This document shows, in pieces, positions 1-64,000 of a DNA stretch of 64,000 nucleotides. The position numbers were made by a program, and so were the translations under genes. The number at the start of each line of letters is the position of its first letter. Position 1 is the first letter of the stretch. This DNA is from Mesoterricola sediminis (GTDB lineage Bacteria; Acidobacteriota; Holophagae; Holophagales; Holophagaceae), in contig NZ_AP027081.1 of the NCBI RefSeq assembly GCF_030295425.1, forward strand, positions 1,302,001 to 1,366,000, read 5' to 3'. The notes below the pieces were generated by a model. That model had not been told where the DNA came from, searched no databases, and was given only the letters and a program-made list of their open reading frames with translations.

Positions 1-699
1 GACGACTCCCACGGCATGGTGCGCACCGAGGTCCGCTCCAGGACGGCCGGCAGCCACCTGGGCCACGTCTTCGACGACGGGCCGGCCCCCACGGGCCAGC
101 GCTACTGCATCAACTCCGCGGCGCTGCGCTTCGTGCCCGCCTCCGAACTGGAGGCCCAGGGCTACGCCAAGTACCTCCCCCTCTTCGGGCTGGTCCCCTC
201 GCGCCGGACCGAGGTGGCCACCCTCGCCGGGGGCTGCTTCTGGGGCATGGAGGAGCTGTTCCGGGAGAAGCCCGGCGTCCTCTCCACGCGGGTGGGCTAC
301 ACCGGCGGCACCACGGACCATCCCGTCTACGAGCAGGTGAAGACGGGCCGCACGGGCCACGCCGAATCCCTCGAGGTGACCTTCGATCCCGCGAAGCTCT
401 CCTACGAGGACCTGTTGAAGTTCTTCTTCACCCTCCACGACCCCACCACCCCGAACCGCCAGGGCAACGACATCGGCACCCAGTACCGGTCCGCCATCTT
501 CGTCCACGACGCGGCCCAGCGGAAGACCGCCGAGCGCGTGAAGGCCCTCGTGGAGGCCTCCGGCAAGTGGGGCCGCCCCCTCACCACCGAGATCGTCGAG
601 GCCCGCACCTTCTGGCCCGCCGAGGACTACCACCAGAAGTACCTGGAGAAGCACCCCGGCGGCTACACCTGCCACTACGTGAGGCCCCTCAGCTTCTGA
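1..699 (+). CDS. msrBA: Bifunctional methionine sulfoxide reductase B/A (5' end cut off)
   Basis: Repairs oxidised methionine; MsrB reduces the R form and MsrA the S form of methionine sulfoxide. The frame is open from base 1, so the N-terminus lies outside the window. The visible first part is the end of an MsrB domain (TEVRS, SHLGHVF, and RYCIN with the catalytic Cys). From about visible residue 77 an MsrA domain follows, with the GGCFWG catalytic motif and a C-terminal HPGGYTCHY stretch. The domain order B then A is the reverse of the common PilB-type A-B fusion. No signal peptide can be judged because the start is missing. The identification of both domains is firm. Confidence 0.93.
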
Positions 700-753
700 G
701 CGGGAAGGCGCCCCTCCGGGACGCGCGGCCCCTTCGTCCGCGGGTTCCGGAGG

Positions 754-1191
754 TCAGGGCCGGGGGAGGGGCAGGCAGGTATACGCCTGGATCCGGTCGT
801 CGGGATCCGTCCGGACGGTGAGGAGGTGGTGCGTGGAGGCCGGGGCCTTCAGGAGGGGGGCCGGGGCGGGCGTGCCCGGCGCCACCCGCGGCTCCTGGAA
901 GGCGCTGGGGGCCCCCAGGCCCAGGGGCGCGGGTTCGTTGGTGATGTTCTGGGGACGGGCGGGGCCGGCGGGGGGCAGGGCGACTTCCTCCCAGGTGGTC
1001 ACGTCGAAGGTATAGACCGTGCCGTCGGCCCCCTTCTGGACCCGGGCGGGGCGCAGGCCGCTGTCGGCCAGGAAGGCCTGGATGGGCTTGCCGACGAAGG
1101 CCCCGATCCGGGCCGGCCCCGCGGGGGGCGCGCAGGCGACGCCCAGGCCGAGGGCCAGGGCGAGGAAGGGCAGGACCTTGCTGGACGCCAT
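754..1191 (-). CDS. Small putative lipoprotein of unknown function
   Basis: About 145 residues beginning MASSKVLPFL, with a short hydrophobic segment ending at GVACAPP. The Cys near residue 20 looks like a lipoprotein attachment site, although Gly at -3 is atypical for a lipobox. The rest is Ala/Pro-rich with a GTVYTFDVTTWEE stretch and no recognised domain. The ATG at 1191 was chosen because a GGAG sits just upstream and the signal sequence starts there; the frame stays open further upstream into the IS but without a sensible start. The gene points away from the IS, whose left end lies 76 bp before its start codon. Function unknown. Confidence 0.7.
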   Translation of the reverse strand: MASSKVLPFLALALGLGVACAPPAGPARIGAFVGKPIQAFLADSGLRPARVQKGADGTVYTFDVTTWEEVALPPAGPARPQNITNEPAPLGLGAPSAFQEPRVAPGTPAPAPLLKAPASTHHLLTVRTDPDDRIQAYTCLPLPRP

Positions 1192-1356
1192 GGTCGCTCC
1201 AAGGGGAGGTAGGACTGAATGGTATCTCCATCCTCGTGCAGGCCGCCAGAAGAAGCGGTAACACCTAGGCTGTGTTCGGAATCTATAGATTAGATAAATA
1301 GTTAACTTGTACTCATACGTAAAGGCTCGTACACCACGAATTTTCCTGGGGTAACG

Positions 1357-2125
1357 ATGCCGAGACGTTTCCTGACCGATGCCATGTGGGCAAAGCTTGA
1401 ACCGCTCCTTCCGCCAGAGCGTGGAGGGATGGGGCGATCCCGTCACCCCAACCGTCCCATGGTGGAGGCGATCCTGTGGAGGCACAGGACTGGGGCGCCG
1501 TGGAGGGACCTGCCGGAGGAATTTGGACCTTGGACAAGCGTGTACACGCGATTTGAGGCCTGGACCAAGCGCGGCGTGTGGCAAAGGATCCTGGAGTTCC
1601 TGCGCAAGGAAGCCGACCTGGAGTGGGTCATGCTGGATGGCACCATCATTCGCGCTCATCAACCTTCAGCAGGCAAAAGGGGGGGCTCTGGAACCAGGCG
1701 CTCGGACGATCTCGGGGTGGATGCTCGACCAAGATCCATTTGATCTGCGATGCCCACGGTAATCCTTTGGATTTCCTGGTCACTCCGGGGCAGTCACTCC
1801 GGGGCAAGCCCATGAAAGCCGGTCTGCTGAAGGATTGCTGTGCGGTTGGCAGGCAGAGTACGTGTTCGGAGATCGGGCCTACGATGGGAACCCGGTAAGG
1901 AAGGCGATCGAGGCCATGGGTGCGACAGCCGTCATCCCACCTCATCCCCGGCGCAAGAATCCGGCGGCCTGGGACTCACACCTATACAAGGCCCGCCATG
2001 CCATCGAGCATGGGTTCGCCAAGCTCAAACAGTTCAGGGCGCTGGCCACCAGGTTCGACAAAACGGCGCGAAGTTTCTCAGCCCAGGTGGCTTTGGCCTG
2101 CATCGTGATCTGGCTGAGGCTATGA
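1357..2125 (+). pseudogene. IS5-family transposase, disrupted by a 14-bp duplication
   Basis: orfA starts at 1357 (MPRRFLTDAMW) and runs to 1743, carrying the first catalytic Asp in a VMLDGT context. The frame normally shifts by -1 at an A4G7 run (1675-1685) into the orfB frame, which continues with GRSRGGCSTKIHL and CDAHGNPLDFLV. In this copy a 14-bp tandem duplication (1781-1794 repeated at 1795-1808) knocks orfB out of frame. The rest of the catalytic core, with VFGDRAYDGN and the HAIEHGFAKLK Glu region, is only readable in a third frame (1835-2125). Copy B lacks this duplication and has orfB intact. This copy is therefore unlikely to make a functional transposase, though it could be mobilised in trans. 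Confidence 0.85.
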
Positions 2126-2160
2126 GCGGAGGGTGACAAGCGTTCCGGATCCTCATTGAT

Positions 2161-2458
2161 CCTATGAAACGCGGAGGCGCGGAGGATCTCGCAGAGGGTC
2201 GCGGAGGAAAGCGCTCCTGGAACCTGCCCCTGGATATCGAGTGGAGGGGGCTTGTGGTTGAGCGGGCCTACCGGCTGGATTTGCTGGTTGACGACCTCGT
2301 GGTCGTGGAGGCTAAGGCGGAATGGAGGTCGGCCTGCTCCTCAATTTCCGTCAGTGGCCTTTCAAAGACGGTGGAATCAAGCGGGTGATACATACAAGGG
2401 CTTGATCCTTTCTCCGCGAGCCTCAGCGAGATCCTCCGCGCCTCCGCGTTCCAATAGG
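2161..2458. repeat. Cassette bounded by 50-bp inverted repeats (copy A)
   Basis: The left arm (2161-2210) and right arm (2409-2458) are imperfect inverted repeats built around CGCGGAGGCGCGGAGGATCT, with the outer boundary CCTAT on each side. The same pair bounds the related cassette in copy B (33823-33872 and 34147-34196). The arms enclose a degenerate GxxExxY gene. They may be a self-contained mobile or MITE-like unit that entered an ancestral IS between orfB and the right end; removing the cassette leaves an element of about 1 kb, a normal size for this IS group. The repeat structure is seen directly; mobility is inferred. Confidence 0.8.
2229..2405 (+). pseudogene. GxxExxY family protein, C-terminal remnant
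   Basis: In frame from 2229 the sequence encodes LDIEWRGLVVERAY, then RLDLLVDDLVVVEAKA, which carries the D...ExK pattern of PD-(D/E)XK nucleases. After a further internal deletion a second stretch (MEVGLLLNFRQWPFKDGG) resumes in another frame and ends at a stop at 2403-2405, as in intact family members. The N-terminal half is missing: relative to copy B, 218 bp are absent between 2228 and 2229. Function of the GxxExxY family is not established beyond the nuclease-like fold. This remnant is dead. Confidence 0.75.
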
Positions 2459-2655
2459 ATGCTGCGAATGCGCGGCGCCATCAGGCACTGCAGCACAGAC
2501 TCACTATTCCAGCTCCTCCATGCTCCGGCACGGATGGGTATTAGCCATTACTATCCTAGATTTCGAACACACCCTAGTCCAGCGCATGGGCTGGCGGGCG
2601 TATCATGGGGCGATCCCGAAAACCTGTCTTCCGCACCCTGCCTCAAGGGGGGGCC

Positions 2656-3237
2656 ATGATCCTGACGGACACCTTCGAACCCGGAACCCGCGAGGCCTGG
2701 CGCGCATGGCTCCAGGCGCGCCACGCCGAATCCAAGGGGGTCTGGCTGGTCTTCCTCAAGCAGCACACGGGGCAGGCCGCGCTCACCTACCGGGAGGCCC
2801 TGGAGGAGGCCTTGTGCTTCGGCTGGATCGACGGCGTACGGCAGCGCATCGACGAACTCCGCTACGCCCAGCGGTTCACCCCCCGGACCCCGGCCTCCCG
2901 CTGGTCCGAGGTGAACAAGGCGATCGCCGCCAGCCTGGAGGCCCAGGGGCGGATGCGCCCTGCGGGGCTCGCCTGGAGGGAGGCCTGGTCAACCCCCGCT
3001 CCCCCAGCGGCGCCCCAGGGAGCCCTCCCACCCGAAGGCTTCGAAGCCGCCCTCCAGGCCCATCCGGTGGCCTGGGTCAACTTCATGGCGCTGCCGCCCT
3101 CGCATCAGCGCCGCTACCTCGGCTGGATCGGGTCTGCCAAGCGGGAGGAGACCCGGGTCAAGCGCGTGGCCGAGGCTGTCGCCCTCCTGCTGGAGAACAA
3201 GCGCATCGGCCTGGGGCCGGGTGAAGTGAGGAAGTGA
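2656..3237 (+). CDS. YdeI/OmpD-associated family protein
   Basis: 193 residues. The N-terminal part (REAWRAWLQARHAESKGVWL, then EALEEALCFGWIDGVRQRID) is the typical core of the YdeI family, linked in other bacteria to envelope stress and peptide resistance. The C-terminal half, with RRYLGWIGSAKREETRVKRV, is the conserved family tail. The biochemical role is not established. The start at 2656 was chosen because family members begin just before this TFEPGTREAW region; an earlier in-frame ATG at 2605 lies close to the IS end. IS copy A ends about 80 bp upstream, so the native promoter may have been displaced. Confidence 0.85.
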   Translation: MILTDTFEPGTREAWRAWLQARHAESKGVWLVFLKQHTGQAALTYREALEEALCFGWIDGVRQRIDELRYAQRFTPRTPASRWSEVNKAIAASLEAQGRMRPAGLAWREAWSTPAPPAAPQGALPPEGFEAALQAHPVAWVNFMALPPSHQRRYLGWIGSAKREETRVKRVAEAVALLLENKRIGLGPGEVRK

Positions 3238-3255
3238 GGCGAGGCCGTCGGCCGA

Positions 3256-3756
3256 TCAGGATTCGGCCTTCCGGGTCCGGTCGGCCTGCCGTGCCTTCAT
3301 GGCGTCGGTCAGCATGGTCTTCAGCTCCTCCACGTGGGCCTGGGCCAGCTGGGCGCCCACCTGGGCCCCTTCCCGCATGACCACGGGCAGCTGCTCGAGG
3401 GTCTTGCGGCCCAGGGGGGTGCGGTAGAAGGCCGCCAGGCCCCGCAGCTCCTGCTCGGAGAAGTGCCTCATGTAGACGGCCGCCATGTCGCGGCTGAAGG
3501 ACTCCATGCTGTACAGCTTCTCGCACCAGGCGAGGACGACGTCCTGGTAGGCCGCCAGCTCCGGGTTGTTTGCCGTCATGGCGGACAGCATGGCGGCCGC
3601 GGCGGCCTTGGCCACGGCGGGGCCTTCGACCAGGGCGATGAGGTCCCGGGCGGCCTGTTCGTGGGGGGAGGGGGCGGGCGCCTGGGCCCCGGCGGAGGCC
3701 GGAGCGAGCACGGCGAGGGCCGCGGCGAACGCGAGGGGGGATCCGATCAGGCGCAT
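3256..3756 (-). CDS. DUF2059 family exported protein
   Basis: 166 residues with a signal peptide (MRLIGSPLAFAAALAVL, probable cleavage after ASAGAQA). The mature part is helical, with FSRDMAAVYMRHFSEQELRGLAAFYRTPLGRK, the region that defines DUF2059. Such proteins are periplasmic or secreted and have no known activity. It ends 19 bp from the convergent YdeI-like gene and starts 26 bp after the MFS transporter gene ends on the same strand, so it may be co-transcribed with the transporter. Confidence 0.85.
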   Translation of the reverse strand: MRLIGSPLAFAAALAVLAPASAGAQAPAPSPHEQAARDLIALVEGPAVAKAAAAAMLSAMTANNPELAAYQDVVLAWCEKLYSMESFSRDMAAVYMRHFSEQELRGLAAFYRTPLGRKTLEQLPVVMREGAQVGAQLAQAHVEELKTMLTDAMKARQADRTRKAES

Positions 3757-3781
3757 GGGGCCTCCGGGAAGGGACTGCGGG

Positions 3782-5170
3782 TCAGGCCTGGGTCTTGAAG
3801 TCGCGTCCCAGCCAGCCGCGGGCCGCGATGAGGAGCACGGTGGTGAGCATGGCCACGCAGCCGAAGATGAGCCACATGGTCCCGCTGTTCCCGGGGAGCC
3901 CCGCGGGGCACCACTTGGCCAGGGCGCTGCCGGCGTAGAAGCTGACGATCATCTTGGTGAGGAACCAGGGGAACTGGGCCACGCCCATGTACGCGCCCGT
4001 GCGGCCCTCGGGGGCGATCTCGGCGGCGTACTGGAGGAAGCGCGGCTGCCACATGGCCTCGCCCACGGACATCAGGAGGATGTAGGCCAGCAGGCCCGGC
4101 GTCGTGGGGCCCAGGGCGAGGAGGAAGGTGGGGCTGGCCATGACGGCGGTGCCGAGGATCATCATGGTGTAGACCTTCACCCGGCTCGTGAGGCCGGCCA
4201 CGATGGGGCAGAGCACGAAGACGAGGATGGTGTTGAGGCTCGAGGCGGCCTCGAAATGGTTGCCGATCCAGGTGCCCGCGTAGGCCCGGCTCACGTAGGG
4301 CGCGAAGAGCAGCCAGTTGTAGGCGAACAGCGTCTGGACGGGGATGAGGCAGAAGATGAAGTAGCTGAACTTGGGGTCGGCGAGCGGATGGTTGCGGAAC
4401 CACGAGGCCGCGCGCGCCGCGAGGCCTTCGGGGGCGGAGGCGGGGGCCGCCTCGGGCTGGGCCTCCCGGGCCGGGGCCGCGGCGGCGCCCTCGGCGAGCG
4501 CCTTGGCCTCGGTCCGGCGGTCCAGGAGCACGGCCACCAGCACCAGGGTGAGGAGGGTGACGCCCGCGTAGAAGCCGTACGCGCCCCGGATGCCCCAGCG
4601 CTCGCGGACCGGGGTCATGAAGGTGGGGAGCCACCCGCCCAGGTTCATCACCGCGTAGAGCATGGCGAAGCCCATGGAGGCGGTGGCGGGCGTCGTGAAT
4701 TTGCGGACGGCGGCATACCCGGCCGGGTAGCACATGCCGTAGCCGGTCATGACCAGGACGATGGCGCCGGCCCCGGCGAGGACGAAGGGGCTGCCGAAGC
4801 CGCCCCCCGCGAGCCCCAGGTAGGGCAGGGCGGCCAGGAGGCCGCGGCCCGCGGCCATGATGCCCAGGGCCGTCAGGAAGGTGCGCCGGAGGCCCCAGGC
4901 GTCGGCCCTGCCGCCGAAGAAGAGCATGGAGATGGTGATGCCCCAGGTGAGGAGACCCACCATCAGGCCCGCCTTGGGGTCCGAGAGGCCGCCGTACTGG
5001 TTGAAGTACATGTGCAGGTAGATGACCATGCCGAAGTAGACGAACCCCTCGAGGAAGCTGAGGAGGTTCACGGCCCAGAGGGCCCGGGGCGCGTGGACCA
5101 GGTCCACGAAGGGCTGGACGATCTCCCGGAGGGGCGAGGCGGGCTTCTCCGCGGGGGGGGTGGCGGTCAC
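3782..5170 (-). CDS. Major facilitator superfamily transporter
   Basis: 462 residues with about 12 hydrophobic segments and a long charged, Ala-rich loop in the middle (around residues 200-245), as expected for a 6+6 MFS layout. The segment GGRADAWGLRRTF after the second or third helix resembles the MFS motif A region. The start is a GTG at 5170 preceded by AGGAG at good spacing. The substrate is unknown; some features (EGFVYFGMVIYLH, QYGG) recall peptide/POT-like carriers. The gene diverges from the FAH hydrolase gene with a 101-bp gap, so a role in importing an aromatic or peptide substrate for that pathway is possible but unproven. Confidence 0.82.
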   Translation of the reverse strand: MTATPPAEKPASPLREIVQPFVDLVHAPRALWAVNLLSFLEGFVYFGMVIYLHMYFNQYGGLSDPKAGLMVGLLTWGITISMLFFGGRADAWGLRRTFLTALGIMAAGRGLLAALPYLGLAGGGFGSPFVLAGAGAIVLVMTGYGMCYPAGYAAVRKFTTPATASMGFAMLYAVMNLGGWLPTFMTPVRERWGIRGAYGFYAGVTLLTLVLVAVLLDRRTEAKALAEGAAAAPAREAQPEAAPASAPEGLAARAASWFRNHPLADPKFSYFIFCLIPVQTLFAYNWLLFAPYVSRAYAGTWIGNHFEAASSLNTILVFVLCPIVAGLTSRVKVYTMMILGTAVMASPTFLLALGPTTPGLLAYILLMSVGEAMWQPRFLQYAAEIAPEGRTGAYMGVAQFPWFLTKMIVSFYAGSALAKWCPAGLPGNSGTMWLIFGCVAMLTTVLLIAARGWLGRDFKTQA

Positions 5171-5271
5171 GGCGGCTCCTGGGATGGGATGGTTGAATCT
5201 AGCATGGATCGGTTCCGCCTTGCGGGCGCCTGAGACTCAATCCGCGCTATGCTGGGGGTCCAGGAGCGACC

Positions 5272-6243
5272 ATGAAGCTGGTGACCTTCCTCCACCAAGG
5301 CCAGGAGCGCATCGGGGCCGTGGCCCCCGGCGGGGACATCGTGGACTTCCACGCGGCCGATCCCCGGCTGGCCGTGGACATGCTGACCCTCATCCGGCGC
5401 CAGGACGAGCTGATGCCCCTCGCCCGGGCGGTCCTGGAGGACGCCCCGGCGGCCTGCCGGGTGCAGGCGCCGGACCTCCTCGCGCCGCTGCCCCGGCCCG
5501 TGTCCATGCGGGACGGCTACGCCTTCCGCCAGCACGTCGCGACCGCCCGCCGGAACCGCGGGCTGGACATGATCCCCGAATTCGATCGCTTTCCCGTCAC
5601 GTACTTCACCAACCACCAGGCGGTCACGGGCCCGGGCCCCGTGGAGGTGCTGGAGCACCACCTGGACCGCCTCGACTTCGAGCTTGAAGTGGCCGCCGTC
5701 ACGGGGCGGACCGTGCGCAACTGCAGCCTCGCGGAGGCGGACGCGGCCCTGTTCGGATTCATGGTGATGAACGACTGGAGCGCGCGCGCCCTGCAGATGG
5801 AGGAGATGAAGCTGTCCCTGGGCCCCTGCAAGGGCAAGGACTTCGCCACGAGCCTCGGCCCGTGGCTGGTGACCGCCGACGAACTGCCCCTGACGGCCAC
5901 GGACCGGGGCCGGGTCCTGGCGGCCCGCATGACCTGCGACGTGAACGGGCGCCGCCTCAGCGAGGGGAACGCCGCCGACATGAACTGGACCTTCGCCCAG
6001 ATCCTGCAGCGCACGGCCTACGGGGTGCGGGTGGGGCCCGGGGAGGTCATCGGCAGCGGCACCGTTGGCACCGGCTGTCTCCTGGAGCTCAACGGCTCCG
6101 GCGTGGTGAAGGACCTCTGGCTGAAGCCCGGCGACCGCGTCGTGATGGAGGTGGAGGGCCTGGGCCGGCTGGAGAACGCCGTGGTCCTCGGCGAAGGGCC
6201 CGCCCTCCCGCCCGAGCTGGTGGCCCTGGGGCCGCGCCCGTGA
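5272..6243 (+). CDS. Fumarylacetoacetate hydrolase family protein
   Basis: 323 residues. The catalytic core has LDFELEVAAVTG (metal ligands), FMVMNDWSARALQ and GKDFATSLGPWLV, matching bacterial FAH-family hydrolases that cleave fumarylacetoacetate to fumarate and acetoacetate. With hmgA and hppD nearby, the last step of the homogentisate pathway is the most likely role. The ATG at 5272 follows GGAGCGACC. It overlaps the next gene by 4 bp (GTGA), indicating translational coupling. No maleylacetoacetate isomerase gene is present in the window, so a glutathione-independent variant or a remote gene is needed. Confidence 0.9.
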   Translation: MKLVTFLHQGQERIGAVAPGGDIVDFHAADPRLAVDMLTLIRRQDELMPLARAVLEDAPAACRVQAPDLLAPLPRPVSMRDGYAFRQHVATARRNRGLDMIPEFDRFPVTYFTNHQAVTGPGPVEVLEHHLDRLDFELEVAAVTGRTVRNCSLAEADAALFGFMVMNDWSARALQMEEMKLSLGPCKGKDFATSLGPWLVTADELPLTATDRGRVLAARMTCDVNGRRLSEGNAADMNWTFAQILQRTAYGVRVGPGEVIGSGTVGTGCLLELNGSGVVKDLWLKPGDRVVMEVEGLGRLENAVVLGEGPALPPELVALGPRP

Positions 6244-7100
6244 GGACCGTCCTGCCCGGGGACCTGACCCCGGCCGCCACGAACGCCCTCCTTTGCGCGG
6301 GGGTGGCGCCGCGCCCCATCGCCCTGGCCAGCACCGTCTCCGCCGCCGGGATCCGGAACCTGGCGCCCTTCAGCTTCTTCAACGCCTTCGGCTCGAACCC
6401 GCCCATGGTGGCCTTCGCGCCCAACCGCCGGGCCCGGGACGGCACGGTGAAGCACACCTGGCTCAACGCCACCGCCACCCGGGAGTTCGTCATCGCGGCG
6501 GTGAGCCACGCCATGCTGCACCAGATGAACCTGGCCAGCGCCGAGTTCCCGGAAGGGGTGGACGAGTTCGGCAAGTCGGGCCTCACCCCGGCGCCGGCGC
6601 GCTTCGTGGCGCCGGCCCTCGTGGCCGAGAGCCCCTTCCAGATGGAGTGCACCCTCGTCCGGGAGGTGGAGCTGGGGACCGGGCCCGGCTCGGGCCTCCT
6701 GCTCATCGGCGAGGTGGTGGCCTTCCACCTGCGGGACGACCTCTCGGGCTCCGCCCACCCGGACCAGCTGGACCTGGTGGGACGCAACGGGGGCGCCTGG
6801 TACACCCGCGCCTCCGGACCGGCGCTCCTGGAGGTGGCCAAGCCGGCTGGTTGCCCGGCAGGGTTCGACGCCCTGCCGGACGTCCTAAGGAACAGCCGGA
6901 TCCTCACGGGCAACGACCTGGGTCGGCTGGCCGGTGTGGGGTCGATCCCGGACCCGGCCTCCGCCGAGGCCCGGCCGGGGGATCCCGGGGAGGTCGAGGG
7001 GCTCGAGCGCGCCATCCAGGCCGCCCTGGCCCGGGAGGACCTGGGGGAGGCCTGGCGCCTGGCCGGAAGGCGCGTGCGCATGGGGGCCGAGGGCCGTTGA
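6240..7100 (+). CDS. Flavin reductase-like (FMN-binding split barrel) protein
   Basis: 286 residues from a GTG that overlaps the stop of the FAH gene. The first about 200 residues form a flavin reductase-like domain (RPIALASTVSAAG, NLAPFSFFNAFGSNPPMVAF, CTLVREVELG, LLIGEVVAFH). The last 60-80 residues are a family-typical extension ending in a charged helix. Relatives often sit in aromatic degradation loci; whether this one reduces flavin for an oxygenase or acts otherwise is not known. Coupled translation with the FAH gene argues for a job in the same pathway. Confidence 0.85.
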   Translation: MRTVLPGDLTPAATNALLCAGVAPRPIALASTVSAAGIRNLAPFSFFNAFGSNPPMVAFAPNRRARDGTVKHTWLNATATREFVIAAVSHAMLHQMNLASAEFPEGVDEFGKSGLTPAPARFVAPALVAESPFQMECTLVREVELGTGPGSGLLLIGEVVAFHLRDDLSGSAHPDQLDLVGRNGGAWYTRASGPALLEVAKPAGCPAGFDALPDVLRNSRILTGNDLGRLAGVGSIPDPASAEARPGDPGEVEGLERAIQAALAREDLGEAWRLAGRRVRMGAEGR

Positions 7101-7159
7101 CACGGGATCCGTTCCGGCGGACGATGGGAAGTCCGCTCGCGCCGTTCCAGGAGGCAACC

Positions 7160-7759
7160 ATGAAAAAAGCTGCCATGTTCCTGCCGCTGCTCGTCGTCCT
7201 TCCCCTTTCCGCCAACACCTGGGAAGCGGGTGTGTTCATCGGCCAGCAGTCCTTCCGGTCCCAGAACGTGACCCTCGGCGGGAACACCTTCTCGGGGGAC
7301 GTGGACAACAAGGTGACCTACGGGTTCCGCGTGGGCCGCTCCGTCCTGGACTTCGGTCCGGCGCTCCTGGAGGTGACCGCGGGCTTCCAGCCCGAGTCCC
7401 GGGCCAACGCCACGATCCGGATCAACGGCGCCCCCTTCGGCACCGGCGAGTACAAGACCCAGCACTTCTCCATCGGCGCCATGGCCAACCTGAAGGCCTT
7501 CGTGGCCCTCGGCGCGGGCGTCGAGTACCGCTTCGAGAAGCTCGACACGGGCAGCGCCAGCACCACGTACGCGCGCCCCTGGATCCGGGTGAACGCGGGC
7601 ATCGCCATCCCCAGCCCCGTCGTCAAGCCCTTCGTGGGCGTGGAGGCCGCCGTGCCGGTCACCTCCAAGTCCGTGGACGCCACCTCCCCGGAAGAGGACC
7701 AGATCAAGGCGCTGGCCCCCAAGTTCCAGATCGGCCTCTACGCCGGCATCCGGTTCTGA
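7160..7759 (+). CDS. Outer-membrane beta-barrel protein
   Basis: 199 residues: signal peptide MKKAAMFLPLLVVLPLSA, then alternating-pattern strands rich in Gly, aromatic and polar residues, ending in the C-terminal aromatic signature AGIRF expected for BAM-inserted barrels. A good GGAGG precedes the ATG. Size suggests an 8-stranded OmpA/OmpW-like barrel. No ligand can be named. It lies 59 bp after the flavin reductase-like gene on the same strand and may be read with it. A perfect palindrome follows the stop. Confidence 0.8.
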   Translation: MKKAAMFLPLLVVLPLSANTWEAGVFIGQQSFRSQNVTLGGNTFSGDVDNKVTYGFRVGRSVLDFGPALLEVTAGFQPESRANATIRINGAPFGTGEYKTQHFSIGAMANLKAFVALGAGVEYRFEKLDTGSASTTYARPWIRVNAGIAIPSPVVKPFVGVEAAVPVTSKSVDATSPEEDQIKALAPKFQIGLYAGIRF

Positions 7760-7788
7760 GCCGGGGCCCGCGGGCCTCCTGACGCGGC

Positions 7789-7822
7789 GCGCCCCCCGCG
7801 GACCCGGGTCCGCGGGGGGCGC
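7789..7822. terminator. Perfect 34-nt palindrome, likely bidirectional terminator
   Basis: Two perfectly complementary 17-nt arms centred on GGACCC/GGGTCC. It lies between the stop of the barrel gene (7759) and the stop of the convergent TPR gene (7837). There is no T-run on either side, so termination would rely on the stem alone or on Rho. Confidence 0.65.
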
Positions 7823-7836
7823 CCGGCGTCGGGGGC

Positions 7837-8445
7837 CTACTGGGCCTGGATGGCCTCGAGCAGCGCCTTGGCCTGCTGCCCCTGCGGGCTGTCGGGAGCC
7901 AGCTCCACGAGGCGGGTCCACGCCTTCCTGGCGGCGGCGGTGTCCTTGAGGTCGTTGGCGTAGACGATGCCGATGTTGAGCAGGCTCGGCAGGTGCTTGG
8001 GATCGGCCGCGTTGGCCTTCTTGAAGTTGGCGAGGGCCTTGTCGTAGGCCTTCAGCTCGCGGAGCATGACGCCCTGGTCCGTGAGCACGTCGGCGATGCG
8101 CGGGTGCTTCGGGTTCAGCTCGATGGCCTTGGCGTAGGCGTCCACGGAGGCCTGGGGCTGGTGGGTGTCGAAGTAGTCGTTGCCCAGCTGGACCCAGGCG
8201 TCGAAGTTCTTGGGGTCGCGCTCGAGGGCGGCCTTGGTGGCGTTGATGCGGCCGAAGGCCTCCACCTGGCCCTGGCCCATGCCCGGGGGCATGCCGCCCG
8301 GCATGCCCGGGGCCGGCGCCGCGGCCGGGGCCGCCGGGTGCGTGTGGCCCTGGTTGGAGCCGATCCAATAGCCCAGTCCGAAGCCTCCCAAAAGGCCAGC
8401 CACCAAGCCAGTGCCCAGGCCGATGAGGATGTTGCGGTTCTCCAC
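7837..8445 (-). CDS. Membrane-anchored tetratricopeptide (TPR) protein
   Basis: 202 residues. An N-terminal hydrophobic anchor rich in Gly (residues about 5-28) is followed by a His/Pro/Met linker and three to four TPR units (e.g. FDAWVQLGNDYFDTHQPQASVDAYAKAI and LPSLLNIGIVYAN). TPRs mediate protein contacts; the partner is unknown. The start chosen is a GTG at 8445 with GGAGG ideally spaced; an in-frame ATG at 8469 would overlap this ribosome site. It is convergent with the barrel gene and upstream of nothing else on its strand until hmgA. Confidence 0.8.
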   Translation of the reverse strand: MENRNILIGLGTGLVAGLLGGFGLGYWIGSNQGHTHPAAPAAAPAPGMPGGMPPGMGQGQVEAFGRINATKAALERDPKNFDAWVQLGNDYFDTHQPQASVDAYAKAIELNPKHPRIADVLTDQGVMLRELKAYDKALANFKKANAADPKHLPSLLNIGIVYANDLKDTAAARKAWTRLVELAPDSPQGQQAKALLEAIQAQ

Positions 8446-8509
8446 GATGCCTCCAACCCGTCGCGTCACAACGGGTCGGCCATTCTCTCATGAAATGCCG
8501 CCCGCTCCC

Positions 8510-9631
8510 TCATTTCCAGGAGGCCCAGTAGGCCTCGTTCTCGACGCCCCGGGCGGCTTCCGTGGCCTCCAGGGGACGCAGGGTGTCCACCATGACGGCC
8601 ACCTCGTCCGTGCGGTCCTTGAGGCGGCTGGCGGGGATGGCCTTGGGGTGCGGACCGTGGTGGATGCCCTGGGGGTGCCAGGTCACCATGCCGGGGCCGA
8701 TGCCCTCCCGGCTGAAGAAGTGTCCGTCGGAGTAGAACAGCACCTCGTCGTAGTCGATGTTCGCGTGGTAGAAGGGCACGCGCATGGCGCCCGCCTCCTC
8801 CTCGAAGGGGCGGGGCAGGAAGGAGCAGATGACGAAGTTGCGGCCCAGGAAGGTGCTGTGGGCGCTGGGCGGCAGGTGGTAGCGGGGGCTGACGACGGGC
8901 CGGATGTCCTTGACGTTGATCCGCCACACGGTGAGGTCCCCCTTCCAGCCCACGACGTCGTTGGGGTTGAAGGGGTAGGTCACCCGGGTGATCTCCCCGC
9001 GCCGCTTCACGTGGACGGTCCAGGGCCGGTCGGGTTCCGCCGGCGCCTCGGGCTCGGGGGTGTCGATGACCGCGGGATCGAAGAGCGCGTGGGCCCCCAG
9101 CTGGTTCCGGTCGGGGAGGGTGACCTCGGAGGCGCTCTCGATGAGCAGGTGCTCCTGGGGTCCGGGGCCCGGCAGGAAACGGTACGTGGTGCCCCGGGGG
9201 ATCACCAGGTAGTCGCCCTGGGCGTAGTCCAGGACGCCGAAGGTGCACTCGAGGCGGCCCCCGCCGCGGTGGACGTAGTGGACGTCGTCCCCGTCGGCGT
9301 TGCGGTAGAGGAAGTCCATGGCCCCGGGGCGGACCCAGTGCAGGGCGACGTCCTCGTTGCGCAGGAAACAGGTGGGGGCGAAGGCGGCGGGCCGGTCCCC
9401 GGCCGCCGGGGGCGCCAGGCGGTTCAGGTCGTACGACCGGGGGCGGAGGGGGCCCTCGATGTCCGTCCACCCGGTGGGAGGGTGGGCGCGGTACAGGTGG
9501 GTGGTCCGCCCGAAGAAGCCCTGCCGGGCGAACTCCTCCTCGTAGGTGCCTTCGGGCAGGTCCACGTGGGCCTGGCGGGTGATCCGCCCCTTCCGGAGGG
9601 GAAAGAGGCTGGTTTCGTTCACGAGCTTCAT
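8510..9631 (-). CDS. hmgA: Homogentisate 1,2-dioxygenase
   Basis: 373 residues. Opens the aromatic ring of homogentisate to give maleylacetoacetate, the central step of tyrosine/phenylalanine breakdown. The double-cupin core shows IDYDEVLFYSDGHF (Glu ligand) and HPQGIHHGPHP (iron-binding His cluster), as in known enzymes. Length is somewhat shorter than the about 430 residues of proteobacterial and eukaryotic HmgA but typical of the short bacterial form. Divergently transcribed from hppD with a 106-bp shared regulatory gap. Together with hppD and the FAH-family gene it gives most of the pathway. Confidence 0.93.
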   Translation of the reverse strand: MKLVNETSLFPLRKGRITRQAHVDLPEGTYEEEFARQGFFGRTTHLYRAHPPTGWTDIEGPLRPRSYDLNRLAPPAAGDRPAAFAPTCFLRNEDVALHWVRPGAMDFLYRNADGDDVHYVHRGGGRLECTFGVLDYAQGDYLVIPRGTTYRFLPGPGPQEHLLIESASEVTLPDRNQLGAHALFDPAVIDTPEPEAPAEPDRPWTVHVKRRGEITRVTYPFNPNDVVGWKGDLTVWRINVKDIRPVVSPRYHLPPSAHSTFLGRNFVICSFLPRPFEEEAGAMRVPFYHANIDYDEVLFYSDGHFFSREGIGPGMVTWHPQGIHHGPHPKAIPASRLKDRTDEVAVMVDTLRPLEATEAARGVENEAYWASWK

Positions 9632-9679
9632 GGGGTCACCTGGGAAAAGGCACGGCCAGCATACCTCCAAGGCGCGACA

Positions 9680-9722
9680 TTGTCTCAATCTCCCGGAGGA
9701 TGATAGGATCCTGGATCCTCCG
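9680..9722 (+). promoter_or_regulatory. Candidate hppD promoter with inverted repeat
   Basis: In the hmgA-hppD divergent gap, TTGTCT (9680-9685) and TAGGAT (9704-9709) are spaced 18 bp and could be -35 and -10 boxes. A perfect 8-bp inverted repeat, CGGAGGAT and ATCCTCCG (9694-9701 and 9715-9722), straddles the putative -10. It could be an operator controlling hppD and perhaps hmgA. This is pattern evidence only; no regulator gene is adjacent. Confidence 0.35.
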
Positions 9723-9737
9723 ACCGGGAGTTGGCGC

Positions 9738-10847
9738 ATGACCAGGACCACCTTCGACCTCACCACCCAGCCCGACGCGGGCGCGGCCACGAACCCCCTG
9801 GGGATCGTGCGCATCGACCACTTCCAGATGACGGGCGTGCTGGACCGGCTCGAGCCCCTGTACCGGCGCCTGGGCTTCCACCGCGCGGCCTCCGGCCGGG
9901 CGCCCTGGGGCCGCCTCGTCCATCTGCGCCAGAACCGCATGGACGTGCTGATCCTCGAGGCCGACGACACCCACCGGGCCGGGCGCTACTTCAAGGCCCA
10001 CGGCGAGGGCGTCTGCGCCCTCAACTTCGAGGTGGCCGACCTGGACGCGGCCCTGGCGCACGCCCGGTCCGCCGGCGCCAAGATCATGCAGGAGCCCGAG
10101 ACGCACGCCCTGGGCGGCGGCACCCTGCGCTTCGCCGCCATCAAGGGGGTGGGGGACGTCCTCAACTACCTGGTGGAGCGCCGGGGCGAGGTGGAGCCCT
10201 TCTGGCCCTTCCTGGAGCCGGATCCGGGCCTCCCCCTCTGCGAGCCCGGCCTCGTGCGGGTGGACCACCTCACCAACAACGTGGGGCCCGGCGAGATGGA
10301 GCCCCTGGTGGACTTCTACCGGCGGGTCTTCGGGTTCACCGTCACCCGCACCTTCGCCATCCGCGGCCAGCTGGGCACGGGCCTCAACTCCAAGGTCGTC
10401 CAGAGCGCCGACAGCCGGGTGATCATCCCCATCAACGAGCCCACCGACGCGCGGAGCCAGATCCAGGAATTCGTCAACCGCCACAACGGCCAGGGCGTCC
10501 AGCACATCGCCATGTCCACCAACGACATCCAGGGCACCCTCCAGGTGCTGACGGAGCAGGGCTTCCAGTTCCTGAAGGTGCCGGCCACGTACTACGAGCT
10601 CCTGCCCGGCCGGATCCAGGCGGGGGGCTATACCGTCCGGGAGGACCTCCGCTCGCTGGAAACGCTGGGCGTCCAGGTGGACGGCGACGCCTCCGGCTAC
10701 CTCCTCCAGATCTTCAGCGAGGACCAGATCGGCCCCCTCTTCTTCGAGATCATCCAGCGGCGGGGGAACATGGGCTTCGGGGAAGGGAACTTCCAGGCCC
10801 TCTACGACTCGATCGAGCTCGACCAGCAGCGTCGCGGCGTGCTCTAG
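9738..10847 (+). CDS. hppD: 4-hydroxyphenylpyruvate dioxygenase
   Basis: 369 residues. Converts 4-hydroxyphenylpyruvate to homogentisate with Fe(II) and O2. Two vicinal-oxygen-chelate halves are visible: an N-terminal one starting IVRIDHFQMTG and the catalytic C-terminal one with VRVDHLTNNV (His), GVQHIAMST (His) and LFFEIIQRRG (Glu). The tail GNMGFGEGNFQALYDSIE matches the C-terminal gating helix region of the family. Its stop overlaps the end of the convergent Spy/CpxP-like gene by 4 bp. Pathway context (hmgA, FAH) supports the assignment. Confidence 0.96.
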   Translation: MTRTTFDLTTQPDAGAATNPLGIVRIDHFQMTGVLDRLEPLYRRLGFHRAASGRAPWGRLVHLRQNRMDVLILEADDTHRAGRYFKAHGEGVCALNFEVADLDAALAHARSAGAKIMQEPETHALGGGTLRFAAIKGVGDVLNYLVERRGEVEPFWPFLEPDPGLPLCEPGLVRVDHLTNNVGPGEMEPLVDFYRRVFGFTVTRTFAIRGQLGTGLNSKVVQSADSRVIIPINEPTDARSQIQEFVNRHNGQGVQHIAMSTNDIQGTLQVLTEQGFQFLKVPATYYELLPGRIQAGGYTVREDLRSLETLGVQVDGDASGYLLQIFSEDQIGPLFFEIIQRRGNMGFGEGNFQALYDSIELDQQRRGVL

Positions 10848-11380
10848 CGCGGCGGCGGCAGCTCCTCGGCCAGGGCGCGCTGGGCGGCCCGGGCCTGGGC
10901 CTGCTTGTCCTGGATGCGCTTCCAGGTGGCCCGCTGCTCGGGGGTGAGGAGGGCCAGGAGGTCCCGGGTCCGGGCGCGCTGGGCGAGGAGCAGCCGGAAG
11001 CGGGCGTCGGCGGCGGCGGTGTGGAGGGCCCGGAGCTGGGCCTCGGGGACGGCGGGGTCCCCGGCGGCGGTCCGCAGGGCCTCTTCCTGCGCCCACAGGG
11101 CCTGGTGGAGGGGCCGGTCCGCTTCGCGTCCCTGGTCCAGGAGGCCCTTCACGGCCTTCGCCTGCTCCGGGGTGAGGCCGAGGGCGTGGAGGGGCAGATC
11201 GAATCCGCCGGGCCGCATCCCTCCGCGCGGGTCGCCGGGGTGGCCGGGTCCCCGGTCGCCGGGGCCGCCGGGGCCCGGGCCTTCCAGGTCGGGGCGCCCG
11301 CCCTGGGGCGGGAAGCCGGGGGCCTGGGCCGCGAGGGGCAGCGCCAGCAGGGCGAGGCAGGGGAGAACGGAGCGGAACAT
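10844..11380 (-). CDS. Periplasmic Spy/CpxP-like protein
   Basis: 178 residues: signal peptide (MFRSVLPCLALLALPLAAQA), a Gly/Pro/Asp-rich linker, then a helical domain with LGLTPEQAKAV and LLTPEQRATWKRI, two LTxxQ-like motifs typical of the Spy/CpxP/CnrX family. Such proteins act as envelope chaperones or metal sensors; here no metal site can be assigned. It lies 116 bp downstream of the LytTR regulator gene on the same strand and could belong to that signalling locus. Confidence 0.75.
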   Translation of the reverse strand: MFRSVLPCLALLALPLAAQAPGFPPQGGRPDLEGPGPGGPGDRGPGHPGDPRGGMRPGGFDLPLHALGLTPEQAKAVKGLLDQGREADRPLHQALWAQEEALRTAAGDPAVPEAQLRALHTAAADARFRLLLAQRARTRDLLALLTPEQRATWKRIQDKQAQARAAQRALAEELPPPR

Positions 11381-11496
11381 GGGGCCTCCTGGGGGTCGTT
11401 CGCAGTCCCAGCATGGGGCCCCGCGCAGGGGCGTCCAGGCGCACGCGCCGGACCGTGTGGGCCTCCCGCCGGGCGGGTCCCGCGCGCCGCCGGGCG

Positions 11497-12219
11497 TCAG
11501 AGGCCCAGGCGCTCCCGGAGGCGGGGGGCGCCGCCCCGGCTGGCCTCCACCTCCACGCCGCCGGTGAGCCGCACGAAGGCGCGTCCGCCGGGCGCGGGCC
11601 GCAGCCCCACGACGGCCTCGGGCCGGATGAGGAGGTGGCGGTGGATGCGCAGGAGGCCCGCCGCGGGGAAGGCGGCCTCCACCTCGCCCAGGGAGGTCCA
11701 GCTGGTGCGCATGCGCTGGCCCGCGTGGGCGAAGACCACCTCGTTCTCCACCTCGAAGTGGGTGGTGCGGGCCAGGTCCACGAACACGAGGCCTTCCCCG
11801 GCGTGGACGGGGTAGCGCACCGGGCCCTGGGAGGGCGGTGGCGCGGGGACGGCCTCGGGGCCGCGGCGGCTCTCGATGCGCTTCAGGGCGCGCTCCAGCC
11901 GGGAGGCGGTGATGGGCTTGAGGAGGTAGTCGGTGGCCTCGGAGTCGAAGGCCTCCACCGCGTGCTCCGGAAAGGCGGTGGTGAGGACCGCGGGGATCCG
12001 CCCGTCCAGGGACTTGAGGATCGCGAGGCCGTCCAGGTTGGGCATGTGGATGTCCAGGAACAGGGCGTCCAGGGTCCGGGGGTTGGCGAGCCATTCGGAC
12101 AGGCCCCTCCCCTCCCGGAAGACCGCCACGATCTCGCAGCCGGCCTCCTCCAGGAGGCGGACCAGGCGCTTGGCGCTCAGGTCCTCGTCTTCGGCGACGG
12201 CGACGCGGAGTCGGCTCAT
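11497..12219 (-). CDS. LytTR-type response regulator
   Basis: 240 residues. N-terminal receiver domain with acidic pocket AEDED, phospho-Asp in LFLDIHMPN, Thr in LTTAF and Lys in LLKPI; C-terminal LytTR DNA-binding domain (LLRIHRHLLIRPEAV). LytTR proteins bind pairs of direct repeats about two helical turns apart. The gene overlaps the stop of the sensor kinase gene by 4 bp (ATGA), so the two form a translationally coupled pair. A candidate binding site lies at 13602-13634. Confidence 0.92.
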   Translation of the reverse strand: MSRLRVAVAEDEDLSAKRLVRLLEEAGCEIVAVFREGRGLSEWLANPRTLDALFLDIHMPNLDGLAILKSLDGRIPAVLTTAFPEHAVEAFDSEATDYLLKPITASRLERALKRIESRRGPEAVPAPPPSQGPVRYPVHAGEGLVFVDLARTTHFEVENEVVFAHAGQRMRTSWTSLGEVEAAFPAAGLLRIHRHLLIRPEAVVGLRPAPGGRAFVRLTGGVEVEASRGGAPRLRERLGL

Positions 12220-13304
12220 GGCTTCTCCTTCATGGACACGCGGGCCACGGTGCGGTCCCCCTCCTGGCCCAGGGTCAGGCTGGCGTCGAGTTCGCGCCGG
12301 AGCTCCAGGCGCTCCCGGAGGTTGCCCAGGCCCACGCCCTCCTTGGCGCCCGGGGCCAGGGGGAGGCCGGTGTTGGCCGCGAAGAGCGCGACCCGGGCAC
12401 CCTCCCGCACCACCCCCAGCTCGAGCTCGCCGCCCGTGTCGCAGGGGCTGATGCCGTGCTTGATGGCGTTCTCCGCCAGGGGCTGGAGGAGGAGGGGCGG
12501 CAGCCGGAGGTCGTCGGCCCAGGCCGGCCACGCCCACCGGACGCGGAGGCGCGGACCCAGGCGCATGGACTCCATGGCCAGGTAGGCCTCCACCAGCTGG
12601 CGCTCCTTGGCCAAGGGCAGGAGCTCCACCTCCCCGTGGCGGGTCAGCATGCGGTAGAGATCCGCGAGACGCGCGATCATCTCTTCGGCGGCGGCGGGAT
12701 CCTCGTGGACCAGCTCCGAGAGGCTGTTGAGGGCGTTGTAGAGGACGTGGGGCTCCAGCTGGCCCTGGAGGGCCTGGGACCGGGCCTGGCGCAGCAGGCC
12801 GGCCGTGCGCAGCTCCCGCAGGCGGGTGGCCTCCCGGCCCGCGAACAGCCAGCCAAAGATGATGCTCGCGGCCAGGTTGAGGACGCCCAGCCCGAGGGCG
12901 GGGAAGGGCCGGCCCCCCGGGCCGGGGCCATGGGGGCCGCCTGGCGGCGGCAGGTCCAGGCCCGGGGGCGGCCCGACGTCGGGGGGGCGTTCCATGGACA
13001 GCAGATGGAGGAGGGTCACCAGGAGGCCCACCCACAGGAGGCCGAAGACCAGGGATTGGAGGAACCCGCGGCCCACCGACGCCATGGGCGCGTCGTCCCC
13101 GGTCCACTGCCAGGGGATCGGCGCCAGGACCAGCTGGGCGAAGAGCATGAGGAAGGGGGTCACCAGCTCGGCCGCGCTCAGGTGGCTGGGGCCGAGCATC
13201 ACGCGGAAAAGGCAGAACATGCCGCCGACCAGCAGGAGCAGGCCCACGCTGGCGCGGTCCGTGAGCCGCTGCCGGAGGGAGGGGATGATCATTTCCTGCC
13301 GCAT
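12216..13304 (-). CDS. LytS-type sensor histidine kinase
   Basis: 362 residues. Four or five hydrophobic segments in the first about 180 residues with a Pro/Gly-rich loop, then a His_kinase domain: QGQLEPHVLYNALNSLSELV holds the phospho-accepting His with the Asn of this family, followed by an ATPase domain (PLLLQPLAENAIKHG; GVGLGNLRERL). The layout is that of LytS/YpdA kinases, which pair with LytTR regulators. ATG at 13304 has AGG upstream; the frame stays open further upstream but the extension is Arg/Pro-rich and unlike a membrane N-terminus. The signal sensed is unknown. Confidence 0.9.
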   Translation of the reverse strand: MRQEMIIPSLRQRLTDRASVGLLLLVGGMFCLFRVMLGPSHLSAAELVTPFLMLFAQLVLAPIPWQWTGDDAPMASVGRGFLQSLVFGLLWVGLLVTLLHLLSMERPPDVGPPPGLDLPPPGGPHGPGPGGRPFPALGLGVLNLAASIIFGWLFAGREATRLRELRTAGLLRQARSQALQGQLEPHVLYNALNSLSELVHEDPAAAEEMIARLADLYRMLTRHGEVELLPLAKERQLVEAYLAMESMRLGPRLRVRWAWPAWADDLRLPPLLLQPLAENAIKHGISPCDTGGELELGVVREGARVALFAANTGLPLAPGAKEGVGLGNLRERLELRRELDASLTLGQEGDRTVARVSMKEKP

Positions 13305-13741
13305 GGCCGCCTTTTCCTGGGCGGCCGCGGGGCCGCGTCTCCATGAAAGCGCGAAACCCGCCCAAAGGGGGAGAGGGACCGCCGAACGTCGCTGGCGCAC
13401 CGCCCGCCGGCGCCGGGGCTGGGTCCGGTGACGGGGCGGGGACGGGCCCGGGAGGGCCTTGGGAGGCCTGGGGGCCGCCGGCGCGCGGCCGGAATTGCCG
13501 ATCCGGGTGTAAGTCAATCAATGATAAAGGTTGACGCGATCGCGGCGTCCCGGGGGGGCCGAGGCCGCCGAGGGGGGTCGCCTCGCCGGGCGGGTCCTTC
13601 GCGACGTTGGGCGGGGCCGGGTCGACGTTGGGCGCAAAGGCTCACTGGGAGCGGGTCCCGGGCCGATCCAAGGGGGGTCCGGGTTGGCGGGTCCCTTGCG
13701 TCGAAGCCTTTGGACCGTGTCCACCTTCCAAGGAGGTCTCC
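13305..13741. other. 437-bp divergent intergenic region
   Basis: Lies between the sensor kinase gene (minus) and the repeat-protein gene (plus). It is GC-rich apart from a short AT-richer island near 13512-13530. Apart from the 12-bp direct repeats at 13602-13634 I see no gene, RNA or clear promoter boxes. Confidence 0.5.
13602..13634 (+). promoter_or_regulatory. Direct repeat with 21-bp period, candidate LytTR binding site
   Basis: CGACGTTGGGCG occurs at 13602-13613 and again, identically, at 13623-13634. The period is 21 bp, two turns of the helix, the arrangement bound by LytTR regulators. It lies about 107 bp before the start of the repeat-protein gene at 13742 and beside a LytS/LytTR pair. 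The repeat is seen directly; the regulatory link is inferred. Confidence 0.45.
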
Positions 13742-14455
13742 ATGAACATCACCGCCACAGGGTCGTCGAGCTTGACGGCCCTCTACCTGCAGCGGCTGCT
13801 GGGCAGCAGCTCGACGGTGTCCGATGACGACACCGACGACAGCTCGGGCACCACCGACATCCTCTCCATCTCCTCGGCGGCCCAGACGGCCAGCGCCCAG
13901 GGCACCGATCCGTTCAAGGCGGACCTGGACAAGCTGGAGTCCGCGCTCTCCTCCGGGGACCTCAGCACGGCCAAGAGCACCTACGCGGCCATGCTGGAGC
14001 AGATGAAGCGGCACGGGGACGTCCCGTCCGACTTCAAGGCCCTGGGCGACGCCCTGGATTCGGGCGATACGGCCGCGGCCACCTCGGCCCTGTCCACGGT
14101 CAAGTCGAACATGGCGGCCCAGGCGCCTCCGCCGCCGCCCTCGGGGGGGAGCAATCCTCTGAAGAACGACCTGGACCAGCTGAGCGCGCTGCTCGGAAGC
14201 GGGGACACCTCCTCCGCCCAGACGCTCTTCGACACGATCCTCGGAAAGGCCCAGGGCCTGTCCAGCGACAGTTCCACCAGCGACTCGGTGAGCTCGCTCA
14301 CCTCCGCCCTGGCCTCCGGCGACACCGCCAGCGCCAGCACCGCCCTGGCCGATCTCCTGGCCAGGCTGCAGTCCCAGGCCGCGACCTCCACCCATGCCCG
14401 CAGCCTGGAATCCGTGGCCGCTGCGGCCTACAGCTCGGTGGCCAGCAACAGCTGA
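13742..14455 (+). CDS. Repeat protein of unknown function (SGD repeats)
   Basis: 237 residues, Ser/Ala/Asp-rich, preceded by a strong AAGGAGG. No signal peptide or membrane segment. After a Ser/Asp-rich N-terminus (about 55 residues) come four units of the form LxxALxSGDxxxAxxxxxxxL: LESALSSGDLSTAKSTYAAML, LGDALDSGDTAAATSAL, LSALLGSGDTSSAQTLF and LTSALASGDTASASTAL. They are arranged as two about 70-residue repeats, each opened by PFKADLDKL or PLKNDLDQL and split by a PPPPPSGG hinge. The pattern suggests a short helical-hairpin solenoid. I do not recognise the family. It may be under control of the adjacent LytTR system. Confidence 0.8.
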   Translation: MNITATGSSSLTALYLQRLLGSSSTVSDDDTDDSSGTTDILSISSAAQTASAQGTDPFKADLDKLESALSSGDLSTAKSTYAAMLEQMKRHGDVPSDFKALGDALDSGDTAAATSALSTVKSNMAAQAPPPPPSGGSNPLKNDLDQLSALLGSGDTSSAQTLFDTILGKAQGLSSDSSTSDSVSSLTSALASGDTASASTALADLLARLQSQAATSTHARSLESVAAAAYSSVASNS

Positions 14456-14459
14456 CCCC

Positions 14460-14484
14460 GGGAGGGTTCCGGACCCGCCCTCCC
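14460..14484 (+). terminator. Possible GC-rich terminator hairpin
   Basis: GGGAGGG (14460-14466) can pair with CCCTCCC (14478-14484) five bases after the repeat-protein stop. There is no T-tract, so confidence is low. Confidence 0.3.
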
Positions 14485-14533
14485 CGGATCGCGCCCGGGG
14501 ATGGCCGGCAGGGGGGCGGGCCGGAGCCCGGTT

Positions 14534-15283
14534 TCAGAGCATCAGCCCGCCGCCGCCCGCGGGGATGTAGGCGCCGGTGAGGTAGCCGCACCCGTCGGAG
14601 ACCACGGCGGCGATGATGCCGGCGATGTCCTCGGGGGTGCCGTTGCGGCGCAGGGGCACGTGCCGCGCGGCCATGGCCTTGAGGTCGCCGGGCATGAAGC
14701 GGGTCGCGTCGGTCTCCGTGAGCCCGGGGGCGACGACGTTCACGCGGATGCCGTGGGGGCCCAGCTCGAGGGCCAGGGCCTTGGCGAACCCGTCCAGGCC
14801 CGACTTGGCGGTGGTGTGGGCCGCGAAGCCCTCGCCGGGGTGCCGGGAGAGGCCGCTGCTGACCGCCACGATGCAGCCGCCGCCCCGGCGGATCATGCCG
14901 GGGACGGCCGCCTTGCAGGGGTGGAAGGCCGAGGCCAGCTCCCCGAGGAGCTTCTGCTGGAAGCCCTCCCAGGGCATCTCGGTGAAGGGCGCCATCGGGA
15001 AGCTCATGTTGGCGTTGAGGACCAGGGTGTCCACGGGGCCCAGGGCCGCCTCGGCCCGCGCGAAGAGCGCCTCCACCTGCGCGGCGTCCCTCACGTCGGC
15101 CTGGATGGCGACGGCCTTGCCGCCCGCGGCCTCGATGTCCCGGACGACGGCCGCGGCCGCCTCCGCGTTGTTCGCGTAGTTCACGGCGACCGCCGCGCCC
15201 CGGCGGGCGAGTTCCCGGGCCGCGGCGGCGCCGATGCCCCGCGAAGCCCCCGTCACGAGCGCGATCCTGCCCTTCAGCGACAT
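14534..15283 (-). CDS. Short-chain dehydrogenase/reductase with His in place of catalytic Tyr
   Basis: 249 residues, classical SDR length. The cofactor motif TGASRGIG sits at residues 11-18 and NAN near 92. The catalytic Ser is in VAVSSG, but where YxxxK is expected the sequence is AAHTTAKSG: the Lys is present and His replaces Tyr. The C-terminal PGLTETDATRF and YIPAGGGG segments are family-typical. FabG-like annotation is tempting but the altered catalytic residue makes a plain 3-oxoacyl reductase role doubtful. It is 29 bp downstream of the 148-aa hypothetical gene on the same strand. Substrate unknown. Confidence 0.85.
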   Translation of the reverse strand: MSLKGRIALVTGASRGIGAAAARELARRGAAVAVNYANNAEAAAAVVRDIEAAGGKAVAIQADVRDAAQVEALFARAEAALGPVDTLVLNANMSFPMAPFTEMPWEGFQQKLLGELASAFHPCKAAVPGMIRRGGGCIVAVSSGLSRHPGEGFAAHTTAKSGLDGFAKALALELGPHGIRVNVVAPGLTETDATRFMPGDLKAMAARHVPLRRNGTPEDIAGIIAAVVSDGCGYLTGAYIPAGGGGLML

Positions 15284-15312
15284 GGCTGCCTCCTGGTTTC
15301 CAGGCGGCGATT

Positions 15313-15759
15313 CTACCTCGCCCAGGCCAGGCTGTCCCGCTTGGCCTCCCAGTGGGCGCCCAGGTCCAGGGCGATCGCCCGGTCGCACAGCTCCAGGGCT
15401 CCGTGGAAGTCCGCCAGTTCCGTGAGGGCCTGCACCCCGCGCTCCAGGGCGGTGGAGCCCTCCAGGAAGCGCCGGTAGCCGTGGCCCAGGTCCTCCTCGA
15501 GGCTGGGCAGGTGGCGCAGGAAGGCCTGGACGGCCTCCGCCGTCCCCTCCCAGTCCTGGGCCAGGGCGCGCTCCTCGGCGAGGAGCGAGAAGGCCGCGCC
15601 CTTCACGGCGTTGGGCAGGGACCCCTGCTCCGAGAGGGTCCGCTCCAGGTACTTGAGGCCCTGGCCGGCGCCCCGGAGCCGGGCCTCCTGGTGCCCCGCG
15701 AGGAGATCGTCCAGGATCTCCCGGACGGACTTGGTGACGCGCTCGATCCGCTTGGCCAT
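15313..15759 (-). CDS. Hypothetical helical protein
   Basis: 148 residues, start MAKRIERVTKSVREIL, predominantly helical with Leu/Ala/Glu, no signal peptide or membrane segment. A weak TPR-like feel (GALELCDRAIALDLGAHWEAKRD) can be seen at the C-terminus. It begins two bases after the stop of the LysO-family gene, so both are probably in one transcript. Function unknown. Confidence 0.7.
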   Translation of the reverse strand: MAKRIERVTKSVREILDDLLAGHQEARLRGAGQGLKYLERTLSEQGSLPNAVKGAAFSLLAEERALAQDWEGTAEAVQAFLRHLPSLEEDLGHGYRRFLEGSTALERGVQALTELADFHGALELCDRAIALDLGAHWEAKRDSLAWAR

Positions 15760-15761
15760 GG

Positions 15762-16679
15762 CTATCCCAGGAGCAGCTTGACGAGGGGGATCACCGCCAG
15801 GCTGCACACCATGCCCGAGTAGAAGGACACCAGGGTGTAGGTGCGGCCGGCGTGGCGCTGCACGAAGGGCAGCATCACGTCCATGGAGGTGGCCCCGCCG
15901 ATGTGGATGGGGAGGTAGGGGGAGATCCGGGCCGCCAGCGGCGCCGTGAGGATGGCGAACAGCTCGCGGAAGACGTTGTGGATGAAGGCGAGGGCGGCGA
16001 AGACGAGGAGCCCCTTCTGGGCGATGAGCACCGAGGACAGGGAGTACCAGCCCAGGCCCGCGTAGAGGAGGAGGCCCTCCCGCACCGGCATGCCGCGCAT
16101 CAGGGCGAAGGCGGCGCCGCAGGCCAGGCTGCCCAGGATGTTCACGAAGGGCATCAGGAGGAGGGCGGGGGGGAGCTCCCGCAGGTGGAGGCGCTCCAGT
16201 TCCGCGCCGAGGTCGAAGCCGATGACCACCGCCAGGAAGCGGAGGACCAGGTCCGCCAGGGTCTCCACCGGCAGCGTGGCCGAGATCCGCCCGGGCAGGA
16301 GGGCGCAGGCGCCCCAGCCCAGGGCGATCCAGCCCACGTTGAGGGCGACGGCCGTCACCTCGTGCAGGCACCCCGGGGTCGCCCCGGCCTCGGCGACCGC
16401 GGCGGCCCGGTGGCGGGTGAGCCGGCCGAAGGCGAGCTGGGCCAGGAAGAAGACGATGACGAGCAGCAGGGCGCTGCCGACCGCCCAGGCCAGGACGCCG
16501 GGGTCCCGGGCGAAGAGGTCCCGGCTCCGGGCCAGGCGGAAGCCCATGACGGCCAGGAGGGCGGCGATGGCGGTGCGCGTGGCGATCCGGTTGAAGGCCA
16601 GGGCCTTCGGGTACCGGCGCAGCAGCCACCCCGCCAGCGCACCCCCCGCCAGGAGCAGGAGCAGGGCGAGCACGTTCAT
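15762..16679 (-). CDS. lysO: LysO-family lysine exporter
   Basis: 305 residues with about eight to nine hydrophobic segments. The C-terminal half carries the signatures of the LysO (YbjE) family: GWYSLSSVLI, ALAFIHNVFREL and IGGATSMDVMLP. LysO exports L-lysine and its toxic analogues from E. coli. Here no lysine riboswitch or lysine gene is adjacent, so substrate is by family only. The first gene of a three-gene minus-strand run with the hypothetical and SDR genes. Confidence 0.85.
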   Translation of the reverse strand: MNVLALLLLLAGGALAGWLLRRYPKALAFNRIATRTAIAALLAVMGFRLARSRDLFARDPGVLAWAVGSALLLVIVFFLAQLAFGRLTRHRAAAVAEAGATPGCLHEVTAVALNVGWIALGWGACALLPGRISATLPVETLADLVLRFLAVVIGFDLGAELERLHLRELPPALLLMPFVNILGSLACGAAFALMRGMPVREGLLLYAGLGWYSLSSVLIAQKGLLVFAALAFIHNVFRELFAILTAPLAARISPYLPIHIGGATSMDVMLPFVQRHAGRTYTLVSFYSGMVCSLAVIPLVKLLLG

Positions 16680-16764
16680 GGTTCCAGCCTACCATCACCC
16701 GGGGGGGGCGCTTCCCGGGGCGGGAGGGGTTCCCTCCCCCCGCCACCTGGACTAGCCTGTCCCC

Positions 16765-17940
16765 ATGAGCCAGCTGTCCGCCTACGAACGGGACCCCTAC
16801 CTCCGCGCCCTCGACGCCCGCGTCCTCGACGCGGGGGACGACGGCCAGCCCTTCGTCGTGCTGGACGACACCGTCCTCTACCCGGAGGGCGGAGGCCAGC
16901 CCGCGGACCGGGGCACCGTCGGCGGGGTGGCGGTCCTGGACGTGCAGAAGCGGGACGGGGCGATCCGCCACCGCCTGGCCGCGCCCCTGCGGCCGGGCCC
17001 CGCGCGGGTCGAGCTGGACTGGGCCCGGCGCTGGGACCACATGCAGCAGCACACCGGCCAGCACCTGCTCACGGCCCTCGCGGACACGCGGTTCGGCTGG
17101 GCCACGACGGCCTTCCACCTGGGTCCCGAGGTGTGCGACATCGAACTGGACGTGCCGGGCCTCGCCCCGGCCCAGCTGGAGGCGCTCGAGGAGGCCGTCG
17201 CCGCGGAGATCCGGGCCGCGCGGCCCGTGCGGGCCCGGCGGGTGGCGCCGGAGGCGGTGGCCGGTCTGGGCGTGCGCAGCCGGGGCCTGCCGGAGGGGTT
17301 CACGGGCGAGGTGCGCCTCGTGGAGATCGAGGGCCTGGACCTCAACACCTGCGGGGGCACGCACGTGGCCTGCACCGCCGAGCTGGAGGCCCTCAAGCTC
17401 CTGGGCACCGAGGCGCTCCGGGGCGGCACCCGGCTGTTCTTCGTGGTGGGAGGCCGGCTCCGCCGCCGCCTGGAGGCCCATGAGCGCCGCAACGCCGGCC
17501 TCCGGGCCCTCCTGGGCGCCCCGGACGCGGGGCTGGGGGAGGCCGTGGAGACGAAACTGGAGCAGCTGCGTCAGGCCGAACGCAAGGCCAAGGCCCTGGA
17601 GGAGGAACTGGCGGACCGCGTGGTGGAAAGCCTGGCTGCCCGGGAAGGGCGCCTGGTCGAGCACCACTTCGAGGGCCGGGACGGGGGCTTCCTCCAGAAG
17701 ACCGCCCGCCGCCTGATGGAGCTGGCCCCCGCCAAGGGGGTGTTCCTCACCGCCACGGCGGGGGGCCAGCATGCCTTCGTCCTGGCGGCGGGACCCGGCG
17801 CGGGCCTGGACATCGCCGCCCTGGGCCGGGACCTGGCGCCCCTGCTGGAAGGGCGGGGCGGGGGGGCCGCGGGCTTCTTCCAGGGCAAGGCGGGCAGCCT
17901 CGCCCGGCGCGCCGAGGCCGTGGCGCTGCTGAACCGCTGA
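16765..17940 (+). CDS. Alanyl-tRNA editing protein, AlaX type with DHHA1 domain
   Basis: 391 residues. Deacylates tRNA-Ala mischarged with Ser or Gly. The editing domain has HTGQHLL (HxxxH zinc ligands, near residue 95) and CGGTH (near 195), the four-residue zinc site of AlaRS-like editing domains. A coiled-coil stretch (EQLRQAERKAKALEEEL) leads into a C-terminal DHHA1-like part (GGQHAFVLAAGPG, GGGAAGFFQGKA). No aminoacylation domain is present, so it is a free-standing editing factor (AlaX-L like). Ends 12 bp from a convergent lipoprotein gene. Confidence 0.9.
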   Translation: MSQLSAYERDPYLRALDARVLDAGDDGQPFVVLDDTVLYPEGGGQPADRGTVGGVAVLDVQKRDGAIRHRLAAPLRPGPARVELDWARRWDHMQQHTGQHLLTALADTRFGWATTAFHLGPEVCDIELDVPGLAPAQLEALEEAVAAEIRAARPVRARRVAPEAVAGLGVRSRGLPEGFTGEVRLVEIEGLDLNTCGGTHVACTAELEALKLLGTEALRGGTRLFFVVGGRLRRRLEAHERRNAGLRALLGAPDAGLGEAVETKLEQLRQAERKAKALEEELADRVVESLAAREGRLVEHHFEGRDGGFLQKTARRLMELAPAKGVFLTATAGGQHAFVLAAGPGAGLDIAALGRDLAPLLEGRGGGAAGFFQGKAGSLARRAEAVALLNR

Positions 17941-17952
17941 GGGCCCTGCCCG

Positions 17953-18405
17953 TCAGTGGCCGGCCTTGTAGAGGCGGCCGGCGGCGTCCCGGGCCACGCC
18001 CTCGACGCCCCCGTGCACATCGCCGGGGATGGTGTGGAGCTCCAGGAGGAGTTCGGCGCCCGCGGCGTTCCGGAGGGTGGCCCGGAAGTACTTGGGGCTG
18101 CCCAGGACCTTGGCGTTGAAGTAGCCGGTCCCGAAGACGCGGTCCCAGCTGCCCGCCAGGATGCGGTCCGCCGGCGGCGGGGCGTCGGTGGGCACGGTTC
18201 CCTGATAGGTGTCCCCGCCGGGCAGGGTCACCTGGATCGCCACCGTCTGCCACCCGAAGGCGATGCGCAACTGGGCAGGCAGGGGGGCCGGGTTGGACCC
18301 CGGGTCCATGGGATAGAGGTGGAAGGGCGCGGAAGCAGGCAAACAACCCGTTCCCAGCAGCAGGGCGAGGGCGGCCGGCACGAGGGTGAGGCGGGCAAGG
18401 GCCAT
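17953..18405 (-). CDS. Putative lipoprotein
   Basis: 150 residues. The N-terminus MALARLTLVPAALALLLGTGC ends in a lipobox-like LGTGC at residue 21. The rest is a small beta-rich domain (FGWQTVAIQVTLPGGDTYQGTV; SWDRVFGTGYFNAKVLG) with no recognised family; possibly a surface-exposed or periplasmic lipoprotein. It is 85 bp beyond the end of acnB on the same strand. Function unknown. Confidence 0.75.
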   Translation of the reverse strand: MALARLTLVPAALALLLGTGCLPASAPFHLYPMDPGSNPAPLPAQLRIAFGWQTVAIQVTLPGGDTYQGTVPTDAPPPADRILAGSWDRVFGTGYFNAKVLGSPKYFRATLRNAAGAELLLELHTIPGDVHGGVEGVARDAAGRLYKAGH

Positions 18406-18490
18406 GGGGGGCTCCTTCAGCGGGGGATTTGCCTCCTTGGAGGCAGCCGAACGAGGGAAGGTTGAGTCCGTTCCCCCAGCCCCCCGAGGG

Positions 18491-21076
18491 TCAGACGTTC
18501 ACCTCGTCGGCCACCGCCTTGAAGGTGGCGATCTGATCGAAGTTCATGTACCGGTAGATGTCCCCGGCCTTGGCGTTCACGGCGGCCACCTGGGCCTGGT
18601 ACTCCTCCGGGCTGGGGATGCGGCCCAGGAGGGCGCAGACCGCGCTCAGTTCCGCGGAGCCCAGGTAGACCCGCGTGTCGATGCCCAGGCGGTTGGGGAA
18701 GTTGCGGGTGGAGGTCGAGATGGCCGTGGAGCCCTTGCGCACCTGCGCCTGGTTGCCCATGCACAGGGAGCAGCCGGGGGTTTCCATGCGGGCGCCGGCG
18801 CGGCCCAGGATCCCGTAATAGCCCTCCTCCTTGAGGATCAGCTCGTCCATTCGGGTGGGCGGGGCCACCCAGAGGCGGGTGGGCAGGTCGGTCTGGGCGT
18901 CGAGGACGCGGCCGGCGGCGCGGAAGTGGCCGATGTTGGTCATGCAGGAACCGATGAAGACCTCGTCGATGCGGTCCCCGGCCACCGCCGACAGGGGCTT
19001 GATGTCGTCGGGGTCGTTGGGGCAGGCCAGCAGGGGCTCCTTGATGGCGGACATGTCGATCTCAAGGACGGCCGCGTACTCCGCGTCCGGATCGGGGGCC
19101 AGGAGCCGCGGTTCGGCCATCCAGGCCTCCATGGCCTGGATGCGCCGCTCGAGGGTGGACCGGTCGTCGTACCCGTTGGCGATCATCCACTTCATCAGGG
19201 TCACGTTGGACCGCATGTACTCGAGGATGGGCTCGGGGTCCAGGCGCACGGTGCAGCCCGCGGCGCTGCGCTCGGCGGAGGCGTCGGTGAGTTCGAAGGC
19301 CTGTTCCACCTTCAGCCTGGGCAGCCCCTCGATCTCGAGGATCCGGCCGCTGAAGACGTTCTTCTTGCCCTTCTTCTCCACCGTGAGGAGGCCCATCTGG
19401 AGGGCCTGGTAGGGGATCGCGTTGACCAGGTCGCGGAGGGTGATGCCGGGCTGCATCTCGCCGGTGAAGCGCACCAGGACGCTCTCGGGCATGTCCAGGG
19501 GCATCACGCCCGTGGCGGCGGCGAAGGCCACCAGGCCGGAACCGGCTGGGAAGGAGATGCCGATGGGGAACCGGGTGTGGCTGTCGCCGCCGGTGCCGAC
19601 CGTGTCGGGCAGGAGGAAGCGGTTCATCCAGCTGTGGATGATGCCGTCGCCGGGCCGGAGGGACACGCCGCCCCGGTTGGTGATGAAGGGGGGCAGGGTG
19701 TGGTGGACCTTGATGTCCACCGGCTTGGGATAGGCCGCCGTGTGGCAGAAGCTCTGCATGACCATGTCGGCGGAGAACTTGAGGCAGGCCAGGTCCTTCA
19801 GCTCGTCGCGGGTCATGGGGCCCGTGGTGTCCTGGCTGCCCACCGTCGTCATGCGGGGCTCGCAGTAGGCGCCGGGGCGCACGCCCTGGCCCTCGGGGAG
19901 GCCGCAGGCGCGGCCCACCATCTTCTGGGCGAGGGTGAAGCCCTTGGCGGACGCGGGGGGCTCGGCGTTGGCGCGGAAGACGGTGGAGGGCGGCAGGCCC
20001 AGGGCCTTGCGGGCCTTGGAGGTGAGGGCGCGGCCGATGATGAGGGGGATGCGGCCGCCGGCGCGCACCTCGTCGAAGAGCACCTCGGACTTGACCTTGA
20101 AGGTGGCGATGACCTGGCCGTCCTTCAGGGCCTTGCCCTCGTAGGGCCGCAGCTCGACGACGTCGCCGGTCTCCATGGCCGAGACGTCCAGCTCCAGGGG
20201 CAGGGCGCCGCTGTCCTCCATGGTGTTGTAGAAGATGGGGGCGATCTTGCCGCCGAGGCAGACGCCGCCGAAGCGCTTGTTGGGGACGAAGGGCACGTCC
20301 TGGCCCGTCCACCACAGCACGGAGTTGGTGGCGGACTTGCGGCTGGAGCCCGTGCCCACCACGTCGCCCACATAGGCCACCGGGCGGCCCTGGTCCATGA
20401 GCGTGCGGAGGAGCTGGATGGGGCCCACCTTGCCGGGTTCGTCCGGGGAGATGCCCGGCCGCGGGTTCTTCAGCATGGCGAGGGCGTGGAGGGGGATGTC
20501 CGGGCGGCTCCAGGCGTCGGGGGCCGGGGAGAGGTCGTCGGTGTTGGTCTCGCCCGGGACCTTGAACACGGTCACGGACAGCTCGGCCGGAACTTCCGGC
20601 CGGGAGGTGAACCACTCGGCCTCGGCCCAGGAGGCCAGCACGGCCCGGGCATGGGCGTTGCCCGCGTCGGCCTTGGCCTTCACCCCGTCGAAGTCGTCGA
20701 AGATGAGCAGGGTGCCCTTGAGGCCTTCGGCGGCGAGGGCGCCGACCGTGGGATCCTCCAGGAGGGCGATGAGCGGCTTGATGTTGAACCCGCCCAGCAT
20801 GGTGCCCAGAAGCTCGGTCGCCTTCTCGCGGGTCAGGAGCGGGCTCTGGAGCTCGCCCCAGGCCAGGCGGGCCAGGAAATCCGCCTTCACGGCCGCGGCG
20901 TCGTCCACGCCGGCGGGCACGCGGTTCGTGAGCAGGTCCACCAGGAAGGGGCCTTCGCCCGCGGGGGGCTGCAGCAGGAGCGCGGTCAGGGCCTGGGTCT
21001 GCTCGGGGGTCAGGGGCAGGGGAGGGATGCCGAGGGCGGCGCGTTCGGCGACGTGTTGGCGATAGGCGGCGAGCAT
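18491..21076 (-). CDS. acnB: Aconitate hydratase B
   Basis: 861 residues, the normal AcnB length. Interconverts citrate and isocitrate in the TCA cycle. AcnB hallmarks are present: the N-terminal HEAT-like helical part (about 1-150), the swivel domain early in the chain ([16 protein letters not shown]), [13 protein letters not shown], then the catalytic part with [38 protein letters not shown] and GCSLCMGNQ, which supply the three Fe-S cluster Cys. ATG at 21076 follows GGAGGA. Single gene transcript; no regulator adjacent. Confidence 0.97.
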
Positions 21077-21169
21077 GGGTCCTCCTGGATGTAAGATACC
21101 TCCCCTGGCCCGGGCGTGGGCGCAAAACCCTGCCCCTCCGCGCCTCCGCGGGGTCCCCCGTCCAATGAA

Positions 21170-21203
21170 CCACGGTCCCCGGGGATTGCCGCGGGGACCG
21201 TGG
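21170..21203 (-). terminator. Terminator-like hairpin downstream of fadL-type gene
   Basis: CCACGGTCCCCG (21170-21181) pairs perfectly with CGGGGACCGTGG (21192-21203), loop of ten bases. It follows the fadL stop on the minus strand. On that strand the downstream bases are not a clean T-run, so it may act as a stem-only terminator. Confidence 0.6.
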
Positions 21204-21235
21204 GGGGCGGGACGGGATCCGGAGTCGCCTGGATC

Positions 21236-22735
21236 CTAGAAGGACCAGCGGGCCTGGAGGGCCCAGATATCAATGGCGTTCTTATAGGTTCCGCTGAGGT
21301 TGCCCTTGAAGTAGTCCGGACCGGCGGGGGTGCCACCGGACAGGTTGAGGGCGGCGTCCTTGGCGAACAGGTGGGAGTAGCCGAGGTCCAGGGCGAAGGT
21401 CTTGGTCAGCTGCTTGCTGACGCCCAGGGAGACCCAGGTGCGGTCGGCATCGGGGATGCGGGGGGTGCGGTAGGCGTCATCCACGGCGCCCTGGTCGAAG
21501 GCCACGCCGGCGCGGTAGGTCCAGCCGTCGCCCGGGTGGCAGGCGACGCCCAGGGAGACGAACGTGGTGTCGTGCCAGTTCTCGGTGGTGTAGCTGTCCG
21601 GCTGGGTGGCCGGGTTGGCGAACTTGATGCGCAGTTCCTGGAACTTGGACCACTGGGTGCGGTCCGCCTCCAGGCTGAGGGTGAAGGTGGGGGACACCTC
21701 CCAGTTGGCGCCGAAGGTGATGCAGGCGGGCAGTTCCACCTCGGCGGAGACGGGGCCGTTGGCGGTGCTGGCGGTGAAGGCGCCGTTGATGTAGGCGAGG
21801 GTGGCCGTGTGGGTGGGGTTCACCGCGGCCAGACCGGCCAGGCCGGCGCCGACGGTGGAGGGGATGGAGAAGGTGACGTCGCCCTTGACCTTGGGCTTGA
21901 TGGCGCTCTGGAAGCCGAGGCCGAACCGGAGGGTCCTGGTCGGCTCGTACAGCACGCCGGCCTTGAACCCGTAGGCCCAGGCGTCGCCGCTGATGAAGGC
22001 GCTGCCATCGGCGGCGCCGGGGGTGACGATGGGCTGCCCGGTGAGCGGGTTGGTGTTGCTGAAGGTGGGGTCGTAGGGGGTGTAGGCGGGGTTCGCCTGG
22101 ATCTGCCGGATCAGCGCGTAGGCGGTGTAGCCGAAGTCCAGGGCCTGGCTCAGCTCGGCCTTGGACCGGCGGGCCACGAAGGCGGCGCCCAGGCTCCACT
22201 GGTCGTTGACGCGGTAGGCCACGGTGGGCGTGATGTCCAGCGTCTCCAGGTGGGAGCGGAGGGCGTGGTAGCGGCCGATCCAGTTGGCGTCGTACTCGGT
22301 GGTGAGGCCGTAGGGGACGTTGATGGACAGGCCCACCTTCAGGTCCTTGGACACGGACCACATGGCGTAGAGGGTCGGGGTGACGGCGCTCTCCGCCGCG
22401 TTGGCGTGGGAGCTGCTCCCGGAGATGGCGCTGAGGGGCGAGGCGGCGGGGATCCCGGAGCGGGAGGCGGCGCCGCCGCTGAACTTGGCGGAGGGGAGGA
22501 TGTTGCTGAAGCCGAGCTGCAGCTGGGTGCCCTCGAAGCGGGTGAGCACGGCGGGGTTGAAGAACATGCTCGTCAGGTCGGCTGAGCCCGCGGCGACGCC
22601 CGCGAAGGCCTGGCCCTGGGCGCCGGCGCCCTGTTCGCGCAGCTGGAAACCCGCAGCCTGGGCCCGCGGCGCGGCGGCCACGAGGAGGAGCGCGAGGGCA
22701 GAGGCGGAAAGAAGGGCACGGGAGGGATGGGTCAT
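21236..22735 (-). CDS. FadL/OMPP1 family outer-membrane transport protein
   Basis: 499 residues: signal peptide ending about AAPRAQA, then the family start AGFQLREQGAGAQGQAFAG and ADLTSMFFNPAV (the NPA signature region of the N-terminal hatch), many amphipathic strands and a C-terminal Trp-Ser-Phe. FadL/TodX channels take up long-chain fatty acids or aromatic hydrocarbons. The conserved NPA motif in the hatch is present. The gene is divergent from a TetR regulator with 160 bp between starts, suggesting local control. Confidence 0.92.
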   Translation of the reverse strand: MTHPSRALLSASALALLLVAAAPRAQAAGFQLREQGAGAQGQAFAGVAAGSADLTSMFFNPAVLTRFEGTQLQLGFSNILPSAKFSGGAASRSGIPAASPLSAISGSSSHANAAESAVTPTLYAMWSVSKDLKVGLSINVPYGLTTEYDANWIGRYHALRSHLETLDITPTVAYRVNDQWSLGAAFVARRSKAELSQALDFGYTAYALIRQIQANPAYTPYDPTFSNTNPLTGQPIVTPGAADGSAFISGDAWAYGFKAGVLYEPTRTLRFGLGFQSAIKPKVKGDVTFSIPSTVGAGLAGLAAVNPTHTATLAYINGAFTASTANGPVSAEVELPACITFGANWEVSPTFTLSLEADRTQWSKFQELRIKFANPATQPDSYTTENWHDTTFVSLGVACHPGDGWTYRAGVAFDQGAVDDAYRTPRIPDADRTWVSLGVSKQLTKTFALDLGYSHLFAKDAALNLSGGTPAGPDYFKGNLSGTYKNAIDIWALQARWSF

Positions 22736-22756
22736 GCTGGAAACTCCTTGTGAAAT

Positions 22757-22787
22757 CGCCCGATCGCGCCTTTTTGCCGATCGGGCG
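22757..22787 (-). promoter_or_regulatory. Hairpin in the fadL-type leader
   Basis: CGCCCGATCG and CGATCGGGCG form a perfect 10-bp inverted repeat with an 11-base loop, about 22 bp upstream of the fadL-type start, just before its AAGGAG. It could be an operator or an mRNA stem affecting translation. Confidence 0.4.
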
Positions 22788-22803
22788 AACAGAAGCGTTC
22801 ACC

Positions 22804-22837
22804 TTAGCAAGAGGCCTTCCGCGCGACCTATTGCTAA
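22804..22837. promoter_or_regulatory. Second inverted repeat in the fadL-tetR gap
   Basis: TTAGCAA (22804-22810) and TTGCTAA (22831-22837) are perfect inverted copies with 20 bp between. The position midway in the divergent gap suits a TetR-type operator controlling both genes. Pattern only. Confidence 0.35.
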
Positions 22838-22895
22838 ATCATCCAGAGTGGCAATTTAATTGACCCAAAGTCAGTAGCATGATGTTGGAGAACCC

Positions 22896-23558
22896 ATGCG
22901 ACGCGCCCACCGCCCCGACCAGAAGGAAGTCCGACGCAAGGCCATCCTCGCCGGCGCGGCGGGGCTGTTCAGCGACTGCCGCTACGCCGAGCTCCACATG
23001 GCGGACCTGGCGCGCCGGCTCGACCTCGCCAAGGGCACGCTCTACCTCTACTTCCCCTCGAAGGAAGCGCTGTTCCTCGCCGTGCTGAAGGACGAGATGG
23101 GCGCCTGGTTCGAGGGCGCCACGGCGCGCCTGGCGGCCCTGGAGGGCGGCGGCGCCGACGCCAGCGGCCCCCTCGCCGACGCGCTGGTGGACGAGATGAT
23201 GGCGCACCCGCGGCTGCCCAACCTCCAGGCCCTGGTGCACGGCGTGCTCGAGCAGAATGTGCCCACGGCCGAGGCCCTCGCCTACGCGCGCTTCCTCCAC
23301 GCCGGCGTGGCGCGCGTGGCGGAGCTCCTGGAAGGCCGGTTGCCTGGGCTGCGGCCCGGCCGCGGCGCCGAGTTCCTGATCCGCTTCTACGCCCTCGTCA
23401 TCGGCACCCGGCTCATGTCCAGCCGGCCTCCCGCCGTGCGGGAGGCCTTGCGGTCACCTGAACTGAAGGCCTTCGATTTCGACTTCGAGGGGATCTTCCG
23501 CCCCGCCGTCCGGGAACTGCTGGCGGGCATGCTGGAGCCCGCCCTGGTCAGGCCTTGA
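22896..23558 (+). CDS. TetR/AcrR family transcriptional regulator
   Basis: 220 residues. The N-terminal helix-turn-helix is clear: RRKAILAGAAGLFSDCRYAELHM, DLARRLDLAKGTLYLYFPSKEALF. The C-terminal ligand domain is TetR_C-like with no named family. Divergent from the fadL-type gene, so a fatty-acid or lipid-responsive repressor is the simplest reading. Its end overlaps the convergent PIG-L gene by 11 bp. Confidence 0.9.
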   Translation: MRRAHRPDQKEVRRKAILAGAAGLFSDCRYAELHMADLARRLDLAKGTLYLYFPSKEALFLAVLKDEMGAWFEGATARLAALEGGGADASGPLADALVDEMMAHPRLPNLQALVHGVLEQNVPTAEALAYARFLHAGVARVAELLEGRLPGLRPGRGAEFLIRFYALVIGTRLMSSRPPAVREALRSPELKAFDFDFEGIFRPAVRELLAGMLEPALVRP

Positions 23559-24411
23559 AGATGGAGGCCAGGTCGCCGTCGGAAGCGACGATGCGGCCGG
23601 CCTTGATCACCGTCTCGAAGCCGCCCCGCACCCAGTTCCGGACGCGGTAGAGGGCGGCGAAGGGGAAGGTGGGGCTGGCGGAGCCCGTGCCGCCCACGAT
23701 CTCGGCGCCGCGGCGGACGTTGTCGGACATCCAGGAGGGCAGCGTCAGGTGGTAGGGGTTGCGGGTCACTTCGCCCTTGTGGAAGGAGATCGCGGCGACC
23801 AGGTCGGCCACCTCCGACGGCGCGCTCTCGACCATCAGGTTGGGCGTCTCCATGGGGTGCCAGTACTCCCACTCCACGACCCGGCACGCGAAGGCGGGGC
23901 CGAGGGTCTTGAGGGCGTCCACGACGAGGTGGTGCGTGCCGGTGTGGGTGGCGTGGTGGTCCTGGTCGTGGGGGAAGATGATCACCGATGGCCGGTGGTA
24001 CGAGATGATCTGCGCGATCGTCTCCACGGAGGCGGCCCAGCCGTCGGGGTTCGAGGACTTGGTCTTCAGGTTGATGCTGGCGAGGCCGTTGGGCCGCGTG
24101 GTGATCAGCTCGAAGCCCAGGAAGTGGCAGGCGCCGTACATTTCCTGGAGGCGCGCCTCCTGGCGATCGACCCGGCTTCCCTGGGTGACGGCCACCACGC
24201 AGACCCGGTAGTTCAACTCACGACGCAGCCGGAGGGCCAGGGCGCCGGCGATGCACTCGTCGTCCGGATGGGGGGCGAAGAAGAGCACCCGGGGGGCGTT
24301 GTCCATGAGGCGCGGGGCGGGCTCGGGCGGGAGATCGCCCAGGGGCATGGCCTTCGCTTCCTCCTGAAGCCTGACGAATTCTTCGATGAAGTGGGTGTAG
24401 GGGTGGCTCAC
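23548..24411 (-). CDS. PIG-L family deacetylase
   Basis: 287 residues. The zinc-binding motif of LmbE/PIG-L enzymes, FFAPHPDDE, lies near residue 45 and the distal HATHTGTHH supplies further ligands. The family removes acetyl groups from N-acetylglucosaminyl compounds (mycothiol, bacillithiol, GPI or antibiotic sugars); the substrate here is unknown. The start is a GTG at 24411 with GGAG at fair spacing. It follows the lone HisKA gene on the same strand after 79 bp. Confidence 0.88.
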   Translation of the reverse strand: MSHPYTHFIEEFVRLQEEAKAMPLGDLPPEPAPRLMDNAPRVLFFAPHPDDECIAGALALRLRRELNYRVCVVAVTQGSRVDRQEARLQEMYGACHFLGFELITTRPNGLASINLKTKSSNPDGWAASVETIAQIISYHRPSVIIFPHDQDHHATHTGTHHLVVDALKTLGPAFACRVVEWEYWHPMETPNLMVESAPSEVADLVAAISFHKGEVTRNPYHLTLPSWMSDNVRRGAEIVGGTGSASPTFPFAALYRVRNWVRGGFETVIKAGRIVASDGDLASIFKA

Positions 24412-24490
24412 GATGCAAGCTCCTGTGCCAGCGGGACAACCATGAATACCACGACGGCCGGAGGGGGGATCCGAATTTCCTGGAAGCCCC

Positions 24491-24769
24491 CTAGGGCCGG
24501 TAATCGGCCGACGCCCGCTCCAGGATGTCGTTGAGCAGGTTGGCCTGGCGCTGCAGCCGCTGGACGATCCGCAGCAGGTCGGGGGGCACGCCGGTCTCCT
24601 CCAGCAGCTGGGTGGCCAGCAGGATGCCGTTGATGGGGTTCCGCAGATCGTGGACGAGTCTGCGGAAGGCCTCCCGCCGCAGGACCCGCCCGCGGGCCTC
24701 CGCCGCGCTCCGGTAGGCGGGGAAGGACACGCGGCGGACGCCGGTCTGGCGATAGCGGAAGGGGGACAT
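24491..24769 (-). CDS. Stand-alone HisKA-like (DHp) domain protein
   Basis: 92 residues. The centre reads FRRLVHDLRNPINGILLATQLLEE, the H-box of a histidine-kinase dimerisation domain with the His-Asp pair, followed by a second helix (LLRIVQRLQRQANLLNDILERA) as in HisKA. The protein ends there: no ATP-binding domain, no sensor. It might dimerise with or be phosphorylated by another kinase, act like a phosphotransfer protein, or be a truncated relic. ATG at 24769 chosen; it follows a GGGGGA-poor region, so start is moderately sure. Confidence 0.7.
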   Translation of the reverse strand: MSPFRYRQTGVRRVSFPAYRSAAEARGRVLRREAFRRLVHDLRNPINGILLATQLLEETGVPPDLLRIVQRLQRQANLLNDILERASADYRP

Positions 24770-24888
24770 GGGGGTTGGACCTGCGCCATTATTCCAAACC
24801 TGCGGCCGGACGGGGACAGAACCTGCCGTCTTTTTTGCGGGGCATTGCGCCGTCTCGCGTTCTCTGCCTGAATGGCAAGGGAGGGCCC

Positions 24889-25605
24889 ATGCGACTGGCC
24901 GATTTGACCTTCCTGGTGATGGACACGGAGACCACCGGGCTCGATCCCCGGGCCGACAAGGTCGTCTCCATCGCCGGGGTGTGGACCCGGATGGGGGAGG
25001 GCGGCTTCCGCCGCGAGAGCTTCCTGGTGGACCCGGGCATCCCCATCCCCCCCGAGGCCTCCGCCATCCACCACATCGTGGACCGCCACGTGGCCGGCGC
25101 CCCGACCCTCGCCCAGGTCCTGCCCGTCTTCCAGGGGGACGATTTCCACGCCTACGTGGCCCACAACGCGGCCTTCGACTTCGGGTTCCTGCCGTCCCAG
25201 GGCAGGCCCGTCCTCTGCACCATGCGCCTGGCCCGCAAGGTCTGGCCCCGCCTGGCGCGGTATTCCAACCAGTACCTGCGCTACTTCCTCCGGCTGGAGG
25301 TGCCCGAGGCCGAAGGGCTCCCCGCCCACGAGGCCCTGGCCGACGCCCTCGTCACGAGCCGGCTGCTCCTGGCCGAACTGGCCTGGCTGGCGGAGAACCC
25401 CCAGCCCGGGGTGGAGACCCTGGCGGACCTCATCGCCTGGACCGAGGCTCCCAACCTCTTGGAGATCTGCAACTTCGGCTCCAAGCACCGCGGAACGCCC
25501 TGGGCCCAGGTGCCCCGGGACTACCTGGCCTGGATGAAGCGGGAGGTGCGGGACATGGATCCCGACACGCGCCACACCGTGGAGCACTACCTGCAGCGGG
25601 CCTGA
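24889..25605 (+). CDS. DnaQ-like 3'-5' exonuclease
   Basis: 238 residues. The exonuclease motifs of the DEDDh group are clear: DTETTGLD (Exo I, residue about 12), HNAAFDF (Exo II, near 97) and the Exo III His-Asp pair in HEALADAL (near 150). The C-terminal about 70 residues (EICNFGSKHRGTPWAQVPRDYLAWM) resemble the small zinc-free extension found in exonuclease family members that begin DnaQ-like. It could be a proofreading subunit or a free RNase/DNase. Start follows GGGAGGG. Confidence 0.88.
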   Translation: MRLADLTFLVMDTETTGLDPRADKVVSIAGVWTRMGEGGFRRESFLVDPGIPIPPEASAIHHIVDRHVAGAPTLAQVLPVFQGDDFHAYVAHNAAFDFGFLPSQGRPVLCTMRLARKVWPRLARYSNQYLRYFLRLEVPEAEGLPAHEALADALVTSRLLLAELAWLAENPQPGVETLADLIAWTEAPNLLEICNFGSKHRGTPWAQVPRDYLAWMKREVRDMDPDTRHTVEHYLQRA

Positions 25606-25927
25606 ATCCGGCCCGCCGAAGGGCCGGAATGCAGGCGGGGCAAGCGTGTTGTGCATTCCATCACGGTTTACCCGGGGCTGGCGGGGCGGATCCCGCGCGG
25701 TCCCCGGGAAGCCATGTGTCAAGTGATGCAAACAGGCATGTTGCCAGTCCATCGAAGGGCGATCGACTTTCGATCAAAGGTGGAGCGTTCGACTGTTTTT
25801 TCCAGGGTATTTGGTGCGGCAATGCCTAGAATGGAACCATCGCAGGGATTGCATAGATCGCGAAAGGGCCTCCAGCCGCTCGCCGGCCGGGCCCTGCCGA
25901 CCCACAACCACTCGAGGGAGCCCGCGG
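25606..25927. other. 322-bp gap upstream of the transcarboxylase operon
   Basis: No gene is seen. The second half is less GC-rich (about 25720-25840) and must carry the operon promoter, but I could not find convincing -35/-10 or -24/-12 boxes. A TCGACTTTCGATCAAAG stretch near 25762 is a possible regulator site. No riboswitch was recognised. Confidence 0.4.
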
Positions 25928-27478
<1,551 letters not shown>

Positions 27479-27488
27479 GGTCCTGACC

Positions 27489-27821
27489 ATGGGAAACAAG
27501 ACGAGCATCAAGGAACTGGCGAAGCACCTCGAGGCCCCCTACTCCCACCTGGAGCTGGGCCAGGTCAACGATCACGCAGCCTACGTGATGAACTTCAAGG
27601 ACGTCTACCCCTTCCACCGGCACATCATGGACGAGCTCTACCTGGTGCTGCAGGGCGAGATCACCATCCGCTTCAAGAACGCGCCCGCGATCCGCCTGAA
27701 GAAGGGGGAGAGCACCGTGGTACGGGCCTACACGACCCACTCCTCGGAATCCGCTGAAGGCGCCCTGGTGCTGATGATCAAGCCCAAGGAGATGTTCCCC
27801 CACCCCTCGGAAGTGGAGTAG
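27489..27821 (+). CDS. Small cupin protein inside the transcarboxylase operon
   Basis: 110 residues forming a single cupin domain: YPFHRHIMDELYLVLQGEITI gives the first motif (HxH, Glu), then VVRAYTTHSSES the second with one His. Lies between the 12S-like and 5S-like genes with 10-bp and 4-bp gaps, so it is co-translated with them. Not a known transcarboxylase subunit. It may bind a metal or small acid and adjust the enzyme, or be an isomerase-like accessory. Function is not established. Confidence 0.85.
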   Translation: MGNKTSIKELAKHLEAPYSHLELGQVNDHAAYVMNFKDVYPFHRHIMDELYLVLQGEITIRFKNAPAIRLKKGESTVVRAYTTHSSESAEGALVLMIKPKEMFPHPSEVE

Positions 27822-27825
27822 CCCC

Positions 27826-29316
27826 ATGGCGGCCAAACCATTGATGATCTGCGAAACCCTGCTGCGGGACGCCCACCAGAGCCTGCTGGCCACCCGCATG
27901 CGCACGGAGGACATGCTTCCGTTCTGCCACGACCTCGACGATATGGGCTTCTGGAGCCTCGAGGTGTGGGGCGGCGCCACCTTCGACACCGCCATCCGTT
28001 TCCTGGGCGAGAATCCCTGGGAGCGCCTGCGGGCCCTCCGCAAGGCCATGCCGAAGACCCGCCTCCAGATGCTGCTCCGCGGCCAGAACGTGGTCGGCTA
28101 CAAGCACTACCCCGACGACATCGTCGAGAAGTTCATCGTGCTGGCCCGCAGGAACGGCATCGACGTCTTCCGCATCTTCGACGCCCTGAACGACCTCCGG
28201 AACATGGAATTCGCCATGAAGATCGCCAAGCGCGAAGGCGGCCACGTCCAGGGGACGATCAGCTACACCATCAGCCCGGTCCACACGGACAAGGCCTTCG
28301 TCCAGATGGGCCGCGACCTCAAGGCCCTCGGCGCCGACTCCATCGCCATCAAGGACATGGCCGGCCTCATCACCCCCTACATCGCCTACGACCTCGTCAA
28401 GGCGCTCAAGGAGGAGGTGGGCCTTCCGGTCCAGCTGCACACCCACTACACCTCGGGCTTCGGCACCTCGGCCCTCATCAAGGCCGCCGAGGCCGGCGTG
28501 GACGTCGTGGACACGGCCATCTCCGCCATGTCCATGTCCACCTCCCAGCCCCCCACCGAGACCCTGGTGGCCGCCCTCCGCGGCCAGGAGCGGGACACGG
28601 GCCTGGACCTCGCCCGGCTCGCCGACATCGCCCGCCGGATGGAGAAGGTGCGCAAGAAGTACGCGAGCTTCGAGGCCGGCGTCGCCGCCGTCGACGTGAA
28701 CGTGCTCCAGTTCCAGGTCCCGGGCGGCATGCTCAGCAACCTGGTCAGCCAGCTCCGGCAGCAGGGCGCCATGGACAAGTACTACGACGTGCTGGACGAG
28801 ATCCCGCGCGTGCGCAAGGACATGGGCTACCCGCCCCTGGTCACCCCCTCGAGCCAGATCGTCGGCACCCAGGCCACCCTGAACGTGGTCCTCGGCGAGC
28901 GCTACAAGGTGATCCCCGAGGAGGTGAAGCAGTACTTCCGGGGCTTCTACGGCAAGCCCCCGGCGCCCATGGATCCCGCCATCCAGAAGCTGGCCATCGG
29001 GACCGAGAAGCCCATCACCTGCCGGCCCGGCGACCTGCTTGAGCCCGGCTGGGAAGCCGCCCGCAAGGAGATCGGCGACCTCGCCCAGAGCGAGGAGGAT
29101 GTCATGAGCTACGCCCTCTTCCCGCAGATCGCCAAGCCGTTCCTGGCCCGGCGCAAGCAGGGCCTGGGGGGCAAGGAGGAGACCGCCGCGGCCATCGCCG
29201 CCGCGCTCTTCGCGCAGTCCGACGCCAAGGCCGCCAAGCCGGAACCGTCGGCGGGCCCCTGCGGCGGGTCCATGTGGAAGATGGCCGGCAGGGCCGGCAT
29301 CCAGAGGGGGTGGTGA
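27826..29316 (+). CDS. Transcarboxylase 5S-like subunit (PYC/OADA carboxyltransferase)
   Basis: 496 residues. TIM-barrel carboxyltransferase with ETLLRDAHQSLLATRM, RGQNVVGYKHYPDD, IFDALNDLRNM and KDMAGLITPY, then LPVQLHTHYTSG with the metal His residues; the second half is the conserved PYC_OADA part (PGGMLSNLVSQL, PSSQIVGTQA). Transfers carboxyl between oxaloacetate/pyruvate and biotin. It lacks the C-terminal biotinyl domain found in OadA; that is supplied by the next gene. With mmdA this gives oxaloacetate + propionyl-CoA to pyruvate + methylmalonyl-CoA, as in Propionibacterium. The exact substrate remains an inference. Confidence 0.92.
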   Translation: MAAKPLMICETLLRDAHQSLLATRMRTEDMLPFCHDLDDMGFWSLEVWGGATFDTAIRFLGENPWERLRALRKAMPKTRLQMLLRGQNVVGYKHYPDDIVEKFIVLARRNGIDVFRIFDALNDLRNMEFAMKIAKREGGHVQGTISYTISPVHTDKAFVQMGRDLKALGADSIAIKDMAGLITPYIAYDLVKALKEEVGLPVQLHTHYTSGFGTSALIKAAEAGVDVVDTAISAMSMSTSQPPTETLVAALRGQERDTGLDLARLADIARRMEKVRKKYASFEAGVAAVDVNVLQFQVPGGMLSNLVSQLRQQGAMDKYYDVLDEIPRVRKDMGYPPLVTPSSQIVGTQATLNVVLGERYKVIPEEVKQYFRGFYGKPPAPMDPAIQKLAIGTEKPITCRPGDLLEPGWEAARKEIGDLAQSEEDVMSYALFPQIAKPFLARRKQGLGGKEETAAAIAAALFAQSDAKAAKPEPSAGPCGGSMWKMAGRAGIQRGW

Positions 29317-29320
29317 GGCC

Positions 29321-29797
29321 ATGGCGACCAAGTTCAAGCTCAAGCTGGAGGGCCAGGCCTACGACGTCGAGCGCCGGGACGGGCTCATCATCGTCAACGG
29401 CGTCGAGTTCACCCTCGCCGAGAAGGACGGCCAGTTCCTCGTGGCCGGCACCCCCCACGCCGTGAAACTGGGCGCCGCCACCGCCGAGGTGGACGGCATC
29501 ACCTACGCCATCGAGGCCGAAGGCCTCGAGGAGCCCGCCGCCGGGCGGGGCCGCCGCGCCGTGAGCACCAAGGCCGCGGACGAGGCCGGGGCCCTCACCG
29601 CCATCATGCCGGGCCTCATCATCAAGGTCCTCAAGAAGGAGGGCGACAAGGTCGAGGCCGGCGAGACCGTCCTCATCCTCGAGGCCATGAAGATGCAGAA
29701 CGAGGTCCAGGCCAAGGCCGCCGGGACCATCCGCCAGATGAACGTCAAGCAGGGCGAGAACGTGGAGATGCGCCAGGTCCTCTGCGTCATCGAATAG
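29321..29797 (+). CDS. Biotin carboxyl carrier protein
   Basis: 158 residues. The C-terminal biotinyl domain has the EAMKMQNEV motif around the biotinylated Lys, preceded by GLIIKVLKKEGDKVEAGE. The N-terminal about 70 residues form a small beta domain (KFKLKLEGQAYDVERRDG) as in transcarboxylase 1.3S-like and OadA-associated carriers, followed by a short charged linker. Last gene of the operon, 4 bp after the 5S-like gene; a strong hairpin follows. It would shuttle the carboxyl group between the two transferase subunits. Confidence 0.94.
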   Translation: MATKFKLKLEGQAYDVERRDGLIIVNGVEFTLAEKDGQFLVAGTPHAVKLGAATAEVDGITYAIEAEGLEEPAAGRGRRAVSTKAADEAGALTAIMPGLIIKVLKKEGDKVEAGETVLILEAMKMQNEVQAKAAGTIRQMNVKQGENVEMRQVLCVIE

Positions 29798-29815
29798 CCC
29801 GGCCGCGGCCGGAAA

Positions 29816-29859
29816 GAAGACGGATCGACGCCCGCCGGCGCGGGCATCGATCCGTCTTC
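29816..29859 (+). terminator. Terminator of the transcarboxylase operon
   Basis: Arms of about 20 nt, GAAGACGGATCGA-CGCCCGC and its near-perfect complement, around a CGGC loop, followed by a GTTCG stretch. It lies 19 bp after the biotin-carrier stop. Confidence 0.75.
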
Positions 29860-29921
29860 GTTCGGGCGGCGCGGCCAAATCCATCGTAAGATGATGCTGA
29901 ATCCCATCCCATGAGGTAACC

Positions 29922-32039
29922 ATGCGCACCCCCCTGCTCCTGGCGACGGCCCTCTGCCTGCCCGCGGTCTGCCAGACGCCGGCCCCCGCCGACAACCCCT
30001 TCTTCCAGGCCTGGGACACGCCCTTCGGCGTCCCGCCCTTCGCGCAGATCAAGGAGGCCCACTTCCTGCCGGCCTTCAAGGAGGGCATGGCCCGCCACAA
30101 GGCCGAGATCGCCGCCATCGCCGGGTCCAAGGACGCGCCCACCTTCGCGAACACCATCGAGGCGCTGGAACTGTCCGGCCAGCTCCTGGAGCGGGTCGGC
30201 ATCGTGTTCGGGGCCCTGTCCGGCGCCGAGACCAACCCGAAGCTCCAGGCCATCAACCGCGAGCTGGCCCCGCTGCGCTCGGCCCACTACGACGACATCA
30301 ACCTGGACCCCCGCCTCTGGGCCCGGGTGAAGGCGGTGTGGGAGAACCGCGCCAAGGAGAACCTCACCGGCGAGCAGCTGCGCCTCCTGGAGGACCGCCG
30401 CAAGGGCTTCCTCCGCGCGGGGGCGGACCTCTCGCCGGAGAAGCAGGCCCGCATGCGCGCCATCAACGGGGAGCTCTCCCGCGCGGGCGTGGCCTACGGC
30501 GACCGCCTCCTGAAGGCCACCAAGGACTTCGTCCTCGTCGTGACCGACCCCAAGGACCTCTCCGGCCTGCCTGAGGGGGCCAAGGCCGCCGCGGCCGCCG
30601 CGGCGAAGAAGGCCGGCAAGGAAGGCGCCTGGGTGTTCACCCTGGACGCCCCCAGCATCTGGCCCTTCCTCCAGTACGCCGACAACCGCGACCTCCGCCG
30701 CCAGCTCCTGCAGGGCTACCTGGACCGCTGCCAGGCCGGGGAGAACGACACCCGCGCCCTGGCCAACCAGATCGCGAACCTGCGCGTCGAGAAGGCCAGG
30801 CTCCTGGGGTATCCCACCTGGGCCCACTACATCCTCGAAGAGAACATGGCCAGGACGCCCGAAGGCGCCTACGGCCTCCTGAAGCCCGTGTGGAAGGCCG
30901 CCCTGGCCAAGGCCAAGGTGGAGCGGGCCGAACTCCGCAAGGCCATGGCCAAGGACCTGCCCGGGGCGAAGCTGGAGGCCTGGGACTGGCGCTACTACCA
31001 GGAGAAGGTCCGCAAGGCCAGGTTCGACCTGGACGAGACGGCCCTCAAGCCCTACTTCAGCCTGGACCAGGTGCGCTCCGGCGCCTTCGGCCTGGCGACG
31101 CGCCTCTACGGGGTCACCTTCACCGAGGTGAAGGACATCCCGGTCTACCATCCGGAAGTGCGGGTCTTCGAGGTGAAGGAGGCGGATGGACGCCACCTGG
31201 GCCTCCTCTACACCGACTACCACCCCCGCCCCGGCAAGCGCGGCGGGGCCTGGTGCGGGAGCCTGCGCCCCGGCCGCGAGCGCCACAGGATCACCCCGGT
31301 GGCCACCAACGTCTGCAACTTCACCCGCCCCGCGGGCGACGCGCCGGCGCTGCTGACCCCCGACGAGGTGCGCACCCTCTTCCACGAGTTCGGCCACGCC
31401 CTGCACGGCCTCTTCTACAACGGCCAGTACCGCGGCCTGGGCAGCACCTCCCGCGACTTCGTGGAGCTGCCGAGCCAGATCATGGAGAACTGGGCCATGG
31501 AGCCGGAGGTCCTCAAGACCTACGCGCGCCACTGGAAGACCGGCGAGCCCATCCCCGCCGCCCTGGGCGACAAGGTGAAGAAGTCCCGCACCTTCGGCGA
31601 GGGCTTCGCCACCACCGAATACATGGCCGCCGCCCTCCTCGACATGGACTGGCACACCCTGACCGAGGTGAAGGACCGGGACGTCAATGCCTTCGAGAAG
31701 GCGAGCCTGGCCAAGTGGGGCCTGCCGCCCGAGATCCCCGTCCGCTACCGCACCCCCTACTTCAACCACATCTGGGGCGGCGGGAACGGCTACAGCGCCG
31801 GGTACTACGCCTACATCTGGAGCGCCGTGCTGGACAGCGACGCCTTCCTGGCGTTCAAGGAGAAGGGCGACCTGTACGACCCCGCCACCGCCCGGGCCTT
31901 CCGCACCCGGGTCCTGGAGATGGGCTCGACGAAGGACCCCGCCCAGCTCTACCGGGACTTCCGGGGCCGGGATCCCAAGGTGGACGCGCTGCTCATCAAG
32001 CGCGGCCTGAAGCCGGCCCCAGCGAAGGCGGCCCGCTGA
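29922..32039 (+). CDS. M3 family metallopeptidase (Dcp/oligopeptidase A-like), exported
   Basis: 705 residues with a signal peptide (MRTPLLLATALCLPAVCQT). Zinc-dependent oligopeptidase: the HEFGH motif sits at about residue 488 (TLFHEFGHALHGLF), followed by the Glu ligand in the helix with FVELPSQIMENW. GLLYTDYHPRPGKRGGAWC is the conserved substrate-groove region of the Dcp/PrlC family. The N-terminal half is the usual helical lid. The signal peptide argues for a periplasmic peptidyl-dipeptidase Dcp-like role rather than cytoplasmic PrlC. Start follows ATGAGGTAACC. Confidence 0.92.
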   Translation: MRTPLLLATALCLPAVCQTPAPADNPFFQAWDTPFGVPPFAQIKEAHFLPAFKEGMARHKAEIAAIAGSKDAPTFANTIEALELSGQLLERVGIVFGALSGAETNPKLQAINRELAPLRSAHYDDINLDPRLWARVKAVWENRAKENLTGEQLRLLEDRRKGFLRAGADLSPEKQARMRAINGELSRAGVAYGDRLLKATKDFVLVVTDPKDLSGLPEGAKAAAAAAAKKAGKEGAWVFTLDAPSIWPFLQYADNRDLRRQLLQGYLDRCQAGENDTRALANQIANLRVEKARLLGYPTWAHYILEENMARTPEGAYGLLKPVWKAALAKAKVERAELRKAMAKDLPGAKLEAWDWRYYQEKVRKARFDLDETALKPYFSLDQVRSGAFGLATRLYGVTFTEVKDIPVYHPEVRVFEVKEADGRHLGLLYTDYHPRPGKRGGAWCGSLRPGRERHRITPVATNVCNFTRPAGDAPALLTPDEVRTLFHEFGHALHGLFYNGQYRGLGSTSRDFVELPSQIMENWAMEPEVLKTYARHWKTGEPIPAALGDKVKKSRTFGEGFATTEYMAAALLDMDWHTLTEVKDRDVNAFEKASLAKWGLPPEIPVRYRTPYFNHIWGGGNGYSAGYYAYIWSAVLDSDAFLAFKEKGDLYDPATARAFRTRVLEMGSTKDPAQLYRDFRGRDPKVDALLIKRGLKPAPAKAAR

Positions 32040-32053
32040 CCTGACGGGAGGCT

Positions 32054-32070
32054 GGAGGGCCGGGCCCTCC
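32054..32070 (+). terminator. Short perfect GC stem after the M3 peptidase gene
   Basis: GGAGGGCC and GGCCCTCC flank a single base, giving a compact stem 15 bp after the peptidase stop. No T-run follows; weak evidence as a terminator. Confidence 0.3.
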
Positions 32071-32130
32071 CGCCCTCCCTGGCCCTTGAACGGGGGCCCC
32101 GGTCGGGGTTAGCTGCGGGACGAGGTCCCC

Positions 32131-32970
32131 ATGCGCCCCCGCCTCCATGCCGTTCCTTCGCTCCAGCGCCTCGCCTCCCTCCTGGGGGAGGCGGGGCGCG
32201 CCTGGCTCCGGCACCGGGCCCAGAGCCGGGGCGCGGCCCTGGCCTACTACGCCCTCTTCTCGCTGTCGCCCCTCCTGGTGCTGCTCCTGGCCGCCGCGGG
32301 CCGGGTGCTGGGGCCCCACGCCGCGCGGGGCGAGGTCTTCGCGCGGCTGGAGGGGCTCCTGGGGCCCGCGGGGGCCCGCGCGGCGGAGTCGGTGGTCCTG
32401 GACGCGAACCTGCCGGGGGCCGGGGCGGTGGCGGCCCCCGTGGCCCTGGCGCTCCTGCTCCTGGGCGCGACGACGGTCTTCGCCGAGCTGAAGGACTGCC
32501 TGGACGAGGTCTGGGACTGCGGCCCCCGGGCGCCCCGGGGCCTCCTGGGGGCGCTGCGGGGCCGTTTCCTGGCCCTGGCGGCGGTGGGGGCGCTGGGGCT
32601 GCTCCTGGCGGCCTCCGTGGCCCTCTCGGCGGGCCTGGCGCTCCTGGGCCCCGCGGCGCCCCGGGCGGCCCCGTTCCTGGCGCGGGGGCTGAGCCTGGCC
32701 CTGCTCGGGACCCTCGTCGCCGTCCTCTACCGCCTCCTGCCCGCGTGCGGACCGGCCTGGGGGGACGCCGCGAAGGGAGCCTGCCTCACCCTGGCGCTGG
32801 CCGCGGCCGCGGCGAGGCTCCTGGAGGCCTACCTGGCCCGCGGGGCCCTGCAGTCCACCTTCGGGGCCGCGGGGTCGCTGGCGGCCTTCCTGCTGTGGGT
32901 CTACGGCATGGCCCAGGTCTTCCTGCTGGGGGCGGAGTTCGCGCGCGCCCTGGGGGCGGGGCGGAGGTGA
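32131..32970 (+). CDS. YihY/BrkB family inner-membrane protein
   Basis: 279 residues with about six membrane segments. The N-terminal AAALAYYALFSLSPLLVLLLA pattern and the central LLGATTVFAELKDCLDEVW are the signature of the YihY (formerly RNase BN) family; the end, LLWVYGMAQVFLLGAEFARAL, is also typical. Despite the old name these proteins are not nucleases; a transport or envelope role is likely but unproven. Extremely Leu/Ala/Gly-rich coding. It precedes cmk by 56 bp. Confidence 0.88.
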   Translation: MRPRLHAVPSLQRLASLLGEAGRAWLRHRAQSRGAALAYYALFSLSPLLVLLLAAAGRVLGPHAARGEVFARLEGLLGPAGARAAESVVLDANLPGAGAVAAPVALALLLLGATTVFAELKDCLDEVWDCGPRAPRGLLGALRGRFLALAAVGALGLLLAASVALSAGLALLGPAAPRAAPFLARGLSLALLGTLVAVLYRLLPACGPAWGDAAKGACLTLALAAAAARLLEAYLARGALQSTFGAAGSLAAFLLWVYGMAQVFLLGAEFARALGAGRR

Positions 32971-33026
32971 CCCCGGCCCGGGCCCGGATCGGGCAGAATG
33001 GACAGGAACCCTTTCGGATCCCACCC

Positions 33027-33707
33027 ATGCAGAAGCTTCCCGTCATCGCCCTGGACGGCCCCTCCGGGGTCGGCAAGTCCACCACCGCCAAGGCCGTCGC
33101 CAAGGCCCTCGGCTGGCAGTACCTGGACACGGGGGCCATGTACCGGGCCACCGCCCTGGCCCTGCGCCGCGCCGGGGCCTCCCTGGAGGACCGGGAGGCG
33201 GTGGAGCGGGTGCTGGGCGCCCTGCGCATCTCCCAGCGCGGCACCCGGGAGTTCCTCGGGGACGAGGACGTGAGCGACGCCATCCGCACCCCCGACGTGA
33301 GCCGCATGGTGACCCCCGTCTCCGCCGACGCCCGCGTGCGGGAGGTCCTGGTGGAGCAGCAGCGGGCCCTGGCCCGGGAGGGCGGCTGGGTCGTGGACGG
33401 CCGGGACATCGGCACCGTGGTCTTCCCCGACGCCTGCTGCAAGGTCTTCCTCACCGCCAGCGTCGAGGTCCGCGCGCGGCGCCGCACCCTGGAGCTGGAG
33501 GCCAAGGGCACCCCCCAGCCCTTCGCCGAGGTGGCCTCCGACATCGAGCGCCGGGACCACGCCGACTCCACCCGCGCCGTCGCCCCCCTTCGCCGGGCCG
33601 AGGACGCCGTGGAACTGGACAGCGGCGACCTGGACCTGGACCAGGTGGTGGCCTGGATCGTGGACCTGCACCGGGGCCGCGGGCACGGCGGGAACCCGGT
33701 CCACTAG
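33027..33707 (+). CDS. cmk: Cytidylate kinase
   Basis: 226 residues. Phosphorylates CMP and dCMP. P-loop GPSGVGKST at residues 10-18, DTGAMYRA, the CMP-binding VDGRDIGTVVFP region and ERRDHADSTRAVAPL in the lid. The stop codon (33705-33707) is formed by the TA target of IS copy B plus the first G of the element. Beyond the IS the TA is followed by A, so the undisturbed stop would be TAA at the same place and the protein is unchanged. The original terminator (35095-35121) is now 1.4 kb away. Confidence 0.95.
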   Translation: MQKLPVIALDGPSGVGKSTTAKAVAKALGWQYLDTGAMYRATALALRRAGASLEDREAVERVLGALRISQRGTREFLGDEDVSDAIRTPDVSRMVTPVSADARVREVLVEQQRALAREGGWVVDGRDIGTVVFPDACCKVFLTASVEVRARRRTLELEAKGTPQPFAEVASDIERRDHADSTRAVAPLRRAEDAVELDSGDLDLDQVVAWIVDLHRGRGHGGNPVH

Positions 33708-33822
33708 GGTGTGTACGTAATCTAGGATAGTAATGGCTAATACCCATCCGTGCCGGAGCATGGAGGAGCTGGAATAGTGAGTCTGTGCTGCAGTGCCTGA
33801 TGGCGCCGCGCATTCGCAGCAT

Positions 33823-34196
33823 CCTATTGGAACGCGGAGGCGCGGAGGATCTCGCTGAGGCTCGCGGAGAAAGGATCAAGCCCACAAGCCCCCTCCACTC
33901 GATATCCAGGAAAACCTCCCGCTTCACCTTATGGCCGGCCAGTCTCAGGGAGTGCGCCAGACAGACCTTGTAGGGATCTTCCAGGAGTCCGTGCCCCAGA
34001 GCCTTCTGGATCTCGATGGCCTCCCCGATGATGGCCTGGGTGATCTCCTTGTGCGGATGATCCTCCCCGTCGACCTCTCCCCAATGCCTTCCCATCACGC
34101 CTCCCGTTGGGACGTGTCATTGGGAGGTGGCAGGTTCCAGGAGCGCTTTCCTCCGCGACCCTCTGCGAGATCCTCCGCGCCTCCGCGTTTCATAGG
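33823..34196. repeat. Cassette bounded by 50-bp inverted repeats (copy B)
   Basis: Arms at 33823-33872 and 34147-34196 match those of copy A almost base for base (core CGCGGAGGCGCGGAGGATCT, outer CCTAT). Between them lies a GxxExxY gene start but not its end. The cassette is 76 bp longer than in copy A: 218 bp extra at the N-terminal side, 142 bp missing at the C-terminal side. Both ancestors calculate to 516 bp when the other's loss is added back, before the extra internal deletion in copy A. Confidence 0.8.
33884..34098 (-). pseudogene. GxxExxY family protein, N-terminal remnant
   Basis: Starts at ATG 34095 (or GTG 34098) as MGRHWGEVDGEDHPHKEITQ, then AIIGEAIEIQKALGHGLLEDPYKVCLAHSL, where GLLEDPY is exactly the G-x-x-E-x-x-Y motif that names the family, and continues to LDIEWRGLV. 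At that point the frame runs straight into the right inverted repeat because 142 bp present in copy A are missing; the junction has the short direct repeat GGGCTTG. The nuclease-like D...ExK half is absent. Dead remnant, but in-frame complement of the copy A remnant. Confidence 0.8.
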
Positions 34197-34231
34197 ATCA
34201 ATGAGGATCCGGAACGCTTGTCACCCTCCGC

Positions 34232-35004
34232 TCATAGCCTCAGCCAGATCACGATGCAGGCCAAAGCCACCTGGGCTGAGAAACTTCGCGCCGTTTTGTC
34301 GAACCTGGCGGCCAGCGCCCTGAACTGTTTGAGCTTGGCGAACCCATGCTCGATGGCATGGCGGGCCTTGTATAGGTGTGAGTCCCAGGCCGCCGGATTC
34401 TTGCGCCGGGGATGAGGTGGGATGACGGCTGTCGCACCCATGGCCTCGATCGCCTTCCTTACCGGGTTCCCATCGTAGGCCCGATCTCCGAACACGTACT
34501 CTGCCTGCCAACCGCACAGCAATCCTTCAGCAGACCGGCTTTCATGGGCTTGCCCCGGAGTGACCAGGAAATCCAAAGGATTACCGTGGGCATCGCAGAT
34601 CAAATGGATCTTGGTCGAGCATCCACCCCGAGATCGTCCGAGCGCCTGGTTCCAGAGCCCCCCCTTTTGCCTGCTGAAGGTTGATGAGCGCGAAGGATGG
34701 TGCCATCCGGCATGACCCACTCCAGGTCGGCTTCCTTGCGCAGGAACTCCAGGATCCTTTGCCACACGCCGCGCTTGGTCCAGGCCTCAAATTGCGTGTA
34801 CACGCTTGTCCAAGGTCCAAATTCCTCCGGCAGGTCCCTCCACGGGGCAAGGTCCCTCCACGGTGCCCCAGTCCTGTGCCTCCACAGGATCGCCTCCACC
34901 ATGGGACGGTTGGGGTGACGGGATCGCCCCATCCCTCCACGCTCTGGCGGAAGGAGCGGTTCAAACTTTGCCCACATGGCATCGGTCAGGAAACGTCTCG
35001 GCAT
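34232..35004 (-). CDS. IS5-family transposase, orfA/orfB with -1 frameshift
   Basis: orfA (35004 down to 34600) starts MPRRFLTDAMW and carries the first catalytic Asp (VMPDGTILRAH). orfB reads from about 34765 to 34232 in the -1 frame with GRSRGGCSTKIHL, VFGDRAYDGN (second Asp) and HAIEHGFAKLKQF (Glu). The join is at an A4G7 run (34668-34658), a usual slippage site for this IS group; the fused product would be near 257 residues. orfA contains an 18-bp tandem duplication giving APWRDL twice; whether the enzyme tolerates it is unknown. This is the better candidate for an active transposase in the window. Confidence 0.82.
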
Positions 35005-35094
35005 CGTTACCCCAGGAAAATTCGTGGTGTACGAGCCTTTACGTATGAGTACAAATTAACTATTTATCTAATCTATAGATTCCGAACACAGCCT

Positions 35095-35121
35095 AAGCGT
35101 CCGTCTCCCGGACGCTTTCTT
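35095..35121 (+). terminator. Displaced cmk terminator
   Basis: AAGCGTCCG and CGGACGCTT form a 9-bp stem with a TCTCC loop followed by TCTT. In the pre-insertion sequence this directly followed the cmk TAA stop; IS copy B now lies between. It also sits 10 bp from the stop of the convergent DUF6526-like gene and may serve both. Confidence 0.7.
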
Positions 35122-35131
35122 GGCAACCCTC

Positions 35132-35554
35132 CTAGACCCTGAATTCGTCCGCGCGCCAGGTCTGGATGCGCTTCTTGATGGCCTCGGCCCCCAGCTGTTC
35201 GGCGACGGCCTCCCGGACCCGGTCGGCCAGCTCGCCGTCGGAGGCGAAGCGCAGGGCCACGAACTGGGCGGGGGTCAGGCGGGCGATGTCCGGCTGCTGT
35301 TCCGCCGGCAGCAGGGCCTTCATGCGCAGGGTCTCCTCGAGGCGGATCAGGCGGTCCTGGACCCGCAGGGGGTTGCCGCGCACCTTCCAGAAGAGGATGA
35401 AGAGGAAGGCCACGAGGACCAGCTCGGTCCAGGAGCCGGGGCGCTGCTGGAGGACGTGGCGGACGACGGACGCGGCGAGGAGGAGCCAGAGGACCGTGGC
35501 CCCATAGTGGTACAGGGGGTCCATGCGGCGGTGGGTTTCGTAGGTTTGGCTCAT
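35132..35554 (-). CDS. DUF6526-like small membrane protein
   Basis: 140 residues. A short N-terminus with THRRMDPLYHYG leads into two hydrophobic helices (VLWLLLAASVV and TELVLVAFLFILFWKV), then a cytoplasmic helical tail (RVQDRLIRLEETLRM; ARLTPAQFVALRFASDGEL). The pattern matches DUF6526 proteins. Function unknown. It follows mogA by 8 bp on the same strand and is likely co-transcribed with it. Confidence 0.75.
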   Translation of the reverse strand: MSQTYETHRRMDPLYHYGATVLWLLLAASVVRHVLQQRPGSWTELVLVAFLFILFWKVRGNPLRVQDRLIRLEETLRMKALLPAEQQPDIARLTPAQFVALRFASDGELADRVREAVAEQLGAEAIKKRIQTWRADEFRV

Positions 35555-35562
35555 GGGAGCTC

Positions 35563-36090
35563 CTAGCGCGGCGGCCGGAAGGCCTGGATGACGGCGGGGT
35601 CGGTGTCCAGGAAGGGGCCGCCGGCCAGTTCGATGCAGTAGGGGATGGCGGGGAAGACGGCGTCCAGGCACTCCCGGATGGCGCGCGGGCGGCCCGGGAG
35701 GTTCACGATGAGGCTGGCGCCCCGGAGGCCGGCGATCTGGCGGGAGAGGATGGCGGTGGGCACGTACTGGAGGGAGACGGCCCGCATGCGCTCCCCGAAG
35801 CCGTCCAGGATCCGGGGACACACGGCCCGGGTCGCCTCGGGCGTCACGTCGCGGGGGGAGGGTCCGGTGCCGCCGGTGGTGAGCACGAGGCAGCAGTGCG
35901 CCTCGTCCACGAGGGCCCGGAGGGTGGCCTCGATGATCGGTTGTTCGTCCGGGATCAGGCGGACCACGGGCTCCCAGGGCGTGCTGAGGTAGGCCTGGAG
36001 GGTGTCCCGGATGGCGGGACCGGAGAGGTCCTCGTAGACGCCGGTGCTGGCCCGGTCGGAGATGGTGACGATGCCGATTCGTGCGTTCAT
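35563..36090 (-). CDS. mogA: Molybdopterin adenylyltransferase-like MogA/MoaB protein
   Basis: 175 residues. Activates molybdopterin with ATP before molybdenum insertion. Family motifs: IGIVTISDRAS at the start, LVLTTGGTGPSPRDVTPEA in the middle, and LIVNLPGRPRAIRECLDAV near the end. MogA fits better than MoaB by this length and the RDVTPEAT stretch, but the distinction is not firm. Other molybdenum cofactor genes are not in the window. Confidence 0.9.
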   Translation of the reverse strand: MNARIGIVTISDRASTGVYEDLSGPAIRDTLQAYLSTPWEPVVRLIPDEQPIIEATLRALVDEAHCCLVLTTGGTGPSPRDVTPEATRAVCPRILDGFGERMRAVSLQYVPTAILSRQIAGLRGASLIVNLPGRPRAIRECLDAVFPAIPYCIELAGGPFLDTDPAVIQAFRPPR

Positions 36091-36137
36091 GGGGTCATCC
36101 TACCCCCTTTCGGCCCGCCGGGACCGGCCCAAACGCA

Positions 36138-36175
36138 CCGCGCCCCCGCGTTCCCGGAGGAAGGCGGGGGCGCGG
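36138..36175 (-). terminator. Terminator after trigger factor gene
   Basis: CCGCGCCCCCGC (36138-36149) pairs perfectly with GCGGGGGCGCGG (36164-36175), 14 bp beyond the tig stop on the minus strand. No T-tract. Confidence 0.6.
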
Positions 36176-36188
36176 GGGCCGGGAGCGA

Positions 36189-37640
36189 TCAGTGGTCGTG
36201 GTCGCAGTCGGGCCCGTGGACGTGCTCGGCGGCCTTCACGGCGGCGGGATCGCCGCCCTCCTGGTGCTCCAGGTCGCCGCCCTCGACGCCGCCGGCGTCA
36301 TAGCGGGCCTGGGGGATGCCGGCCTCGCGGCGGCGCTCCAGCTCCACCTGGGCCGCGAAGGCGGCCTTGTCCAGGAGCTCCTCCTGGATGGTGGCGGTCT
36401 TCAGGATCAGCTCGAAGATCTTGTCGGTGCGGACCCGGCCCTTGATCTCGGTGGTCGCGCCGCGCTGCTCCAGGTTGGCCCGGAAGGCCTCGAAGGGCTG
36501 CTGGATCTTGTGCTCGTCCATGATGGCGCGGACTTCGGCGTCGATCTCCTCGTCGCTCACCTGGATGTCCTCGGCGTTGCCGATGGCCTGAAGCAGGTAG
36601 CCGCTGCGGACGGCCCGCTCGGCATCCAGCTTGCGGCTGTTCCGGTAGGCGCCCCAGTTGATGTTCTTGGGATCGACGCCCTGACGGGCGGCCATCTCGG
36701 CGAATTCCTGGCAGTAGTCATCCAGCTGCAGGCTGACCATGGAGGCGGGCACTTCGAAGGGGGCGGCTTCCAGCAGGGCGTCCAGGACGGCGGACTGCAG
36801 GCGGGTGAGGGCGTCGCGCTCGGAGGCCTCTTCCAGGTCCTTGCGGACGAAGGCCTTCAGGTCCTCGAGGCTCTCGTGCTCGCCCAGGTCCTTGGCGAAC
36901 TCGTCGCCCAGCTCGGGGATGTCGCGGCGGCGCAGGTCCTTGAGGGTGGCCTCGTAGGCCACGGCCTTGCCGGCCATGGCGCGGTTGGGGTCCTCGGCGG
37001 GGATGGTGATGGAGAACTTCCGGGTCTCCTCGACCTTCATGCCCACGATCTCCTGGTCGAAGGGGCGGCCTTCGGCGAGCTGGATCACCTGGTCGGTGTA
37101 GGTCATGGCCTTCATGCCCTGGGGCTTGACCTTGATGTCGAGGGTGGCGAAGTGGCCGAGGCCGGCGGGGGCGTCGTCCACGGGGATGAACTTGGCGTTC
37201 TGCTGGCGCAGGCTCTCCAGGTGCTCGGCGACGGCCTCGTCATCGATGGCCCGCTTGCGCTTGGTGACGGTGAGGTTCTTGTAGTCGGGCAGGTCCACGG
37301 CGGGGGCCACGTCGAACATGGCGCGGAAGGAGCCGGGCTCGCCCTCCTTCAGGTCCACCTTCTCGAGGGCGGGGCGGGAGATGGGGAAGACGCCCTCGGA
37401 GGAAGCCGCCTGCATGAAGTGGCGGTTCACCAGGTTCTCCGCCACCTCGGAGAGGATCTCGCGCTCGTAGCGCTGCATCAGCACGTCCTTGGGGGCCTTG
37501 CCGGGACGGAAACCGGGGATCCGCACCTTGGGCGCGATCTTCGCGAGGACCTTGCCGTACTCCTCCGAGACCTCCGAGGCCGGGACGGTGACGTCGATGG
37601 ACTTCCGCGTGGGGGAGTGGTGGGTGAGGCTGGACGGCAT
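36189..37640 (-). CDS. tig: Trigger factor
   Basis: 483 residues. Ribosome-associated chaperone with peptidyl-prolyl isomerase activity. The ribosome-binding signature appears as VRIPGFRPGKAPKDVL near residue 43; the FKBP-like domain follows (FATLDIKVKPQG ... YEATLKDLRRRDIPELGDEFAKDLG), then the long helical C-terminal domain. The His/Asp-rich tail (HVHGPDCDHDH) is unusual and might bind metal. ATG at 37640 follows AGGAGCATCC, the same leader seen before ychF and clpP. It lies 33 bp after tRNA-Leu, so a tRNA-tig transcript is possible. clpP is not adjacent here but 14 kb away. Confidence 0.95.
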   Translation of the reverse strand: MPSSLTHHSPTRKSIDVTVPASEVSEEYGKVLAKIAPKVRIPGFRPGKAPKDVLMQRYEREILSEVAENLVNRHFMQAASSEGVFPISRPALEKVDLKEGEPGSFRAMFDVAPAVDLPDYKNLTVTKRKRAIDDEAVAEHLESLRQQNAKFIPVDDAPAGLGHFATLDIKVKPQGMKAMTYTDQVIQLAEGRPFDQEIVGMKVEETRKFSITIPAEDPNRAMAGKAVAYEATLKDLRRRDIPELGDEFAKDLGEHESLEDLKAFVRKDLEEASERDALTRLQSAVLDALLEAAPFEVPASMVSLQLDDYCQEFAEMAARQGVDPKNINWGAYRNSRKLDAERAVRSGYLLQAIGNAEDIQVSDEEIDAEVRAIMDEHKIQQPFEAFRANLEQRGATTEIKGRVRTDKIFELILKTATIQEELLDKAAFAAQVELERRREAGIPQARYDAGGVEGGDLEHQEGGDPAAVKAAEHVHGPDCDHDH

Positions 37641-37673
37641 GGATGCTCCTGTACCGGTTTTGGGTTTCTGACT

Positions 37674-37758
37674 TGGTGCGAATGGCGGGACTCGAACCCG
37701 CACGGTGCGAACCGCTGGAACCTAAATCCAGTGCGTCTACCAGTTCCGCCACATTCGC
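37674..37758 (-). tRNA. tRNA-Leu (anticodon UAG)
   Basis: An 85-nt type II tRNA including encoded CCA. Acceptor GCGAATG pairs with CATTCGC; anticodon stem CTGGA/TCCAG around loop TTTAGGT gives anticodon TAG; the long variable arm and GGTTCGAGTCC T-arm are present. Confidence 0.93.
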
Positions 37759-37781
37759 TGGGTACTGCGAAAGATCTGTCG

Positions 37782-37858
37782 TGGTGCGCCCGGAGCGACT
37801 CGAACGCCCGACCCTCAGGTTCGAAGCCTGATGCTCTATCCAGCTGAGCTACGGGCGC
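37782..37858 (-). tRNA. tRNA-Arg (anticodon UCG)
   Basis: A 77-nt cloverleaf with encoded CCA. Acceptor GCGCCCG/CGGGCGC, D-arm AGCTCAGCTGG, anticodon stem TCAGG/CCTGA with loop CTTCGAA (anticodon TCG), T-arm with GTTCGAGTC. Located 23 bp upstream of tRNA-Leu on the same strand. Confidence 0.93.
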
Positions 37859-37904
37859 ACAACGAAACCGCTATTTTGCCATGATCGGCGCAGGATTTCA
37901 CGGG

Positions 37905-38876
37905 TCAAAACGGCGGGAGGCCCCCCCCGGGCTGATCCGCCTGGAAGCACCAGGCGTCCTCCACGGCGAAGGTCCTGAGTTTCTCGAGGTCCCCGTCGGC
38001 GAGGCCAAGCTTGGCCGCTTGCTCCCATTCCCCGGGCAGGGTCGTGGGGATGACGCCCGGATCATCGGTCCCGAGGGCGCAGCGGACCCCCGCCGCCAGG
38101 AAGCGGGGCAGGGGGTGCGCGCCCAGGTCGGGGACGAGGGCGAAGTTGGAGGTGGGGCAGATGTCCAGGGGGATGCGCCGCTCGGCGAGGAGCTCCACGA
38201 GGGCGGGATCGCCCGCGGCCCGCACGCCGTGGACGATGCGGGTGGCCCCCGCGTCCAGGATCGCGTCCCGCACGTTGGAGCCCGGCCCGTTCTCGCCGGC
38301 GTGGGCGGCGAGGCGCAGCCCGGCCTTGCGCGCGCGCTCGAACACCGGCGCCCACGCCCGGAAGGGCACGCGCTCCAGGCCCCCCGTGGAGAACCCGGCC
38401 ACCCACGGCGGCAGGCCGGGCAGGACGAGGTCGAGCACCTCGTGGCCGTGGTCCACGCCGAAGTGGTTCACCGCGTCGATGATGGCGACGATCTTCACGC
38501 CCTGGGCGCGGGCCTCGCGGATGCCGTCGTCCAGGCCCCGCCAGAGGGCGTCCAGGTCCAGGAACCTGGCCTGGCGGACGAGGAAGTGCGGGGAGACCCA
38601 CAGGTCGACGCCGCGGTCCGCGCCGTTGGCCGGCGGCAGCCGTTTGACCGTGGCGCGCACGGCGTCCCGCACGGCCTCGGCGCTGGTGAGGAAGCCGCAC
38701 GCGAAGAAGAAGGCGTCGATGAAGCCTTCGAAGGGCACGGCCTCGCCGCGCCAGAGGGCCTCCAGGCTCGCGGGAGGCGTTCGGCCGAGCTTCGCGGCCT
38801 CGGTCCGGACCCAGTCCGCATCCAGGCTGCCCTCCAGATGGGCGTGCCGGTCAACGGTCGGGCAGGACCCGGTCAT
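37905..38876 (-). CDS. Adenosine deaminase family protein
   Basis: 323 residues. Metal-dependent amidohydrolase of the adenosine/adenine deaminase group: HAHLEGS (metal His pair, residue 11 on), AAHAGENG with the catalytic Glu, HGVRAAGD, ICPTSNFAL, and ALGTDDPG with the metal Asp. The substrate could be adenosine, adenine or a related aminopurine. The gene overlaps the stop of the zinc-ribbon gene by 4 bp (ATGA), implying coupling. Confidence 0.88.
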   Translation of the reverse strand: MTGSCPTVDRHAHLEGSLDADWVRTEAAKLGRTPPASLEALWRGEAVPFEGFIDAFFFACGFLTSAEAVRDAVRATVKRLPPANGADRGVDLWVSPHFLVRQARFLDLDALWRGLDDGIREARAQGVKIVAIIDAVNHFGVDHGHEVLDLVLPGLPPWVAGFSTGGLERVPFRAWAPVFERARKAGLRLAAHAGENGPGSNVRDAILDAGATRIVHGVRAAGDPALVELLAERRIPLDICPTSNFALVPDLGAHPLPRFLAAGVRCALGTDDPGVIPTTLPGEWEQAAKLGLADGDLEKLRTFAVEDAWCFQADQPGGGLPPF

Positions 38877-39166
38877 TCGTCGTAGTCGTCCATCTGCAGG
38901 TCGCCGGGATCCACCCCTTCGGCCCGCGCGCCGGAGATGCCGAGGCTCTCCTCGAGGCCGTCTTCGGCGGCCACGTCGGCCTCGCCTTCGGCGATGAAGT
39001 CGTCATCGATCTGCAGGGCGGCCTTCTCCTTCTTGGCGGCCTTGGGCTTGGCGGGCGCCTCCTTCTGGTTGGCGCCGCACTTGGGGCAGACGGGCTCCGG
39101 TTTGCCGAAATCATAGAATTTGGCATTGCACCCGAAGCAGCTCCATTTCTTCCCAAGATTCGCCAT
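38873..39166 (-). CDS. Zinc-ribbon protein (FYDLN-acid/TIGR02300-like)
   Basis: 97 residues. N-terminal KWSCFGCNAKFYDFGKPEPVCPKCG gives two CxxC pairs, a zinc ribbon with the FYDF motif of this family. A Lys/Ala linker and a strongly acidic C-terminus (DDDF, MDDYDE) follow. Common in proteobacteria and acidobacteria; role unknown, perhaps nucleic-acid or protein binding. Translationally coupled to the deaminase gene. Confidence 0.82.
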   Translation of the reverse strand: MANLGKKWSCFGCNAKFYDFGKPEPVCPKCGANQKEAPAKPKAAKKEKAALQIDDDFIAEGEADVAAEDGLEESLGISGARAEGVDPGDLQMDDYDE

Positions 39167-39240
39167 GGCTTCCTCAATCCCGTTTAAGGGACAAGGATTT
39201 ACCACGAAACGCCGAATCTGTATAGGAAAACCGGGGGCCC

Positions 39241-40266
39241 TCAGGGGTGGGTGGAGGCGGCCCAGGGGGCCGGTCCGAGCCGGGAGGGGTCCCCTCCGCA
39301 AAGCTGGTGTACGACCGTGTTGTAGAAAATCTGGTGCTGGGACTCGAGGTCCCCGCCGTAGCGTTCGACGAAGGAGGCCCGGCTCCGGTCCAGCTCGTCC
39401 CGGAGGGCGGCGTACAGGTTCCCCTGCTGCTGGCCCTGGGCGACCTTGGCCGGGAAGTAAAGCTCGATGTCCCCGACGAGGACCCGGGCGCTCCGCTCGG
39501 CGTTCTGGCGGACCTTCGGATCGAGGGCCGGCGCGGCCTCGGCGATGGGTTCGGGGATGCGCTGGGTCAGGCTCGAGGGGTGGACCTCGGGGGCGGGGGT
39601 CCGCTCCTCCTCCTTGGCGCCGGCCAGGTGGGACAGCTTGGCTTCGGCGGCCAGGGCCAGGGCCCGGACGGGGGCGCTGCCGGCGAGGAGGTCCGCCTCG
39701 CCGCCATCCGCCAGCAGGAGGGCGACCACCTTGCGGCGCAGGCGAAGGGGCAGGACGAGGGCCTGGCGGGCCGGGGCCGCGGCCAGGGCGCCGAGGAGGG
39801 CGGGGTAGGCGGCGCTGTCCTCCTGGAGGACGCGCAGGCGCCCGTGGAGGAGGGCCTCCAGGTCGGAGGGGGGCACCACGGGGGTGCGGGGGGCGGTGCC
39901 GTCGAAGCCGCGCAGGGAGAAGAGGGTGGCGATGCCCTGCTTGATGACGAAGACGGCGCTCCGGGCCGCGAAGGGGTGGAGGCCCTCCAGGAGCTGCTTG
40001 AGGACCTCGCCCTGGGTGCCCGCGTCCTCCAGGCGGTCGAGCGCGGCCTCCAGGGCCTCGGCCCTGGCCGGGATGGCCTCGGGCACGGGCGGGGGGGCGG
40101 GGACGGGCATGGCGGCCCGGAGCGCCTCGAGGAGGGCGTCGTCCGGGGTCAGGTGCGAGGCGGCCTCGCTCCACGCCACCATCACCTGCTCGAGCAGGGC
40201 CTGCTGCCTGCGGGTCATCCATTCCTGGAGAAGGTGCTTCACCGATGCCTGAACTTGGGCGTCCAT
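39241..40266 (-). CDS. Hypothetical protein with GAF-like region
   Basis: 341 residues if started at ATG 40266 (MDAQVQASVKHLLQ, with AGGATCCC upstream); in-frame ATGs at 40290 and 40305 are alternatives. A helical N-terminus with a Pro-rich hinge is followed by a domain with AVFVIKQGIATLFSLRGF and ALVLPLRLRRKVVALLLADGG, which reads like a GAF fold. The C-terminal helix (KVRQNAERSARVLVGDIELYF) is a motif I have seen at the end of signalling proteins. No catalytic site. Function unknown; its 5' end faces the partner-switching operon. Confidence 0.7.
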   Translation of the reverse strand: MDAQVQASVKHLLQEWMTRRQQALLEQVMVAWSEAASHLTPDDALLEALRAAMPVPAPPPVPEAIPARAEALEAALDRLEDAGTQGEVLKQLLEGLHPFAARSAVFVIKQGIATLFSLRGFDGTAPRTPVVPPSDLEALLHGRLRVLQEDSAAYPALLGALAAAPARQALVLPLRLRRKVVALLLADGGEADLLAGSAPVRALALAAEAKLSHLAGAKEEERTPAPEVHPSSLTQRIPEPIAEAAPALDPKVRQNAERSARVLVGDIELYFPAKVAQGQQQGNLYAALRDELDRSRASFVERYGGDLESQHQIFYNTVVHQLCGGDPSRLGPAPWAASTHP

Positions 40267-40389
40267 CTGGGATCCTGGCTTTTCCAGCATGGTATCCCAA
40301 GGCATCCCCCGGCTGGCAATTATTCCCGTCCGGCGCTAGGATTCACCCTGGTCCGGGTCCGCCCCAGGCGGGGCCCGTGGGGAGCGCGG

Positions 40390-40743
40390 ATGGCGGATCT
40401 TTCAATCCAGGTCAAGGAGGTCGACGGGGTGGCCGTGCTGCGGCCGGAGGGCTTCATCAACGCCCACACCGTCCGCATGTTCGAGGACGCCCTCGAGAAG
40501 CTGGTGGCCCAGGGGCGCTTCACCATCCTGCTGGACTGCCGCGCCTTGAACTACATCAGTTCGGCCGGCCTCGGCGCCATCATGGGCCTCATCGAGACCG
40601 TCCGCGAGAACGGCGGGGACATCCTGCTCTGCAACCTCGCGGAGAACGTCTACGCCATCTTCGACACCCTCGGCTTCACCCAGCTCTACCGGGTGTTCCG
40701 GAGCGACGCCGACGCCTTCGAGGCGCTGAGCGGGAAGGCCTGA
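40390..40743 (+). CDS. STAS-domain anti-sigma factor antagonist
   Basis: 117 residues. A single STAS domain: VAVLRPEGFINAHTVRMFEDAL, then LDCRALNYISSAGLGAIMGL with the Ser of the phosphorylation loop (SSAGL), and the end helix. In partner-switching systems the unphosphorylated form binds the kinase/anti-sigma. First gene of a three-gene operon; its stop is directly followed by the GTG of the ATPase gene. Confidence 0.92.
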   Translation: MADLSIQVKEVDGVAVLRPEGFINAHTVRMFEDALEKLVAQGRFTILLDCRALNYISSAGLGAIMGLIETVRENGGDILLCNLAENVYAIFDTLGFTQLYRVFRSDADAFEALSGKA

Positions 40744-41175
40744 GTGAAGCCCGCGGCCGACCCCGAAGCCTTCCGGCTGGTCATCCCCAGCCAGACCCGC
40801 TACCTCAACCTGGTCACGGCCATGGCCAAGCGGGCCTCCCTCGTGGCCGGCATGGACGACGCCACCGCGGCCAAGGTCTCCATCGCGGTGGACGAGGCCG
40901 TCACCAACGTGATCATCCACGCCTACCGGGGCGAATCGGACCACCAGGTGGAGATCGAGCTGCGGTTCACGCCCGACCGCCTCGAGATCCGCATCTGGAA
41001 CACGGGCGGGGGCCTCCATGACGAGGACGTGGTCCTGCCCGATCCCCGGGAATACGTGAAGCACCCCCGGAAGGGCGGCCTCGGGCTTCTCCTCATGAGC
41101 CGGTTCATGGACGAGATCCACTTCCAGAACCTCGACGGCCGGTCGGAGTGCTGCATGATCAAGCGGGTCTCCTGA
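40744..41175 (+). CDS. RsbW-like serine kinase/ATP-binding protein
   Basis: 143 residues from a GTG adjoining the STAS stop. GHKL ATPase with the N-box VDEAVTNVIIHAYRG and G-box GGLGLLLMSRFMDE, as in RsbW/SpoIIAB anti-sigma kinases that phosphorylate the STAS protein. No sigma factor is encoded nearby, so the final output could be a remote sigma factor or another target. Confidence 0.9.
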   Translation: MKPAADPEAFRLVIPSQTRYLNLVTAMAKRASLVAGMDDATAAKVSIAVDEAVTNVIIHAYRGESDHQVEIELRFTPDRLEIRIWNTGGGLHDEDVVLPDPREYVKHPRKGGLGLLLMSRFMDEIHFQNLDGRSECCMIKRVS

Positions 41176-41183
41176 AGGCCCCC

Positions 41184-42761
41184 ATGGAACCCGAGCCCTT
41201 CTCCCCCTTCGAGCGACTCCGGGAGCTCTGCACGCGGATCCCCGAGGGGACCCAGGAGCTGCTGCCCATCGTGGACTTCCTGGAGACCTTCCCGGAGCAG
41301 GTCACGGAGGAGGCGCTCATCCACCTGGTGGGCGTGACGGCCCTGGGCATCGCCAAGTCCCCCCAGGGCGGCCTCTGGAACGGCACCCGCTGGCTCTTCC
41401 TGCGGGGCGCCGCCACCCCCTATCCCTCCAACCCCGGCCAGGGCTGGACGAGCCTGCCCTGGGTCTACGGGGACGAGCAGTATGGCTGGCTGGTTGTGCG
41501 CACGCCCCAGCCGCCCGTGGCCCTGACCCTCCTCCTGTCCATTTCGGCGCCCCTCCTCGCCTGGCGCCGCCTGGAGGCCACCCGCAGCGACCAGAACCGG
41601 GCCCTGGCCCTCCAGCTGAGCCGCCTCAACACCCTCTTCGACCTCACCCGGAACCTGGGGGAGGTGGAGACCCGGGTGGAGCTGATCCGCCTCATGGGCA
41701 ACACCCTGGCGGGGGAGTTCCACATCCAGCGCCTGCTCGTGGTGGGGGCCGACGGCACCGTCCTCCACAGCCGGGGCCTGGGCACCCTGCCCGATGCCCT
41801 CACCGGGGACGACCTGCACCGCATCTTCCTGGAGAAGGGCCTCATCCACGCCGTGGAACTGCGGGACCAGGACCACAGCCACGGCTTCGCCTACGCCGCC
41901 GATCCGCCCCTGGGGCCCCTGACGGACGAGGACGAGCTCTTCCTGCAAACCCTGCTGAACATCACCAGCAGCCAGCTGAGCGCCCTCGAACTGCGGGAGA
42001 GCCGCATCCAGGCCATGCGCCTGGAGAAGGACCTGGAGCTGGCCCGCAACATCCAGCGGCGCATCCTCCCCAAGCGCCTGCCCGAGCCCGAGGGCTGGCA
42101 GTGCGCGGCGGCCAACCTCCCCTACCAGGCCGTCGGCGGCGACCTGTACGACCTGTGGATGGCCTCGGACGTGGACCGGAGCCCCCGGCTCCACCTGGCC
42201 GTGGCGGACATCTCGGGCAAGGGCCTGCCCGCCTCCCTCATGATGACCCAGCTCTCCGCCTTCCTCCGGGCCATGGCGGACCGGCGCGTCGAGGACTGGG
42301 GCAAGCTGGCCCTGCGCCTCAACGCCCGCATGAACGAGGTGCGGGACCGGAACCGCTACGCCACCCTCTTCATGGGCAGCCTCAACCCCGCCACCGGGGA
42401 CCTGCGCTACGTGAACGCCGGCCACAACCCGCCCCTGCTGGTGCCGGGGGACGGACGGCCTCTGGAACGGTTGATGCCCACGGGCCCCATGGTGGGCCTC
42501 CTCCCCGGCGCGGCCTTCACGGAGGGGCGGGCCACGATGCGGCCCGGCGACGCCCTGGTCATCTTCACGGACGGGGTCGTGGAGGCCGAGGACACCCAGG
42601 GGGCGGACCTGGGGGAGGCCCCGCTCGTCGAATGCGTCCGGTCCCTCCCCGACGCGACCGCGGACGATCTGTTCGAGGCCCTGCTCACCCGCACCTTCCA
42701 GCACATGGCTGGCGGCGGGTTCAAGGACGATGTGACGCTGGTGGTGGTGAAGCGGCTGTAG
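41184..42761 (+). CDS. SpoIIE-type PP2C phosphatase with N-terminal sensory region
   Basis: 525 residues. The N-terminal about 290 residues contain a GAF-like part (LFDLTRNLGEVETRVELIRLM; VVGADGTVLHSRG). A linker helix (LEKDLELARNIQRRILPKRLP) leads to a SpoIIE phosphatase with GGDLYDLW, ADISGKGLPASLMM, VNAGHNPPLL, FTDGVVEAED and KDDVTLVVVKR. It would dephosphorylate the STAS partner when a signal is sensed. A hydrophobic stretch near residues 110-130 (ALTLLLSISAPLLAW) could be a membrane segment. 8 bp after the ATPase gene. Confidence 0.92.
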   Translation: MEPEPFSPFERLRELCTRIPEGTQELLPIVDFLETFPEQVTEEALIHLVGVTALGIAKSPQGGLWNGTRWLFLRGAATPYPSNPGQGWTSLPWVYGDEQYGWLVVRTPQPPVALTLLLSISAPLLAWRRLEATRSDQNRALALQLSRLNTLFDLTRNLGEVETRVELIRLMGNTLAGEFHIQRLLVVGADGTVLHSRGLGTLPDALTGDDLHRIFLEKGLIHAVELRDQDHSHGFAYAADPPLGPLTDEDELFLQTLLNITSSQLSALELRESRIQAMRLEKDLELARNIQRRILPKRLPEPEGWQCAAANLPYQAVGGDLYDLWMASDVDRSPRLHLAVADISGKGLPASLMMTQLSAFLRAMADRRVEDWGKLALRLNARMNEVRDRNRYATLFMGSLNPATGDLRYVNAGHNPPLLVPGDGRPLERLMPTGPMVGLLPGAAFTEGRATMRPGDALVIFTDGVVEAEDTQGADLGEAPLVECVRSLPDATADDLFEALLTRTFQHMAGGGFKDDVTLVVVKRL

Positions 42762-42778
42762 GGGCGGCGCCCCGCCGC

Positions 42779-43423
42779 TCACGGCTCGAGGATCACCAGC
42801 GTCCGGGTCTCCACCTCGCCCGTCGCCACGCGCGCGAGCTGGAGGGTGGCGGTGCCGGGCGTCCCGGGGGCGCGGTAGGTCCACAGGGACGGATGGGCGG
42901 GATCCTGTTCCACCGCCCCCCGGCCGGCTTCCAGGACCGACAGGGTGTACGTGCCCGGCCTCTCGGCCACCGCCACCCGCAGCGAGGCGTTGGCCGCCAC
43001 CCGGTCGGAGGTCCGGGAGTCCAGGGGGTTCACGATGCGCATGGCCCCGCCCAGGAGCGGCGCGTCCGTCACGGTCACCTCGGCCTGGTCGGTCACCGTC
43101 GGAAAGGCGACGAGGGCCGCCCGCACGTGGTAGACGCCGGCCGTGGCCGGGGCCACGTACGTGGCGTTGTCCGCCTGGATCTGGCCGCCGCCGGGTTCGA
43201 CCACGGTGAGGGTGGTGGCGGTGGACACGCCGCCCGTGGTGTTGGCCGTGGCCGTGAACACGACGGAACCGCCAGTCTGGACGGTGACCTGGCGGGGGGA
43301 GAGGGCCACGGTGGAGACGGCCGCGGGATTCTGCGGGCGGCGGCCGCCGCCGCCGCAGGCCAGCAGGACGGCGAGGGCCGCCCCCGCCAGGGCGGGGACG
43401 CGGGGACGGGTGGAACTATTCAT
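42779..43423 (-). CDS. Lipoprotein with Ig-like/bacterial repeat regions
   Basis: 214 residues. Lipobox LLAC near residue 23, then Gly-rich GGGGRRPQNP. Two regions of beta-sandwich character follow (VALSPRQVTVQTGGSVVFTATANTTGG; YHVRAALVAFPTVTDQAEVTV), typical of Ig-like surface domains. Starts in an AT-rich patch (ATAATTAATTTATTTC around 43422-43437) that may hold its promoter. Convergent with the phosphatase gene, 17 bp apart. Function unknown. Confidence 0.75.
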   Translation of the reverse strand: MNSSTRPRVPALAGAALAVLLACGGGGRRPQNPAAVSTVALSPRQVTVQTGGSVVFTATANTTGGVSTATTLTVVEPGGGQIQADNATYVAPATAGVYHVRAALVAFPTVTDQAEVTVTDAPLLGGAMRIVNPLDSRTSDRVAANASLRVAVAERPGTYTLSVLEAGRGAVEQDPAHPSLWTYRAPGTPGTATLQLARVATGEVETRTLVILEP

Positions 43424-43556
43424 AATTAATTTATTTCGACTCCTGCCTGTGGTGTGCCCCGGCCGGGGCGCAGGTTCCCGCCGGATCCCTTCCGTCCGTC
43501 CGGAGGCGGAGGTGAAGGCTCCCGCCGGTGCGGCTACGATGGGACGGGAGTCGCTT

Positions 43557-44402
43557 ATGAACGGAATGAAGACCTTCCTCCTGATCATGGTCATGACCGG
43601 CGTCCTGGTCTTCGTGGGGAACCTGCTCTACGGGGACATGGGCATCATCCTCGCCCTGGGCTTCGCCATCCTCATGAACGGCGTCGGCTATTTCTTCTCG
43701 GACAGCATCGTCCTGGCCGCCTACCGCGCCCAGCTCGTGGGCCCCCAGGACGCCCCTGAACTCCACGCCATCGTGGCCACCCTGGCCCAGCGCGCGGGCC
43801 TGCCCATGCCCCGCGTGGCCATCATCCCCGACGAGACCCCCAACGCCTTCGCCACCGGCCGGAACCCCGAGCACGCGGTGGTGGCCGTGACCGAGGGGAT
43901 CCTGCGGGCCCTCTCCCGCCCGGAGCTGGAGGCGGTGATCGCCCACGAGCTGGGGCACGTCAAGCACCGGGACATCCTCATCGGCAGCCTCGCGGCGGTG
44001 CTGGCCCAGGCCATCATGTTCGTGTCGCGCCTCGCCCTCTGGTTCGGCCCGCGCCGGGATGACGACGAGGGCGGCGGCAACGCCCTCGTGGCCATCCTCG
44101 TCATGATCCTCGGTCCCATCGCGGCCATCCTGCTCCAGATGGCCATCAGCCGCTCCCGGGAGTACCTGGCCGACGACTATTCCGCCCACGTGACTGGCCG
44201 TCCGGACATGCTCGCGTCCGCCCTGGGGCGCCTGGAGTCCTACAACCAGCAGGTGCCCATGCGCGACGCCCAGCCCGCGACGGCCCACATGATGATCGTG
44301 AGCCCCCTCCGGGGCGGCGGCCTCATGGGGCTCTTCAGCACCCATCCCCCGCTGAGCCGGCGCATCGAGCGGCTCAACGCCATGGCCGTGCAGATGCGCT
44401 GA
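43557..44402 (+). CDS. htpX: Zinc metalloprotease HtpX
   Basis: 281 residues. Membrane protease for quality control of inner-membrane proteins. HExxH motif in VIAHELGHVKHRD (about residue 136), with the Glu ligand in REYLADDYSAHVTG. Two hydrophobic segments near the N-terminus and two flanking LALW/ILVMILGPIAAILL. Family ending THPPLSRRIERLNAM is present. ATG at 43557 has GGGAG upstream; a second in-frame ATG follows at 43566. Two bases before the kinase gene, so probably one operon. Confidence 0.95.
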   Translation: MNGMKTFLLIMVMTGVLVFVGNLLYGDMGIILALGFAILMNGVGYFFSDSIVLAAYRAQLVGPQDAPELHAIVATLAQRAGLPMPRVAIIPDETPNAFATGRNPEHAVVAVTEGILRALSRPELEAVIAHELGHVKHRDILIGSLAAVLAQAIMFVSRLALWFGPRRDDDEGGGNALVAILVMILGPIAAILLQMAISRSREYLADDYSAHVTGRPDMLASALGRLESYNQQVPMRDAQPATAHMMIVSPLRGGGLMGLFSTHPPLSRRIERLNAMAVQMR

Positions 44403-44404
44403 CC

Positions 44405-46573
44405 ATGCGGGAGCGCATCGGGAAGTTCGAGATCGTCAAGCTGCTGGGCAGCGGCTCCATGGGCGAGGTGTTCCTGGCCCGGGACCCGGTCCTGGGCCGG
44501 CAAGTCGCGGTCAAGACCATCCGTCCCAACGCCCATTTCACCGCCGAGGCCCAGGCCCGCTTCGAGCGGGAGGCGCGCGCGGCCGGGGCCATGAACCACC
44601 CCAACATCGTCACGATCTTCGATTTCGGCGAGGACGAGGGCACCCACTACCTGGTGATGGAGTACGTGGAGGGGGAGGACCTGGCCGCCGCCCTGCGGGG
44701 GGGCGACTACGGGACGGAGGAACTGCTGGAGCTCCTGGCCCAGGCCTGCGAGGGCCTGGCCTTCGCCCACGAGCGCGGCGTGGTCCACCGGGACATCAAG
44801 CCCGCCAACATCCTCGTGACCCGCCTGGGGCGGCGGCCCGTGGCCAAGCTCATGGATTTCGGGGTCGCCCATGTGGAGACCAGCGAGCTGACCCAGGCCG
44901 GGAACTGGATGGGCACGGCCAACTACATGGCGCCCGAGTACCTGGAGTCGGGCCGCGCCCAGCCGGCCTCGGACCTCTTCGCCATGGGCGTGGTGCTCTA
45001 CGAGATCCTCACCGGCGGCCGGAAGCCCTTTTCCGGGGACAGCCCCATGTCGGTGCTCGCCGCCATCCTGCGCATGGAGCCCGCGCCCTTCACGGCCGAG
45101 GAACAGGCCGCCCTGGGCCCCGGCCTCGTGGCCGTGGCGCTGCGGGCCCTGGCCAAGGACCCCGCGGACCGCTTCGCCAACGCCGACGAGATGGCCGCCG
45201 CCGTGCGGGAGGCCATGGCCGGCGGGATCCGCCGCGGCGGCGCTCCCGCCCGGGCCGCCGCGCCCGCGCCGTCCGAGCCCCGCACCCTCGTGGTGGGCCG
45301 CAGCGGCAAGGGCCAGTGCATGAGCCTGCGGGTGGCCCTGCGCCAGGCCGAGCCCGGCGCGCGGATCCTCGTCCTGCCGGGGGTCTACCGGGAAGCCCTG
45401 GTGGTGGACAAGGACGTGGCCATCCAGGGCCAGGGCGACGCCTCGGAGGTGGTGATCGAGAGCCCCAAGGGGCCCGCCCTCGTCCTGGACGCCGGCCAGG
45501 TGTCCCTGGCGGGCCTCACCCTCCAGGGGGCCCAGGACGATCCGGGCCCCGTCGTCACCGTCGTCCGGGGGCGGGTCCAGATGGAGGACTGCGACCTGGA
45601 CGTGGGTGCCGGCGTGGGGGTGCTGCTGTCGGGCACCGCCGCCGACCCCGTCCTCCGCAAGTGCGCCCTGCGCGGCCGGGGGGAGGCCGCGGTCGCCGCG
45701 GCCCCCAAGACGGTGGTCCGCATGGAGGATTGCCTCGTGTCCGGCGACTTCCGGTGCGGCGTCCGGGCGGCTTCGGGCGCGCGGGTGCTGCTGAAGGGCT
45801 GCCGGGTGCGCAACACGGAGGGCACGGGCATCCACCTGCTGCCGGGGGCCCAGGCCTCCCTGGAGGGCTGCCTCGTCTCCGGCCAGCGGGCCGGGGGCGT
45901 GGAGATCGAGGCCGAGGCCCGGGCGGAACTCACGGGCACCCGGGTGCTGGATTCGGGGTCCATCGGGGTCCTCGCCCTGGAGCGGGGCACGGCCGTGCTG
46001 GACGACTGCGAACTGGGCGGCCACGCCCTGGGCGGCGCCCACGGGGCCGACGGGGCCTCCGTCCAGATGCGCCGCTGCCGGGTGCAGGGCAACCTGGGCC
46101 TGGGGGTCTCCATCATGGACCAGGGACTCATGACCCTCGAGGCCTGCGAACTGAGCGCCAACCAGGAGCCCGCCGCCCTCGTGCACCATGGCGCCACCAT
46201 GCAGATGAAGGGCTGCAAGATCTACGACAACCGCGCCTTCGGGGTGGTCTGCGCCTGGCGCGGCCGCGGCGTGCTGGAAGCCTGCGAGATCTTCGGGAAC
46301 GCCCTCACGGGCGCCAAGGTGGAGCCCGGGGGCAGCCTCCTCCTGGTGCGCTGCGACCTGCGCGACGGCAAGGACACCGGCATCCTCCTCCTGGAGGACG
46401 CGGAGGTGACCCTGGAGGAGTGCGTGGTCCACCGGAACGCCCGGGGCGGCATCCTCCTGGCCAAGGACGCCTCCGACCCCGTCCTGCGGGGGGGCAACCG
46501 CCTCCAGGACGATCTCCTCCGCCGGACCGCCGGGGGGGACACCATCAAGGTGACGCCCGTCAAACGGGCTTGA
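44405..46573 (+). CDS. Ser/Thr protein kinase fused to a parallel beta-helix
   Basis: 722 residues, no signal peptide or membrane segment. Residues about 1-265 are a Hanks-type kinase: GSGSMGEVF, VAVKTIR, catalytic loop HRDIKPANIL, DFGVAH and APEYL. A Pro/Ala linker (about 275-300) leads to a long repetitive region (about 300-715) with the NosD/pectate-lyase-like pattern of right-handed beta-helices: short strands with CxL, GGV and repeating ACELSANQ, GCKIYDNRAFGVV, LEECVVHRNARGGI units. The helix may display substrates or bind polymers; the target is unknown. Two bases after htpX. The last 14 bp overlap the convergent PilZ gene. Confidence 0.9.
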   Translation: MRERIGKFEIVKLLGSGSMGEVFLARDPVLGRQVAVKTIRPNAHFTAEAQARFEREARAAGAMNHPNIVTIFDFGEDEGTHYLVMEYVEGEDLAAALRGGDYGTEELLELLAQACEGLAFAHERGVVHRDIKPANILVTRLGRRPVAKLMDFGVAHVETSELTQAGNWMGTANYMAPEYLESGRAQPASDLFAMGVVLYEILTGGRKPFSGDSPMSVLAAILRMEPAPFTAEEQAALGPGLVAVALRALAKDPADRFANADEMAAAVREAMAGGIRRGGAPARAAAPAPSEPRTLVVGRSGKGQCMSLRVALRQAEPGARILVLPGVYREALVVDKDVAIQGQGDASEVVIESPKGPALVLDAGQVSLAGLTLQGAQDDPGPVVTVVRGRVQMEDCDLDVGAGVGVLLSGTAADPVLRKCALRGRGEAAVAAAPKTVVRMEDCLVSGDFRCGVRAASGARVLLKGCRVRNTEGTGIHLLPGAQASLEGCLVSGQRAGGVEIEAEARAELTGTRVLDSGSIGVLALERGTAVLDDCELGGHALGGAHGADGASVQMRRCRVQGNLGLGVSIMDQGLMTLEACELSANQEPAALVHHGATMQMKGCKIYDNRAFGVVCAWRGRGVLEACEIFGNALTGAKVEPGGSLLLVRCDLRDGKDTGILLLEDAEVTLEECVVHRNARGGILLAKDASDPVLRGGNRLQDDLLRRTAGGDTIKVTPVKRA

Positions 46574-47843
46574 CGTCCTCCTCCAGCAGCGCGTCCAGGG
46601 TCTCCAGGGACTCGGGGGGGAAGTTCGTGTAGAGATACCGGGTCTGGGCGGCCTGGGAGAGCAGGAGGGTGGGGTCCACGTCGTCGCAGAGGATGACCGT
46701 GGGCGCCCCGGCCCCGCCGGAGACGCCGCGCTCGATGGCGCGCACCGCCTCCAGGGGTTCCGCGTCCCCGGTGTGGGCGGTGGCGAGGTCCACCAGGTAG
46801 AGCCGGGGCGCCCGGCGCCTGGGCTCATCCGCCAAGGCGGCGGCCAGCTCCTCCAGGGTGCCGGCGACCTGGAGCCGGAGGAACCCGGCCTCCCGGAGGC
46901 GGGCCTCCAGGCTGTCCCGGGCGGGGCCGGGCGCCTTGACGAGGGCCACCAGGGCGGTGCGGCGGCGGAGGCGGCGGAGCAGGTCCGCCCCGAAGGCCGG
47001 CGCCTCCGGATCCAGCGGCGCGGTGGCCTCGGGTGGGGCGGACCGGTTCTCGCTCCGCAGCACGATCGGGCCGCTCTCGGGGCGGGAACCCGCCAGGGCG
47101 CCCCGCTGCAGCCGGTCGCGGATGTCCAGGGCCGCCCGGAGCGCGGCCTCCTCCTCGCCGGAGAGGCCGGCGAAGCTGAGGCCCAGGATCACCTCCGTGC
47201 CCCGCTCGTAGGCGTGGGCCGTGATGCCGCGCACCTCCAGCACGTGGAGCCGGGGCAGCCCCTGGACCCGCACCCGCGGGAAGCCCTTGCCGCGCTGGAA
47301 GACGGCGCTGGCGGGGGGGATGCGGATGCCCGTGTCGAGGCGGATGATGCGGTCCACCCGCATGGCCAGGCCGCCCATGCTGATGTTCGCCAGGGGGCCG
47401 GCGACGCCCAGGCCGGGCACGTCCGCGTCCTGGAGGATGACGTAGGCGCTCTCCCGGGGCCGGAAGGGGTAGCGGGGGTGGATCCTGCGGTCGGCCAGCA
47501 CCAGGAAGGTGGGCACCCGGAAGGTGTACTGCAGGTAGCCTTCGCGTCCCCGGTACTCGAGGAAGCCTTCGAAGCGCTGCTCCCCCGCGGAGCAGAGGAA
47601 GTGGAAGACGGCCCCCACCAGGAGTTCGTGGGGCAGGGGGCGCACCAGCTTGAGCACCAGGGTGCCCTGTTCCCAGTCGAGGGCCTTGACCGTCGAGAAG
47701 TAGGGAAGGGTGTGGGTGCCCTCCACCTTGATGGGGAACTCGACGCCGGCGTTGAGGATTTCGAGGAAGGTGGCCCGGAGGACCTCCGGATCCTCGATGC
47801 GGGTTTCATTCTCTTCGGGCTTTCCCGACCTCGGTTTCGCCAT
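46560..47843 (-). CDS. PilZ-domain protein with degenerate receiver-like C-terminus
   Basis: 427 residues. The N-terminal part is an YcgR-N-like beta domain; a PilZ domain follows with RIHPRYPFR (RxxxR) near residue 121 and NISMGGLAM near 154, the c-di-GMP binding signatures (Asn in place of the usual Asp). After a linker (about 270-290) a C-terminal region (TALVALVKAPGP; LYLVDLATAHTGDAEPL) reads like a receiver fold lacking the acidic pocket. Likely a c-di-GMP effector, perhaps for motility or surface. The HD-GYP proteins in the window could control the ligand level. Confidence 0.78.
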   Translation of the reverse strand: MAKPRSGKPEENETRIEDPEVLRATFLEILNAGVEFPIKVEGTHTLPYFSTVKALDWEQGTLVLKLVRPLPHELLVGAVFHFLCSAGEQRFEGFLEYRGREGYLQYTFRVPTFLVLADRRIHPRYPFRPRESAYVILQDADVPGLGVAGPLANISMGGLAMRVDRIIRLDTGIRIPPASAVFQRGKGFPRVRVQGLPRLHVLEVRGITAHAYERGTEVILGLSFAGLSGEEEAALRAALDIRDRLQRGALAGSRPESGPIVLRSENRSAPPEATAPLDPEAPAFGADLLRRLRRRTALVALVKAPGPARDSLEARLREAGFLRLQVAGTLEELAAALADEPRRRAPRLYLVDLATAHTGDAEPLEAVRAIERGVSGGAGAPTVILCDDVDPTLLLSQAAQTRYLYTNFPPESLETLDALLEEDVKPV

Positions 47844-47915
47844 GGGGCTTCACGTGTGAACTGATTGCGCCCATTCACCTTGCTTCAAATCGGCATGGGT
47901 GGGAAGGACTTTTTC

Positions 47916-49016
47916 TTAGACGTTGAAGAGGAAATGCATGACGTCGCCATCCTTTACGACGTATTCCTTCCCCTCGGACCGCATGCGGCCGGCTTCCTTG
48001 GCCCCCTGTTCACCCTTGAGGCTGATGTAATCCTCATAACCGATGACCTGGGCGCGGATGAACCCCTTCTCGAAGTCGGTGTGGATCACGCCCGCCGCCT
48101 GGGGGGCGGTGGCCCCGATGGGGATGGTCCAGGCGCGCACTTCCTTGGGGCCGGCGGTGAAGTAGGTGTGGAGGTTGAGCAGCCGGAAGGAGGCCTGGAT
48201 CAGCCGGTCGAGGCCGGGCTCGGAGAGGCCGGCCTCCTCCAGGAAGAGGGGCCGTTCCTCGGGGCTCAGCTCCTGGATCTCCGCCTCCAGCTTGCTGCAG
48301 ATGGGGATCACCGGGCAGCCGCGCTCCGCGGCGGCCGCCACCAGGGCGGCGTAGTGGGGGTTGCCCTCGGGGGCGGGGATGTCCTGCTCGGAGATGTTGC
48401 CCACCAGGAGCATGGGCTTGAGCGTGATGAAGCCGAAGGACTTCACCAGGGCCAGGTCCTCCCGGCCGAGCTCCGCCGTCTTCGCCCAGGCGCCGGCGTC
48501 CAGGACGGCGTGGACCTTCTCGAGGACGGCCACCAGGGCCTGGGACTCCTTGTTGCCGCTCTTGGCCACCTTGCGGTGGCGGTCCAGGGCCTTCTCGGCC
48601 CCGTCCAGGTCCTTCACGATCAGCTCGGTGTCGATGATGGCCAGGTCCCGGACGGGGTTGACCCCGCCCTCCACGTGGGTGATGTCCCCGTCCTCGAAGC
48701 ACCGGACCACCTGGACGATGGCGTCGGTCTCGCGGATGTTGGCGAGGAAGGCGTTGCCCAGGCCCTCGCCCTTGGAGGCGCCCCGGACGAGGCCGGCGAT
48801 GTCCACGAATTCCTGGCTGGCCGGCATGATGCGGGCCGGGTTCACGATGGCCGCCAGCTTGTCAAGCCGGCTGTCCGGTACGTCCACCACGCCCGTGTTG
48901 GGCTCGATGGTGCAGAAGGGATAGTTGGCCGAGGCCGCCCCGGCCCGGGTCAAGGCATTGAAAAGCGTGGACTTGCCAACATTGGGAAGGCCCACGATGC
49001 CGCACTGGACTGCCAT
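47916..49016 (-). CDS. ychF: YchF/OLA1 family ATPase
   Basis: 366 residues, the normal length. Obg-related P-loop protein that prefers ATP; ribosome- and stress-associated. G1 motif [10 protein letters not shown]3 [16 protein letters not shown], and the variant G4 region ([10 protein letters not shown], in place of NKxD) typical for YchF. The C-terminal TGS-like domain ends [13 protein letters not shown]. Leader AGGAGCATCC as for tig and clpP. Confidence 0.96.
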
Positions 49017-49077
49017 GGATGCTCCTAAGCCAGACCGTCCAGTGTCCCAGATGCGGGCCCCGGCGGCAATCGCCGGT

Positions 49078-49953
49078 TCAGGCGGGGAGCACCCGGATGG
49101 TGTAGGCGCAGCTCGTGGTGGCCCCCGGGGCCACCTGGAAGACGCCGGGCTTCTCGCCGAACTCGCCGTCGAAGCTGGCGGGGCTCGCGAAGCCGCGCCA
49201 GGGCTCGATGCAGACGAAGCCGGCCCCGGGCTTGGACCAGATGCCCAGCTGGTGGAAGCCCTCCCAGCTCACCTCGACCACGGGGGTGCCGGGGCCGGAG
49301 TAGCGCACGTGGCGGCTCTCCACCGGGTTGAAGACCAGGGCGTCCTCCCGGAACACGGCGTCGGAGAGGCGGAGCTCCCGGTGGTTCAGGGGGCTGGGCA
49401 TGTTGCCCGGCCCGAAGAGGCCGCGGGCGTCCAGCACGGGCAGGAAGGGGGTCTCGGGCCGCTCGAAGAGGATCCGGTGGCGGTCCCGGGGGGCGCCCTC
49501 GGCGAGGGGCCAGCGGAAGGCGGGATGGGCGCCCAGGCTCGCCAGGAGGGGGGCGTCGCCGGGGTTGGTCAGGTCGTACTGGACCCGCAGGGCCTCCCCG
49601 TCCAGGCGGAAGGTCACCAGGAGGTCGAAGGCGAAGGGGTACATGGCCCGGGTGCCCTCGTCGTCCCGGAGGCGGAGCACCACCTCGTGGCCGCAGAGGC
49701 GCTTGAGGGTCCATTCCCGGTCCCGGGCGAAGCCGTGCTTCGGCATGGAGTGGGCGCGCCCCTTGTGGCGGAGGGTGTCGTCCTTCAGGCCCCCGACGAC
49801 GGGGAAGAGGTTCGGCGCCTGGCGGGCCCACACGGCGGCGTCGCCCCCCCAGAGGAGGCTCAGCCCCTTGCGGGTGCGCAGGCGGCAGAGCTCCGCGCCC
49901 GCGGTTCGCACCGCTGCGGTGAGCTCGTCGCTCGCGATGGTGTAGACGGCCAA
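49078..49953 (-). CDS. Aldose 1-epimerase family protein
   Basis: 291 residues. Galactose-mutarotase-like beta-sandwich: [40 protein letters not shown] (catalytic His region), [11 protein letters not shown] and CIEPWRG. Mutarotases interconvert alpha and beta sugars; substrate open. A TTG at 49953 preceded by GGAGG is the best start, since the frame upstream is Pro/Arg-rich. An unusual start codon, worth noting. Confidence 0.85.
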
Positions 49954-49999
49954 TGCGGCCTCCGGTTCGGGTGCCGTCCCAGGATACGTGGCCGGGCGC

Positions 50000-51133
50000 C
50001 TAGCGGCAACCGCAGCCGGCGTTGTCCAGGATGGGGGTGATGGCGGCCCAGAAGGCGTCCATCTCCTCGGGCTTGCCCATGGTGACGCGCACATGGTTGG
50101 GCAGGCCGTAGCCCTGCATGGGGCGGACGATGACGCCGGCCCGGAGCAGGTCCTTGAAGAGCTCGGCCGCGGGCAGCATGGACTCGAGCAGCATGAAGTT
50201 CCCGGCCATGCCCGTCACCTGGCACCGGTGCTCCTGGGCTTCCTTGAGGAAGGCCTGGCGGGCCTCGTGGTTCCGGGCGCGGGACATGGCCTCGAAGGCG
50301 TAGTCCTCGATGGCCACCTCGGCGGCCGCCTGGGCCAGCATGTTGGTGTTGAAGGGGCTGCGCACGCGCTCCAGGAGGGCCAGGAGCTTGTGGTGGCCGA
50401 TGCCGTAGCCGATGCGCAGGGCCGCCAGGGCGTGGATCTTGCTGAAGGTGTGCAGGACGAGCAGGTTGCTCCGCTCCTCCAGGTAGGCCTTGGCGTCGGG
50501 GTAGGTCTCGGGGTCCTCGTACTCGGCGTAGGCCTGGTCCACCACGAGGAGGATGTCGTCGCGCAGGTCGCGCACCAGGCGCTCCAGGCCCTCCCGGCCG
50601 AGCATGACGCCGGTGGGGTTGTTGGGGTTGCCGAGAAAGACGACGCGGGTGTCAGCCTGCACGGCGGCCAGGATGGCGTCCACGTCCAGCTCCGTGGGGC
50701 TGCAGGGGCACTCGATGAACCGGCCGCCCGCCGTCTGGGTGGCGATGCCGTAGATGGCGAAGGCGTGCTTGGGCGCCACGGCGCTGCCGCCGCCCACCAG
50801 GGCCGCCTTGGCCGCCATCTCGATGATCTCGCTGGAGCCGTTGCCGAGGATGAGCTGGTCGACGTTCAGGCCCCGCCGGCGCGCGATGGCCGTGCGCAGG
50901 TAGTAGCCGTCGGAGACGGGGTAGAGGCCCAGCCCCTCGTCGCTGGAACCTTCCACCGCCTTGCGGAGCCGGGCCTTCACGGCCTCGGTGGGGCCCCAGG
51001 GGTTCTCGTTGCTGGCCAGCTTGACGATGGACGCGAGGCCCAGCTCGCGCTGGACTTCCTGGATCGGCTTGCCCGGCACGTAGAGGGGGATCTGGCGGAG
51101 GATGTCGAAGGCCTGGTTGGACAGGAGGGTCAT
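50000..51133 (-). CDS. hisC: Histidinol-phosphate aminotransferase
   Basis: 377 residues. PLP-dependent, makes histidinol phosphate in histidine biosynthesis. NENPWGP, GNGSSEIIEM, GNPNNPTG, DQAYAEY and TFSKIHALAALRIGY with the PLP Lys. ATG at 51133; an earlier in-frame ATG at 51178 is possible. No other his genes nearby, so a phenylalanine/tyrosine transaminase side role (feeding the homogentisate pathway) cannot be excluded. Ends 46 bp before the epimerase gene start. Confidence 0.92.
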   Translation of the reverse strand: MTLLSNQAFDILRQIPLYVPGKPIQEVQRELGLASIVKLASNENPWGPTEAVKARLRKAVEGSSDEGLGLYPVSDGYYLRTAIARRRGLNVDQLILGNGSSEIIEMAAKAALVGGGSAVAPKHAFAIYGIATQTAGGRFIECPCSPTELDVDAILAAVQADTRVVFLGNPNNPTGVMLGREGLERLVRDLRDDILLVVDQAYAEYEDPETYPDAKAYLEERSNLLVLHTFSKIHALAALRIGYGIGHHKLLALLERVRSPFNTNMLAQAAAEVAIEDYAFEAMSRARNHEARQAFLKEAQEHRCQVTGMAGNFMLLESMLPAAELFKDLLRAGVIVRPMQGYGLPNHVRVTMGKPEEMDAFWAAITPILDNAGCGCR

Positions 51134-51314
51134 GGCGGATCCCGTGGTGTGATCACCTACCTTGAACCGGCCGGCCAAGGAATTGCGTCACAACTCCGCC
51201 CCACCCCTGCGGCATCGATCACAACTGGGAAACTTGGATTTCCCATAAAGAAATATAAAATCCCCAGGGGTCGCGGGGCCCCAGCTGGCGCATGGAGCCG
51301 CTTTGACTTCATTT

Positions 51315-51435
51315 CCATCTGCGTCCATCACCGTTTCCGCAGGGCCAGCCATGGGTCGGGCAGGTGCACGCCTGACCTGCACGCGCCGACCCACGGCTTC
51401 CCTGGCCCTGCGGAAACGGGGATGAACGCAGATGG
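51315..51435. repeat. Palindromic element 1 (34-bp inverted repeats)
   Basis: Left arm 51315-51348 and right arm 51402-51435 are inverted copies with two mismatches in 34. They contain CATCTGCGTCCATC-like words at the outside and GTTTCCGCAGGGCCAG inside (perfect over 16). The 53-bp centre holds a further stem, CCATGGGTCGG with CCGACCCACGG. Such words are known around GxxExxY genes in other genomes; here no ORF is enclosed. MITE- or REP-like; origin unknown. Confidence 0.8.
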
Positions 51436-51482
51436 GCAGGATGAACGGGGCGTGCGCCAGGCCAAGCCTGGGCGAGGAGGAT

Positions 51483-51662
51483 GCCAAGTTGCTTGGATCA
51501 TCCGTACGCGAGGGGAGCGGCACGTGCGGGGGGCTGGGGGCCCGGCATGGGGCCCCCAGGGGGCGACAGTCGGGAAGGCCCGGCCTTTCCGACGCCCTAG
51601 GGGGCCAGGCCCCCGATGGAGGTGCAGCGGCCGCTCCCCTCGGATGATTCAGGCAACTTGGC
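51483..51662. repeat. Palindromic element 2 with nested hairpins
   Basis: Outer arms 51483-51521 and 51630-51662 (GCCAAGTTGC... and its inverse) match except for two mismatches and a 6-bp insertion. Inside lie three smaller stems: CTGGGGGCC with its complement (51534-51559), GTCGGGAAGGCC with its complement (51569-51592) and GGGGGCC/GGCCCCC near 51600-51613. The element ends 10 bp after the clpP stop. It could be a mobile miniature element, a strong terminator for clpP, or a structured RNA. Confidence 0.75.
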
Positions 51663-51672
51663 GGGCGCTGCG

Positions 51673-52269
51673 CTAGGCCGGGCGCTCGGAGAGGACGCGG
51701 TCGATGATCCCGTACTCCATGGCTTCCTCGGCGCTCATGAAGTAGTCGCGGTCCATGTCCTTGGTGACCTTCTTGAGGGGCTGGCCCGTGTGCTTGGACA
51801 GGGCGCCGGCCAGGCTGTCCTTCAGGCGCTGGATCTCCTTGAAGGTGATCTCGATGTCCGAGGCCTGGCCCTGGGCGCCGCCCGAGGGCTGGTGGATCAT
51901 GATGCGGGCGCTGGGCAGGGCGAAGCGCTTGCCCTTGGTGCCCGCGGCGAGGAGGTGGGCGCCCATGGACGCGGCCTGCCCGATGCAGTAGGTGACGATG
52001 TCGTTCTTCACGAACTGCATGGTGTCGTAGATGGCCAGGCCCGCGGTCACGCTGCCGCCGGGGCTGTTGATGTAGATCTGGATGTCCTTGTCGGGGTCCT
52101 CGCTCTCCAGGAAGAGCATCTGGGCCACGATGGCGTTGGCGACGTTGTCGTCGATGGCCGTGCCCAGGAAGATGATGTTGTCCTTGAGCAGGCGGGAATA
52201 GATGTCATAGCTCCGCTCGCCCCGGGGGGTCTCCTCGATGACGATGGGCGGATAGTAGGCGCGTTCCAT
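51673..52269 (-). CDS. clpP: ATP-dependent Clp protease proteolytic subunit
   Basis: 198 residues. Serine protease: the catalytic Ser is in [11 protein letters not shown], the His in [11 protein letters not shown], and the Asp in [28 protein letters not shown] is the oxyanion-side motif. A short propeptide (about 11 residues) precedes the conserved [18 protein letters not shown] precedes the ATG. clpX and tig are not adjacent, unlike the usual tig-clpP-clpX order. Confidence 0.96.
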
Positions 52270-52333
52270 GGATGCTCCTTCCGGATTCAGCTTACTTGCC
52301 TTGGGGGGGGCGGGGGAATGGCGGATGGGGATT

Positions 52334-53347
52334 TCATGGCACCTGGGCCGCGGCCTCCCGGATTTCATCCACCCAGGCCTTCCAGGCCGTGGCCTCGAAG
52401 GGGTCGGCCCTGCGCGGGAGACGGAGCCGGAGGGCCCGGAAGCGCGCCGCGGCCGGCGCCCACAGGGTCTCCGGAAGCCGCGTGACGGCCTCGGCGCAGG
52501 CCTCGGCGGCGGCCGGGGTCTGGCACACCAGGAGGGCCTCGTGGCCGGCCTCCAGGCAGCGCCGGGCCTTGTCCTCCCAGGTGAAGCCGTCCGCGCCGCC
52601 CATTTCCAGGTCGTCGGGCAGCCACCGGGCCTGGATGCCCCAGGGGTTCCCGGCCACGCACCGGAAGGAGAGGCTGCCCGGCAGGCCCCCGCTCAGGGGG
52701 GTCCGCAGGTGGGCCACCATCACCAGGCGATCGGGATGGGCCAGGGCCTGGAAGGGGCCCACGTGGACGTCCAGCCGCGCCGGGTCGGTCACCTCCGGCA
52801 GGCCCACGTGGCTGTCCAGGCGGGTGCCGCCCAGGCCGGGGAAGTGCTTCAGGCAGCCGCGCACGCCTTCGGCCTCGAGGCCCGCCAGGAAGGCGCCGGC
52901 GGCGGCCGTCGCCGCCTCCGGGGTGTCGGCGGCGCACCGGCTGCCCAGCGCCGCGTCCGGGGCGGGATCGTAGAGGTCGGCCACGGGGGCGAAGTCCACG
53001 TTGAACCCCAGCATGTGGAGGCCCCGGCCCCACAGGCCCCCCCAGCGGCGGCAGCCGTCCGCCCCGCCGTGGGTCCAGATGGCCCGGAGGGCGGGGGTGG
53101 GGCCCACCCAGGCGCGCAGGCGGCTCACGGGGCCCCCCTCCTGGTCCACGGCCACGGCCAGGGGGCCCCACCGGGCCTGGAGGTCCTGGATGAGGGCGTG
53201 GCAGCGGGCGGGGCCGGCGGCGGGATCGGGGTCCAGGTTGCGGGCGAAGAGGACGATGCCCCCCGGCTGGAAGCCGGGCTGGACTTCGGCGGCGTCCAGG
53301 CCGTTGAACCCGGTCCAGAGGAGGCGATGGGCGGGGGCGTGCTGCAT
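52334..53347 (-). CDS. Glycoside hydrolase family 3 protein (NagZ-like)
   Basis: 337 residues, a single GH3 N-terminal TIM barrel. [13 protein letters not shown] and [20 protein letters not shown], including the DSH Asp-His pair of beta-hexosaminidases, point to NagZ-type N-acetylglucosaminidase used in wall recycling. GLGGT replaces the common GHGDT, so activity may differ. It lies one base from the receiver-only gene on the same strand. Activity on muropeptides is an inference. Confidence 0.85.
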
Positions 53348-53348
53348 G

Positions 53349-53741
53349 TCAGGCGTGGGGGGCGCCCTGGTCCTCCGCCCAGCGGCAGGCCCGGGCCAGG
53401 GAGGTCTCGAAATCGGTCAGCTTGAAGGGCTTGCGCAGGAAGTCAAAGACGCCGAGCCGCTGGGCCTTCCGGGCCAGCTCCTCGCTGGCGTACCCGGTCA
53501 TGAGGATGCAGGGCACCGCGGGGGCCCGCTCCCGGAGGTAGGCCAGCAGCTCCAGGCCGGACTTGCCCCCGGGCATGTTCTGGTCGGTGACGACGACGGC
53601 GGGCTTCCAGCCCTCCCACCCCGCGAGGGCGGCCTCGGCCGTCTCCGCGCCGAAGACGCGGTAGCCCAGGGAGGCCAGGGCGTCCACGAGGAGCTCCCGG
53701 AAATCCTCCTCGTCGTCGACGATCAGGACGGGGCCGCGCAT
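53349..53741 (-). CDS. Receiver-only response regulator
   Basis: 130 residues starting at ATG 53741, which shares a base with the stop of the upstream HD-GYP gene (TGATG). Complete receiver: VDDEEDF, phospho-Asp in VVTDQNMPGG, LMTGYAS with Thr, LRKPF with Lys. No output domain. It resembles the receiver of the upstream gene closely in many stretches (AETAEAAL, ILMTGYAS), so the two likely arose by duplication and may compete for the same kinase. Confidence 0.9.
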   Translation of the reverse strand: MRGPVLIVDDEEDFRELLVDALASLGYRVFGAETAEAALAGWEGWKPAVVVTDQNMPGGKSGLELLAYLRERAPAVPCILMTGYASEELARKAQRLGVFDFLRKPFKLTDFETSLARACRWAEDQGAPHA

Positions 53742-55174
53742 CACCGGTACTCCGCTTCCGGCTTGAGTTCGTCCTTGGTGAGGAGGTAGACGCCGCCGTC
53801 CAGGAAGATGCGGAGGGCGTCCGCGTCCAGGAGGCCCGCCTGGGTCTCGGCCTCGAGGATCTCCAGGCTCTTGGGGATGGTCACGGCGGCCTTGTAGGGC
53901 CGGTCCGCGGCGACGAGGGCGTCGTAGACGTCGCAGATGGCCATCAGCTTGGCCTGGACGGGGATCTGCGGGGCCTTGAGGCCGCGCGGGTAGCCCATGC
54001 CGTTGAGGCGCTCGTGGTGCGTGTAGGCGATCTCGGGCAGGTCCGCCAGGGGCCCCGTCCAGGGGATCTGCTGGAGGAACTGCCAGGTCTTGGTGACGTG
54101 GCTGTTGATCTCCCGGCGCTCGTCCTCGGAGAGGCTGCCCTTGGGGATCCGCAGGGCGGCGATGTCCTCGGGCTCCAGGATCCGGGCCCGGCCGGACTGG
54201 AAGTGGGTGAAGGCGAGATCCTCGAGGTCGCCCATGGCCTCCTTCACCTCCTGGGGGAGGACCTTGGGCTCGTTGCAGCGGAGGATCAGGTCCATGAGCC
54301 GCCGCGTCTCCTCCTTGCGGGAGGCCATGAGGACGTCGAAGGCCCCCTCCTCGAAGGGCTCGCCGCGCCGCCAGGCCTCCAGGATCCTGGCCGCCACGCC
54401 CTCGAGGTCGCGCTGGTGGAGGCGCTGGAGGATGCGCTCGAGGCGCTCCGGCTCCAGCTTCCGGGCCTTGGTCAGCACCTGCTCCCTGACGCCGACCTTG
54501 CCGAAGTCGTGGAGGAGGCTCGCGTACTCGAGCTCCTTCAGCTGGTCCAGGGTGAACCGCACCGGGCCGTAGGCGCCGCCCTCGGTGGCGTTGACGGCCT
54601 CCGCCAGGGCGACGGTGAGCTTCGCGACGCGCTTGCTGTGGCCCTTGGTGGAGGGGTCCCGGGCTTCAATGGCGAACACCGACGCGTGGACGAAACCCTC
54701 GAAGAGGTTCTCGATGTCGTCCTTGAGCTTCACGACCTCCCGGGTGCGCTCCTGGACCCGGGCCTCCAGCTCGGCCTGGTAGCGCTCGTTGTCCCGCAGG
54801 GCCTTGTAGTAGTTCAGGGTGCGGACGAGGCTGGCCTCCAGCTCCGCCAGCTTGAACGGCTTCTGGATGTAGTCGTAGGCGCCCAGCTTCATGGCCTGGA
54901 GGGCCGTCTCGAGGGACGCGTACCCGGTCATGAGGATGCAGAGCGTCTTCTCGTCCCGCTCCTTGACCCGCTTCATGAGGTCCAGGCCCGACATGCCGCC
55001 GGGCATGTTCAGGTCCGTGAAGATGATCGCGAAATGCTTGCGGTCGACCAGCTCCAGGGCCGCCTCGGCGGTCTCGGCGCCCTCGCAGAGATACCCCATG
55101 CTTTCCAGGGCTTCCACCAGGAGGGTCCGGAAATCGGATTCGTCGTCGACGATCAGGATGTTGTGGGTGTCCAT
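53741..55174 (-). CDS. Response regulator with HD-GYP-like output
   Basis: 477 residues. Receiver at about 1-120 (VDDESDF, FTDLNMPGG, LMTGYAS, IQKPF), a coiled coil (QAELEARVQERTREVVKLKDDI), then an HD domain with LLHDFGKVGVREQ. About 130 residues separate this from the second half, HHERLNGMGYPRG, which has Met where GRGYP is common. HD-GYP proteins cleave c-di-GMP; the long insertion and changed motif leave activity uncertain. 36 bp after the DUF4136 gene region on the same strand. Confidence 0.87.
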   Translation of the reverse strand: MDTHNILIVDDESDFRTLLVEALESMGYLCEGAETAEAALELVDRKHFAIIFTDLNMPGGMSGLDLMKRVKERDEKTLCILMTGYASLETALQAMKLGAYDYIQKPFKLAELEASLVRTLNYYKALRDNERYQAELEARVQERTREVVKLKDDIENLFEGFVHASVFAIEARDPSTKGHSKRVAKLTVALAEAVNATEGGAYGPVRFTLDQLKELEYASLLHDFGKVGVREQVLTKARKLEPERLERILQRLHQRDLEGVAARILEAWRRGEPFEEGAFDVLMASRKEETRRLMDLILRCNEPKVLPQEVKEAMGDLEDLAFTHFQSGRARILEPEDIAALRIPKGSLSEDERREINSHVTKTWQFLQQIPWTGPLADLPEIAYTHHERLNGMGYPRGLKAPQIPVQAKLMAICDVYDALVAADRPYKAAVTIPKSLEILEAETQAGLLDADALRIFLDGGVYLLTKDELKPEAEYR

Positions 55175-55209
55175 AGGGGGGGGACCTGGACCCCTATCCT
55201 ACCCGAAGG

Positions 55210-55770
55210 TCAATGGGCCGGGGGCGGGAACCGGCTGAGCATTTCGTGGACGGCCTTGCCCACCTGGTGCTCGGCGTCCTCGGGGTCGTCCAGGCCGGTG
55301 AGGGCCCCCTCGGCCACCGCCTGCCAAACGAGCTGGTTGGTCTTGTTATCCACGATTTCCAGGATGATCGAGCCCTCCCGGAAGGTGCGGGCCTCCGTGA
55401 AGCTGGCGCCCACCCCGTAGCCCCAGGGGCGCCACCAGCCGTAGTGGGGGCCCACGGTCGTCGTGGTGTACACCGTGCCCTGCCGGTAGACCGGGTAGTA
55501 GGTGATCAGGACATCGGGCTCGCCGGTCTTTTCCATGCGCAGGCCCTTGGCCGCGAGCTCCCGCTCCACGGCGCCGCGGACGCGGCGGTCCATGATGGGA
55601 TTCTGGACCCCGTCGGACTTGCCGTTGGCCTTGGCGCTCTTGGCGTACCAGTCGAAGGTCTTGTAGCCCGCGTAGGGGGCGTGGCTGTCGTAGTCGTAGC
55701 GGATGGAATAGGGCGCGCACCCGGCCAGGGCCGCGAGGGCGAGGGGGATCGCGAGGGTCTTCAGGCGCAT
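55210..55770 (-). CDS. DUF4136 lipoprotein
   Basis: 186 residues. Lipobox LAALAGC at about residue 18, then DSHAPYAGYKTFDWY and a PDVLITYYPVYR stretch, the DUF4136 pattern. Periplasmic-face lipoprotein of unknown function. It carries the aromatic GPHYGWWRPWGYG segment common to this family. Confidence 0.88.
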   Translation of the reverse strand: MRLKTLAIPLALAALAGCAPYSIRYDYDSHAPYAGYKTFDWYAKSAKANGKSDGVQNPIMDRRVRGAVERELAAKGLRMEKTGEPDVLITYYPVYRQGTVYTTTTVGPHYGWWRPWGYGVGASFTEARTFREGSIILEIVDNKTNQLVWQAVAEGALTGLDDPEDAEHQVGKAVHEMLSRFPPPAH

Positions 55771-55808
55771 GGAGCCTCCTGCAAGGGGGTCAGGAACAAT
55801 GGATGCGC

Positions 55809-56885
55809 TCAGGGCGCCAGAGGTTTAACTTGGCCGTCCAGCCAGACCATGAAGCGTCCTTCATGGGCCCAGGGCAGGGCGAGGCCGTTGGCCTCGACCT
55901 CCTGGGTGTGGAAGTGCCCGGTCAGGAAGGTGAGGCCGGGGTGCTCGGCCGCGGCGGCCCGGAAGGCCTCCCGGGGGAAGGCCAGCTTGTAGGCCCGGTT
56001 CGTGGTGGCCAGGGCCCGCTCAAGACGGGCGGCCAGCTTCCGGGCGGCCCCCCTGGGGAGCAGCCTGGCGAGCAGCCACATGGGTCCGCTGCGGGAGACC
56101 AGGTTCCAGATCCGGTACTTCCGGTCGGCGGTGTTGATGAGGTCCCCGTGCTCGAAGGCCAGGCCCTCCCCCTCCAGGCCGCCGCCGAGGCCCTCGCCCA
56201 TGAGGTCGAAGCGCCGGGCATGGCGGTCCAGGAAGTAGTCCCGGTTGCCCAGCCACAGGCCCACCCAGCGGCCCTGGGCCCGCCGCGCGTCCACCCAGGC
56301 CAGGAAGGCCTCCTGGAGGGGGGTTTCCATGCCGGGCAGGCCCACCCACACCTCGAAGGTGTCGCCCAGGAACAGCCAATCGGCTTCCGGGTGGGCCGCG
56401 GTGGCGGCCGCCAGGCCCGTGAGCTCCCCGGACCAGTGGGGGTCGGCCACGAGGATCAGGGGGCGCGCCGGGTCGGGACGCCGGGCCCGGCCCCGGACCC
56501 AGCCCAGGGTGAGCAGCCAGCGGCGGTGGAGGAGGGGCAGGCAGCTGAGGACGAGGCCAAGGCCGCCCCCCAGGGTGTCGGCCACCCAGTCCAGGACATC
56601 GGGGCTGCGCCCCGGCACGAAGGCCTGGTGGATCTCGTCGGTGACCCCATAGAGGGAGACGAGCGCGAAGATGAGCAGGTGCCGCCGGTAGACCGGGAGG
56701 CCGCGGCTCGTGGTGCGGATCGCCACCTCCAGGGCCAGGGCCAGGGCGGCGAACTCGGTCGCGTGGGCCACCCAGTCCAGGGGATGGGCCAGCTCCACCC
56801 CCAGGGGCAGGGCGCTCTGGCTGCTCAGCCAGACGTTCACGATGAGGAGGGCGGCGGGCAGGGCCCAGATCCAGGGTCGGCGCAT
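55809..56885 (-). CDS. VanZ-like membrane domain fused to LpxH-like phosphatase
   Basis: 358 residues. The first about 130 form a VanZ-like domain with four hydrophobic segments (LDWVAHATEFAALALALEV; YGVTDEIHQAFVPGRSPDVLDWVADTLGG). The second part (about 143-358) is a calcineurin-like phosphoesterase: ADPHWSG, FLGDTFEVWVG, LGNRDYFLD, EHGDLIN and GHFHTQE, closest to UDP-2,3-diacylglucosamine hydrolase LpxH of lipid A synthesis. Such a fusion is unusual; it would tether the hydrolase to the inner membrane. Its neighbours (EamA-like and GT39) also suggest envelope lipid work. Confidence 0.88.
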   Translation of the reverse strand: MRRPWIWALPAALLIVNVWLSSQSALPLGVELAHPLDWVAHATEFAALALALEVAIRTTSRGLPVYRRHLLIFALVSLYGVTDEIHQAFVPGRSPDVLDWVADTLGGGLGLVLSCLPLLHRRWLLTLGWVRGRARRPDPARPLILVADPHWSGELTGLAAATAAHPEADWLFLGDTFEVWVGLPGMETPLQEAFLAWVDARRAQGRWVGLWLGNRDYFLDRHARRFDLMGEGLGGGLEGEGLAFEHGDLINTADRKYRIWNLVSRSGPMWLLARLLPRGAARKLAARLERALATTNRAYKLAFPREAFRAAAAEHPGLTFLTGHFHTQEVEANGLALPWAHEGRFMVWLDGQVKPLAP

Positions 56886-56946
56886 GTCCCTATGCTAAGC
56901 CCGGTCCCGGTCCCCGCGCACCTTCCCGGTGCGGCGGGAAGCCCGC

Positions 56947-58059
56947 TCAGAGGAAATCCGGCTCCACGAAGGTGTCGGGGTGCGCCTGGGCGATGGCCGC
57001 GAAGGTGTCGTAGTGCTCGAAGAAGAGGCTGGTGAGTGCGGGGTCGAAGAGCTTGCCGCCGTTCTCCCGGAGGTAGGCGAGCACGTCCTTCTCCTCCCAG
57101 GCCCGCTTGTACACACGCCGGTGGATCAGGGCGTCGTAGATGTCCACCAGGCAGGTGATCCGGGCCTCGATGGGGATCGCCTCCCCGGCCAAGCCCACCG
57201 GGTAGCCGGACCCGTCCCACTTTTCGTGGTGGCAGGCGGCGATGCGGGCCCCCATCTGGATGAAGGGCACCTTGGAATCCCGCAGGATGTTGGCCCCCAT
57301 GGCGGTGTGGGTCTTCATGATGATCCACTCCTCCTCCGTGAGGGCGCCCTCCTTCTGGAGGATCCGGTCGGGCACGCCGATCTTGCCGATGTCGTGCATG
57401 GGCGCTGCCGCTCGAATGGCCTCCTGCCGCGCCGGATCCCAGCCCAGGAGCCGGCCCATTTCCGCGGCGTAGAGGCCGATGCGGCGCACGTGGGCGCCCG
57501 TTTCGTTGTCCCGGTGCTCGGACGCGGAGATGAGCCGCAGGGCCACCTCTTCCCGGGAGGCCTTGATCTCCAGGGTCTGTTCCTGGACCCGCCGGGCCAG
57601 GACCGCCTCCCGGTCCAGGTAGTCCAGCTCCAGCATCCGCCGGCGCAGGGCGTTGGCCACGGCGATGAGGATGTCGTTGGTCTTGAAGGGCTTGAGGACG
57701 TAGCCGTAGGCCCCGTTCCGCAGGCACTCCATGGCCATCTCCGTGTTGTCCAGGGAACTGACCATGACGAAGGCCACCTGGGGGATGCGGTGGGCCACCG
57801 CCTTCACCAGGGAGAGGCCCGTCATGCCCGGCATCTGGATATCGGAGAGGACCAGGTCGATGGGCCGCTGGTCCAGGAGCTCCAGGGTCTGGAAGGCGTC
57901 CGCGGCCTCGTGGCAGGAGAAGCCATGCTGGCGAAGGGTCCGGAGCAGCGCGACCCGGACGATCTCCTGGTCATCCACAACGAGGATATTGATGTCGTTG
58001 GGATCCTGGCCCGGCAGGGGCCAGTCGATGGGCAGGGCGCGGGGGCCGGCTTGGGTCAT
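56947..58059 (-). CDS. HD-GYP response regulator
   Basis: 370 residues. Receiver (about 20-140: VVDDQEI, VLSDIQMPGM, VSSLDN, LKPFK) followed by an HD-GYP domain with SEHRDNETGAHVRR, MHDIGKIGVPD and HHEKWDGSGYPVGL, the full c-di-GMP phosphodiesterase signature (HHExxDGxGYP). Very similar in layout to RpfG. No kinase adjacent. Confidence 0.94.
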   Translation of the reverse strand: MTQAGPRALPIDWPLPGQDPNDINILVVDDQEIVRVALLRTLRQHGFSCHEAADAFQTLELLDQRPIDLVLSDIQMPGMTGLSLVKAVAHRIPQVAFVMVSSLDNTEMAMECLRNGAYGYVLKPFKTNDILIAVANALRRRMLELDYLDREAVLARRVQEQTLEIKASREEVALRLISASEHRDNETGAHVRRIGLYAAEMGRLLGWDPARQEAIRAAAPMHDIGKIGVPDRILQKEGALTEEEWIIMKTHTAMGANILRDSKVPFIQMGARIAACHHEKWDGSGYPVGLAGEAIPIEARITCLVDIYDALIHRRVYKRAWEEKDVLAYLRENGGKLFDPALTSLFFEHYDTFAAIAQAHPDTFVEPDFL

Positions 58060-58104
58060 CTTGCGGACATTCTAGCCAGGGACCGGCATCCGGTCCCGCC
58101 CAAA

Positions 58105-58488
58105 TCACGGGTGCTTGGCCAGGCCCGTGAACGCCTGGAGGGCGACGCCGCAGACGATGAGGCCCAGGGCCGCCCAGCGCAGGGGCGGGATCCCCTCCCC
58201 GAGGAGCCAGCGGCAGAGCAGGGCGTTGGCCAGGAACCCCAGGGCGAGGAAGGGGTACGCGTAGTTCACTTCCACCAGGTTGAGGGCGCCGGCCCAGAGC
58301 ACCACGCTGAGGGCGTAGCAGCCGAGGCAGGTGAGGGTCCAGGGGTGGAGGCCGACCCGCAGGAGGGAGGGGAGGTCCCAGGTCATGCCCCCCACGGCCG
58401 TGAGGCCCTTCTTCATGGCGATCTGGGCGAAGGCGTTCAGGAGCACGCCGGCGAGGATGAGGGGCAGGGCCTTGACATAGGGATTCAT
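58105..58488 (-). CDS. EamA/ArnE-like small membrane protein
   Basis: 127 residues with four membrane segments, one half of a DMT-type transporter (FAQIAMKKGL, NYAYPFLALGF). This is the size of ArnE/ArnF, the half-size flippase subunits for undecaprenyl-phosphate-sugars. It starts 10 bp after the end of the GT39 gene, supporting a joint role in moving and transferring a lipid-linked sugar. The lone copy would need to homodimerise. Confidence 0.82.
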   Translation of the reverse strand: MNPYVKALPLILAGVLLNAFAQIAMKKGLTAVGGMTWDLPSLLRVGLHPWTLTCLGCYALSVVLWAGALNLVEVNYAYPFLALGFLANALLCRWLLGEGIPPLRWAALGLIVCGVALQAFTGLAKHP

Positions 58489-58498
58489 GGGGTCGTCC

Positions 58499-60229
58499 TC
58501 AGGAACGTTTGCGGAGCAGGAGGGCCTCGCCGCCCCCCACGGGAACGCGGAGCAGGATCTCAAAACGGGCGCGGGTGCCATCGTCCAGGCCGGTGCCCTT
58601 GTCCTCCCAGTCCCGGCGCATGGTCACCACCCGGTCCTCGGGGCCGACGGCCTCCAGCTGGGCCACGGTGCGGATCTCGGGCATGAGCTGGTCGGTGTAG
58701 ACCATGACGCCGCTGCGGATGGTCTGCCAGTAGACGACCTTGCGTCCATGGAGGAGGGGCGCCGCCTGGGCGGTCCACACCCGGTAGCCCTTGCGGGCGT
58801 CCAGGCGCTGGAAGCCCCAGGTGCCGGCCACCAGGAAGCAGAGCCCCAGGGTCACGGCGGTCTCCCGGACCAGGTGGCGCCCTTCGCCCAGCCAGGCGCG
58901 GGCCGCGAGGGAGACGGAACCCAGGACCAGAATCAGGGCGCAGAGGCGCAGGGGGCCCAGGTAGGGCGCCACCTCCGCCTGGAGCCGGGCGCCTCCGGCA
59001 TGGGCGAAGGCCACGGCGGCCAGGGCCAGGGCGGGGAGGCCCAGGGCGGCGGCGAGGGTGCCCCCCAGGCGGCGGATCCGGGCGGGGGAGACGGCCTCCA
59101 CGGCCAGGGGCTGGAGGAGGGCCGCCATCAGCAGGGCCAGGAAGGGGTAGATCATGAGGATGTACTTGCTCTGCTTGCTCTGGGAGCAGCTGAGCAGCAC
59201 GAGGGGCGCCAGCACCGCCGCCAGAAGGAAGCGGGCCAGGGGGCTCCTGGCCGCCCCGGATCGGCCGATGAAGAGGGCCAGGGCGGGGAGGAGCAGGGTC
59301 CAGGGGAAGAAGTCGCCGGCCAGGTAGAGCCCGTACTGGTAGAAGGGCTGGATATGGTCCCAGGCCTTCAGGGCCCGCTCGAAGTTCTGGTGGACGATCA
59401 TCTGGTAGGCGTAGGCCGGTCCGCCGCTGACGGCGGCGGCCACGTACCAGGGGGCGATGACCGCGGCCAGGAGGAGGAGGCCCTTGCCCAGGTGGATCCG
59501 GCCCAGCACCTTGAGGTCCCGCTGGATGGCCAGGAAGGTGCCCGCCACGCCGGCGGAGAGGACCAGGGCGAGGGGGCCCTTGGCGAGGAAGGCCAGGCCC
59601 AGGCACAGGTAGGCGGAGAGGAACCAGGTGCGCTCCTCCAGGGGGTACCGGGGCCGCGCGTGGTCCCGGACCAGGAGCCACCCCGCGGCCCAGGCCAGCC
59701 AGCTCCAGGCCAGCAGCGCCGCGAAGACCATGTCGATCTGGATCAGCTGGGACTGCCAGAGCCAGATGGGCGTCGAGACCAGGATCAGGCAGGCCAGGTC
59801 GCCCAGGTCCGCCTGGAGGAAGCGCGCCGCCCACCGGCGGTACCCGAAGACGAAGATCGCCGAGGCCGCCACGCTGGGCAGGCGCAGGGCCCAGGCCGCG
59901 ACCCCCTGGGTGAAGCCGAGGCCCCCGGTGAGCTTCTCGCCCGCGATCACCGAGGCCTTCATCAGCCAGTAGAAGAGGATGGGCTTTTCCGAATAGGGCT
60001 CCCCGTTGAGCCAGGGCAGCAGCCAGGTTCCCCGGAGCCGCATCTCCTTCACGCACTGGGCGAAATCGGGTTCGTCCGGGGACCACAGGTCCCGGCAGGC
60101 GAAGACGGCCAGGAGCAGGAGGGCGAAGAGGAGGGGCACCCGGTTCCGGTGCAGCCAGGCCCGGACGGGCCCCGGCGCCGGGGACGCGGGGAGGCTGCAG
60201 GAGGGGCCTTCGAAGGAGGTTCCGGACAT
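58499..60229 (-). CDS. GT39-family glycosyltransferase (ArnT-like)
   Basis: 576 residues with about 11-12 membrane segments. The first periplasmic loop has RDLWSPDEPDFAQCVKEM, the DE motif of GT39/GT83 enzymes (ArnT/Pmt), followed by WLNGEPYSEKPILFYWL, the second conserved motif. These transfer a sugar from a polyprenyl-phosphate donor to lipid A or protein. With the ArnE-like gene this suggests lipid A or glycolipid decoration. Start at ATG 60229; the C-terminal about 120 residues are a soluble domain. Substrate not known. Confidence 0.88.
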   Translation of the reverse strand: MSGTSFEGPSCSLPASPAPGPVRAWLHRNRVPLLFALLLLAVFACRDLWSPDEPDFAQCVKEMRLRGTWLLPWLNGEPYSEKPILFYWLMKASVIAGEKLTGGLGFTQGVAAWALRLPSVAASAIFVFGYRRWAARFLQADLGDLACLILVSTPIWLWQSQLIQIDMVFAALLAWSWLAWAAGWLLVRDHARPRYPLEERTWFLSAYLCLGLAFLAKGPLALVLSAGVAGTFLAIQRDLKVLGRIHLGKGLLLLAAVIAPWYVAAAVSGGPAYAYQMIVHQNFERALKAWDHIQPFYQYGLYLAGDFFPWTLLLPALALFIGRSGAARSPLARFLLAAVLAPLVLLSCSQSKQSKYILMIYPFLALLMAALLQPLAVEAVSPARIRRLGGTLAAALGLPALALAAVAFAHAGGARLQAEVAPYLGPLRLCALILVLGSVSLAARAWLGEGRHLVRETAVTLGLCFLVAGTWGFQRLDARKGYRVWTAQAAPLLHGRKVVYWQTIRSGVMVYTDQLMPEIRTVAQLEAVGPEDRVVTMRRDWEDKGTGLDDGTRARFEILLRVPVGGGEALLLRKRS

Positions 60230-60326
60230 CCCTCCATCGTCGCCGGGGCGGCCCCAAAGGGCAATTGGTCCGTGGTTTCCCGGGGCCGCGGGCGCCGCCG
60301 GCCCCGCGCGGTGTAACCTGGAACCG

Positions 60327-61730
60327 ATGACCGGAATCCCCGTCCCCCTCGCCGAGCGCATGCGTCCCCGCACCATGGAAGAGGTGGTGGGCCAGGCCCA
60401 CCTCCTGGGCCCCCGGGGGGCCCTGCGGCGGCTCACCGCCGGGGGGCGCCTGCCCAGCCTGGTGCTCTGGGGGCCCCCCGGAACGGGCAAGACCACCCTG
60501 GCGCGGCTCCTGGCCCAGGCCACGGGACACACCTTCCTCGAATTCTCCGGCGCCTCCGGTTCCGCGGCCGAGCTCAAGAAGTTCCTCGGCGAGAACGCGG
60601 CCCAGCCCCTCTTCCGGAGCGTGCCCCCCGTCCTCTTCCTGGACGAGATCCACCGGTTCAACCGGGCCCAGCAGGACATCCTCCTGCCAAGCCTCGAGCG
60701 CGGCGAGGCCATCCTCGTGGGCGCCACGACGGAGAACCCGGCCTTCTACCTCAACCCGGCCCTGCGCAGCCGGTGCCAGCTCCTGCCCCTCAAGCCCATC
60801 GCCCCCGAGGACGTGCGCAAGGTCCTGGACCGCGCGTGGGCCCAGGAGCGGCCCGGCCTGGAGGCCCCCGCCGAGGCCCTGGAATGGCTGTCCCACTGGG
60901 CCGGCGGGGACCTGCGCAGCGCCCTGGCCGGCCTCGAGACCTGGCTCGCCATGGAGGCCCCGGACCTGGAGGGCCTGCGGGAGGCCCTGGGGGGCCGCCT
61001 CATGTACGACCGGGCCGACGGCCACTACGATCTGGCCAGCGCCTTCCAGAAGAGCCTGCGGGGCTCCGATCCCGACGCGGCCCTCTACTACCTCTCCCGC
61101 ATGATCCGGGGCGGCGAGGATCCCCGCTTCATCGCGCGGCGCCTCATGGTCTGCGCCGCCGAGGACGTGGGCAACGCGGATCCCATGGCCTTCATCATGG
61201 CGGAGGCCGCGAGCCGCGCCGCGGAGCAGATCGGGTGGCCCGAGGCCCGCATCCCCCTGGCCCAGGCCGTCATCTACGTGGCCAACGCCCCCAAGAGCAA
61301 CGCCACCGTGGCCGCCATCGACGCGGCCCTGGCCGCGCCCGACGCCCCCATCCCCGAGGCCATCGCCGACGCCCACACCGCCACGAGCCGCTCCGCGGGG
61401 AAGGGGGAAGGCTACTTCTACTCCCACCTGGACTATGACCGGCCCCAGGCCTTCCTCCCCGCGCCCCTGAGGGGCCAGGTCTTCCACCAGCCCCGGCGCC
61501 CCCAGGAACGCAACTGGCGGGACAAGGCCGAGCCCGACGCCGGGGCCCTCGGCGCCCTCTGGCGGGCCTGGACCGAGGCCCACCCCGAGGGCGGCGAGGT
61601 GCCCATGGACGCCTGGGCCGAGACCCTGGCCTGCAGCCGGGAGGCCCTGGCCCGCGCCCTCGCCAAGGCCACCGCCGGCACCTGGAGCCTCGCCCGGGTC
61701 CTGCGGGCCCTGCCGAGGGACGAGGCCTGA
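60327..61730 (+). CDS. rarA: Replication-associated recombination protein A (RarA/MgsA)
   Basis: 467 residues. AAA+ clamp-loader-like ATPase acting at stalled forks. RMRPRTMEEVVGQAHLLG, Walker A GPPGTGKTT, Walker B FLDEIHRFNRAQQD, sensor GATTENPAF and the C-terminal tetramer domain (ALYYLSRMIRGGEDPRFIARRL; YVANAPKSNATVAAI) are all present. Divergent from the GT39 gene. Confidence 0.96.
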   Translation: MTGIPVPLAERMRPRTMEEVVGQAHLLGPRGALRRLTAGGRLPSLVLWGPPGTGKTTLARLLAQATGHTFLEFSGASGSAAELKKFLGENAAQPLFRSVPPVLFLDEIHRFNRAQQDILLPSLERGEAILVGATTENPAFYLNPALRSRCQLLPLKPIAPEDVRKVLDRAWAQERPGLEAPAEALEWLSHWAGGDLRSALAGLETWLAMEAPDLEGLREALGGRLMYDRADGHYDLASAFQKSLRGSDPDAALYYLSRMIRGGEDPRFIARRLMVCAAEDVGNADPMAFIMAEAASRAAEQIGWPEARIPLAQAVIYVANAPKSNATVAAIDAALAAPDAPIPEAIADAHTATSRSAGKGEGYFYSHLDYDRPQAFLPAPLRGQVFHQPRRPQERNWRDKAEPDAGALGALWRAWTEAHPEGGEVPMDAWAETLACSREALARALAKATAGTWSLARVLRALPRDEA

Positions 61731-61840
61731 ACCGGGACCCCGGAACGGGAGGTCTTGCCGGCGTCTAATAAATGATTAATCTGTCCTGGGATGGCCCTCC
61801 CCCGCTTCAGGGACGGGGCTCCACCGCAGGAGACCTTCGC

Positions 61841-62386
61841 ATGAGCAAGACTTCGACCCTTTTCCTCTGCGCCCTCGCGTTCGCGGGCGCGACCCAGGGC
61901 AGCGCGGCCGAGAGGGCCTTCTCCCTCGAACTCGGCCTGGCCCGGCCCACCAGCGACCTCAAGGAATACAACAACGGCACCACCGGCCTGGCCCTGGGCG
62001 GCGCCTTCCAGGTCGACCTGGGCGACGGGCACCTGCTCCGGCCCCGCATCAGCCTGACCCGGTTCCAGGAGACCACGGGCTACTACGCCCTGAGCCAGGC
62101 GGCCCTGGCCGTGGACTACCTCTACTTCCTCGAAGGCCGCGCCGAGCGGGGCTTCTACGTGGACGGTGGCCTCGGCATCGCTTCCAACCGCTACACCTGC
62201 AGCACCAACCCCATATACGCCCAGGCCGACGAGAGGCCCGTGTTCAGCGTCGGCGCGGGCTACCAGTTCAACCGCGCCTGGGGCGTCGAGTTCCGCGCCA
62301 GCGCCTCCAAGTTCACGGACCGCACCACCGTCAACGCCGTCTCCAACGTCCAGTTCCTGGATGTCCTCGCCACCTACCGGTTCTAG
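61841..62386 (+). CDS. Outer-membrane beta-barrel protein
   Basis: 181 residues: signal peptide ending about ATQGSAAE, then strands with SLELGLARPTSDL, VDYLYFLEGRAERGFYVDGGLG and ending YRF, an aromatic C-terminal signature. A small OmpA/OmpX-like barrel. No ligand can be named. GGAG lies upstream of the ATG at normal spacing. A short AT-rich stretch (TAATAAATGATTAATC near 61766) upstream may hold its promoter. Confidence 0.8.
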   Translation: MSKTSTLFLCALAFAGATQGSAAERAFSLELGLARPTSDLKEYNNGTTGLALGGAFQVDLGDGHLLRPRISLTRFQETTGYYALSQAALAVDYLYFLEGRAERGFYVDGGLGIASNRYTCSTNPIYAQADERPVFSVGAGYQFNRAWGVEFRASASKFTDRTTVNAVSNVQFLDVLATYRF

Positions 62387-62414
62387 GTTCGCCCGAATCT
62401 TCGAGTCCCAGTCC

Positions 62415-62443
62415 GGGGACCCGCCCGTGGCGGGCGGGACCCC
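62415..62443. terminator. Bidirectional GC-rich terminator
   Basis: GGGGACCCGCCC and GGGCGGGACCCC flank a GTGGC loop with one A-A mismatch. It lies between the convergent barrel and pirin genes. Confidence 0.6.
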
Positions 62444-62512
62444 GCGTGCTGCCCGGAGCGGGGAGGGGCAGGGTCCCTCCGCCGGATGAACCGGGCGACA
62501 GGCCTTTGGCCG

Positions 62513-63211
62513 TCAGGCCAGGTCGAAGAGCAGGACCTCGGCCCCCGTGGCGGCGTGGATCCGCACGGAGGACTCCCCTTCGAGGGCGGCCCCGTCGCCG
62601 GCGCCCAGGCCCACGCCGTTCACCTCCACCCGCCCCCGGGCGACCTGGACCCAGGCGGCGCGGCCCGGGGCCAGGTCCAGGGCCACCTGGCGTCCCGCCT
62701 CCAGGTCGGCCACGTGGAGCCGGGCGTCGGTGCGCCATGCCAGGGAGCCTTCCGCCCCGTCGGGGCTGGCCAGGAGGGCCCAGCGGTTCCGGCGCCCCTC
62801 CTCCGGGAAGGCGCGCTGCTCGTAGCCGGGCGTCAGGCCCTCCCGTTCGGGGAACAGCCAGATCTGGAGGAAGTGGACCCGCTCCGAGGCCGAGGCGTTG
62901 TATTCGCTGTGGCGGATGCCGGACCCCGCCGACATGCGCTGCGCGTCCCCGGGCCGGAGCACGCCCTCGTTGCCGGTGCTGTCCCGGTGGGCCAGGGCGC
63001 CCTCCAGGACCCACGTGAGGATCTCCATGTCCCGGTGGCCGTGGGTGCCGAAACCCTGGCCGGGCTGCACCACGTCCTCGTTGAGCACCCGCAGGGCGTG
63101 GAAGCTCAGGTGGGCCGGGTCCTGGTACTGGCCGAAGGCGAAGGAATGGCGGGTGTCGAGCCAGCCGAAATCGAAGTGACCGCGTTCGTTCGAGGGGCGA
63201 AGGGTGATCAT
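62513..63211 (-). CDS. Pirin family bicupin protein
   Basis: 232 residues. N-terminal cupin metal site FGTHGHRDMEILTWVLEG with HxH and Glu, then GSGIRHSEYN with the third His, as in pirin and YhaK. Pirins bind iron or other metals and some have quercetinase activity; YhaK is a redox sensor. A clear promoter lies upstream on the minus strand. Good GGGAGG before ATG. Confidence 0.9.
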   Translation of the reverse strand: MITLRPSNERGHFDFGWLDTRHSFAFGQYQDPAHLSFHALRVLNEDVVQPGQGFGTHGHRDMEILTWVLEGALAHRDSTGNEGVLRPGDAQRMSAGSGIRHSEYNASASERVHFLQIWLFPEREGLTPGYEQRAFPEEGRRNRWALLASPDGAEGSLAWRTDARLHVADLEAGRQVALDLAPGRAAWVQVARGRVEVNGVGLGAGDGAALEGESSVRIHAATGAEVLLFDLA

Positions 63212-63228
63212 GGGAACCTCCCAATTCC

Positions 63229-63256
63229 AATATAGGTGTTCAAACATCTTTTTCAA
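63229..63256 (-). promoter_or_regulatory. Promoter of the pirin gene
   Basis: On the minus strand TTGAAA (63256-63251) and TATATT (63234-63229) are spaced 16 bp, a good sigma-70-type match. The spacer holds GTTTGAAC, a near-palindrome that might be an operator. Confidence 0.55.
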
Positions 63257-63292
63257 GACCCCGGATGCGTCCCCTCTGGATGGAGGTGCCCA

Positions 63293-63319
63293 TTGACACG
63301 GAAAATAATTAATTAATAT
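63293..63319 (+). promoter_or_regulatory. Strong AT-rich promoter of the small exported gene
   Basis: TTGACA (63293-63298) and TAATAT (63314-63319) with a 15-bp, nearly all-AT spacer. In this GC-rich sequence it stands out and suggests strong expression of the gene at 63361, 42 bp downstream. Confidence 0.6.
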
Positions 63320-63360
63320 TGTTCCCAGCTTCCCTCAGGGACCTCACCAAGGAGCCGCCC

Positions 63361-63840
63361 ATGGCATCGCCTTTCCGGAAAACCCTTCTTCTCGCCGCGG
63401 TCGCCTTCGCGAGCGTTTCCTCCGCCGTTCTGCAAGCAGCCACGCCCGGGGTCCCCTCGGTTCTGGGCCAGGACAAAGGCAAATGGTGCATCGTCGAAAA
63501 TAACACCCGCAAGGGCATCGCCCTCAACATCACGGACAAGATCATCTCCGTGGGGGATATCCTTGTCGTGTCTTCGGATGGCACCCAGACGAAGTTGACC
63601 AACAACAAGGGCAACGCGATCCTGGCGCCCGGGACGAACAAGGTCTACTTCGACACGACAGGCAAGAGCTATGCCGTCAAATTCCAGATCGGTACGACCC
63701 AGTTCCGCGTCTCGATCGACCCCGCGGGGAACGAGAAGCTGGAGGTGGGCAGCTCCGACGGCCTCGCCAACGAGCGGGTCACGGTGCACATGAGCGGGTT
63801 CCGGAACGCTTCCGGCGGCACCTTCCTCGAACTCAACTGA
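63361..63840 (+). CDS. Small exported protein of unknown function
   Basis: 159 residues with signal peptide (MASPFRKTLLLAAVAFASVSS, cleavage about AVLQAA). The mature protein is beta-rich with many Asn/Asp/Lys/Thr (VENNTRKGIALNITDKIISVG; LTNNKGNAILAPGT), unlike the Ala/Arg/Gly-rich neighbours, and its codons use more A/T. No domain recognised. AAGGAG precedes the ATG and a near-consensus promoter lies upstream, so it is probably abundant. Possibly acquired. Confidence 0.78.
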   Translation: MASPFRKTLLLAAVAFASVSSAVLQAATPGVPSVLGQDKGKWCIVENNTRKGIALNITDKIISVGDILVVSSDGTQTKLTNNKGNAILAPGTNKVYFDTTGKSYAVKFQIGTTQFRVSIDPAGNEKLEVGSSDGLANERVTVHMSGFRNASGGTFLELN

Positions 63841-64000
63841 CCCCGGGGCCGGCAACGCACGCCCGGCCTTCCCCCACAACCCACCTCTCCTCGCCTTGCC
63901 CGGGCCCTGCGCCGCGCCCGCAGGTCGCGCTGCGGGAACCGGGCCGAGGCCGGGTCTGGGAGCTGGGATGCTAACCCTTTCATCAATAGGGGTTCTTCGC
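63841..64000. other. Right-hand window end
   Basis: 160 bp without a recognisable gene, GC-rich until an AT-richer end (from about 63970) that may be the promoter region of a gene outside the window. Confidence 0.4.

Follow-up and report, generated by a model that had tools for sequence, protein, structure and literature searches.

A VanZ–LpxH fusion protein of Mesoterricola sediminis, a probable membrane-integral LpxH of lipid A synthesis in Holophagaceae

The fused gene, its distribution and its neighbours

The window, meaning the whole stretch of 64,000 nucleotides analysed here, comes from the Mesoterricola sediminis genome, a single contig of 4.52 Mb with a completeness of 100. One of its minus-strand genes joins a VanZ membrane module to a hydrolase domain of LpxH type in a frame that, as read from the open reading frames, runs from ATG to stop without an internal stop codon. 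This gene, its two parts and the neighbouring genes are listed below.

55809–56885, minus strand: VanZ–LpxH fusion gene, complete; single open frame, 358 amino acids
56529–56876, minus strand: VanZ-like four-helix membrane module, residues 4–119 (Pfam and NCBIfam VanZ above cut-off, AlphaFold helices, loop charges)
55812–56468, minus strand: LpxH-like metallophosphoesterase domain with helical insertion lid, residues 140–358 (Foldseek, VIA-align)
53741–55174, minus strand: response regulator with HD-type domain (read by eye)
56947–58059, minus strand: HD-domain response regulator, between the fusion and the ArnE-like and GT39 genes
58105–58581, minus strand: ArnE-like small transporter (best NCBIfam ArnE/ArnF match 28 bits, below cut-off)
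58499–60727, minus strand: ArnT/GT39-like glycosyltransferase (best NCBIfam ArnT match 95 bits, below cut-off)

The two-part frame recurs in all 20 relatives aligned with the window protein (alignment A1, 21 rows), at identities of 57–73%. In a sample of 395 Acidobacteriota genomes, 44 of which belong to the Holophagaceae (family f1), bacteria of soils and sediments, the window protein was matched in 43 of the 44 family members. The match starts at profile position 1–6 in 33 of these genomes, thereby including the VanZ part, and at position 30–48 in 10, one of which, G257, has its copy cut off at the end of a contig. No match to the window protein was obtained in G239, a fragmented genome. Given this recurrence, the fusion is not a local chimera. 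Assembly error, misannotation or read-through of two separate genes, for which nothing speaks except the generic risk of such artefacts, is a practically untenable explanation: the continuous frame is found in many separate assemblies, named Geothrix isolates and single-contig genomes among them, and the inclusion of the VanZ part in 33 of the 44 family genomes refutes it. The fusion of a VanZ membrane domain with an LpxH-type hydrolase, as read in an earlier note on this DNA, is thus borne out, and its distribution, which that note had named as a point to check, proved to be family-wide.

In a scan of genome contigs covering the best 80 of 87 relatives, which depends on short exact peptide words and could let remote fusions escape, 38 loci (L003–L040) matched beyond the VanZ part, 34 of them titled Holophagaceae or Geothrix, while in L041–L082 the match was limited to the VanZ part. 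Two contigs titled Deltaproteobacteria and Bacillota (L028 and L036) carry the Holophagaceae fusion and are probably mislabelled metagenome bins. Outside the family, none of the matches listed covers both the VanZ and the LpxH parts. Among 58 LpxH-like frames read there, a hydrophobic stretch ahead of the domain was found in none (best 19-residue mean 1.05), and 39 measure at most 280 amino acids from stop to stop. Plasmid copies of the fusion were absent from 72,556 plasmid records (E ≤ 1e-5). The literature searched contained no report of VanZ and LpxH together, and nothing on Acidobacteriota combined with UDP-diacylglucosamine. Within that literature, the VanZ–LpxH architecture of Holophagaceae is a variant without earlier report.

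With the ArnE-like and GT39 genes lying nearby, a locus for lipid A synthesis and decoration had also been suggested. This idea was rejected. An HD-domain response regulator intervenes, and none of 38 relative loci showed homologues of the two genes close to the fusion (tblastn, E ≤ 1e-10, a limit at which a diverged short ArnE could escape); since they do not travel with the fusion, the decoration reading rests on the neighbourhood in one genome. Other window neighbours recurred sparsely in the 38 loci (DUF4136 in 5, a CheY-like gene in 4, two HD-GYP genes in 2 each, NagZ in 1 and ClpP in 1), and the 17 loci whose 6-kb flanks are complete had none of them. In two Geothrix loci (L007 and L014) the neighbouring genes resemble, by eye, those for a GTPase of EngB type and an ABC protein of FtsE type. 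Independently of the fusion, the ArnE-like transporter and the GT39 glycosyltransferase may work as a pair in lipid glycosylation. Two HD-type response regulators (53741–55174 and 56947–58059) enclose the fusion together with a DUF4136 gene.

Fold and active site of the hydrolase domain

Pfam gave no match in the C-terminal half of the window protein. Two NCBIfam LpxH models matched there significantly, though far below their cut-offs: NF003743 with E 3.6e-11 (42.7 bits against 134) and TIGR01854 with E 1.2e-6 (28 bits against 190). Because these equivalog cut-offs are missed, the protein lies outside the curated models and is called a divergent LpxH. None of the 31 genomes tested exceeded the NCBIfam LpxH cut-off; the standard LpxH models fall short in Acidobacteriota. 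In a phmmer search of PDB sequences at E ≤ 1, all 8 distinct sequences matched were LpxH (best E 7.5e-8), and a profile search at the same limit gave 9 distinct sequences, again all LpxH.

The AlphaFold model (mean pLDDT 83.5) has four long N-terminal helices followed by a metallophosphoesterase. When it was compared with the PDB by Foldseek, all 16 matches at E ≤ 0.001 were LpxH. VIA-align gave Z-scores of 18.0–18.9 to 22 of the 23 LpxH entries among the matches listed, over 205–218 residues (about 140–358); an LpxH entry with eight mutations (5wly) scored 13.4, and the best protein other than LpxH was YfcE, at 10.7. As modelled, the C-terminal half is an LpxH fold with its helical insertion domain.

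The residues that align with the E. coli LpxH active site are as follows.

56436–56444, minus strand: metal-ligand block 1, D148-P-H150 (E. coli Asp8/His10), invariant in 21 of 21 A1 rows and 11 of 11 fused rows
56361–56363, minus strand: metal ligand D175 (Asp41), block 2, invariant in A1 and the 11 fused rows
56241–56246, minus strand: N214-R215 (Asn79/Arg80), LpxH-specific GNR block; Arg in 11 of 11 fused, 47 of 50 stand-alone and 1 of 6 f3 rows
56148–56150, minus strand: metal ligand H246 (His114), block 4, invariant in A1 and the 11 fused rows
56115–56126, minus strand: D254 to Y257 (Asp122/Tyr125), start of the helical lid; Asp in 67 of 67 and Tyr in 66 of 67 rows
55908–55916, minus strand: metal ligands H324-F-H326 (His195/His197), block 5, invariant in A1 and the 11 fused rows

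Residue counts and the tree described below were drawn from 69 domain rows, leaving out L125 and the duplicate rows L121 (of L130) and L129 (of L120); the 67 rows of the Asp/Tyr count comprise 11 fused, 50 stand-alone and 6 f3 rows, two f2 rows not being counted. The window protein, the 11 fused rows and the 21 rows of A1 all retain the seven di-metal ligands (Asp8, His10, Asp41, Asn79, His114, His195 and His197). Aligned with E. coli LpxH, the 11 fused rows also keep the equivalents of Arg80, Asp122, Tyr125 and Asn164. The fused frame of G293 (L125, also L039), a fragmented genome whose protein lies outside the 11 fused rows, stops before the last metal-ligand block as a result of a frameshift, an assembly error or decay of the gene.

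An arginine in block 3 is described as exclusive to LpxH, other metallophosphoesterases having a histidine there (PMC5016852, PMC3087551). Block 3 of the window protein reads GNRD, and all 20 relatives in A1 have GNRE. The window protein therefore departs from the LpxH2 signature GNH(E/D); nor was it matched by the NCBIfam lipid_A_LpxG model at E ≤ 1, its block being GNRD and not GNHD. GNH in place of GNR was observed in stand-alone proteins, namely five of the six f3 rows (L111, L112, L113, L115 and L116) and L155, L159 and L180 of family f18. These proteins sit in genomes without an LpxI match and are natural exceptions to the Arg80 rule.

A second arginine bound to the phosphate of lipid X is reported to be E. 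coli Arg157 (PMC11009625). Its position, in a helix whose alignment is uncertain, is occupied by Glu in all 11 fused rows (E289 in the window protein) and in 47 of the 50 stand-alone ones. The Lys167 position holds mostly Tyr or His (Tyr in 10 of 11 fused rows). From the alignment, R290 and K300, which lie close by, might substitute for these two residues. Natural variants of this kind, with GNH for GNR or Glu at the Arg157 position, test which residues are truly needed for the reaction.

The membrane module

The N-terminal part matched Pfam VanZ (PF04892) with 42.7 bits against a cut-off of 30.1 over residues 39–115, and NCBIfam vanZ_1 (NF037970) with 63.2 bits against 20. VanZ was detected at E ≤ 0.01 in 20 of the 21 A1 members. 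The AlphaFold model places the helices at residues 4–21, 36–59, 65–87 and 97–119, three of the four being detected by a plain hydropathy scan. The mean number of Lys and Arg residues is 1.2 before helix 1, 0.2, 2.9 and 1.1 in loops 1–3, and 6.05 after helix 4. Because of these loop charges, both the N-terminus and the C-terminal hydrolase are predicted to be cytoplasmic, where the substrate is made.

By motif reading the module is VanZ-2-like, and the Pfam VanZ score is consistent with membership of the VanZ/lipocone superfamily; it differs from that superfamily in its fusion to LpxH and in the loss of motifs within the family. The motifs DxxxH (helix 2), DExHQ (helix 3) and DxxxD (helix 4) are present in most fused copies read. 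In the window protein the motif residues include D37, H41, E84, D99 and D103. Five of the nine genera, g1–g4 and g6 (in g6 the contig is cut and the first motif is missing), keep the motifs in the members read, and they are absent from the members read of g5, g7, g8 and g9. DExHQ is missing in 9 of 59 rows, duplicate contigs included. All nine have at least two hydrophobic stretches, by a scan that is a weak test as intact copies yield at most three helices, and eight have an LPxYRRH loop before helix 3. Pfam VanZ was undetected in seven motif-less proteins, including a pair of near-twins from g5, and still detected in g3 and g4 members. Since the motifs are lost while the hydrophobic helices stay, the module in those members is, judged from the sequences, most simply a plain anchor, and the VanZ part would serve mainly as an anchor overall.

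For the VanZ families, action on lipid-linked sugar intermediates and a part in lipid-head-group chemistry have been predicted (PMC12419801). Modules that keep the motifs may take part in such chemistry on the outer side of the membrane. A bifunctional protein is conceivable and unlikely: on the outer face of the inner membrane its intact VanZ lipocone would sense or cut the head group of a lipid, and a transmembrane coupling would link it to the LpxH domain in the cytoplasm. If it existed, a single polypeptide would adjust lipid A production according to the condition of a periplasmic lipid carrier.

Probable place in lipid A synthesis and proposed origin of the fusion

The step at issue, hydrolysis of UDP-2,3-diacylglucosamine, is the fourth of lipid A synthesis, and LpxK works downstream of it. 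LpxC and LpxK are both present in the M. sediminis genome. Across 31 genomes (22 Holophagaceae and 9 others of the same class), LpxC was found in all 31, LpxK in 30 (the miss being G257) and LpxI in none. With LpxC present and LpxK acting later, the step must be carried out by some enzyme. The window gene was the sole LpxH-like match in the M. sediminis genome, and LpxI (LpxI_C, PF06230) was absent both from the search of that genome and from the window protein, which is thus the only candidate of LpxH or LpxI type found there. The earlier note had asked about another LpxH or LpxI in the genome, and counted a separate canonical LpxH together with lost catalytic residues as evidence against itself; no second LpxH and no LpxI turned up, and the seven metal ligands are intact.

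LpxI is described as an alternative enzyme for the LpxH step (PMC5016852, PMC3087551) and, in PMC5016852, as lacking sequence similarity to LpxH. The 395 Acidobacteriota genomes were searched for LpxI and, with a hydrolase-domain profile (A2), for LpxH-like proteins. LpxI was found in 221 genomes and an LpxH-like protein at E < 1e-20 in 147, with 27 having neither and none having both, at a line drawn after the hits were seen. About 82 genomes with both would be expected if the two were independent, in a statistic that treats related genomes as independent. At the limit of the search itself (1e-6), 169 genomes had an LpxH-profile match and 21 of these had LpxI. The 22 weak hits between 1e-20 and 1e-6 were omitted: 21 lie in LpxI genomes and were taken as other phosphoesterases, and the remaining genome, G080, was counted as having neither. 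By family labels, LpxH-like proteins occur in 34 families and LpxI in 50, and both kinds are represented in a single family, f26, by different genera. The 43 Holophagaceae genomes that match the window protein gave no LpxI. Such exclusion is the pattern expected of two enzymes for one reaction. The 27 genomes with neither enzyme (for example G064, G154, G162, G170 (family f40)) indicate that another route may exist in the phylum. An LpxG search in 10 of them gave matches below the cut-off in nine, and LpxC is present in two, G204 and G239.

With no other LpxH or LpxI found, LpxC and LpxK present, and LpxH and LpxI mutually exclusive, the fusion is most likely the lipid A pyrophosphatase. We regard the window protein as very probably a divergent, membrane-integral LpxH, that is, a UDP-2,3-diacylglucosamine pyrophosphatase held in the inner membrane by four VanZ-type helices; the enzymatic activity is deduced from fold, residues and genome context. 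The suggestion that the fusion places the hydrolase, one of LpxH type, at the membrane is therefore very probably right, while for the other suggestion, a new lipid phosphatase, the evidence favours the ordinary LpxH reaction. In the proposed mechanism, the four helices would hold the enzyme in the inner membrane with both termini in the cytoplasm, the di-metal site would cut the lipid-linked nucleotide to lipid X and UMP, and the helical lid would pass the acylated product to the membrane. Identification of the fusion as an LpxH names the likely missing lipid A hydrolase of Holophagaceae and, through the stand-alone relatives, of much of Acidobacteriota.

Compared with the LpxH enzymes of E. 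coli, P. aeruginosa, H. influenzae and K. pneumoniae, the window protein has the metal ligands, Arg80, Asp122/Tyr125/Asn164, the lid and the fold in common. It differs in its identity of 16–25% over structural alignments, its score below the NCBIfam cut-off, the Glu at the Arg157 position and the additional VanZ module. Known LpxH is described as a peripheral membrane protein (PMC5016852), so that a naturally membrane-tethered form bears on how a peripheral enzyme delivers its lipid product to the bilayer. Chlamydia LpxG, for which the same reaction is proposed, is reported to be calcineurin-like and membrane-associated, and to have a single helix predicted at its N-terminus and the block GNHD (PMC4807358); the fusion is alike in type and membrane association, but has a four-helix module and GNRD. 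The LpxH-like proteins of Acidobacteriota that stand alone, in f3 and other families, belong to the same domain family, with f3 nearest in the tree, and are mutually exclusive with LpxI at E < 1e-20; they differ in having no hydrophobic stretch before the domain (58 of 58) and, in f3, mostly GNH.

An LpxG/YaeI-type membrane phosphoesterase might instead carry out the lipid A step in M. sediminis, leaving the fusion to act on another nucleotide-linked lipid. Of 12 PF00149 matches in the genome, two of this type (L084 and L089) were retained as candidates and the others were dropped on inspection by eye. Both score better against the LpxG model (98.6 and 73.5 bits) than against YaeI, and LpxG-type matches occur in 20 of the 22 Holophagaceae genomes searched. 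Neither reaches the LpxG cut-off of 350, nor does any match in 39 genomes, although control genomes also stay below it, which is a caveat on the cut-off itself. The reduced 1.2-Mb genomes G158 and G281 gave no LpxG-type match (E ≤ 1e-5), yet LpxC, LpxK and the LpxH-type protein are all present in them, which argues against LpxG as a family-wide solution. This assignment, which would also leave the LpxH/LpxI exclusion without explanation and sits poorly with the LpxH-specific Arg and lid of the fusion, is very improbable.

It appears very improbable, too, that an LpxH2-like or general phosphoesterase was recruited to a VanZ lipid-head-group module for the turnover of peptidoglycan or exopolysaccharide lipid carriers rather than for lipid A. 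The weak similarity to the LpxH models and the action on lipid-linked sugar intermediates predicted for VanZ families (PMC12419801) would suit such a role. LpxH2, however, is described as having His in block 3 (PMC3087551), where the fused rows have Arg (11 of 11). In addition, the g5, g7, g8 and g9 members read without VanZ motifs still have their hydrolase motifs, the short frame of G293 excepted, and the mutual exclusion of LpxH-like proteins and LpxI is in keeping with the lipid A step.

A maximum-likelihood tree built from 72 domains unites the fused rows in a single clade (support 100/100), and the nearest group to it comprises the stand-alone LpxH-like proteins of f3, a family within the same class (95/93). 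The root is unsure, since the outgroup rows, from E. coli and of LpxG type, sit on long branches. From this tree we infer that the hydrolase is native to Acidobacteriota and that the membrane module was added in an ancestor of Holophagaceae. The probable order of events would be vertical descent from a stand-alone acidobacterial LpxH, with gain of the VanZ-type module in that ancestor. One genome, G275, carries a second and much weaker LpxH-like match (G275:C1:3525377-3526039, L123; E 4.4e-17) beside the membrane-anchored LpxH; this locus, which gave no match when the domain rows were read, is possibly an LpxH2-like paralogue.
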